Origin: Gammaproteobacteria bacterium
Lineage (GTDB): Bacteria > Pseudomonadota > Gammaproteobacteria > Steroidobacterales > Foliamicaceae
Reading direction: 5' to 3'
Assembly: GCA_007571315.1 (NCBI GenBank)
Contig: RKRP01000156.1
Location: 1-39,016, forward strand
Length of the DNA stretch: 39,016 nucleotides
Shown here: piece by piece, positions 1 to 39,016 of the stretch
How the letters are laid out: every line of letters begins with the position of its first letter
How positions within the stretch are numbered: the first letter of the stretch is position 1
Notes under the pieces: generated by a model
What the model was told of the DNA's origin: nothing
Database searches by the model: none
The model's input: the letters and a program-made list of their open reading frames with translations, nothing else
Position numbers and translations under genes: made by a program

Positions 1-249
1 CGCGCCTTGTCGGACCTTTACTCGACCACAACTGCCGTAGCAAGCGGCTTCACAGTGACGCTGACATTGGCGGGCACAGCCGTAGCGGGCGGCGCGACCG
101 CCGCTGCGACGAAGGCCGCAACATGGCTTGTTAGTTGGTGGGTTACGGAGTCCGTCCTGGAGATCAACGATTTGCCGTCCACGACCTCCATATACGCAGA
201 CATCAACACGCACAACGCGGTATACGACATGGGGGAATCCCTGCTATAG
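1..249 (+). CDS. unknown protein, C-terminal part (cut by left edge)
   Basis: An open frame runs from the first base of the window to TAG at 247-249, giving 82 visible residues, so the gene probably starts outside the window. A TTG at base 7 could be a start, but there is no room to see a ribosome binding site. The visible part is rich in Ala, Gly and Thr, with a hydrophobic stretch ending in WLVSWW at about residues 42-47, then a polar tail. The Gly/Ala-rich hydrophobic segment would suit a membrane-inserting or secreted protein, but I recognise no family. The next bases hold no continuation, only decayed sequence. Confidence 0.4.
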   Translation, partial: RALSDLYSTTTAVASGFTVTLTLAGTAVAGGATAAATKAATWLVSWWVTESVLEINDLPSTTSIYADINTHNAVYDMGESLL

Positions 250-411
250 GGCATTCAGCACTCATGGCGGCCCCATCGCAGAGCTGATGTATCTTGAATG
301 TGTGGAAAGCAATCCCCCAAAATGGGAACTGGAAGAAGACGAGCGGATACCGGGGCCGATTCCGCCGCCGCCGGTGCAGCCGGTGCCGAAGGTACCTCTG
401 CGCGGCATCGG

Positions 412-573
412 CTAGCGCGCCGCCCGGCGCTGCGGCCACTCGGCCCATTCCGGACTAGCGCCCTTCAATTCAAGCTTGCGCCCGCCGCCCTGCGGCGGGC
501 TGCCTTTGTACGTCTTCGCCGCGTGGCAGTGGATGCAAAGCCGCCGCCCGCACTCACGCAAGAGGCGGGCGGG
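412..573 (-). pseudogene. possible HNH-nuclease-like remnant
   Basis: The minus-strand frame between stops at 574-576 and 412-414 reads a segment with CIHCHAAKT followed by a Gly-rich turn and EWAEW. The C-x-x-C-H-x-x-K-T pattern near the C-terminus is typical of phage-type HNH endonucleases, where it completes the zinc-binding finger and the last His of the motif. There is no ATG and no upstream DHI half of the motif, so at most this is a 3' remnant. The CIHCH motif also fits a haem c site, but nothing else supports a cytochrome. Confidence 0.28.
480..500. repeat. perfect hairpin, 9-bp stem
   Basis: GCCCGCCGC and GCGGCGGGC form a perfect stem around a 3-base loop. No T-tract follows on either strand, so a Rho-independent terminator is not supported. 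It may be a chance product of the GC-rich background or a relic of a repeat. Confidence 0.4.
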
Positions 574-611
574 TTAGCGGCCGCGGAGTCCAGGGCCCGC
601 TTTGCATGGGC

Positions 612-1496
612 CTATTTGCGTGATTCCATCACCTTCTTGAAGTAGGTCCAGCTGGTCTCGTTGGGGCGGTTGTCGTCCATGGGCGGCGCGTGCCGGTACA
701 ACGGGAAGTGCTCCTCGATGACCGTGCGGAAGTCCGCCGGCACGTTTTCGTAATCGCCCACCTTCTTGCCGCCGGCATGGAAATACATCTTGCCGGCCCG
801 GGAGCCCATTTCCATCCACGGCAGCCACTGCGCCAGCCGCACCCACCCCACGAACAAGGTTGCCGAATCGCTGTCCGCATCCAGCAGGTCATCCAGTTTG
901 CCCTTGAAATTGAACATCTCGGTGGCGTGATAGGTGCCGCCCACGTACTTCTGGTAGTCGCCTCCAAGCGGGTTGGGGTAGAACAGCGGCACCGCCGCCG
1001 ACCACCACCAGTCGTTCCCCTGCGTCACCAGCGGCAGAGGGTACTCCGAACCATCGCGCCGAAGCGGATGCTGGGGCGGCTGATTGACAGGATCGTTGGC
1101 CACGTGAATAACCTCCACCGTCTCGCCGGTGTAGGGGTTCTCCCAGTTGCGCAGCATTTCACCCGTCTCGATATCCTGGTACACCAGAATCTCTCTGGAA
1201 ATCAGGCGGAAGCCGTCGCCGCGTTCGGCGTGGGGCACGCTGGCGCAACGGCGCACATTAATGCCCTCCACGCGAAACAGCCTCAAGTCCGGCTGGCCGG
1301 GAACATGCCCGTAGGCAGTGCCTGTCCACCAGAAAAAGGACTCCTTGCCGTCGGTCATGGAGCACTGCATCCTGCGGTAGGCGGCCAGCCGCCCCTCCGC
1401 GCTATCCAGTCCCGCCGCGGCCGTATCCGCATGCGCTACGCCCCCGAGCAACAGGGCAACCGTTAGCAGCGCGCAATTTCCAATCAGCGATTTCAT
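612..1496 (-). CDS. secreted DUF1838-family protein
   Basis: This 294-residue protein matches the DUF1838 family, whose biochemical role is unknown. Diagnostic features are the early W-x-G-T-A-Y segment, the stretch about a substrate-like 'GIN(V)RR' turn, the segment L-I-S-R-E-I-L-V-Y-Q-D and the N-P-Y-T-G-E-T-V-E-V-I-H-V-A-N-D-P-V-N block in the middle. The start chosen is ATG 1496, because GGGAGG lies about 5 bases before it and the protein then begins with a clean signal peptide (MKS..., hydrophobic core ALLTVALLLGG, cleavage after VAHA), so it acts outside the cytoplasm. An in-frame start further upstream at 1565 would overlap the neighbouring promoter region and spoil the signal peptide. 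It is transcribed away from the DUF1295 gene. Confidence 0.85.
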   Translation of the reverse strand: MKSLIGNCALLTVALLLGGVAHADTAAAGLDSAEGRLAAYRRMQCSMTDGKESFFWWTGTAYGHVPGQPDLRLFRVEGINVRRCASVPHAERGDGFRLISREILVYQDIETGEMLRNWENPYTGETVEVIHVANDPVNQPPQHPLRRDGSEYPLPLVTQGNDWWWSAAVPLFYPNPLGGDYQKYVGGTYHATEMFNFKGKLDDLLDADSDSATLFVGWVRLAQWLPWMEMGSRAGKMYFHAGGKKVGDYENVPADFRTVIEEHFPLYRHAPPMDDNRPNETSWTYFKKVMESRK

Positions 1497-1551
1497 GGGA
1501 GCCTCCCGTAAAAGTGAACACACGCCGCCTTCCAGCGCGGCGGCGACTGTA

Positions 1552-1557
1552 TAGAAT
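1552..1557 (+). promoter_or_regulatory. -10-like box directly before DUF1295 gene
   Basis: TAGAAT ends 6 bases before the ATG at 1564, and there is no Shine-Dalgarno sequence between. If used, transcription would begin at or next to the start codon. No good -35 hexamer is visible. Confidence 0.35.
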
Positions 1558-1563
1558 AACCGC

Positions 1564-2367
1564 ATGAATCACTCCGTGACCGCGCTTTTGCTGGGCAATC
1601 TGGCTCTTGTTCTGGGAATCATGCTGGCGCTATGGCTGTTGAGCTTGCGGCTGCGCGACACCAGCATTGTGGATCTGTTCTGGGGCCTGGGGTTCGCGGT
1701 CATCGCGCTGGCCACGCTGTGGCGCACCGGCGGCGTTTCGCCGCGCGCGTTCCTGCTGGCGCTGCTCACCACGCTGTGGTCGCTGCGCTACAGCTGGCAT
1801 CTGTGGCGGCGCAACATAGGCCGCGGCGAGGACTACCGCTACGCCGCCATGCGCAGGAGCACCGAGGAACACGGCGGGTCGTGGAGCCTGCGCAGCCTCT
1901 ACGTGGTGTTCCTGCTTCAGGGCTTCATCCTGTGGCTGGTGTCGCTTCCGGTCCAGCTGGGGCAGATTTACCAGCAGCCGGTCACGCTGGGCTGGCCGGT
2001 TATCGCAGGCGTTGCGCTATGGATCGCCGGAGTGCTCTTCGAGGCGGTGGGCGACATGCAGCTGAAGCGTTTTCGCGCCAATCCCGGCAACCGCGGAAAG
2101 GTCCTGGACACCGGGCTGTGGCGCTACACCCGCCATCCCAACTACTTCGGCAACGCCTGCCTGTGGTGGGGAATCTGGCTGTGCGCGGCGGAAGTCGATG
2201 CGGCGGCCTGGGCGTTCTTCAGTCCGGCGCTGATGACCTGGGCTTTGCTCAAGTTCTCCGGCGTTCCGATTCTTGAGAAGCACCTGGCGACCACCCGTCC
2301 GGGCTACGAGGACTACATGCGCCGCACCAGCATGTTCTTCCCCCTGCCGCCCAAAAAGGGAGGCTGA
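1564..2367 (+). CDS. DUF1295 membrane protein (steroid 5-alpha-reductase-like)
   Basis: A 267-residue polytopic membrane protein of the DUF1295 family, which belongs to the steroid 5-alpha-reductase/isoprenylcysteine methyltransferase-like fold. The sequence shows the family's N-terminal helix, then D-T-S-I-V-D-L-F-W-G in the first loop, several further hydrophobic segments, and the C-terminal signature GLWRYTRHPNYFGN with W-W-G-I-W at about residues 180-203, which in relatives binds the nucleotide or methyl donor cofactor. The real substrate in bacteria is not established. It ends two bases before the start of the VWA gene, so the pair is probably one transcript. The ATG is preceded by a -10-like box rather than a ribosome binding site. 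Confidence 0.85.
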   Translation: MNHSVTALLLGNLALVLGIMLALWLLSLRLRDTSIVDLFWGLGFAVIALATLWRTGGVSPRAFLLALLTTLWSLRYSWHLWRRNIGRGEDYRYAAMRRSTEEHGGSWSLRSLYVVFLLQGFILWLVSLPVQLGQIYQQPVTLGWPVIAGVALWIAGVLFEAVGDMQLKRFRANPGNRGKVLDTGLWRYTRHPNYFGNACLWWGIWLCAAEVDAAAWAFFSPALMTWALLKFSGVPILEKHLATTRPGYEDYMRRTSMFFPLPPKKGG

Positions 2368-2369
2368 TT

Positions 2370-3371
2370 TTGGCCGGCAAACGCGCCAAACGCGAAGAGC
2401 AGGGCCTCAACCTTTCGTTTCTGGATGTGGTCTGCTGCGGCTTCGGCGCGGTTATCCTGCTGCTGGTCATTACCAAGATCCATGAGCCGGTCATCATCGA
2501 ACGCAGCCGCGAGGAATTGGAAGGCCTGATCCTGCTTCTGGAGCGGGAACTGTTTGAAATCCGGGGTGAAACCTCGGTGCTGAAGCGCAACCTCGAACCC
2601 TTGAGGGCGGAAACCGCCGAGCGCGCGCGGCGTGTCGATACCACCCGGCGCGAAGTTGAGGAAGCCGAAGAGCGGCATTTCGCCGCCCGTGACTCGGCCG
2701 AGCAGGGCAGCGACGAGGCCGGCCAGCTGCTGTCGGCGCGCCAGACGCTCACCGAGGAGATGGAACGGCTGCTGGCGAACTACCAGCCGCCCCCCAACGA
2801 CACCACCGTGGGCGGCATCCCGGTGGACAGCGAATACATTATTTTCGTGATCGACACCTCCGGCAGCATGGTGGCCAACGCCTGGCCCGCCGTCCAGCGC
2901 CTGGTGGCCGAAACGCTTCGGGTGTACCCCACGGTGCGGGGCATACAGGTGCTCAACGACGAAGGGCAGTATCTGTTTTCCTCCTTCGCGGGCCGCTGGA
3001 TCCCCGATTCGGCTTCGCGCCGGCAGTCGATCGTGCGCGCGATCGCCAACTGGCAGGCGTATTCGGACTCCGACCCGTCCGAAGGAATCGCGCAGGCCAT
3101 CAGCACCTTCTACGACGAAACCCGCAAGGTGAGCATTTACGTGTTCGGGGACGACTTTTCCGGCGGCTCCGCCGAGGCGCTGATCCGTTACGTGGAACGA
3201 ATCAATCAAGCCGACCGTTTCGGCAACCGTCTGGTTCGCATCCACGCGGTGGGCTTCCCGGTGCAGCTCTACGGCGGCGCCTTTGGGCAGTTCAGCCGCT
3301 TCGCCAACCTGATGCGGGCGCTGTGCGAGCGCAACGGCGGCACTTTCGTGGCGCTCCCCACACTGAATTAG
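2370..3371 (+). CDS. membrane-anchored VWA-domain protein
   Basis: A 333-residue protein starting at TTG 2370, with GGGAGG 6 bases upstream inside the end of the DUF1295 gene. Order of parts: basic N-terminus, one membrane segment at about residues 17-35 (FLDVVCCGFGAVILLLVI), a charged coiled coil at about 45-135, and a C-terminal von Willebrand factor A domain. The metal-ion-dependent adhesion site begins with DTSGS at 162-166. The N-terminal anchor followed by a coiled coil recalls the layout of MotB/ExbD-type proteins, but there is no peptidoglycan-binding domain. Role unknown; the topology places the VWA domain on one face of the inner membrane, most likely the periplasmic one given the basic N-terminus. 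It appears intact. Confidence 0.8.
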   Translation: MAGKRAKREEQGLNLSFLDVVCCGFGAVILLLVITKIHEPVIIERSREELEGLILLLERELFEIRGETSVLKRNLEPLRAETAERARRVDTTRREVEEAEERHFAARDSAEQGSDEAGQLLSARQTLTEEMERLLANYQPPPNDTTVGGIPVDSEYIIFVIDTSGSMVANAWPAVQRLVAETLRVYPTVRGIQVLNDEGQYLFSSFAGRWIPDSASRRQSIVRAIANWQAYSDSDPSEGIAQAISTFYDETRKVSIYVFGDDFSGGSAEALIRYVERINQADRFGNRLVRIHAVGFPVQLYGGAFGQFSRFANLMRALCERNGGTFVALPTLN

Positions 3372-3416
3372 GGGCCCGTTAACGCTGCGCGACGCTGCTC
3401 TGCCCGGCCTGATTCC

Positions 3417-3629
3417 TCAAACGGGAGGACGACCGCCGGCGGCGGCAAAGCCCTCGTGCTGCTGCGGAGCCATTTCCTGGCCGCGGAAGAACAGCGCTTG
3501 GTATTCGAGCCAGGCCGAGCGGATTTCCGCGAGGACCGCTGCATCCGGCGGCTGCGAGATGTCCACGCCGCCCACTGTGGCGCCGAAGGTTCCGGTGACA
3601 GGCCGCGCCGAAATATGCTCGTAATTCAT
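3417..3629 (-). pseudogene. TauD/TfdA-family dioxygenase, N-terminal fragment
   Basis: ATG 3629 opens a 70-codon frame whose first 60 or so residues match the start of alpha-ketoglutarate-dependent taurine dioxygenase-type enzymes: RPVTGTFGATVGGVDIS, then EIRSAWLEYQALFFRGQ and a P-x-Q-H-x-x-F-A turn. Family members are about 280-300 residues and carry the iron ligands H-x-D...H downstream; all of that is missing. After QHEGFA the frame runs into low-complexity Ala/Gly/Arg and stops at 3417-3419, only 45 bases from the stop of the convergent VWA gene. The start overlaps the amidohydrolase stop by four bases (ATGA), so it was the second gene of that operon before a deletion removed about three quarters of it. 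Confidence 0.75.
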
Positions 3630-5086
3630 ATGGGGGCGCTCCAGGGCACCTCCATATCCTCCGCCAGCGGCCCTTCATGCACCCAGCCGTATTGCGTGTT
3701 GCTGGGTTGAGGCCCGCTTTCCAGATAGGCCGCCCGCATCCGGCTGAGCCGGTCACCTGGTATCGCTTCCAAGGCCGCCGCCATGTCGATTCCGTACATG
3801 CGCGCCGCATTCAAGCCGAGGATCAATTCCTTGTCCTGCCTTGTTAGCGCCGGATAACCGTGCTTGTCCTGCAGTTCTTCGGGAATCTCGAAGCGGCGGA
3901 ACGCCTCGATCTGCCATTGCGGCGAACCCCACCAGATCGAATCGGTGCCCCAGATGACGCGCTCACTGCCGAAAGCCTTGAGAATCTGGCCCATCAGGTG
4001 CCCGCATATTTCCGGATGGGTGATTGCCGTGTGCCCAAACACGCTGCCCAGTTCCATATAGACATTGGTCATCCGGGGCGTTTCCAGGCGGTCCTTCACG
4101 ATGTCGGAGGTCCATACCAGGTAGCCGTTCTCGTCGATTCCGGTTGCGCCGGCCGACAGTTCATTGGTGAGATTCCTGAAGCCCGAGTGATAGACGATAA
4201 AGTTGAGATCCGGCCAGTCCAGGGCGGCCTTGCGGATGTCCCAGGGACGGCAGAATTCCGGGTCGGTGCCGGTTATCGGCAATCCCTTGTGCACCGAAAT
4301 ATTGGTTATGCCCAGCTTGAGCGCGAGCTCGTAGAAGGGGTACGCCACGTCCTCGTCATCCATGCGCCAAGGGTCAATCGGAACGCCGGTGTAGCACTTC
4401 CAGCCGTCCACCTTAAGCTCGGCAGCCTGACGCTCGATTTCCTCCAGGCTGCCCGGCATGTTGGGCGCTGCCAGACCATGGCTGAGCATGCGCCGCGACC
4501 CCGCCAGATCATTGATCGTCCTGCGCGTTTCCACCATCATATCCACCGGCAGGATGTTCTGATCTTCGCGACCGATCGGGGCGCCGCTGATGATGCCCAT
4601 TGCCGTGTCGCTGTCCAGGAACACTTCCTTGATGAAATTCTCAAGGTGCAGGTCGCCGCGTTTGGGCCGAACGCCCACAAGGTCCGGATTGAGATTGAAC
4701 ATGCCGGCGAGCCGGCGGAAGCCCAGCGGGCCTGGAATCTCGTCCTTGACGTGATGCAGCTGCGCGTCGAAGATGAACTGCGGCCACGCCTCCCCCCGGT
4801 CATCAAGCTCTGCGGCCTCAGCCCAATCGACGAGAAAATACCTGCCAAACACTTCGTTCATCGCCAGGAAGGCGGCAGCCATTCCGCCGGCGCTGCGCAG
4901 ATACTGCCTGCGGCTGATTCCGCGTTTCCGGGCCAGGCGCTCCGCGAGTTGGTGAATTCGACGCTCCACCCGCCGCTGATCTTCGGTCTGCGGCATCGGA
5001 AGATACTCCTCGTTGGAAACCACCTGCGTTGGAACCGGTGTGAACCGGTCTTCCCGCCGGTCCTTGTCACTCTTGCGAACCCACAT
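3626..5086 (-). CDS. amidohydrolase-family (PF04909) protein with Tat-like leader
   Basis: A 486-residue metal-dependent hydrolase of the amidohydrolase 2 type. A twin-arginine-like motif SRRQYLR at residues 58-64 is followed by a hydrophobic Ala/Gly-rich stretch, which suggests export by the Tat route after an unusually long n-region, or a start further in (Met31 is an alternative). The first metal-binding strand reads FDAQLHH (D107, H111, H112), a known variant of D-x-H-x-H. Later landmarks are ISVHKGLP, VYHSGF and the C-terminal WGTDSIWWG with the catalytic-type Asp. Substrate unknown; relatives act on cyclic amides, esters or decarboxylate aromatic acids. GAGGGG lies upstream of ATG 5086. 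It is followed by the truncated dioxygenase gene with a four-base overlap. Confidence 0.8.
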   Translation of the reverse strand: MWVRKSDKDRREDRFTPVPTQVVSNEEYLPMPQTEDQRRVERRIHQLAERLARKRGISRRQYLRSAGGMAAAFLAMNEVFGRYFLVDWAEAAELDDRGEAWPQFIFDAQLHHVKDEIPGPLGFRRLAGMFNLNPDLVGVRPKRGDLHLENFIKEVFLDSDTAMGIISGAPIGREDQNILPVDMMVETRRTINDLAGSRRMLSHGLAAPNMPGSLEEIERQAAELKVDGWKCYTGVPIDPWRMDDEDVAYPFYELALKLGITNISVHKGLPITGTDPEFCRPWDIRKAALDWPDLNFIVYHSGFRNLTNELSAGATGIDENGYLVWTSDIVKDRLETPRMTNVYMELGSVFGHTAITHPEICGHLMGQILKAFGSERVIWGTDSIWWGSPQWQIEAFRRFEIPEELQDKHGYPALTRQDKELILGLNAARMYGIDMAAALEAIPGDRLSRMRAAYLESGPQPSNTQYGWVHEGPLAEDMEVPWSAPI

Positions 5087-5171
5087 GAGCGATTACCCCT
5101 CGTCGCTTCAACCGCCAGTCTAGCAGCCCTTGGCCAAAGTCCGGCGCAGGCTCTGGGCGGCAGGCCGACGG

Positions 5172-5177
5172 TACAAT
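5172..5177 (+). promoter_or_regulatory. possible -10 box of the ubiG-mupP transcript
   Basis: TACAAT lies about 65 bases before the ubiG ATG, in the gap between divergent genes. No convincing -35 hexamer is found at 16-18 bases upstream. Confidence 0.3.
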
Positions 5178-5242
5178 TTCCACATATGGGAACGGAAGAT
5201 CGACGATAGAACGTCTGTCCGCGCACTGCAACCCGAAACGCA

Positions 5243-5962
5243 ATGAAGGATTCTGGAAAAACGCTCAACGCCGACGCGGCCGAACTGGAGCGCTTTGCCG
5301 CTATGGCGGCGCAGTGGTGGGACCCCAACGGCCCGAACCGCGCTCTGATGGCCATGAACCCGGTGCGTGTTGGATACATTGTTGAACGGGTGGGAGGGCT
5401 GACCGGCAAGCGCTGCCTCGATGTGGGATGCGGAGGAGGACTGCTCGCCGAATCGCTGGCCGGCGAAGGCGCGGAGTCGGTTCTGGGGCTGGATGCCTCC
5501 GAGGAAATGCTCGAAGTGGCGCGTCTGCACGCAATGGCCGGCAATCTCTCCAACCTTGAGTACCGACGCGGCACGGCGGAAGAAGCGGATGGTCAATTCG
5601 ACGTGGTCTGCTGCCTGGAGGTGCTGGAGCACGTTCCCCGCCCCGGCGAACTCATCAATGCCTGCGCCCGCCTGACGCGCCCCGGCGGGCACCTGCTGGT
5701 ATCGACGCTCAACCGCACCCCCAGAGCGTTCGCCCTGGGGGTGGTCGCGGCCGAATTTCTGCTGGGGCTGCTGCCGCGCGGGACGCACCGCTACGAAAAA
5801 TTCATCCGGCCGTCCGAGCTTGAAGCCTGGGCGCGCAAGGCGAACCTAAGCGCCCGGGACTTTACCGGGCTTCAATACAATCCCCTGCACGGCAGTTTCC
5901 GGCTGGGCGGCGGCCTGGACGTGAACTACATCGCGCATTTCACCAAAACCGGCGGCGCATGA
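5243..5962 (+). CDS. ubiG: ubiquinone biosynthesis O-methyltransferase UbiG
   Basis: A 239-residue class I SAM-dependent methyltransferase that performs both O-methylations of ubiquinone synthesis. It begins in the UbiG manner with A-E-L-E-R-F...W-W-D-P-N-G and has the SAM-binding loop LDVGCGGG at 59-66, the acidic end of strand 2 (GLDASEEML), the CLEVLEHV motif IV segment and a C-terminal H-R-Y-E-K-F-I-R-P-S-E-L stretch, all typical of the family (E. coli 240 residues). The stop overlaps the mupP start by four bases. The TGA/ATG overlap and common direction show an operon. Confidence 0.96.
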   Translation: MKDSGKTLNADAAELERFAAMAAQWWDPNGPNRALMAMNPVRVGYIVERVGGLTGKRCLDVGCGGGLLAESLAGEGAESVLGLDASEEMLEVARLHAMAGNLSNLEYRRGTAEEADGQFDVVCCLEVLEHVPRPGELINACARLTRPGGHLLVSTLNRTPRAFALGVVAAEFLLGLLPRGTHRYEKFIRPSELEAWARKANLSARDFTGLQYNPLHGSFRLGGGLDVNYIAHFTKTGGA

Positions 5963-6657
5963 GCACGGTGAATCCCCGGGTGCGCGCCGTGCTGTTCGAC
6001 CTGGACGGCACGCTGGCGGACACCGCGCCCGACCTGGTGGGCTGCGTGCAGGAGGTGATGCGCGCGCAGGGCCGGCGCCCGCCGCCGTTCAACACCCTGC
6101 GCGCCTATGTTTCCCGGGGCGTGCGGGGGCTGATCTCAGCAGGCTTTGGGGAAGAATTCATCAAGGGCGAGGAATATCCGCGCGTGCAGCGGCAGTGCCT
6201 GAAACTGTACTCCGCCCGCCTTGCCGAGCGTTCACGCCTGTTTCCTGGAATGCGGCGCGTGCTGGACGAGCTTGCGCGGCGCCGCCTGCGCTGGGGCGTG
6301 GTCACCAACAAGCCGGAATACCTGACCCGTCCCCTGCTGAAGGCGCTGCGCCTGGAGGAAGAATGCGCGGTGACCGTGGGCGGCGACACTACGGCTCACA
6401 CAAAGCCGCACCCCGAACCCATGCTTTACGCAGCGCGGCGCCTGACCCTGGACACTGCGAACTGCGTCATGCTGGGCGACGACCCGCGGGATGCGCAAGC
6501 TGCCGCGGCCGCAGGCATGGCCTCGCTTGCGGCCGGATGGGGATATTTCCCCCCCGGTGAGGACCTCCATGCCTGGGGCGCGGCCGATGTGCTGGAATCG
6601 CCGGAAGACCTCCTGACCTGGATCGACCAACAGGGCGCCGCGCCCAACATAAACTGA
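5959..6657 (+). CDS. mupP: HAD phosphatase, MupP/Gph type
   Basis: A 232-residue HAD-superfamily phosphatase. Motif I is DLDGT (14-18), motif II VVTNK (114-118), motif III Lys149 in TKPHPEP and motif IV GDDPRD (173-178). It resembles phosphoglycolate phosphatase, but the position directly behind ubiG and the C-terminal G-W-G-Y-F...H-A-W-G-A-A-D segment match MupP, the N-acetylmuramic acid 6-phosphate phosphatase of peptidoglycan recycling in Pseudomonas. A phosphoglycolate phosphatase role cannot be excluded. Start ATG 5959 overlaps the ubiG stop. Its 3' side borders a HicA remnant on the other strand. Confidence 0.85.
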   Translation: MSTVNPRVRAVLFDLDGTLADTAPDLVGCVQEVMRAQGRRPPPFNTLRAYVSRGVRGLISAGFGEEFIKGEEYPRVQRQCLKLYSARLAERSRLFPGMRRVLDELARRRLRWGVVTNKPEYLTRPLLKALRLEEECAVTVGGDTTAHTKPHPEPMLYAARRLTLDTANCVMLGDDPRDAQAAAAAGMASLAAGWGYFPPGEDLHAWGAADVLESPEDLLTWIDQQGAAPNIN

Positions 6658-6662
6658 ACCGT

Positions 6663-6779
6663 CAGGAAAGCCGCTCCGCTCTTGCTGGCAGGCCGATACT
6701 GGCGATGGCTGCCGCGAGCTCGAACCTTCCGCCATCCGTCCCTTTCGATCATGCGAATGGCATTTTTGACAGCAGGCAT
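6663..6779 (-). pseudogene. HicA mRNA-interferase toxin, N-terminal remnant
   Basis: ATG 6779 starts a frame reading NAIRMIERDGWRKVRARGSH followed by RQYRP, which is the N-terminal half of the HicA fold including the G-S-H-x-Q-Y motif with the catalytic His. Intact HicA is about 60 residues and continues into a V-T-(V/I)-P-x-K segment and a C-terminal helix; here similarity ends after about 34 residues at the KSG turn, and the frame runs on without a stop into the mupP 3' end. No HicB antitoxin follows. It begins 11 bases after the stop of the large ATPase gene, with ACAGGA before the ATG. Confidence 0.6.
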
Positions 6780-6790
6780 TCCTGTAACGC

Positions 6791-9700
6791 TCAGTCCGGT
6801 CCGGATTGCGGGGTTTTGGCGGAAGCGGGGCGCGCCCACTGCCACCAGCGATGCGCGCACTCGGTGGCGACCGCGGCCGGAAGACGATTGGCGACCGCAG
6901 AAGCCAGACACCGGCGGCGCAAGTCGCTTCCGGCAAGCACCGGGTGGTTGTCGAGGTATTCCTGCTCGATCAGGTAGTTCCGCAAATGCTCAAGGTTGTT
7001 GCGGCGAAATCCCTTCAGGCGTGGATCCTTGCGGCGGGCCAAGGCTTCAACAAGCTGCTCAGAGTCCCCATCCAGTTCCCTTGCCACCTCAACCACATCA
7101 TCAAGGTAGCGTCCGCTCACAGCGCCGCTTTCAGCCAGCGCGTCCCGGTCAACCGGCTTGCCCCGCCCCTGCTTCCACAGCTCGCAAAAGACCTCAAGCA
7201 GGTCCAGCCTAAAGCCAATTTGCGCGGCGGCGGCCCATTCGGCGGCCAGCCTTTCCTCAAGCGCGGTTCCCGCAACGGTTTTCCACTGACCAGCCCGCTC
7301 GACCCCTCGGATCAGCAAGCCGCGCAACAGGTCCAGCTCGTCCCACAGCGCATAGAACATATGCTGCCGCGCAAAGCCCAGCGCCGGGCGGAACGCGGGC
7401 ACGCGCAGCAAAGCCCCGTAGGCTTCGGGCGTCAATCCGCCGGGCGCAGGCACAACCGGCGCAGGCGGAACGCGAAGCGCCTCCGGGCCGCCAACGCTCC
7501 CGGCGCTCATTCGCACCCGCGCGAGATCGATAACCCTGGCAAGTTCGCGGCCATCCTGGAGCAGCGCATGCCGAATGCGGTCCACATCAAGCGGATCGCT
7601 GGTGAGATAGAAAATCTGGCGTTCCTGCTCCTGCGCAATCTGCCCAAGGCTGCGCGCCACCGCTTCAAATCTTTGCGGGTCGCTCTGGTCGAGCGCTTCG
7701 TCAAGAAACAGCGGAAGCGCCTTGCCCTGCTCCACTTCCTCGGCAAACGCCAGGCGCGCCGCCAGCAGCAATTGCGCCCGCGTGCCGTCGGAAAGTTCAT
7801 CGATTTCGCGCCTTCGCCCGCTGCGTAATTCGACCGCGAACAGCCGCGCGCTTTCGCCTCCCTTCTCCAGCCGCAATTCGTAGTTGTGGAAAGTGAAGCG
7901 GGAGAAATGATCCTGCGCGAGCTCGAACACGCGCGGCATTCGGGACTGCTCGTATTCCTGCCCGACCTCCGCGAGCAGAAACTCCCCGGCCCCGGCGAAA
8001 AGCGCCGCATCGCGCATATCTTGCAAGCTCGCGCGGGTTTGCTCGCGCGCAGCGATGAGGTTTTGCATATCGGCGGCGGCTCTGATCTGTTTTACCTGGG
8101 CGTTGATGCCGGCAATTTCATCTCGCAATTGACTTGCTTGCGAAGCGGCTTGCGCAAGCTCGTCTTTGAGTTGTTCCAGCGGCTGGCTGTCCTGGCTGGA
8201 AAGTTCGGACTCGCCGGCTTTCTCAAGTTCATCGCGGTCGAGTTCATTTTGGCTGGCCAGCTTTTCTTTCAAGCTGGTCAATTCGCGGTGCCGCGGCAAC
8301 TTCTCAAGCAGCGAAGCAAGACCGGCCGCATCGCCGCTATCCAGCCCTGCGGCCGCGTAGATGCGGCTTATCGAAGCCCGGGCGGCGTCTTGATCCGAGG
8401 CGTTGCGCCGCAACTGATTCATAACCCTTCGCTCAGTGGAAAGCGCCTTTCTCAGCCGCGAATTTCGATCGGCAAGGCTGTGAAACCGGGCCCTGGCCTG
8501 CGCGGCGCCGTCAGGCCGCGCTTCGCCGTGCCGCTCCAGAATGCTGGCAAGCTGCGCCAGCAGGGAAGTGTGGAGTTTTTCCTGCTGGCGCAGCTTGCCC
8601 TCCGCGCCTTCGTGCTCGCCGCGAGCCAGCCTGAAATGGTCCAGCGCCCGCGCAAAATCCACCAGCTCCGCATCAGGAGGCAGCAATTGCAGGCGCAGCG
8701 CAGCCTTCAGGTCCTGACGGCGGGCTTCCAATTCCTTCTCTTTATCAGCCAAAGCTTCCAGTTTTTTCTTCAGCGGCTTGCGCTCCACATCACGGTCGCG
8801 CGCCCGCGCGCGCGCCGCTTCCAGCTCCGATTGCCTGCTTTCCAAACGGCGCAACGCGGCGCTCACGCACAGCGCATCCCAGCGCTCCGGCGATTCCATG
8901 CCCAAACTCTCGTAGCGGCGCTGCTCCTCCTTTCGCTGCGGATTGGCGCCATGCTCATTGCCAGAAAACCATGCCGCCAGACCGATGCCGGCGCCCGCGG
9001 CCGCAACAAGAGCCAGCAGCGGGTCCATGAGCCAGGCAAGCGCCAGCCCCCCCGCCACTGCCGCGAACGCCAACAGGAGCCAGGGCCACCGGCTCCGCAA
9101 CCGGATGGCGGGCAACTCGGATGGCGGCGCGCGCAGCCAGGAACGCAGCGCATCGACGGCGCTCGCAATCTTGTCGGGGTCGAGGTCGCGCTTGCTTGCC
9201 CCGGGCGCATCAGCGCTGTTGAGCACATCAAGCCGTTCGGTGATTTCGCGAACCTGGACCGCGTGCGAATGGCTGGCGCGCAGGAACTCGAACAGTTGGT
9301 GGTGGTCGGGCAAACTCAACTGCGGGCAATCCGTTTTCCCTCCGCCAATCGCCGCCGAGGCCGAGGCCAGCTTTCCCGCCGCTTTCGCGCGCTCGCTTCT
9401 TGCCGCCTCAAGCGTTTGTTCGATTGTTCCCAATTCATCCGCCTTGTCGCGCCACGTCGCGATATCCGCTTCCTCAAGCGGGCTGTCAAGCCTGGATTTT
9501 TTCGTGTCTTCGCGCGCCGCGCGCAACTCGGCCCCAAGATCGCGGGCGAGCGCGCCCAGCCGGGCCAGCTGCTGCTGTTCCTTATCGGCAGCATCGCGCT
9601 CCTGGCCCGTCAGGCAGGCCAGGGCGGCCGGCAGCGCGCCAAGGCGGGCGGTGATTTCGGCAAGCCGCTCCCGGCGCTGCGCAAGGCCGATTGCGCGCTC

Positions 9701-10324
9701 AACCTGGACGCGGCGCCTGGCGGCGGATTCCGCCTTCTTCAGTCGCGTTTTGCGTTGCTCAAGCTGATCGGCGCGTTGCTGAAGGCCCAATTGCTTGCGC
9801 GCCTCCCGTTCAACGCCATCCGACGCATCGTTGTAGGCTTTTCGCCCCTGGCGTTTTTTTTGCGGGCTGACCGGAGGAAAGAGGCTGGAAGCAACCCGGC
9901 CAAGATCAAATCCGCCCGACATCTGGCGGCGGATTTCCAAAGCAATGTCAGCCGTGCTCTCCGACGAGGGATCGATCAGCTCGCGGAGGTTCAGAAAGAA
10001 GCACCGGCGGGTGTGCCATGGGGGAAAATCGGGCGGGAAGCTAACCTGGCCGCCCTCAACTTCATCGCCGCGGCTCCAGCGAACGCTCGCTCCTTCGCGC
10101 TCTCCCCGCCACGTGTTTCCATCCCATTCGAACACGCCGCTTACGGAAGTTTTCCGCGAAGAGCCGCGGTCATCCCAATACAGCTGTTCCACAGCGCGGC
10201 AAATGCTCGACTTGCCGATGCCGTTCGGCCCAAAAACGATGTGCACCCCCGGGCTTTCCAACTTGATTTCGAAAGGCTCGCGTATGCCGGGCAAACGGTT
10301 AACGGCGAGTCGTTTGAGGAGCAT
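6791..10324 (-). CDS. Rad50/SMC-like ATPase with membrane hairpin, YhaN type
   Basis: A 1177-residue ATPase of the Rad50/SbcC/YhaN class. The Walker A loop GPNGIGKSS is at 32-40, long Ala/Arg/Glu-rich coiled-coil arms at about 165-405 and 455-770, the ABC signature LSDGTRAQ at 844-851 and Walker B LPLFLDEALDQSD at 870-882. Between the arms, where SbcC and Rad50 have a zinc hook, there is instead a pair of hydrophobic segments at about 413-453; no C-x-x-C is seen. This membrane hairpin is characteristic of YhaN-like proteins. About 238 residues follow the ATPase head (from about 940), beyond the Pro-rich linker RVPPAPVVPAP, and form a domain I do not recognise. The partner nuclease gene is 6 bases upstream. 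Likely role: ATP-driven DNA end processing near the membrane, by analogy only. Confidence 0.82.
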   Translation of the reverse strand: MLLKRLAVNRLPGIREPFEIKLESPGVHIVFGPNGIGKSSICRAVEQLYWDDRGSSRKTSVSGVFEWDGNTWRGEREGASVRWSRGDEVEGGQVSFPPDFPPWHTRRCFFLNLRELIDPSSESTADIALEIRRQMSGGFDLGRVASSLFPPVSPQKKRQGRKAYNDASDGVEREARKQLGLQQRADQLEQRKTRLKKAESAARRRVQVERAIGLAQRRERLAEITARLGALPAALACLTGQERDAADKEQQQLARLGALARDLGAELRAAREDTKKSRLDSPLEEADIATWRDKADELGTIEQTLEAARSERAKAAGKLASASAAIGGGKTDCPQLSLPDHHQLFEFLRASHSHAVQVREITERLDVLNSADAPGASKRDLDPDKIASAVDALRSWLRAPPSELPAIRLRSRWPWLLLAFAAVAGGLALAWLMDPLLALVAAAGAGIGLAAWFSGNEHGANPQRKEEQRRYESLGMESPERWDALCVSAALRRLESRQSELEAARARARDRDVERKPLKKKLEALADKEKELEARRQDLKAALRLQLLPPDAELVDFARALDHFRLARGEHEGAEGKLRQQEKLHTSLLAQLASILERHGEARPDGAAQARARFHSLADRNSRLRKALSTERRVMNQLRRNASDQDAARASISRIYAAAGLDSGDAAGLASLLEKLPRHRELTSLKEKLASQNELDRDELEKAGESELSSQDSQPLEQLKDELAQAASQASQLRDEIAGINAQVKQIRAAADMQNLIAAREQTRASLQDMRDAALFAGAGEFLLAEVGQEYEQSRMPRVFELAQDHFSRFTFHNYELRLEKGGESARLFAVELRSGRRREIDELSDGTRAQLLLAARLAFAEEVEQGKALPLFLDEALDQSDPQRFEAVARSLGQIAQEQERQIFYLTSDPLDVDRIRHALLQDGRELARVIDLARVRMSAGSVGGPEALRVPPAPVVPAPGGLTPEAYGALLRVPAFRPALGFARQHMFYALWDELDLLRGLLIRGVERAGQWKTVAGTALEERLAAEWAAAAQIGFRLDLLEVFCELWKQGRGKPVDRDALAESGAVSGRYLDDVVEVARELDGDSEQLVEALARRKDPRLKGFRRNNLEHLRNYLIEQEYLDNHPVLAGSDLRRRCLASAVANRLPAAVATECAHRWWQWARPASAKTPQSGPD

Positions 10325-10330
10325 GGCCGG

Positions 10331-11719
10331 TCAGCTTGATTTCTGGCTGGAGAGCATCGCGCTCAACGCGGCCTTCCCGGAGCGCAGCAGAAAGGCGCGC
10401 AAATCCTCGTCGGACAGGCTGTCCGCGCCGCTGCGATGCTCCCGAACCGGTTGCCAGATGTCCTCACGGTCGATTTCGCTCAAATGCGCCCGCCCCCTGC
10501 CCAAAAAATCCCTGGAGCGCTCATCATCCTGCCCCAAAAGCAGCAGGCGCTGGGCCAATAGCGCTGCGGGGTCATGGCCCGACGCCAGCTGCCGGAGGTC
10601 CAGGCTCAGATCCATCGCATCGGTAATCCTGTTGAAAAAAACGACCGTATCGCCCGCGCTGCGCAGCATTGATTTCCATGCGCCATCGGCAATCCATTTC
10701 CGTATGTTGTCATAGGCGGAGCTGGCGCCGACAAGCTCCGCGCGAAGCCCCAGGGCGCGCGGAGCCAAGCCATCCTCCGCCAGCGTCCAGGCGCGCTCCC
10801 GCGCCTCAGCAAGCAGCCGGTCGGCCAAATCGTCCGCATGGCCGATTCCATCCACTGGCACCTGGATGCGTTCCCACCGCAAGGGCGCGAGCGCAATATG
10901 CTCCGGTTCAACGCCGCCATCGGCGGATAACTTCACAAGCCACGGCCCGCGCGGTCCGGTTTCTGAAGGATCGAGGCCAACCAGTGAACCCAGATAACCG
11001 CAAGGACGGGCGCCGGGCGCCGCCGATGCGCCTGCGAGCGAGGGCTTGTGAATGTGGCCCAAAAGCCAGGCGTCGCAACCTGCATCGTCGAGTTCAGATT
11101 GCCTGATGGGCGCGTAGCGACCGCCCGACGCGCCCAGATCCCCGTGCAGCAAACCGATTCTCGGCACTGGGGACGAGGGCGTCGGCAGCGGCTCAGCGAG
11201 CAACTGCGCCAGCGGACTTTCACGCACATGCTTGCGGGGGAAGGACCAGCCCAGCACTTGCGCAAAAGGCTCTCCGGCCCTGGAAAGGAGCGCCGCTTCC
11301 CAGCGGCCGCCGGCGCCCAGCAGCCTGAACCCGCCGATCAGCTGAGCGAGCCGCGGCAGCGCGTCCACATCGTGGTTGCCCGCAACCGCGATGACTTCGA
11401 TGCCGGCATCCACAAGCCGCTGAACGTTTTTCTCAAGAGGCGCCATGGCCTCGAATCGGGCGTTGGCGCTTTCCACCACATCGCCTGCGAACAGCACGCA
11501 ATCCACCTTGCGGTCGATGGCGCAATCCACGGCGAGCCGCAACGCAGCCGCGGGCGCGAGGCTGGCCGGGTCCACATCCAGGTCCGATAACCCATCGGGC
11601 AGCCCGGAGCAGGATGTTCCCAGATGAACATCGCCAATTGCAAGAATCAGAGCGTTTTCGTTCACTGGATCAGGGACTAGCTGCGGGGCGCGGCCGTGGC
11701 GAAGCGATTGCCCGCTCAT
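10331..11719 (-). CDS. Mre11/SbcD/YhaO-like metallophosphoesterase
   Basis: A 462-residue calcineurin-like phosphoesterase that pairs with the downstream ATPase as Mre11 does with Rad50. Motifs in order: GDVHLG (D30, H32), FAGDV (D80), GNHD (114-117), LLHGD (190-194) and GHIH (221-224), which together bind two metal ions. The region after about 260 corresponds to the capping and ATPase-binding part and is less conserved. ATG 11719 would overlap the rluB 3' end by 50 bases; GTG 11665 is a good alternative that removes 18 residues, leaves a 4-base gap and starts just before the first motif. Neither start has a clear ribosome binding site. The gap to the ATPase gene is 6 bases, so they are cotranscribed. 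Confidence 0.82.
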   Translation of the reverse strand: MSGQSLRHGRAPQLVPDPVNENALILAIGDVHLGTSCSGLPDGLSDLDVDPASLAPAAALRLAVDCAIDRKVDCVLFAGDVVESANARFEAMAPLEKNVQRLVDAGIEVIAVAGNHDVDALPRLAQLIGGFRLLGAGGRWEAALLSRAGEPFAQVLGWSFPRKHVRESPLAQLLAEPLPTPSSPVPRIGLLHGDLGASGGRYAPIRQSELDDAGCDAWLLGHIHKPSLAGASAAPGARPCGYLGSLVGLDPSETGPRGPWLVKLSADGGVEPEHIALAPLRWERIQVPVDGIGHADDLADRLLAEARERAWTLAEDGLAPRALGLRAELVGASSAYDNIRKWIADGAWKSMLRSAGDTVVFFNRITDAMDLSLDLRQLASGHDPAALLAQRLLLLGQDDERSRDFLGRGRAHLSEIDREDIWQPVREHRSGADSLSDEDLRAFLLRSGKAALSAMLSSQKSS

Positions 11720-12452
11720 TCTGCGCCGCCTGGGCTTGGGGGATAAGGGTAAGGCACTTTGGATCGATTTCGCGCCAGCGGCCGCGGGGAAGGTCGCGGG
11801 GCAGGCCCACCGGGCCGTAGCGAACGCGCACCAAGCGGCTTACGGCGTGCCCCTGGGAACTCCACAGGCGGCGCACCACGCGATGGCGGCCTTCGCCCAA
11901 TACAACCCGGTACCAGCGGTTGGAGCCGCTGCCGCCCTGCTCGGCAAGCGAATCGAACCGCGCCAGCCCATCATCCAGCAGCACGCCTTCGACGAGGCGC
12001 TGCAAGGCGCCTGCGCTGGGCCGGCCCAGCACGCGCACAAGGTACTCGCGCTCCATGCCGAAGGAGGGGTGCATCAGGCGGTGCGCCAGCGCGCCGTCGG
12101 TGGTCAACAACAGCAGGCCGCTGGAATTCAGGTCGAGGCGGCCTACCGCCACCCAGCGCCTCCCCTTGAGCCTTGGCAATGCGGTGAACACTGTGGGGCG
12201 CCCGGCCCGGCGGCCGCGGGTCACCAATTCGCCCTCCGGCTTGTTATAGGCGATCACCCGCGCGGCGACCGCGGCCGAAGAGCTGAACCGCAGCGGGCGC
12301 CCGTCCAGCCGGTACTGTTCGTCTCCCGCCACGCGCAGGCCAGGAATCGCCGGGCGACCGTTCACGGTCAGGCGGCCTGCCGCAATCCAGCCTTCCACCT
12401 TGCGCCGGGAGGCGACTCCAGCATCCGCCAAATACTTCTGAACCCGGATCAA
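11670..12452 (-). CDS. rluB: 23S rRNA pseudouridine synthase RluB type
   Basis: A 260-residue RsuA/RluB-family pseudouridine synthase, which in E. coli modifies U2605 of 23S rRNA. An S4 RNA-binding domain occupies about residues 1-60 ([13 protein letters not shown]). The catalytic block is [18 protein letters not shown] with Asp107 as nucleophile, preceded by YNKPEGE and followed by the [12 protein letters not shown] segment. The start is TTG 12452, which overlaps the scpB stop by four bases; no ATG is available nearby. Position behind scpA-scpB is a common arrangement for this family. RluB is preferred to RsuA or RluE because of that context and the D-L-N-S-S-G motif. Confidence 0.9.
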
Positions 12453-13108
12453 TCGGAAGCAGGGCGGGTTTTGGCCGGTTCCTGCGCGCCGTTGAACAGG
12501 TCGGCGCCCTGCTCCGCACCCGCAACGGTCCCAACCGGGACGCTCTGGCCGCCGCCAGGCGGTTCCGTGGCAGGCGCGTCTTCCAACGAAGCGAATTCGC
12601 CCGGCGACGGCAGATCGTCGAGCCTTTTGAGGCCAAAGTAGTCCAGGAAATCCCGGGTCGTGCCGTACAGCGCAGGCCGCCCCGGCGTTTCGCGGCGGCC
12701 CACCACTTCGATCCAGTTGCGCTCCATAAGCGCGCGGATGATTTGGCCACTCAGGCGCACGCCCCGCAACTCCTCGATTTCGGCCCGCGTAATCGGCTGC
12801 CTGTAGGCGATCGCGGCGAGGGTCTCAAGCAGCGCGCGCGAAAACTTTGGCGGGCGGAATTTCTCCAGGCGCGCCAAGCGTTCCGCGGCGGCGCTGCCGG
12901 CTTGCACGCGCCAGCCGCCCGCCACTTCCGCCAGGCGGATTTCCCGGCCGGCATAGTCGCGCTCCAACTCTCCCAGGGCCTGGCGCACCTGGTCCTCGCC
13001 GATGTCCTCAAGAGGATCGAACAGAGCCAGCAGCTGGGGCATGCCCAGGGGCCCGCCCGCTCCCAGCAAGGCCGCCTCCAACAGGTTCCGCGTGGCGGCG
13101 GCGTTCAT
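12449..13108 (-). CDS. scpB: segregation and condensation protein ScpB
   Basis: A 219-residue ScpB, the winged-helix kleisin-associated subunit of the SMC-ScpAB condensin. Recognisable segments are the N-terminal [12 protein letters not shown], the middle [33 protein letters not shown] and the later [15 protein letters not shown] before F-L-D-Y-F-G-L. The tail after about residue 180 is low-complexity and variable. Its ATG overlaps the scpA stop by four bases (ATGA) and its stop overlaps the rluB start, so the three genes are translationally chained. Confidence 0.95.
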
Positions 13109-13950
13109 CTTCCGGAACCCTCCTGACGGCCCGCGGAGGTCACGTAAATGGGCGCATAGGGTCCGTTTTGCACCGCCCGCACATCCTTGTCGCGAACCAG
13201 TTCCAGCAACGCCGAAAAGGTCACGGCCGCCCCCATGCGTCCCTCGCCGGCAGCGAAAAGGTCCGTGAATTCGGTAAATTCCCGCCCGGACACCTGCTTG
13301 AGGATGTCCCCCATCCGTTCCCGCGTGGACAACTGCTCGGTCTGCACGGCCCAGCCCACCTGGAAGCGAACGCGCTCGACAATCCGCGCATAGGCCAGCG
13401 CCAGCTCATTGAGCGTAGCTTGCGGCAACTGGCGCCGTTCACGCTCAATGAGCTGGCGCTGCTCAGACGCATCGACCGAGGCCTGCAGGGCATCCCGCTC
13501 CAGGCGGGGCATTTCATCCAGCCGGACCGCCAACTGCTTGAGGCGCTCGTATTCCAGCAGCCGCTCAAACAACCGCGCGCGCGGGTCCAGTTCGTCGTCA
13601 TCCTCCAGCGGCAACTGCGGCGCCAGCATTCGCGACTTGATTTCCGCCAAGGTCGCGGCCATCACCAGGTACTCGCCGGCCAGCTCAAGCTGCATGCCCT
13701 GCATTAACTCGATGTATTGCGCATACTGCTCGCAAATATCGGTGAGCGGTACTTCCATGATGTCCAGGTCATGGCGGCGGATGAGGTACAGCAAAAGGTC
13801 CAGAGGCCCTTCAAAGGACTGCAAAAACACCCTCAAGGCCTCCGGAGGAATGAACAGGTCGGCCGGCGCTTCTACGTACGGTTTGCCGGACACAATAGCC
13901 AGCCCCGCCTCGCGGCCGCTGCTGCGCGCCCCTTTCTGCTTCTCCGCCAT
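13105..13950 (-). CDS. scpA: segregation and condensation protein ScpA (kleisin)
   Basis: A 281-residue ScpA kleisin that bridges the SMC heads in the bacterial condensin. The N-terminal signature [20 protein letters not shown] starts at about residue 49, followed by [16 protein letters not shown] and the helix [20 protein letters not shown], which is diagnostic. The C-terminal winged helix is less conserved. The first 45 residues are a basic extension; an alternative start nearer the signature is possible. The gene lies 6 bases downstream of mrp and runs into scpB. The presence of ScpAB implies chromosome organisation by SMC rather than MukBEF. Confidence 0.94.
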
Positions 13951-13956
13951 GCTGAT

Positions 13957-15009
13957 TCAGCCGGACTCTACTACGATTTTGGGGAAGGCCGTTCGGGCGC
14001 CGCGGGCGCGGCCGGCCAGGCGCGCGGCCATGGCGCGGGAAAGCGTCCGGTAATCGCCGCCCGAATCCGGCTCGCCGGGCGCCACCAGCCGCCCTTCATC
14101 AGTGGCGGCGCGGACCTCCGCCGAAAGCGGCAGCCGCGCCAGCACGGGCAGGCCGAATTCCGCGGCCAGGCGCTCGCCGCCGCCTTCGCCGAACAGCTTT
14201 TCGGCATGGCCGCAGCGCGGGCACGCATAAGCGCTCATGTTCTCGACCACGCCCAGCACTGGCACGTTGACCTTGCCGAACATGTTGATCCCCTTGCGCG
14301 CGTCGGCCACGGCGAGCTCCTGCGGCGTGGTCACCACCAAGGCCCCCGCCAGCGGCACGCGCTGCGACAGCGTCAGTTGAATGTCGCCAGTTCCCGGCGG
14401 CATATCGACAATCAGATAATCGAGGTCCTTCCAGCGCGTCTGGCTTAGCAATTGCATCAGCGCCTGGGTCACCATGGGGCCGCGCCACACCATGGGGCTG
14501 CGGGTATCGACCAAAAAGCCGATTGAACTGGCCTGCAGGCCGTGGGCGCGCAAGGGCTCGAAACTCTTGCCGTCCACGCTGCGCGGCCGTTCGCCCTCCA
14601 GGCCCAGCATCCGCGGCACGCTGGGGCCGTAAATGTCGGCATCCAGAATTCCGGTGCCGGCGCCGTCCATCGCCAGTCCCGCGGCCAGGTTCGCCGCCAC
14701 AGTGGATTTGCCCACCCCGCCCTTGGCCGAAGCCACCGCGATAACGTTGCGGACCTGCTCCAGCCTTTGAATTTGGGGCGGCGTCGCGTGGGGCGCAATC
14801 TCGGTGCGAACCACCACTTCTTCCGCGGAAGCAGCCTCGCGAACCCGCGCCCGCAACTCTTCCGCAAATCCGTTGCAGGGGAAACCCACGGTCAACTCAA
14901 CGGCGCGGCCTTCATTTTTCGCGCGCGCGCGCGCGCCGGCCTCGCCCAGCGTCAAGCCGCCAAACGGAGCCTCCACTCCCAACACCGCAGTTTCCAGGCT
15001 CCGAGACAC
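13957..15009 (-). CDS. mrp: Mrp/ApbC iron-sulfur carrier ATPase
   Basis: A 350-residue Mrp/ApbC (NBP35-type) P-loop protein that binds and transfers 4Fe-4S clusters. It has the deviant Walker A SAKGGVGKST, the DADIYGPSVP switch, DMPPGTGD, and the cluster-binding C-x-x-C in YACPRCGH near the C-terminus. An MIP18-like domain of about 90 residues precedes the ATPase part. The start is GTG 15009, supported by GGGAGGA 5 bases upstream and normal family length; longer in-frame starts up to 15468 would read through the divergent transporter gene and are rejected. TACAAT at 15034-15039 could be its -10 box. An alternating CG run at 14920-14937 encodes the Arg-Ala repeats of the first domain. Confidence 0.93.
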   Translation of the reverse strand: MSRSLETAVLGVEAPFGGLTLGEAGARARAKNEGRAVELTVGFPCNGFAEELRARVREAASAEEVVVRTEIAPHATPPQIQRLEQVRNVIAVASAKGGVGKSTVAANLAAGLAMDGAGTGILDADIYGPSVPRMLGLEGERPRSVDGKSFEPLRAHGLQASSIGFLVDTRSPMVWRGPMVTQALMQLLSQTRWKDLDYLIVDMPPGTGDIQLTLSQRVPLAGALVVTTPQELAVADARKGINMFGKVNVPVLGVVENMSAYACPRCGHAEKLFGEGGGERLAAEFGLPVLARLPLSAEVRAATDEGRLVAPGEPDSGGDYRTLSRAMAARLAGRARGARTAFPKIVVESG

Positions 15010-15103
15010 GCATCCTCCCGAATAAACGGCATGATTGTAAGCGCCAAACACAAAGGTAGCGGCTAAACTGCGTTTGATTTTGGCGCAAAAGTCTAACAGC
15101 GCA

Positions 15104-16522
15104 ATGAAAAACGGGAATTCACAGTGGCGCGGCGCGGCGCCTGCCGATGGCTCTCTTCCGCAAAGCTTGCGCATCAACTTTGGCGCCGGCGCGCTGGGCA
15201 TGGCCGTAATCCTGAACACCATGGGCGGCATCCTCGCCCCTTTCATGACCAACTTCCTGGGGATAAGCGCAGGAGCGGCGGCCACGTTGCTGCTAGCCTC
15301 CAAACTGTACGACATGGTGACCGATCCCCTGATGGGCGTGATCAGCGACCGGACGACGACGCGGTGGGGCCGCCGCCGCCCGTTCCTCATGCTGGGAGGA
15401 GTCATCGGCGCTCTCGGATTTGCGCTGGTGTTCAATCCTCCGGCCCTCGGCAACCAGGACCTGCTCATCGCTTATGTGCTGGGGGCGCTGCTGATCACCT
15501 ACACCGGCTACACGGTTTTCAATATTCCCTACCTGGCCATGCCCGCGGAAATGACCCGCAGCTACCACGAACGCACCACGCTGATGTCGCACCGGGTTGT
15601 ATTCATCAATATTGGCGCGCTGGTCGCGGCATCCTCGTTTGCCATGGTCCAGTGGCTGGGGGATGACCGGGCCGCGCACGGAACCATGGGCTGGACGTTC
15701 GCAGCCCTCATTCTCCTGGGGTCGGCCTATTGCTTCTTCGGCACCGCGGCCGCCCGGCAGACATCCCCAAAGGGGCATGCCTGGCCGGTCGGCGCGCAAA
15801 TCCGCACCGCCTTCAATAACAAGCCGCTGGCGCTTCTGCTTGGAGCCAAGTTCTGCCAGTTGCTGGGCCTGTCGGCTTCAGGCGCTATGGGAGTGTATTT
15901 CAAGGTTGGCATTCTTGGACTCAGCTATCAGCTCACAACCGTGTACCTGTTCACCAGCATCCTGGTCATCCTGGCGTTCATTCCGGTGTGGAACATGGCG
16001 GCGCGCAGGCACGGGAAGCGGCTCATCTACATGGCCGCCAGCGCCGGTTACGCGCTTGTAACGCTAACTTGGCTGCTGGCCACCGCGGACGACCCCCTCT
16101 CCTGGATCTTCATCCGGGCGGTCCTCCTCGGCGCTTTCGCCAGCGGCATTCTGGTCATGGGGCCGGCCCTGCTGCCGGACGCGGTGGAGTACGACTACCT
16201 CAAAACCGGAATGCGCCGGGAAGGCACCTTGTCTTCGTTCTATGCGACCGTGGAAAAGCTGGCTTTTGCGATTGGCCCGGCGCTGACGCTGTGTTTCCTG
16301 AGCGGGTTCGGCTACCAGGAAGGCACCGAAGGCATGCAGATTGAGCAGCCGCAAAGCGCTATCATCGCAATCTATATCGGCGCCGGCCTGATCCCGGCCG
16401 CGCTATACGGGTTCAGTCTGGCCTTCCTGTGGAAGTATGACCTTTCGGAAGACAGGCTCAAGGCGCTGCGGTCCCGCGGCAATGCAGCCGGACGAGAAAG
16501 CGCCAGCAGGCCATCAAGCTAA
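15104..16522 (+). CDS. GPH-family (MelB-like) MFS cation symporter
   Basis: A 472-residue major facilitator protein of the glycoside-pentoside-hexuronide:cation symporter group, with about 12 hydrophobic segments. Diagnostic segments are LLASKLYDMVTDPLMGVISD followed by R-T-T-T-R-W-G-R-R-R-P-F in the first loop (the acidic residues form the cation and sugar site in MelB), Y-T-V-F-N-I-P-Y in helix 4, and L-P-D-A-V-E-Y-D-Y-L-K-T-G-x-R-R-E-G in the second half. Substrate is not predictable; no sugar catabolic gene is adjacent. ATG 15104 is chosen over TTG 15074, although neither has a good ribosome binding site. It is divergent from mrp. Confidence 0.86.
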   Translation: MKNGNSQWRGAAPADGSLPQSLRINFGAGALGMAVILNTMGGILAPFMTNFLGISAGAAATLLLASKLYDMVTDPLMGVISDRTTTRWGRRRPFLMLGGVIGALGFALVFNPPALGNQDLLIAYVLGALLITYTGYTVFNIPYLAMPAEMTRSYHERTTLMSHRVVFINIGALVAASSFAMVQWLGDDRAAHGTMGWTFAALILLGSAYCFFGTAAARQTSPKGHAWPVGAQIRTAFNNKPLALLLGAKFCQLLGLSASGAMGVYFKVGILGLSYQLTTVYLFTSILVILAFIPVWNMAARRHGKRLIYMAASAGYALVTLTWLLATADDPLSWIFIRAVLLGAFASGILVMGPALLPDAVEYDYLKTGMRREGTLSSFYATVEKLAFAIGPALTLCFLSGFGYQEGTEGMQIEQPQSAIIAIYIGAGLIPAALYGFSLAFLWKYDLSEDRLKALRSRGNAAGRESASRPSS

Positions 16523-16540
16523 ATCCGGGCCAACCCGGAG

Positions 16541-16556
16541 CAGGCTCGCCAGCCTG
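16541..16556. repeat. small hairpin between convergent genes
   Basis: CAGGCT and AGCCTG pair around CGCC in the 89-base gap between the transporter gene and the convergent coiled-coil gene. No T-tract follows, so it is only a weak terminator candidate. Confidence 0.3.
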
Positions 16557-16611
16557 AAGAGCGCGGGCGCCGCGGCGGGTTGACCGGCCTGAATCCTGGC
16601 GGCCCGCAGGC

Positions 16612-16968
16612 TTATAGTCCCAGATACTGTAGAGCCTTGAGGACGGCAACAATAGTTCCAGCCATGAGGTAGATCTTCGTGTTCAACCTGGACTCCAGAG
16701 CGCTCATCTTCGCATCGAACCTGGACTCCAGAGCCCGGATATCGCTCTTTGTTTCGTTCCTCAGAGCAGCGATATCGCTCTTAAGGGCAACGATATCGCC
16801 TTTCACAGCAGCGATGTCACCTTTCACAGCAACGATGTCGCTTTTCGTTGCGATTTCCTCGTTGCGCTGCGCTATGGCGCGCACAATCGCCCGCGCCTGA
16901 TTGGGAGGAATACCCTCGGCCCTGAGTCCGTCAATGGCGGCGGCGGTGTCTATCATGTATCCAGCCAT
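16612..16968 (-). CDS. small coiled-coil membrane protein, copy 1 (DUF1640-like)
   Basis: A 118-residue protein with three parts: an N-terminal helical segment ending in LPPNQA-like IPPNQARAIVRAIAQRNEE, a coiled coil of repeated units (KSDIVAV, KGDIAAV, KGDIVAL, KSDIAAL, then two 11-residue units RNETKSDIRAL and ESRFDAKMSAL), and a C-terminal hydrophobic anchor IYLMAGTIVAVLKALQYLGL. This plan resembles the DUF1640/CCDC90 group, relatives of mitochondrial calcium-uniporter regulators; function in bacteria is unknown. The start is ATG 16968 because AAGGAGG lies 10 bases before it; an earlier in-frame ATG at 17004 has no such site. A near-identical paralogue lies inverted at 18261-18593. Confidence 0.78.
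   Translation of the reverse strand: MAGYMIDTAAAIDGLRAEGIPPNQARAIVRAIAQRNEEIATKSDIVAVKGDIAAVKGDIVALKSDIAALRNETKSDIRALESRFDAKMSALESRLNTKIYLMAGTIVAVLKALQYLGL
16685..16734 (-). repeat. 33-bp direct repeat in coiled-coil gene copy 1
   Basis: The 17-mer AACCTGGACTCCAGAGC occurs at 16685-16701 and again at 16718-16734, exactly 33 bases apart, which corresponds to one 11-residue coiled-coil unit. Copy 2 of the gene lacks the extra unit. Confidence 0.75.
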
Positions 16969-17018
16969 GGAACGCGTGCCTCCTTGTTCGCTCAAATGCA
17001 GCATCCGTTCGACAGCGT

Positions 17019-17044
17019 ATTATAACGCGCTCCACCGCAGCGCG
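17019..17044 (-). promoter_or_regulatory. promoter with palindrome, coiled-coil gene copy 1
   Basis: On the minus strand TATAAT (17019-17024) is preceded after one base by the palindrome CGCGCT-N7-AGCGCG (17026-17044). The palindrome occupies the spacer and approaches the place of a -35 box, where no TTGACA-like sequence is seen. This suggests an activator- or repressor-controlled promoter. The same layout occurs at 18185-18210. Confidence 0.6.
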
Positions 17045-17179
17045 GCCCACCGCTTGCGCACGGGCTCGCCGTCTCAGGCGGGCGGCGCTCCTGCGAGTCA
17101 TGTGGCGCGGCGCGACCGAAAGGCCACGGCCAGCGCCCGCACGGCAGCATCCAGGCGCGGCGCGGCCTTATGCGGGCAG

Positions 17180-17413
17180 TCAGTCGTCGTCGAACCAGTC
17201 ATCAAGTTCGGCGCCCTTCAGTTCCTCGATCGCGTATTCGTTGAAAAAGCGGTACGCCGTCCAATGGCTGATCTTGTCCTGAAGGGCGAGTTCCTGTTCC
17301 GAATCCGCGCCGTCCAGAGCTTCACGGTAACCGCGCAGCTTGTTGTTGGAATAGTCGATGCAACGCTTCAGGAAATCCTCAACAATGCGCTTTTTCTCGC
17401 TGGATGCGGCCAT
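17180..17413 (-). CDS. small conserved-looking acidic protein, function unknown
   Basis: A 77-residue protein from ATG 17413 with an excellent ribosome binding site (AAGGAGGA, 5 bases spacing). It is predicted mostly helical, with a Lys/Glu-rich start, the segment FLKRCIDYSNNKLRGYREAL, then KISHWTAYRFFNEYAIEELK and a very acidic end DDWFDDD. I cannot name a family. Real-gene features are the strong ribosome binding site, the balanced amphipathic composition and the position back to back with the O-methyltransferase gene, with about 100 bases between the starts. It lies inside the inverted pair of coiled-coil cassettes. Confidence 0.7.
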   Translation of the reverse strand: MAASSEKKRIVEDFLKRCIDYSNNKLRGYREALDGADSEQELALQDKISHWTAYRFFNEYAIEELKGAELDDWFDDD

Positions 17414-17461
17414 TCGATCCTCCTTTTTTTGAGGGCTGGCCGATATACTACGCCGCGGCCC

Positions 17462-17479
17462 GGGATTTTCCGAAATCCC
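17462..17479. promoter_or_regulatory. perfect inverted repeat in divergent promoter region
   Basis: GGGATTT-TCCG-AAATCCC is a perfect 7-bp inverted repeat lying between the starts of the divergent small gene and the O-methyltransferase gene. Position and symmetry fit an operator for a dimeric regulator, or a hairpin in the 5' leader. TATACT at 17444-17449 could be a -10 box, without a good -35. Confidence 0.4.
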
Positions 17480-17513
17480 AGGGGCCCCGGAAACCCCGGA
17501 GGCTTCCAAAACA

Positions 17514-18167
17514 GTGACTGCCCACCTCAACCTCGATGCATACCGCCGCAGCCTTTTCGGCTGCGAGGACGAATTGCTTGCCGGGATTATGCCCGCGGCG
17601 ATCGCTCGCGGCCTGCCTGATATTTCCGTAAACGCCGAAACGGGACAGGCGCTTAATCTCCTCGCGCGGATGATTGGCGCACGCAGGATCCTGGAATTCG
17701 GCACCTTGGCCGGCTATTCGGGAATCTGGCTGGCGCGCGCGCTGCCGCCGGACGGACTGCTGGTAACCAACGAGCTCGAGCCGCTGCACGCCCAGGTGGC
17801 CGGGGAGAACTTTCGCCGCGCCGGGGTGGAGGACCGGGTTCGCATCGTCATGGGCAGCGCTCTGGAAGCGCTGCCTGAACTGGCCGCTTACGCGCCGTAC
17901 GACCTGACCTTCATCGACACGGCCAAGGAGCTTTACGGCGAAGCGCTGGATTTCGCCCTGGAGCATACCCGGCCAGGCGGCCTGATTCTGGGCGACAACA
18001 CCAACTGCTTCGGCCAGGGCCACGAGGAGCTGGCGCCGGATCATCCCGCATACGGCATACAGGTTTTCAACCGCCGCATCGCCACCCACAAGCGGCTTAA
18101 GTCCATGATCGTGCCGGTCGGTTCCTGGCTCTCGGTATCGCTGGTGCTCGCCCGCCCCGAAAAATAA
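17514..18167 (+). CDS. SAM-dependent O-methyltransferase (family 3, CCoAOMT-like)
   Basis: A 217-residue class I methyltransferase of the caffeoyl-CoA O-methyltransferase-like family 3. The SAM-binding strand reads ILEFGTLAGYSGIWLA at about residues 59-74, followed by a LVTNELEP acidic loop, DLTFIDTAKELY with the metal-binding type Asp, and PGGLILGDNT, where the second Asp-Asn pair normally coordinates the divalent cation. Start is GTG 17514 with GGAGG about 11 bases upstream. Substrate cannot be inferred; the neighbours give no pathway. It is bracketed by the inverted coiled-coil cassettes and is divergent from the small acidic protein gene. Confidence 0.85.
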   Translation: MTAHLNLDAYRRSLFGCEDELLAGIMPAAIARGLPDISVNAETGQALNLLARMIGARRILEFGTLAGYSGIWLARALPPDGLLVTNELEPLHAQVAGENFRRAGVEDRVRIVMGSALEALPELAAYAPYDLTFIDTAKELYGEALDFALEHTRPGGLILGDNTNCFGQGHEELAPDHPAYGIQVFNRRIATHKRLKSMIVPVGSWLSVSLVLARPEK

Positions 18168-18184
18168 ATATTCAGATTAAGGGC

Positions 18185-18210
18185 CGCGCTGCGATGGAGC
18201 GCGTTATAAT
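18185..18210 (+). promoter_or_regulatory. promoter with palindrome, coiled-coil gene copy 2
   Basis: CGCGCT-N7-AGCGCG (18185-18203) is followed after one base by TATAAT (18205-18210). The 7-base loop differs from copy 1 at one position while both arms are identical. No TTGACA-like -35 is visible. Confidence 0.6.
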
Positions 18211-18260
18211 GCGCTGACGAATGGATGCTGCATTTCAGCGAACAGGGAGGCCCGCGTTCC

Positions 18261-18593
18261 ATGGCTGGATACATGATAGACACCGCCGCCGCCATTGACG
18301 GACTCAGGGCTGAGGGCCTTCCTCCCAATCAGGCGCGGGCGATTGTGCGAACGATAGCGCAGCGCAACGAGGAAATCGCAACGAAAAGCGACATTGTTGC
18401 TGTGAAAGGTGACATCGCTGCTGTGAAAGGCGACATCGCTGCTGTGAAAGGCGACATCGCTGCTCTGAAAAGCGACATCCGGCGGCTGGAGAGCGAAATC
18501 CGCGCTCTGGAGTCCAGGTTGAACACGAAGATCTACCTCATGGCCGGAACTATTGTTGCCGCCCTCAAGGCTCTACAGTATCTGGGACTATAA
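18261..18593 (+). CDS. small coiled-coil membrane protein, copy 2 (DUF1640-like)
   Basis: A 110-residue paralogue of the protein encoded at 16612-16968. The first 45 residues and the last 20 are almost the same (LPPNQARAIVRTIAQRNEE here; anchor differs by one residue), while the coiled coil differs in unit number: KSDIVAV, three KGDIAAx units, KSDIRRL and ESEIRAL, all 7 residues long, where copy 1 has two 11-residue units. The start is ATG 18261 with GGGAGG 10 bases upstream; the earlier in-frame ATG 18225 lies only 14 bases after the -10 box. The C-terminal hydrophobic segment should anchor it in the membrane. Function unknown. Confidence 0.78.
   Translation: MAGYMIDTAAAIDGLRAEGLPPNQARAIVRTIAQRNEEIATKSDIVAVKGDIAAVKGDIAAVKGDIAALKSDIRRLESEIRALESRLNTKIYLMAGTIVAALKALQYLGL
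18391..18474 (+). repeat. four tandem 21-bp units in coiled-coil gene
   Basis: Four 21-bp units follow one another, the second and third identical (each begins ACATCGCTGCTGTGAAAGG). Each unit encodes one heptad. In-frame units of this kind can be gained or lost by slippage without breaking the gene. Confidence 0.8.
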
Positions 18594-18602
18594 AGCCGCT
18601 TG

Positions 18603-18643
18603 ATCGGCCCCGGCGCGATTGAGGCGGCGGCGCCGGGGCCGAT
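18603..18643. terminator. perfect 14-bp hairpin between convergent genes
   Basis: ATCGGCCCCGGCGC (18603-18616) and GCGCCGGGGCCGAT (18630-18643) form a perfect 14-bp GC-rich stem with a 13-base loop, placed between the converging ends of the coiled-coil gene and ftsH. There is no T-tract on either strand, so it is a bidirectional barrier or mRNA 3'-end stabiliser rather than a textbook intrinsic terminator. Confidence 0.6.
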
Positions 18644-18660
18644 AGCGAGGGGCAGCGCTG

Positions 18661-20589
18661 TCAGTGCTGCTCGGCGGGCTTGCCAATATCGCCGCTGGCG
18701 GCGCGCTTGCGCTTCCTGCGCGCGGGCTTTTCCTTCTTGTCCTGCTGGTCCCAGCCTGGAGGCGGGCTGGGTTCCTGCCCGTCCATGATCTCCTTGATTT
18801 GCGCCTGCTCGATGGTCTCGTACTGGAGCAGCGCCTCGGCCATGGCGTGCAAACGGTCCATGTGTTCGGTGAGTATGCCCCTGGCATCCTCGTAGGCCGC
18901 GTCAATGAGCTCGCGCACTTCCTTGTCGATGGCGTGAACCGTGGCGTCCGACACCTGCTTGTGCTGGGTTACAGCGCGCCCAAGGAAAACCTCGCCGTCT
19001 TCCTCGCTGTAGGTTAGCGGGCCAAGCCGCCTGGAAAGGCCCCACTTGGTAACCATGTTGCGCGCAATCGCGGTGGCGCGCTCGATGTCGTTGGCCGCCC
19101 CGGTGGTTACCGCATCCTTGCCGAACACCAGTTCCTCGGCCACGCGGCCGCCAAACAGGCTGGCAATCTGGCTAACTAGGCGCTGCCTGGAATGGCTGTG
19201 GCGGTCCACTTCCGGAAGAAACATGGTTACGCCCAGCGCCCGCCCGCGCGGAATGATGGTGACCTTGTGCACCGGGTCGTGTTCGGGAACGTTCAAGCCC
19301 ACAATAGCGTGCCCGGATTCGTGATAGGCCGTGAGTTTGCGCTCCTCGGGACTCATCACCATGGATTTGCGCTCGGTGCCCATCAGGATTTTGTCCTTGG
19401 CGCGCTCGAACTCTTGCATTTTCACCTTGCGGGCGCCTGCCCTGCCGGCAAGCAGGGCGGCCTCGTTGACGAGGTTGGCGAGGTCGGCGCCGGAAAAGCC
19501 AGGCGTGCCGCGCGCCAGGGTGCTGGCTGAAACGCTATCGTGAACCGGCACCTTGCGCATGTGGACCTTGAGGATCAGTTCGCGGCCGCGAATGTCCGGC
19601 AGCGGCACCACCACCTGGCGATCGAAGCGCCCCGGCCGCAGCAGCGCCGGGTCCAGAACGTCCGGGCGGTTGGTGGCGGCAATTACGATAATGCCATCGC
19701 TGCCGGCAAAGCCGTCCATTTCCACCAGCAACTGGTTGAGCGTTTGCTCGCGCTCGTCATGGCCGCCGCCCAGGCCCGCGCCGCGATGGCGCCCCACCGC
19801 GTCGATTTCGTCGATGAAGATGATGCACGGAGCCTGCTTCTTGGCCTGCTCGAACATGTCGCGCACTCTGGATGCGCCCACGCCCACGAACATCTCCACA
19901 AAATCCGAGCCGGAGATGGTGAAGAAAGGCGCCTCGGCCTCGCCCGCGATGGCGCGCGCCAGCAGCGTTTTGCCGGTGCCGGGCGGACCCACCATCAGCA
20001 CCCCCTTGGGAATCTTGCCGCCCAGGCGTTGAAATTTGGATGGGTCCTTGAGGAACTCGACCACCTCGCCCACTTCCTCCTTGGCCTCCTCCACGCCCGC
20101 CACGTCCTCGAAGGTGACCGGCGTCTGGTCCGGATTGAGCAGGCGAGCCCTGCTGCGGCCGAACGACAGGGCGCCGCCGCGGCCGCCCACGCCGCCCTGC
20201 ATCTGCCGCATGAAGTACAGCCAAATGCCAATCAGCAGCAGAAACGGGAGCAGGTTGAGAAGGAAGGACAGCCAGGCGCTCTCCGACTTCGGCTTGGGAG
20301 AACGCACCACCGCGCCGTTATTGGTGAGCTCGCGCACCAGTTCCGAGTTGTCGGTGGACGGCGGGCTGTAGGTAACGAATTTCTCGCCGCTGGTCTGCTC
20401 GCCCCGGATGGTGCGGTTTTCGAGTATTTCAACCTCGCGCACCCCGCTGTTGCGGACCATTTCCACAAATGCCGAGAAATGGAGCTCTTGCGCAGGCGCG
20501 GTGCTGTTGTTCAGAGGCCGGAGCAGCAGCATCAGGGCCAGCGCAATCACCAGCCACAAAAAGAGGTTCTTGGTCAGTTTGTTCATCAT
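18661..20589 (-). CDS. ftsH: ATP-dependent zinc metalloprotease FtsH
   Basis: A 642-residue membrane-bound AAA+ protease that degrades misfolded membrane proteins and regulators such as sigma-32 and LpxC. Order: a membrane segment at the N-terminus ([15 protein letters not shown]), a periplasmic domain, a second membrane segment ([18 protein letters not shown]), the AAA domain with Walker A GPPGTGKT and Walker B IIFIDE, the second region of homology around GRFDRQV, and the zinc motif HESGH in the C-terminal protease domain. ATG 20589 is chosen; GTG 20595 and ATG 20586 are alternatives. A -10-like TACAAT lies just upstream. In most gammaproteobacteria folP-glmM follow; here the next gene is convergent. 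Confidence 0.97.
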
Positions 20590-20598
20590 CCGCACCGG

Positions 20599-20604
20599 AT
20601 TGTA
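20599..20604 (-). promoter_or_regulatory. -10-like box directly before ftsH
   Basis: TACAAT on the minus strand ends 9 bases before ATG 20589, and no Shine-Dalgarno sequence is present in between. A transcript from it would be leaderless or nearly so. No consensus -35 is visible. Confidence 0.35.
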
Positions 20605-20649
20605 CCAAAGCGCCCGCTCCCCCTGATTTGAGGATGCTCCCTAATATCT

Positions 20650-21231
20650 TCAAGCGCGGCCCGTCAGGTAGGTTTCGCGGCTGGCGCGCCTGGATGCGGC
20701 GGGCGTGCGAAGGCGCGCTTTCGCCAGGCGGCGGCGGGCTTCGGCCACAAATTCCTCGAACCCGGCGCCTTGGAAGAGCTTGGTTACGAACGCCCCTTGA
20801 GGCCGCAGCAGGGCCAGCGCCGCATCCAGGGCCAGGGCAGCCAGTTCCATCGACCGGGCCTGGTCGAAATCGCGGTTCCCGCCAAGGCGCGGCGCCAGGT
20901 CCGAAATCACTGCATCGGCAGACCCGCCGAGGGCATCGCGCACCTGCTCCAGCACCGCCTCGCGGGTCACGTCGCCCTGCAGCGCATGCACCCCGGCAAT
21001 CGGCTCTAGCGGTTCTATATCAACAGCAACCACCCTGCCCCCCGGCAGCACCTTGCGGGCCGCGTACTGGCTCCACCCCCCGGGCGCCGCGCCCAGGTCC
21101 ACCACGCGCCCGCCGCGCCTGAAAAGCCGGTCGCGGCGGTCCAGTTCAGCCAGCTTGAAAACCGCCCGGGAGCGCCATCCCTCAGCTTTGGCGCGGCGCG
21201 TCCAGTAATCTGCCCAGCCCTTCGCTTTCAT
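20650..21231 (-). CDS. rlmE: 23S rRNA 2'-O-methyltransferase RlmE (FtsJ)
   Basis: A 193-residue RlmE/FtsJ, the heat-shock methyltransferase for U2552 of 23S rRNA. It starts W-A-D-Y-W-T-R-R-A-K-A-E-G-W-R-S-R-A-V-F-K-L, and carries the SAM loop VVDLGAAPGGWSQ (43-55), D71 of the ribose-binding strand, SDLAP (110-114), VTKLFQG (149-155) and the terminal SRETYL. The K-D-K-E catalytic tetrad is present (K26, D111, K151, E187). ATG 21231 gives the family length; earlier in-frame starts would read through the neighbouring gene. It lies upstream of ftsH as in E. coli, but only 6 bases after the AAA_14 gene. Confidence 0.96.
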   Translation of the reverse strand: MKAKGWADYWTRRAKAEGWRSRAVFKLAELDRRDRLFRRGGRVVDLGAAPGGWSQYAARKVLPGGRVVAVDIEPLEPIAGVHALQGDVTREAVLEQVRDALGGSADAVISDLAPRLGGNRDFDQARSMELAALALDAALALLRPQGAFVTKLFQGAGFEEFVAEARRRLAKARLRTPAASRRASRETYLTGRA

Positions 21232-21236
21232 GCCGC

Positions 21237-22385
21237 TCAGCGTATCAGCTCGCCCGCCCACAGGCGCTTCAAAAAATCCAGCGCTGGCAGCGCCAGCACA
21301 TTGCCCCAGCGGGCCGGCCGTTGTGCGGCGCATACGCCCAGGCAGGTGGTTTTCCGGGAGCCCAGCGCCTCGCTGAGCCTGAGCAGGCCGCGGTTGTAGC
21401 GCTTTTCCCACCGGGTCGCCGCCTGGATTTCCAACGCCAGAAAGCCGCTCGCCGTTTCCAGCAGCGCATCGACTTCCGCGCCGTCGTAGGTGCGCCAGTA
21501 GTGCATGCGGTAGTCCAGCTTCGAGTACGAAAGGTAGGCGCGAATCTCGTTGAGCACGAAGGTTTCCATCTGGGCGCCCAGTTCTTCGCGCGTGGGCGGA
21601 TAGGGCAGCCGGCCGGTGAGCGCCCGGGCAACGCCGCAATCGAAAAAGTAGAACTTGCTTCGCGCCACCTGCCGGGTGGCGGGTTTGAGTTTCCAGGCAG
21701 GCAGCCAATAGCCCAGAAGCGTGTCGGCAAGAATCTGGAAGTGGCTCTCCACGGTGCGGCGATGCACGCCAGCCTCCCGGGCAATATTGGTGGCGTTGGA
21801 CGGCTGTCCGTTCCGGAGCGCGGCGATTTCCAGGAAACGCGCGAAGGCGCCGACGTTTCGCGTAAGCGCTTCCGCCCGCACCTCCTGCGCCAGATAGGTG
21901 TCCGCATAACTGCGCAAGTATTCGCCCGGATTGCCGCCCTCCACGGCCATGGGCAGCATGCCGAAGCGAAGCGCCTTGCCAAGGTCCACATTGAACGAAA
22001 CCTCCGCGGATGCCAGCGGAAACATAGCGGTAGTGACCGCCCGGCCTGCCAAAAGATTCACGCCGCCCCGGCGCAGTTTACGGGCGCTGGAACCGGACAG
22101 AACAAAGCGCAAATCGCGCCGCTCAATCAGGCGATGCACTTCGTCCAGCAGCTCCGGGGCTTTCTGCACTTCGTCGATGACGGCCCAGCTTCCGGCCGGG
22201 AGCAATGAAAGTTCCCGGTACAGCGCGCCCGGGTCCTTGGCCAGCCGCAAGGCCTCGCCGGTATCCAGCAGGTCGTAGTACGCAGCGTCCGGGAACCGCT
22301 GGCGCAGCCATGTGGATTTTCCGGTTCCCCGAGGGCCAAACAGAAAAGCGGACTGAACAGGAGTTGGAAGTAATCTGGCATACAT
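21237..22385 (-). CDS. AAA+ ATPase with DUF4143 domain (AAA_14)
   Basis: A 382-residue ATPase of the AAA_14/DUF4143 type. Walker A is GPRGTGKST (17-25), Walker B VIDEVQKAPEL (69-79), sensor region LSGSSARKLRR (96-106) with the LLAGRA that marks this family. The DUF4143 part follows from about 190, with winged-helix-like GVHRRTVESHF, then AEVDALLETASGFLALEIQA, a PD-(D/E)xK-like strand seen in many members. The family is abundant, often patchily distributed and poorly understood. ATG 22385 is chosen because the domain starts there and a -10-like box lies 8 bases upstream. It is followed after 6 bases by rlmE and sits where yhbY is usually found. Confidence 0.85.
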   Translation of the reverse strand: MYARLLPTPVQSAFLFGPRGTGKSTWLRQRFPDAAYYDLLDTGEALRLAKDPGALYRELSLLPAGSWAVIDEVQKAPELLDEVHRLIERRDLRFVLSGSSARKLRRGGVNLLAGRAVTTAMFPLASAEVSFNVDLGKALRFGMLPMAVEGGNPGEYLRSYADTYLAQEVRAEALTRNVGAFARFLEIAALRNGQPSNATNIAREAGVHRRTVESHFQILADTLLGYWLPAWKLKPATRQVARSKFYFFDCGVARALTGRLPYPPTREELGAQMETFVLNEIRAYLSYSKLDYRMHYWRTYDGAEVDALLETASGFLALEIQAATRWEKRYNRGLLRLSEALGSRKTTCLGVCAAQRPARWGNVLALPALDFLKRLWAGELIR

Positions 22386-22393
22386 GATAGCCA

Positions 22394-22399
22394 ATAATA
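22394..22399 (-). promoter_or_regulatory. -10-like box before AAA_14 gene, in AT-rich patch
   Basis: TATTAT on the minus strand ends 8 bases before ATG 22385 with no ribosome binding site between. The surrounding 22386-22440 is clearly richer in A and T than the rest of the window, as expected for a promoter or an acquired segment. No good -35 is found. The remaining gap to greA (22441-22623) holds nothing I can identify. Confidence 0.35.
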
Positions 22400-22623
22400 A
22401 GCGAAAAAAGGCACATATAGTGGCCAATTTTTCAAAACATGCGCACCAATCATTCCCGTATGGGACGGCAGACGGCCCGCAGGCCCAGACCGCGCTGACC
22501 CTGGAGCGCCTGACCCGCATATTTCAACAGGGGTTCATGCGTCCCCGCCGAGAGGAGGGGCAACCCGCGCGAACTCAGCAAGTGGCGGGGCAGCGTGCTC
22601 GATGCCCAGGCTATGCGGGGCGG

Positions 22624-23096
22624 CTACTCGTACCGCACGGAGAGGATTTCGAAGCGCCTCAGGCCGCCGGGAGCGCTTAATTGCGCCTCGTCGCCCTCGT
22701 ACTTGCCGATCAGCGACCGGGCCATGGGCGAGACAAAGGAAATGGCATCGTCCCGCGCCCGGGCCTCGTCTTCGCCCACAATCTGGTACTCAACCCGCTC
22801 CTCCCCGTCGAGCTGCTGCAATTCCACCGTTACGCCAAACACCACCCGGCCGTCGCGAGGCACGCGCGCCACGTCGATAACGCGCGCGTGCGCCAGCCGG
22901 CCTTCGATATCGCGGATGCGCGCCTCCACCAGCCCCTGCTGCTCCTTGGCGGCGTGATACTCGGCGTTCTCGCGCAAATCGCCATGCTCCCGAGCCTCGC
23001 CAATGGCGCGCGCCAGCCGCGGCCGCTCCTCGTTTTTCAGGCGTTTGAGCTCTTCGCGCAGGGCGCGCTCGCCTGCGCGGGTCATGGGAACCTGGG

Positions 23097-23100
<4 letters not shown>
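22624..23100 (-). CDS. greA: transcription elongation factor GreA
   Basis: A 158-residue GreA, which rescues backtracked RNA polymerase by stimulating transcript cleavage. The N-terminal coiled coil has [20 protein letters not shown] and the tip region [20 protein letters not shown], where Asp41- and Glu44-type acidic residues coordinate the catalytic magnesium. The C-terminal FKBP-like globular domain ends with [16 protein letters not shown]. Length is the family's usual 158. ATG 23100 overlaps the carB stop by four bases (ATGA), so translation is coupled; this is the last gene of the dnaJ-dapB-carAB-greA chain. Confidence 0.97.
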
Positions 23101-26301
<3,201 letters not shown>

Positions 26302-26318
<17 letters not shown>

Positions 26319-27438
26319 GGCGTTCCATTATGCTGGCGAAGCGGCGGAAGGCGTAGCCCAAGTCGTGCGGGCCGGGGCTGGCTTCCGGATGGCCCTGAAA
26401 GCCGATCGCAGGGCGGCTGCGATGGGCCAGGCCCTGGAGGGTGCCGTCGAACAGTGAGCGGTGGGTGGCGCGCAGGCAATCGGGCAAGCTGTCCTCATCC
26501 ACGGCAAAACCGTGATTCTGGCTGCTGATCGCCACTTCGCCGGTGTCCAAATCCACGATCGGATGATTGGCGCCATGATGGCCGAATTTCATCTTGACAG
26601 TGCGGGCGCCGCAGGCCAGGCCCAGAATCTGGTGGCCGAGGCAAATGCCCAGAATCGGCGTGCCGGCGGCCAGGATTTCCCGCGCCGCCTTGATGGCGTA
26701 GCCGCATGGCTCGGGATCGCCCGGCCCGTTCGACAGGAAGATGCCGTCCGGCTTTAGCGAGAGGGCCTCGGCTGCCGGCGCTTCGGCCGGCAGCACCGTC
26801 ACGCGGCGCGCCAGGCGGGCCAGCGAGCGGAGAATGTTGCGCTTGATGCCGTAATCGTAAGCCACGATCCGTTCGAATTTCGGTTCTCCGGCCTCCATCA
26901 TCCAGTCCACCGCCGGATCGCTGGAGCCTTCCGGCCACTGGTAGGCCGAGGCAGCGCTCACGACCCGCGCCAGGTCCATCCCCGCCATCCCCGGCGCCGC
27001 CCGCGCCTGCGCCACCGCTTCTTCGCCGCGGTCCTCGCCCGTCAGGATGCAGCCCTGCTGGGCCCCCTGCTCACGCAGAATGCGCGTAAGGCGGCGCGTG
27101 TCGATGCCGGCTATCGCCACCACGCCTTCGCTTTGAAGAAAGTCGGAAAAGGCGGCGTCCTTGCGCCAATTGCTTTCCGTGACCGGCAAATCGCGAATCA
27201 CCAGCCCGGCGGCGAAAACGCGGCTGGACTCGTAGTCCTCCCGGTTGGCGCCGGTATTGCCCACATGGGGAACGGTGAGCGTAACGATCTGGCGGCAGTA
27301 CGAGGGATCGGTAAGGATTTCCTGGTAGCCGGTCATAGCGGTGTTGAAAACCACCTCGCCCCGGCCCTCGCCTTCAGCGCCGACCGACCAGCCGCGAAAC
27401 ACCGCCCCGCCCGCCAAGGCCAGCACCGCGGGAGTCAT
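26302..27438 (-). CDS. carA: carbamoyl-phosphate synthase small subunit
   Basis: A 378-residue CarA, the glutamine amidotransferase subunit. The N-terminal CPSase-specific domain includes [20 protein letters not shown] (28-47), and the class I glutaminase domain has GICLGHQ with catalytic Cys266 and GHPEASPGP with His350 and Glu352. [11 protein letters not shown] and SNGPGDPE are further signatures. ATG 27438 overlaps the dapB stop by four bases. The family usually has an arginine/pyrimidine-controlled promoter; here any such promoter would have to lie inside dapB or further upstream. Confidence 0.97.
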
Positions 27439-28238
27439 TCCGAAGGCGCCATTACGGAGGAAAGATCGTACATTCCGGGCGGTTGCCCGGCCAGCCAGCG
27501 CGCGGCCCGCAAGGCCCCGGCGGCGAACACGCCCCGGCTCAAACTCTGGTGGCGCAATTCGAGCGCCTCGTCGTTGCCAGCCAGGATTACCGAATGATTG
27601 CCGGAAAACCCGCCGCCGCGCACGGCGCTGAACCCGATCGCTCCCTTCCGGCGGGCGCCCGTTTGGCCGTGGCGCTGAAACTCCGCAACGTCCGCAAACT
27701 CCCGGCCGCGCGCCGCCGCCGCCGCGCGGCCCAGCTGCAGCGCGGTTCCCGAGGGGGCATCGGCCTTGCCGCGATGGTGAATGTCGATGATCTCCAGGTC
27801 GTAATCCTCTCCCAGGCGTTGCGCGGCAATGCGCAGCAACTCATTGAGCACGAACACGCCCAGGCTCATGTTGCTGGCCTGAAGCACTGCCGTCTGGCGC
27901 GAGGCGCGCTCCAGGGCGGCCTGACCTTTGGCGGCAATCCCGGTTACGCCCTCCACCAGGGCGCAGCCGGCCTCCGCGCAGGCCGCGGCGATGCTGGCGG
28001 TAACCGCCGGCGCGGAAAAATCCACGGCCACATCCGCTCCGGCGATGCTTTCCTCGGGGGAGCTCGTTACCCGCGCGCCGGCTTCGGGAAGATTCGCAGC
28101 CAAGCCTGCATCCTGGCCGATCCAGGGGTCGTCCGGCGCCGCCAGGGCGCCGGTCAACTCAAGGTCGGCAGCGGATGCCACCCGCGCCAGCAACTCCCGT
28201 CCCATGCGGCCGCTGGCGCCCAGCAGGCTGATTTTCAT
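27435..28238 (-). CDS. dapB: 4-hydroxy-tetrahydrodipicolinate reductase
   Basis: A 267-residue DapB of the diaminopimelate/lysine pathway. The NAD(P)H-binding start is [15 protein letters not shown], followed by a VDFSAP strand, the family's G-x-T-G (GVTG at 97-100) and the catalytic segment [15 protein letters not shown] with His154, His155 and Lys158. The C-terminal half has [13 protein letters not shown] and the H-S-V-I-L-A-G segment. ATG 28238 is chosen: it overlaps the dnaJ stop (ATGA) and gives the usual N-terminus; a start at 28289 would add a basic, non-homologous stretch. Its stop overlaps carA. Confidence 0.96.
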
Positions 28239-29365
28239 GAGCTTTTGCGCTCCGATTCGGCGGGCTGGCTGGCGGCCCAGTCGCGCCATTTGGCGGCGCG
28301 CGGATGCTGCCGGTCGCCGGCGCGGCCACTCGCGCGAGAGAACTCTTCAAGCAGGCGCCGCTGCTTGCGGCTCAAACCCACCGGAGTTTCCACTTCGATG
28401 TGGCAGTACAGGTCGCCGCTGCGCCCCCCCCGAGCCGGCTTCACCCCGCGGCCGCGCAGGCGGAAGGTGTGCCCGGACTGCGTGCCTGAAGGCACCTTCA
28501 GTTTTACCGGGCCGGTCAACGTGGGCAACTCCACTTCTCCCCCCAAAGCTGCGGTGGCAAAGCTTACTGGAAAGCGGCAATGCAGGTTGGCGCCCTCGCG
28601 CTCGTACAGGGGGTGCGCGCGCACCTGCATTTCCACAATCAGGTCGCCGGGCGGGCCGCCGCGCGGGCCGGCGTTTCCTTTTCCGCGAATCCGCGAGCGA
28701 TCGCCGGTATCGACTCCCGGCGGCACTTTCAGCGATATTTCCTCAGTCTTGCGAACGGCGCCTTTGCCGGAACAGTCCGCGCAGGGGCTGGAAACCACCC
28801 GCCCTTCGCCGCCGCAAGCGCCGCAGGTTTGGCTTATGGCGAAAACGCCCTGACGGATCTGCGTTTGGCCGCTGCCGCCGCAACGCCCGCAGGTGCTGGT
28901 TCCGGTGCCCGGCCGGGCACCCGACCCGGAGCAGGTGGAGCAGGCCGCGGCGCGCGGGACCGTAATGCGCACCGTATCGCCGAAGATGGCTTGGGTGAAG
29001 CCGATCTCCAGCCGGTAGCGCAGGTTGGCGCCCTGGCGCGGCTGGCCACCCCCGCCCCGCCGGGATCCGAAAACTTCGCCGAAAATGTCGCCGAATATGC
29101 TGCTGAAGGGATCGCCCCCCGCAGAACCGCTGCTGGCATCCACTCCGGCATGGCCGAACTGATCGTAGGCGCCGCGCTTTTCGGCATTGCTGAGAACCTC
29201 GTAGGCGCGCTGAACCTCCCTGAAGCGGTTGGCGGCCTCCTCGCTCTGGTTGGGGTTGCGGTCCGGGTGGTAGCGCATGGCGAGACGGCGGTACGCCTTC
29301 TTGACATCCGCATCCGAGGCGTTGTGGTCCACGCCCAGGACCTCGTAGTAGTCCCGCTCCGCCAT
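28235..29365 (-). CDS. dnaJ: co-chaperone DnaJ (Hsp40)
   Basis: A 376-residue type I DnaJ. The J domain at the N-terminus has [20 protein letters not shown] and the HPD motif (YHPDRNPNQ), then a Gly/Phe region, then four zinc-binding C-x-x-C-x-G-x-G repeats ([32 protein letters not shown]), then the substrate-binding C-terminal domains. ATG 29365 is the homologous start. It has no ribosome binding site: a palindromic element ends 9 bases upstream of the ATG (29375), so the native leader may have been displaced. The stop overlaps dapB by four bases, and it is downstream of dnaK in the same direction. Confidence 0.97.
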
Positions 29366-29374
29366 CCAACTATG

Positions 29375-29528
29375 GCGCTTGCTTGCCGCCTGCTTGCTGC
29401 CCCCTTCTTCCGGGAGCGCTGGAGTGCGCGCCAATAGCGGGGCGCATACGGGTGCCGGAATGAGCTACAGGGATGTATTCATGCGTCTCCCGGGAGGAGG
29501 GGGCAGCAAGCAGGCGGCAAGCAGGCGC
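29375..29528 (-). repeat. palindromic repeat element A, dnaK-dnaJ gap
   Basis: Two 42-bp arms (29375-29416 and 29487-29528) are inverted copies with 3 mismatches around a 70-bp core. The arms contain a near-tandem 11-mer (GCAAGCAGGCG). Read on the minus strand, the core begins ACGCAT, one variable base, AATACATCCCTG and ends TTGGCGCGC-A-CTCC, matching element B (35753-35918). It has no coding capacity. It fills most of the 201-base gap between dnaK and dnaJ. Confidence 0.85.
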
Positions 29529-29566
29529 TTCTGCGCGGAGCGCGGAGACTGGGCGGCACATGGGGG

Positions 29567-31501
<1,935 letters not shown>

Positions 31502-31548
31502 GCGTATTCCTCAATAAAAACTGCGCGTGTTCCGCTTGCTAGTGGCCG

Positions 31549-31577
31549 ATATGAGGGCTTGGGAGGCGCAATTCAAT
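31549..31577 (-). promoter_or_regulatory. sigma-32-like promoter of dnaK
   Basis: On the minus strand ATTGAAT (31571-31577) resembles the heat-shock -35 CTTGAAA, and CCTCATAT (31549-31556) resembles the -10 CCCCATnT, with a 14-base spacer. Transcription would start about 40 bases before the dnaK ATG. The -35 begins shortly after the -10-to-grpE boundary, 7 bases upstream of the grpE stop side. Confidence 0.55.
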
Positions 31578-31584
31578 AGGCTTC

Positions 31585-32193
31585 TCATGCGCTTTCGCCG
31601 GATGCCTCGCCGGACGCCGGCTCCTCCGCATCGGGCGAGCTGCCGGGCGGGCCGGAGCAAACCACCACCCGGGCCGCCCGAAGCAAGCGGCCCTGCATGA
31701 GATAACCCTTCTGCATTACCGAGAGGACGCTTTGCGGCTCAACCGCGTCGGAGGGCTGCATCCCCACCGCCTCGTGCCGTTCGGGGTCGAAAGGCTGCCC
31801 CTGCGGCTCCACGGCTTCCACCCCAAACTGCCCCAGCGCCTTGAGCAATTGGCGCAGAACAGCGCGCTGGCCTTCCGCTAAGTCTGCGGCGCTGGCCGCG
31901 TCCAAGGCGTCAAGCCCCAGCTCCAGGCTATCAATCGCGGCCAGCAGCTCGCGCGCAATCTGGCGCTGGCCGCGCCCGTAGGCCTCGCTAACCTGCTTCT
32001 GCGCCCGGCGGTTAATGTTCTCGGCCTCGGCGGCCGCCCGCAGGCGCGCCTCGCGCTGTTCGGCAAGCGCGGCCTCAAGGTCCTGGATGCGTTGCGCGGC
32101 GCCCGCGATGCCCGCGGAATCCGACGGTTCGGCAACACCGCCGGCCTCGTCCCTGTCCAGAGCGGCGGCGGTCTCGGTTTCTTCCTTTTTCAT
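31585..32193 (-). CDS. grpE: nucleotide exchange factor GrpE
   Basis: A 202-residue GrpE that releases ADP from DnaK. An acidic, disordered N-terminus is followed by a long helix (AQRIQDLEAALAEQREARLR, then AAAEAENINRRAQKQ, the family's R-A-x-A-E-x-E-N-x-x-R-R motif) and the beta-domain with E-A-V-G-M-Q-P and V-L-x-V-M-Q-K-G-Y-L-M-Q-G-R-L-L-R-A-A-R-V-V-V. ATG 32193 is only 9 bases from the predicted heat-shock -10 element and lacks a ribosome binding site, so either the mRNA is leaderless or translation starts further in. It is the first gene of the chaperone operon. Confidence 0.95.
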   Translation of the reverse strand: MKKEETETAAALDRDEAGGVAEPSDSAGIAGAAQRIQDLEAALAEQREARLRAAAEAENINRRAQKQVSEAYGRGQRQIARELLAAIDSLELGLDALDAASAADLAEGQRAVLRQLLKALGQFGVEAVEPQGQPFDPERHEAVGMQPSDAVEPQSVLSVMQKGYLMQGRLLRAARVVVCSGPPGSSPDAEEPASGEASGESA

Positions 32194-32202
32194 GCCGGGG
32201 TA

Positions 32203-32230
32203 CTATGGTGCATCATTCCATTTTTTCAAG
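32203..32230 (-). promoter_or_regulatory. sigma-32 (heat-shock) promoter of grpE
   Basis: On the minus strand CTTGAAA (32224-32230) is a perfect heat-shock -35. After 13 bases comes CACCATAG (32203-32210), close to CCCCATnT. This is a strong match in the expected place, in the gap between the divergent grpE and nadK genes. Confidence 0.75.
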
Positions 32231-32281
32231 GTGGGGCCGGCTGCCGCCCGGAGCCGGCAAACCGGCAGTAAGAGCCCGCAA

Positions 32282-33145
32282 ATGCAGCAGACCGAATTCC
32301 AGCGAGTGGCGATACTGGCGCGCGAAGGGCCAGGAGCCATAGCGCAAGCCGCCGCTGAACTGGCCGCCCACCTCCGCAGGCTGGGATGCGCCGCCGCTCT
32401 CGCCAACGGCCCGGACAGCTTTTCGACGCTCAAGGAAGCGCAGTTGCTCATCGTGGTGGGCGGCGACGGCGCCATGCTGCGCGCGGCGCAGGCCGCGGTG
32501 AAGCACGGCAAGCCGCTGCTGGGCGTGAACCTGGGCCGGCTGGGCTTTCTGGCGGATCTGAGCAAGCAGCGTTTCGAATCGGAACTGGCCTCGCTGCTCG
32601 GCGGTCAATACACCTGCGAGAAGCGCATGCTGCTGAGCGCCCGGATGACGCGGCGCAAGGGACGGGGCCTGCGCGCCGCCGCGCTTAACGATGTGGTTGC
32701 GCACCGCAGCGGCGGCGCGCGCATCCTGGAGCTTTCCACCACTGTGGACGGGCGCCACATCGCCACGCACCGCGGCGACGGCTTCATCGCCGCCACTCCC
32801 ACCGGCTCCACCGCCTACGCCATGAGCTGCGGCGGGCCGATCGTTGATCCGCGCCTGGATGCCACAGTGATGGTTCCCATCTGCCCGCACAAGCTGGACG
32901 ACCGGCCGCTGGTGATACCCGGAAGCGCCAAGCTGGCTCTTTCCATTCCCGCAAACGCCGGAGCAAGCGCGGCTGTAACCTGCGACGGCATCGACTTGGG
33001 CATCCTGGAATATGGGCAAACACTGCGCATTTCGCGCTCGTCAAGCAGGCTCAACCTGATCCATCCTTCCGATTACAACTATTTTTCGATGCTCAGGGAG
33101 AAACTGAACTGGGGCAAGGGCCCCGCCACGCAGAACTCCGGCTAG
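32282..33145 (+). CDS. nadK: NAD kinase
   Basis: A 287-residue NAD kinase, which makes NADP from NAD with ATP or polyphosphate. Diagnostic sites are the GGDG motif (60-63) in VVGGDGAML, the N-L-G-R-L-G-F-L-A-D-L segment, ALNDVV, and the second conserved block TPTGSTAYAMSCGGPI (172-187) with the C-terminal P-L-V-I-P...V-T-C-D-G. ATG 32282 fits the family length; the ribosome binding site is poor. It is divergent from grpE and followed by recN after 21 bases, as in E. coli. Confidence 0.96.
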   Translation: MQQTEFQRVAILAREGPGAIAQAAAELAAHLRRLGCAAALANGPDSFSTLKEAQLLIVVGGDGAMLRAAQAAVKHGKPLLGVNLGRLGFLADLSKQRFESELASLLGGQYTCEKRMLLSARMTRRKGRGLRAAALNDVVAHRSGGARILELSTTVDGRHIATHRGDGFIAATPTGSTAYAMSCGGPIVDPRLDATVMVPICPHKLDDRPLVIPGSAKLALSIPANAGASAAVTCDGIDLGILEYGQTLRISRSSSRLNLIHPSDYNYFSMLREKLNWGKGPATQNSG

Positions 33146-33166
33146 CGCCTGGCCAAAGTCAAGACG

Positions 33167-34876
33167 ATGCTGACCCACCTGGCGATCCGCAATTTGGCAG
33201 TGGTCGATACCGTCCGACTGGACATGGAGCCCGGTTTCACCGCCCTGACCGGCGAAACCGGGGCGGGAAAATCCATCCTGGTGGGAGCGCTGGCGCTGGT
33301 TGCCGGCGAGCGCGCCGCTGCCGGGCAGGTGCGCGCGGGAACCCGGGAAGCGGACATAACCGCCTGTTTTGAAGTGCCCGAAGGGGCGCCTCTGCCCGAA
33401 TGGGCGGCGGAATACGAACTGACGGACGAATGCATCATGCGCAGAGTGGTGCGCGCCGACGGCCGCTCGCGCGCTTCCCTCAACGGCGTGCCGGTGCCCG
33501 CCCGGCAACTGCGCGAGATTGGGGCCTGCCTGGTGGATATCTGCGGGCAGAAGGCCCATCAGGCGCTGCTGCGCGCCGGCGCGCAACTGGCGATCCTGGA
33601 TGAATACGCCGGGCTGATCGAGTCCGCGCATGAGATGTCGGAACAGTTCGCCGCCCTGCAAAAGGCCAGGCGCGAGTTTGAAGCCCTTGAGCGCCAGTCC
33701 GCGGAGCGCGCCGGCCGCATGGAACTGCTAGGCAGTTGGATAAGTGAACTGGACGCGCTGAATCCTCAGCCCGGCGAGCTGGAAGAACTGAACCGGCAGC
33801 GCCTGAGGCTGGCCAACCGCGCCAATCTGCTTGACGCGGCAAACAGCGCGCTTGAGTCGCTGAGCGACAGCGAGCGCCCGGCCGGCGGCGCGCTGGCCGC
33901 GGCGCGGCAGGAACTGGAAGAAGTAGCGGAATTCGAGCCGCGGTTGGGCGAGGCCGTGCGCATGCTTGCGGAATCCGAAGTGCTGGTGGAAGAAGCGGTG
34001 GCGGCGATACGCCCCGTTTGCGCGGACCTTGATGAGGGCGGCGGCAACCTGAATGAGATTGAGCAGCGCCGCCAGGCACTGCTGTCGGTGGCCCGCAAGC
34101 ATGGGAGAACGCAGGAAGAACTCCCCGCTCTGGCGGATCAACTGAAAGCTGAATTGTCGGGACTGGAGAACCTGAGCAAGCAGCTCGCCTCCGCGCAGGC
34201 GCGCCGCGACGCCCTGGGCGAAAAAACCGAGGCGCTGGCCTCGACTCTTTCCACGAAACGCGCCCGCGCCGCCGGGGAATTTGCCGAGGCCGTGTCGGAA
34301 CGAATGCAGGGGCTGGCCATGGAAGGCGGGCGCCTGCTGGTGAAACTTGGCCAGGCGCCCGGGGTCGGGCGGCGCGGACGGGACAAGCTGGAGTTTTTCG
34401 TTGCCATGAACCCCGGGCAGGCCCCGCGCCCGCTGGCGCGCTGCGCTTCGGGCGGCGAACTGGCCCGGATTGGGCTGGCGATACAACTGGCCGCCGCCAG
34501 CGCGCGTCAGCCGCCCACCATGATCTTCGACGAAGTCGATTCCGGGATTGGCGGCCGGGTGGCCGAGGTGGTCGGGGCCGGGCTGGCGGAACTCGCGCAA
34601 CGCGGCCAGGTGCTGTGCGTGACCCACCTGCCGCAGGTGGCCAGCCAGGCGAACCGGCAGGTCCGCGTAAGCAAGGTGGTTTGCGGCGGAAGCACGCAAA
34701 CGGTATCCACTCAACTGGAGGAAAGCGAGCGTGTGCGCGAGGTTGCGCGTATGCTGGGAGGCATGGAAATTACGCCGCGCACGCTGGCGCACGCCGAGGA
34801 AATGCTGGCCAACGGCCGCGCCTGGCAATCGGGGCAGGAAGGCCGGCGCGGGAGCGCGGAAGCTGCGGAGAAATAG
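33167..34876 (+). CDS. recN: DNA repair protein RecN
   Basis: A 569-residue SMC-like ATPase for double-strand break repair. Walker A is GETGAGKS (29-36), the central coiled coils run from about 145 to 390, the ABC signature is ASGGELARI, and Walker B with D-loop is MIFDEVDSGIGG, followed by V-C-V-T-H-L-P-Q-V-A-S-Q-A, the family's His switch. Length is close to the usual 550-560. In E. coli it is LexA-controlled; here it lies in the middle of a nadK-recN-fur set, and I see no LexA box in the 21-base gap upstream. Two bases separate it from fur. Confidence 0.96.
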   Translation: MLTHLAIRNLAVVDTVRLDMEPGFTALTGETGAGKSILVGALALVAGERAAAGQVRAGTREADITACFEVPEGAPLPEWAAEYELTDECIMRRVVRADGRSRASLNGVPVPARQLREIGACLVDICGQKAHQALLRAGAQLAILDEYAGLIESAHEMSEQFAALQKARREFEALERQSAERAGRMELLGSWISELDALNPQPGELEELNRQRLRLANRANLLDAANSALESLSDSERPAGGALAAARQELEEVAEFEPRLGEAVRMLAESEVLVEEAVAAIRPVCADLDEGGGNLNEIEQRRQALLSVARKHGRTQEELPALADQLKAELSGLENLSKQLASAQARRDALGEKTEALASTLSTKRARAAGEFAEAVSERMQGLAMEGGRLLVKLGQAPGVGRRGRDKLEFFVAMNPGQAPRPLARCASGGELARIGLAIQLAAASARQPPTMIFDEVDSGIGGRVAEVVGAGLAELAQRGQVLCVTHLPQVASQANRQVRVSKVVCGGSTQTVSTQLEESERVREVARMLGGMEITPRTLAHAEEMLANGRAWQSGQEGRRGSAEAAEK

Positions 34877-34878
34877 AA

Positions 34879-35292
34879 ATGAAAAGAAGCGTTCCGAGAA
34901 AGAACCTCAGGGCGGCCGGCCTGAAGGTTACCCAGCCGCGCCTGAGCATTTTCCGGCTGCTCGCCCAAAGCAGCGAGCGCCATCTCAGCGCCGACGACAT
35001 CTATGCGCAGCTCATCAAAAACGACGATGAAATTCCGCTGGCGACGATTTACCGGGTGCTGACGCAGTTCGAGCAGGCGGGCCTGGTGAACCGGCACAAC
35101 TTCGAGGGCGCCCATTCCGTTTTCGAACTTGACTCGGGCGAGCATCACGACCACATGATTTGTGTGGAAACCGGAGAGGTAATGGAGTTTGTGAATGAGG
35201 ACATTGAGCGGCTGCAGGAGGAAATCGCCCAATCGGCGGGCTGCGAGCTGATCGACCACAGCCTCGTCCTGTACGTCCGAAAACGCCGCTGA
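34879..35292 (+). CDS. fur: ferric uptake regulator Fur
   Basis: A 137-residue Fur repressor. The DNA-binding winged helix has AGLKVTQPRLSIFRLL and LATIYRVLTQFEQAGLV, and the metal-binding/dimerisation domain has HNFEGAHSVFEL, then EHHDHMIC. The structural C-x-x-C pairs of E. coli Fur are absent: after MIC the sequence is VETG, and only one further Cys (AGCE) occurs. P. aeruginosa Fur lacks these pairs as well. GGAGAAA overlapping the recN 3' end serves as ribosome binding site. Its place between recN and bamE follows the Pseudomonas order. Confidence 0.96.
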   Translation: MKRSVPRKNLRAAGLKVTQPRLSIFRLLAQSSERHLSADDIYAQLIKNDDEIPLATIYRVLTQFEQAGLVNRHNFEGAHSVFELDSGEHHDHMICVETGEVMEFVNEDIERLQEEIAQSAGCELIDHSLVLYVRKRR

Positions 35293-35408
35293 GCACAGCG
35301 CTGTCTGCGCGTCACGCCCTCGGCGCCGTCCCCCGAGCACATGCGAAAGCGCCACTGAGCCCTTGCGCTTCCGGGCTAATTCGCGCAATGCCCTGGGGCT
35401 GGGCAGGC

Positions 35409-35414
35409 TATACT
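35409..35414 (+). promoter_or_regulatory. -10 box directly before bamE
   Basis: TATACT ends 10 bases before the bamE ATG at 35425. No ribosome binding site lies between, so the mRNA would have a leader of only about 3-4 bases. The upstream -35 region (CAATGC at 17-base spacing) is poor. Confidence 0.45.
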
Positions 35415-35424
35415 CCCCGGCGCG

Positions 35425-35748
35425 ATGAAGCATTGTTCCCTGGCAGCCCGAAACTTGGCCCTGGCGGCGGTCGCCTGCGCCGTTCTGGCGGGTTGCGTTT
35501 ACAAGGTTCGCGTTTTCCAAGGCTCCATCGTTGATCCCGGCGACCTCGAGAAGGTGGAAATCGGCATGACCCGGGAGCAGGTCGCGTATGTGCTCGGAAC
35601 ACCCACGGTAAACGATCCCTTCCACGCCAACCGCTGGGACTACGTGTTCACCGACGGAACCCTGCAAGGGGAGCGGCGGCTGGTGGTGGTCCGCTTTTCC
35701 GAGGAGGGAGTGAGCGCCATCGAAACCATGGGCGCGCCCGGCAACTGA
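35425..35748 (+). CDS. bamE: outer membrane assembly lipoprotein BamE (SmpA/OmlA)
   Basis: A 107-residue lipoprotein of the BAM complex, which folds and inserts beta-barrel proteins in the outer membrane. A signal peptide ends in the lipobox LAGC (Cys24), followed by VYKVRVFQGSIVDPGDLEKV and the SmpA/OmlA signature IGMTREQVAYVLGTPTVNDP with R-W-D-Y-V-F at the end. The length is normal. The promoter is probably its own, with a -10 box at 35409-35414, although fur precedes it in the same direction with 132 bases between. A palindromic element follows 5 bases after the stop. Confidence 0.95.
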   Translation: MKHCSLAARNLALAAVACAVLAGCVYKVRVFQGSIVDPGDLEKVEIGMTREQVAYVLGTPTVNDPFHANRWDYVFTDGTLQGERRLVVVRFSEEGVSAIETMGAPGN

Positions 35749-35752
35749 AGGA

Positions 35753-35918
35753 GGCCGTTTCGATTCCGCCTCTTTGCGCGCCTCTCTCTTTCGGGAGACG
35801 CATTAATACATCCCTGGAGCTTGGTTCCGCATCCCTGCGCGCCCAGCTCAAGCGGTTGGCGCGCGCTCCGGCACTCCCGGAGGAAGGGGGCGAAGAGCAA
35901 GTCGGAATCGAAACGGCC
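35753..35918 (+). repeat. palindromic repeat element B, after bamE
   Basis: Arms of 45 bp (35753-35797 and 35874-35918) pair over 33 of 45 positions, with a perfect outermost 16 bp (GGCCGTTTCGATTCCG). The 76-bp core shares with element A the block starting ACGCAT..AATACATCCCTG, and the TTGGCGCGC block before the right arm; the inner right arm CTCCCGGA-x-GAAGGGGGC is also shared. The outer stem sequences differ completely from element A although pairing is kept. It starts 5 bases after the bamE stop. Confidence 0.8.
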
Positions 35919-35933
35919 TGATTCAGACTTCGA

Positions 35934-35953
35934 GGGCTTCAAGCCCCTTTTCT
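35934..35953 (+). terminator. probable terminator of bamE
   Basis: GGGCT and AGCCC pair around a short loop (TCA) and are followed by CCTTTTCT. The stem is short but the T-run is in place for transcripts coming from bamE through element B. On the other side the rnfH gene converges. Confidence 0.45.
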
Positions 35954-35955
35954 CC

Positions 35956-36231
35956 TCAACGGGCGGCGCGGCGGCGGGCTTCCAGCGGATCGTTTTCCAG
36001 CGGACGGTAGATTTCAAGACGGTCGCCGTCCTTGAGCCGGTAGTTGCCGGCCACTTCAACACCGAACACGCCAAGCGGGCAGTTGCCAATGTCAATTTCC
36101 GGAAAAAGCTGCTCCATGCACGACAGGGCAGCCGCTTGCCGGGCCGTGCAACCGCGGGGCACGCGGAGCGCCAGCACCCTCTGGGCGCCGGGCACGGCGT
36201 AGCTCACCTCAACGGCCAGCCCGTCACTCAT
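35956..36231 (-). CDS. rnfH: RnfH/UPF0125 family ubiquitin-fold protein
   Basis: A 91-residue small protein of the RnfH (UPF0125) family with a beta-grasp fold; its role is not well defined. It begins M-S-D-G-L-A-V-E-V-S-Y-A-V-P, includes the conserved IGNCPLGVFGVEV segment and ends with LKDGDRLEIYRPLENDPLEA before R-R-R-A, the most conserved part. It overlaps ratA by 8 bases, and the rnfH-ratA pair opposite smpB is a well-known conserved block. Confidence 0.93.
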   Translation of the reverse strand: MSDGLAVEVSYAVPGAQRVLALRVPRGCTARQAAALSCMEQLFPEIDIGNCPLGVFGVEVAGNYRLKDGDRLEIYRPLENDPLEARRRAAR

Positions 36232-36661
36232 TGGACGAGCCGGCCCGCCGCGCGCGATTCAGAAAATCCGCAACAAGCCGGTCGCACAGGGCCTCGAAAC
36301 TGCGCCCCAGCAACAGTTCCTGCGCCCTGCTCCTGAACTCGAACCGGACCGTAAGCGACACCCTGCATCCGTCGCCGGCCGGCTCGAAACGCCATACCCC
36401 GGTCAAGTGCTTGAACGGCCCGTCGCTCAAGTTCATTTCCAGCCGGCGCGGGCGCTGCATGCGGTTGAGCGTGGTCAGGCGCTGCCGGAACACGCCTCCC
36501 CTTAAGTCAAGACTGGCCAGCGCCTCGTTCTCGTCCTGCCGGTGAACCTCAGCGCCGGCGCAGCCGCGCAGAAAAGCGGGATAGTCCTCAATTGCCGCAA
36601 CGAGATCGAAAACCTGCTGGGGCGCGCTGGCCGTCAAGGCCTCTCTTGATATTTCATGCAT
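36224..36661 (-). CDS. ratA: RatA/Coq10-like START-domain protein
   Basis: A 145-residue protein of the RatA (YfjG)/Coq10 group with a START-like helix-grip fold that binds hydrophobic ligands. E. coli RatA was described as inhibiting 70S ribosome association; Coq10 relatives bind ubiquinone. Typical segments are ASAPQQVFDLVAAIEDYPAF-L near the start, the L-R-G-G-V-F-R-Q-R-L-T-T-L-N-R core, F-K-H-L-T-G-V-W-R-F-E-P and F-x-F-R-S-R-A-Q-E-L-L-L-G. ATG 36661 gives the normal length. It precedes rnfH with an 8-base overlap and is divergent from smpB. Confidence 0.93.
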   Translation of the reverse strand: MHEISREALTASAPQQVFDLVAAIEDYPAFLRGCAGAEVHRQDENEALASLDLRGGVFRQRLTTLNRMQRPRRLEMNLSDGPFKHLTGVWRFEPAGDGCRVSLTVRFEFRSRAQELLLGRSFEALCDRLVADFLNRARRAGSSNE

Positions 36662-36800
36662 CCGTTTTCAGGCGGCGGGCGCAGCGCCCGATTGTCCCCG
36701 CGTCGATAAACGGCATCGACAAGCGCAACGCAAACGCCGCGCAAACGCAAAAATCCCGTCAACCCGGAACGGGGACTGCCACGTTGGCGAGCCGCGGCGT

Positions 36801-36806
36801 TATTCT
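36801..36806 (+). promoter_or_regulatory. possible -10 box of smpB
   Basis: TATTCT lies 48 bases before the smpB ATG at 36855; a GTG at 36813 in the same frame lies 6 bases behind it. No good -35 is seen. The 193-base gap between ratA and smpB shows nothing else. Confidence 0.3.
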
Positions 36807-36854
36807 ACCGGCGTGCCCAAAGGCGGCGAAGCGCCGTCAACGATTCAACGCATC

Positions 36855-37331
36855 ATGGCCAAAAAACCGCAACCCGGGCGAATCGCCACCAACCGGCGGG
36901 CCTACCGGAACTATGAGATTCTTGAGGAACTTGATGCCGGCCTCGCCCTGCTCGGCTGGGAGGTCAAGGCCCTGCGCGCCAACCGCGCCAGCCTGGTGGA
37001 GGCCTATGTGGCCATCCGCGGCGGAGAAGCCTGGCTCACGGGCGCCAATTTCGCGCCCTTGCCGAACGCCAGCGCCCATCCGGCGCCGGTCCCCGCCCGC
37101 GACCGCAAGCTGCTCCTGCGCCGCCACCAGCTCGACCGGCTGATCGGCAAGGTGCAGCAGCGCGGCCTGACTCTGGCGCCGCTGGCGCTTTTCTGGGGCG
37201 GCCCCAGGGCAAAGCTGCGAATTGGGCTGGGGCGCGGCCGCAAGCAATACGACAAGCGGCGCGTTGACCAGGAGCGCGACTGGGCGCGCGAGAAACAGCG
37301 GCTGGCCCGCCACGCCGCAAAGGGACGTTAG
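36855..37331 (+). CDS. smpB: tmRNA-binding protein SmpB
   Basis: A 158-residue SmpB, the partner of tmRNA in rescuing stalled ribosomes. Recognisable are the TNRRAYRNYEILEELDAGLA start, the LLGWEVKALRANRASLVEAY core with the conserved Gly-Trp-Glu-Val, the R-D-R-K-L-L-L-R-R-H-Q-L-D-R-L-I-G-K helix, and the basic tail G-L-G-R-G-R-K-Q-Y-D-K-R that mimics the tRNA body. ATG 36855 fits the family; an upstream GTG in frame would add 14 residues. No tmRNA gene is found downstream, where some genomes have ssrA. Confidence 0.96.
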   Translation: MAKKPQPGRIATNRRAYRNYEILEELDAGLALLGWEVKALRANRASLVEAYVAIRGGEAWLTGANFAPLPNASAHPAPVPARDRKLLLRRHQLDRLIGKVQQRGLTLAPLALFWGGPRAKLRIGLGRGRKQYDKRRVDQERDWAREKQRLARHAAKGR

Positions 37332-37335
37332 CGCC

Positions 37336-38217
37336 ATGAAAAACAAGCCTCCTCTCCCTTGCGCCGATTTTGCAGGCGTCATTCAACAACGCCGGAGCAC
37401 CCGCAAGTTCGAACCCGGGCGGGCGGTGGAGCGCGCGGCGCTGGACCGGATCGTCGATTGCGGGCGCTGGGCGCCGTCGGGCGCCAACAGCCAGTGCTGG
37501 GACTTCATTACGGTGGACGATCCGGGCATGCGCGAAGCCGTGCGGCAGGTTTTTCTCAAGCAGGCCGCGCGGCTGCTCGAACATGCCAGGGGCTTTCCGG
37601 CGGTTGGCAAGGACTACCTCAAGAACACGGTGGCGATCATCCTGGCGCTTGGCGACCCGCGCTGGAAAGTCTGCTTTCCGCAGCCCACCCGCCCGGAATG
37701 GGAACAGGAGTACAAGGACAACAACGAGGCGATCTTCCTTTGCTCGCTGGGCGCGGCGGTCCAGAACATCCAGCTTGGCGTGACCGCCGAGGGGCTTACG
37801 TCCGCATGGCTGTCCGGCGGCGGCGAGGACAGCATCAACCGCGAGCTTTCCGCCCTGCTCGGCTATCCGCCGTGGATGAAAGCCTACGCAACCATACCCG
37901 TAGGCTACCCGGTCAAGAGCCAGGACCGCCGCTACCGGCGGCCGCTGGACCAGGTCCGGCACTGGAACCGCTACCAACCCGCCCAGTACCGCCCTCACGC
38001 GATGGTGGATTTCTACGAAAGCACTATCCGGCCTTTCGCCATGTACCGGGATCGTGAAGATTTGCGCGACTGGCCGGACTTCCGCAAGCGCCTGGGCGAT
38101 TGGGCCGAAGCATTCACCGCGGCCCATCCAAACCCGGGCGGCAAGCTGGAAGCGGAGGCCGATTTCTCCCGGCCGCGAACCGCAGGCCCGGCCACCAAGG
38201 CCCGGCGGCGGCGATAA
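37336..38217 (+). CDS. nitroreductase-family FMN oxidoreductase
   Basis: A 293-residue flavoprotein of the nitroreductase superfamily. Motifs are QQRRSTRKF at about 17-25, which contacts FMN phosphate, APSGANSQCW (W-D-F) at about 47-57, the active-site helix with AAVQNIQL, and GYPVKSQDRRYRRP-L near 214-228. A long C-terminal extension of about 60 residues ends in basic K-A-R-R-R-R. Substrate unknown. The start is ATG 37336, only 4 bases after the smpB stop, with AGGGACG upstream as a modest ribosome binding site. It converges with the lipoprotein gene. Confidence 0.85.
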   Translation: MKNKPPLPCADFAGVIQQRRSTRKFEPGRAVERAALDRIVDCGRWAPSGANSQCWDFITVDDPGMREAVRQVFLKQAARLLEHARGFPAVGKDYLKNTVAIILALGDPRWKVCFPQPTRPEWEQEYKDNNEAIFLCSLGAAVQNIQLGVTAEGLTSAWLSGGGEDSINRELSALLGYPPWMKAYATIPVGYPVKSQDRRYRRPLDQVRHWNRYQPAQYRPHAMVDFYESTIRPFAMYRDREDLRDWPDFRKRLGDWAEAFTAAHPNPGGKLEAEADFSRPRTAGPATKARRRR

Positions 38218-38230
38218 TCCGGGCTGCGAG

Positions 38231-38728
38231 CTAAGAAGAGCCTTCCTGCGAACCGGGCGCGGGCGCGGGTTCAGGACCCGGGAAGAACCAGTCCGGGCCG
38301 GCGCAAGGCGCGTCGAGGAACAACGAAACCGATACTTGCCGCGAGGGAAATTCCGCGACCTCCGCAAGATCGGCCAGGTCGCCGCGTTGCCTGGGCGTGC
38401 AGTGGATTCCGTCGCCGTCAGCATCCACCCATGCGTACACGACCAGGCCTTCGCCGAGTTCGACCGGATAGTCGAAGCTGAAATTCGAGGCGCCAAGCTT
38501 CGTCTCGAAGCGTTCGACGATTTCCAGCGGATAGCGCAGTTCCCCGGTGTTGCTCCATGCGTGATGCGCGGAAAGATGCACGGTGGCCGACGGATCGACA
38601 GCCTCGGGAGCGGCTACCGTCACCGACAGGTCCACGGACATCGCCAACTCGGACGACTGTTCGCCGCCGCAACCGGAACACAGCGCGGCGAGCAATGCCG
38701 GAATCGTTCTGTTTTTGCGCGCGCTCAT
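38231..38728 (-). CDS. putative lipoprotein with EF-hand-like loop
   Basis: A 165-residue secreted protein. A short basic start is followed by ALLAALCSGC and then GGEQSS; Cys20 in CSGC is the likely lipid-anchoring residue, although the lipobox is atypical with Cys at -3. The middle part has beta-rich strands (TVHLSAHHAWSNTGELRYPL) and the loop VDADGDGIHCTP, which looks like a calcium-binding EF-hand-type loop or a dockerin-like D-x-D-x-D-G. The end is a Pro-rich tail with no recognised domain. Start overlaps the stop of the amidohydrolase gene by four bases, so both are in one transcript. Confidence 0.65.
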   Translation of the reverse strand: MSARKNRTIPALLAALCSGCGGEQSSELAMSVDLSVTVAAPEAVDPSATVHLSAHHAWSNTGELRYPLEIVERFETKLGASNFSFDYPVELGEGLVVYAWVDADGDGIHCTPRQRGDLADLAEVAEFPSRQVSVSLFLDAPCAGPDWFFPGPEPAPAPGSQEGSS

Positions 38729-39016
38729 GATGTCTGGCCCTCCAGGATGATTGCCGGCATTCCGAATACGCGGGTGAAATTGCCGGCCAGGATCAGGCGC
38801 ATCTGGTCCGTCGTATAGCCCACCTCCTGCATTCCCTCCACGAACGCCTCCAGATGCGACTTGACGTAGCCGGGAAACTGCGGCCCGTCGGAGCCGTAGA
38901 TCAGCTTTTCTATAACACCGCCCGAGCGAATGCGCTGCAGGTAGTCATGCAGCACTCGTTCCGCCCGCTCAGCGCCCAGCGCGCCCGGTTCCAAATACAC
39001 GTTTGGGTAACGCCGC
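38725..39016 (-). CDS. amidohydrolase-family protein, C-terminal part (cut by right edge)
   Basis: The frame is open to the last base of the window; the true start lies outside. The visible 96 residues include PNVYLEPGALG, then KLIYGSDGPQFPGYVKSHLE and a closing ILAGNFTRVFGM. This is the C-terminal end of a metal-dependent hydrolase of the amidohydrolase 2 (PF04909) family; the Asp of GSD is the typical catalytic residue. A second member of the family, encoded at 3626-5086, is only a distant relative. It is followed by the lipoprotein gene with a four-base overlap. Confidence 0.7.
   Translation of the reverse strand, partial: RRYPNVYLEPGALGAERAERVLHDYLQRIRSGGVIEKLIYGSDGPQFPGYVKSHLEAFVEGMQEVGYTTDQMRLILAGNFTRVFGMPAIILEGQTS

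Follow-up and report, generated by a model that had tools for sequence, protein, structure and literature searches.

Oppositely oriented promoter-to-stop cassettes for a CCDC90-like protein flank an inverted P4/O-methyltransferase gene pair in a gammaproteobacterial draft genome

A 39-kb contig (C171) of an uncultured draft genome, taken here over its whole length as the window, carries two oppositely oriented copies of a short unit that consists of little more than a promoter region and a gene for a CCDC90-like coiled-coil protein. Between these copies, A and B, lie a gene for a small conserved protein, P4, and an O-methyltransferase gene, OMT (Table 1). We put at about 60% the probability that A and B are dispersed paralogous promoter-to-stop cassettes and that the P4-OMT pair has been inverted between two copies of opposite orientation. 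The pair is best read as the substrate or the scar of a past inversion.

Table 1. Features of the window around cassettes A and B
Feature	Position	Strand	Basis
Cassette A: -10 region, leader, RBS and CCDC90-like gene	16612..17048	-	Inverted-repeat search; alignments with three own-genome and two congener copies
CDS of A: CCDC90-like/DUF1640 coiled-coil protein, C-terminal hydrophobic helix, 118 aa	16612..16968	-	Translation; PF07798
Leader of A, 41 nt before ATG	16969..17009	-	3-4 differences from other copies, including those of other species
-10 box TATAAT of A, without recognisable -35	17019..17024	-	Direct reading
3' tail of A, ~45 nt	16562..16611	-	Local alignment to the rpsP-site cassettes C38 and G005
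Cassette B: -10 region, leader, RBS and CCDC90-like gene	18181..18593	+	Inverted-repeat search; alignments
CDS of B: CCDC90-like/DUF1640 protein, 110 aa	18261..18593	+	Translation; PF07798
Leader of B	18220..18260	+	28-mer scan; leader comparison
-10 box TATAAT of B	18205..18210	+	Direct reading
P4, small conserved protein, 77 aa, no Pfam match	17180..17413	-	Pfam search; synteny
O-methyltransferase (OMT), PF01596, divergent from P4	17514..18167	+	Pfam E=7.6e-31
P4-side synteny-breakpoint interval	17049..17168	.	G005 alignment begins at 17169
OMT-side synteny-breakpoint interval, between OMT and the 3' end of ftsH, holding B	18162..18660	.	Alignments to G005
MFS_2 sugar transporter, end of the MFS block	15074..16522	+	Comparison with G005
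ftsH, anchor gene of the conserved neighbourhood	18661..20595	-	Congener synteny

A de novo repeat search recovered A and B as inverted arms in two stretches, 16754-17048 against 18181-18475 (295 nt, 92% identity) and 16612-16703 against 18502-18593 (92 nt, 98% identity), with a spacer of 1132 nt. These matches are far beyond chance, with non-self copies down to E 1e-155 among the four copies in the draft genome. The search agrees with an earlier note on this DNA, which described inverted copies sharing promoter, ribosome binding site and coding sequence around a 1132-nt interior with two divergent genes; both copies have TATAAT, and the two genes are P4 and OMT. That note also took the arms to be identical, which they are not: their longest exact common run is 58 nt, and their coding centres differ by the gain or loss of 21-nt heptad-repeat units. 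B and C38, another copy in the same genome, have a 98-nt exact run in common. Both reading frames start MAGYMIDT (MAGYMIDTAAAIDGL...), and the leader contains a ribosome binding motif, AAGGAGG in A and AGGGAGG in B. A consensus scan for full sigma-70 promoters at the cassettes found none, so the promoter call is made from the conserved -10 box by itself. No Rfam family was found within 16400-18800.

The window genome (204 contigs, 91% complete) was compared with eight congeners, G001 to G008, making nine congeneric genomes in all. The genome-wide search for further copies that the earlier note had suggested turned up two besides A and B. C38 lies upstream of rpsP; C80 stands between a DUF1838-like gene and, on its downstream side, a putative acyl-CoA dehydrogenase gene (called by eye from its first codons). 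In G005 a single copy occupies the rpsP position of C38, and in G006 a single copy precedes pyrH; the remaining six of the eight congeners have none. Among 396 genomes of the order, a single match lay outside the genus, in a distant relative; when GTDB contigs were scanned, the only records recovered were those of G005 and G006. The collections of viral contigs, plasmids and phages that were searched contained no cassette relatives. The leader 28-mer GGATGCTGCATTTCAGCGAACAGGGAGG, allowing up to 3 mismatches, occurs in the nine genomes only at the six cassettes. Synonymous divergence (dS) among the four own-genome copies is 0.22-0.39; between species the leader varies at 0-4 of its 41 nt, and dS reaches ~1. 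So little change in the leader suggests that these DUF1640 genes are regulated in a common, conserved way. The genus has several other divergent CCDC90-like genes with varying numbers of heptad repeats, which lack the conserved leader (L010, L011, L036, L037, L041, L042, L048).

All six cassette proteins match PF07798 (CCDC90-like, the former DUF1640; best E 6e-7), those of the window at 26.6-28.2 bits, below the curated cut-off of 33.5; a longer, 130-aa reading of A gives E=2e-6 and is likewise under the cut-off. Five of the six contain IATKSD, and G006 has VATMSD. IATKSD fits the beta-layer motif that precedes the stalk in DUF1640 proteins, [aliphatic]-A-T-K-[polar]-[DE] (PMC4786415). A single long helix is predicted for residues 22-107 (mean pLDDT 89.5), and the C-terminal hydrophobic 19-mer scores a modest 1.4-1.5 on the Kyte-Doolittle scale. 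The sequence match to 6h9l is weak, and a Foldseek search of the predicted model against the PDB gave nothing significant. The cassette proteins resemble the CCDC90-like family (PF07798; relatives of MCUR1/CCDC90B in prokaryotes and organelles) in their short head and beta-layer motif, and in a predicted heptad stalk and putative C-terminal hydrophobic anchor, but differ from it in that the window members score under the Pfam cut-off and that the gene is multicopy here, with a common promoter and leader. A literature search for CCDC90B/MCUR1 in prokaryotes turned up no paper in the collection that was searched. The open frames are conserved (dN/dS 0.07-0.44), and we infer that the product is likely a membrane-anchored coiled-coil scaffold.

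The limits of the copied unit can be read from the pairs of copies. In most pairs the 5' edge of similarity falls between -58 and -93 relative to the ATG, and the 3' edge at the stop codon or no more than ~20 nt from it, the exception being the tail of A, C38 and G005. For A and B it sets in ~80 nt before the ATG and ends with the stop codon; lenient A-B and A-G005 alignments extend into GC-rich sequence, and C38-G005 similarity extends into the orthologous rpsP locus. The earlier note's statement that similarity starts just above the promoter and stops at the stop codon holds for A against B. A also has a ~45-nt 3' tail in common with C38 and G005 that B lacks; the tail match of A to the rpsP-site cassettes outscores all 200 shuffles. 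Beyond these limits, windows flanking A and B are near 50-65% alike. Because dS among the own-genome copies is only 0.22-0.39, flanks duplicated together with the genes should still be ~75-80% alike, yet they are unlike. At the C80 locus the flanking genes are 651 bp apart, while the empty site in G005 and G007 measures 139 and 146 bp; the net gain of 505-512 bp matches the length of the cassette (~500 bp). An empty site of a single cassette is thus present, where the earlier note had proposed to look for sites without the whole 16612-18593 block, and both the copy-pair limits and the gain at C80 uphold its description of the unit as limited to promoter plus gene.

None of the six copies has a pair of terminal inverted repeats better than shuffles. 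In the target-duplication test only G006 showed a direct repeat, of 9 nt (0.012 in one of 12 tests), with one arm within the conserved region; no consistent or convincing target duplication was found across the copies, nor was a transposase for them. The cassettes resemble MITEs and other non-autonomous elements in being short dispersed units without a transposase and in the clean empty and filled states of the C80 site, but they lack terminal inverted repeats and a consistent target duplication, and they are made up almost entirely of gene plus promoter.

Extra sequences and repeats were also noticed at several of these loci. In G003 ~2 kb of extra sequence stands between dnaE2 and rpsP (L083 7770-9940), where G005 has its cassette. 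G006 has, upstream of its own cassette, an XRE-type antitoxin region of 610 bp (L024 about 3922-4531) that is 91% identical to a different G005 locus; this suggests a mobile toxin-antitoxin module. At the C80 locus (L018 in the window genome, G000), a putative DNA adenine methylase gene, called by eye (1285-2208), splits two DUF1838-like genes, which are neighbours in most congeners. The methylase gene is bracketed by short dispersed repeats (1203-1260 and 2305-2444) with dozens of copies in its own and related genomes, and a partial copy of this repeat lies in the window at 22531-22593 (+), 83% identical over 63 nt.

The gene order of the congeners places A and B at the ends of a rearranged segment. 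The conserved order is ftsH, DDC (a decarboxylase gene that P4 overlaps), P4, OMT, MBL, imuA, imuB, dnaE2, rpsP, rimM, trmD, rplS, with an SDR gene detected within the chain in G005 and G008 only. All or most of this chain is kept, with neither A nor B, in G001 (whose contig carries only the end of ftsH), G002, G003, G005, G007 and G008, and among these only G005 has a cassette before rpsP. G006 keeps the order ftsH-P4-OMT on sequence that does not reach rpsP, and in G004 P4 is retained and the stretch from OMT through most of dnaE2 has been lost. OMT orthologues are 83-85% identical in seven of the eight congeners. Relative to ftsH, the window's P4-OMT pair is inverted in comparison with every congener that keeps both genes, and A and B occupy the two breakpoint intervals, A on the P4 side and B on the OMT side. 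On the P4 side DDC is truncated after about five codons, followed by unassignable sequence and then cassette A; on the other, G005 alignments stop at 18161 in OMT and resume at ftsH. Un-flipping the segment between the arms gives ftsH-B-P4-OMT-A. This is the congener gene order, and OMT then has downstream of it a cassette that carries an rpsP-type tail and is oriented as in G005; such agreements in orientation are few, and each of them has an appreciable probability of arising by chance. The informative sites form an apparent mosaic, in which A groups with B at the 5' edge and with C38 in the 3' half and tail. This pattern, drawn from about two dozen sites, several of them in the repeat region or in flanks that align poorly, would suit exchange between copies.

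The inversion was not one clean step. The P4 side now joins an MFS block that in G005 lies ~0.32 Mb from ftsH, the locus appears to have lost DDC, MBL, SDR, imuA, imuB and dnaE2, and the ~115 bp between P4 and the 5' edge of A are unaccounted for, all of which call for further events. A possible dnaE2 remnant in the 5' flank of A outscores most shuffles (by genome, 0-10 of 200 reach its score), but it was set aside as unproven in view of GC-rich sequence and inconsistent alignments.

On the reading we prefer, the unit that was copied would begin ~65-80 nt before the ATG, a little above the -10 box, and end with the stop codon; copies of the rpsP type also have the 45-nt tail. An ancestral copy may have stood upstream of rpsP, and this lineage would have acquired copies of its descendants at new intergenic sites. 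P4-OMT would later have flipped between opposing copies, most simply if the arms underwent homologous recombination. Additional rearrangements and gene losses could then have linked the pair to the MFS block, with deletions in a shrinking genome. The arms today would be ordinary expression units and passive recombination substrates, neither an active switch nor the ends of a cargo transposon. Inverted homologous copies at breakpoints are also seen in chromosomal inversions mediated by IS elements, rRNA operons or paralogous genes; the difference is that the repeat here is a 0.4-kb single-gene cassette, whose causal role we infer.

The copies might instead be ordinary dispersed paralogues from larger duplications or horizontal acquisitions; selection would have preserved promoter and gene as the flanks decayed, and the inversion would be coincidental. 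The open frames under purifying selection and the strongly conserved leader suit this account, as does a genome that is smaller than most of its congeners and rearranged at the window locus. Still, we hold it to be unlikely, because flanks should remain detectable at the dS of these copies and because the C80 site gained the length of the cassette only. Rather less probable is a minimal element of the "expression cassette" kind. Here a trans-acting or novel activity with no need of terminal repeats would copy the promoter-to-stop unit, with its gene for a membrane coiled-coil protein, intact into intergenic sites, and the element would seed chromosomal inversions. It is very unlikely that the junctions in C171 were misjoined at repeats during assembly: the assembly is fragmented and B and C38 have their 98-nt exact run in common, but A and B share no exact run above 58 nt, their full arms differ at many sites, and both sit deep inside the contig.

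The earlier note had further proposed that the arms flip the interior or form a mobile unit carrying it as cargo. The interior is indeed inverted relative to ftsH in comparison with the congeners, and inverted arms enclose its 1.1 kb. An active switch, with repeated recombination between A and B flipping P4-OMT and so controlling its expression, is nonetheless highly improbable: the arms have diverged, a flip would leave P4 and OMT with the divergent intergenic region that they share, and neither interior gene matches a recombinase family, so that near-identical arms and, among the interior genes, a dedicated invertase are both missing. To a composite mobile unit with A and B as ends we give next to no credence. 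Two similar sequences do flank two genes, but in seven of the eight congeners P4 and OMT are old syntenic neighbours without arms, held in place in the ftsH-rpsP neighbourhood, which contradicts a cargo transposon; the other cassettes stand alone, and terminal inverted repeats and a convincing target duplication are lacking.

Products of the bdr genes of Borrelia carry a C-terminal membrane anchor, and Borrelia families related to bdr share upstream promoter boxes. The bdr family is multicopy; its paralogues differ in how many imperfect internal repeats they have, and homologous recombination reassorts the alleles (PMC3303823). The cassettes are likewise multicopy paralogues with variable internal repeat number, but bdr genes have been described from plasmids, including the phage-like cp32s (PMC3303823), whereas the cassettes lie on contigs with housekeeping genes.

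Altogether, this is a real and tidy case of promoter-to-stop paralogue dispersal that coincides with an inversion. Each part of it resembles known processes. It provides a datable example (copy dS 0.2-0.4) of a single gene that has spread within a chromosome with just its promoter and leader, and whose copies coincide with a local inversion. If the limits of the unit hold at strain level, precise promoter-to-stop copying without transposon ends would become directly testable.
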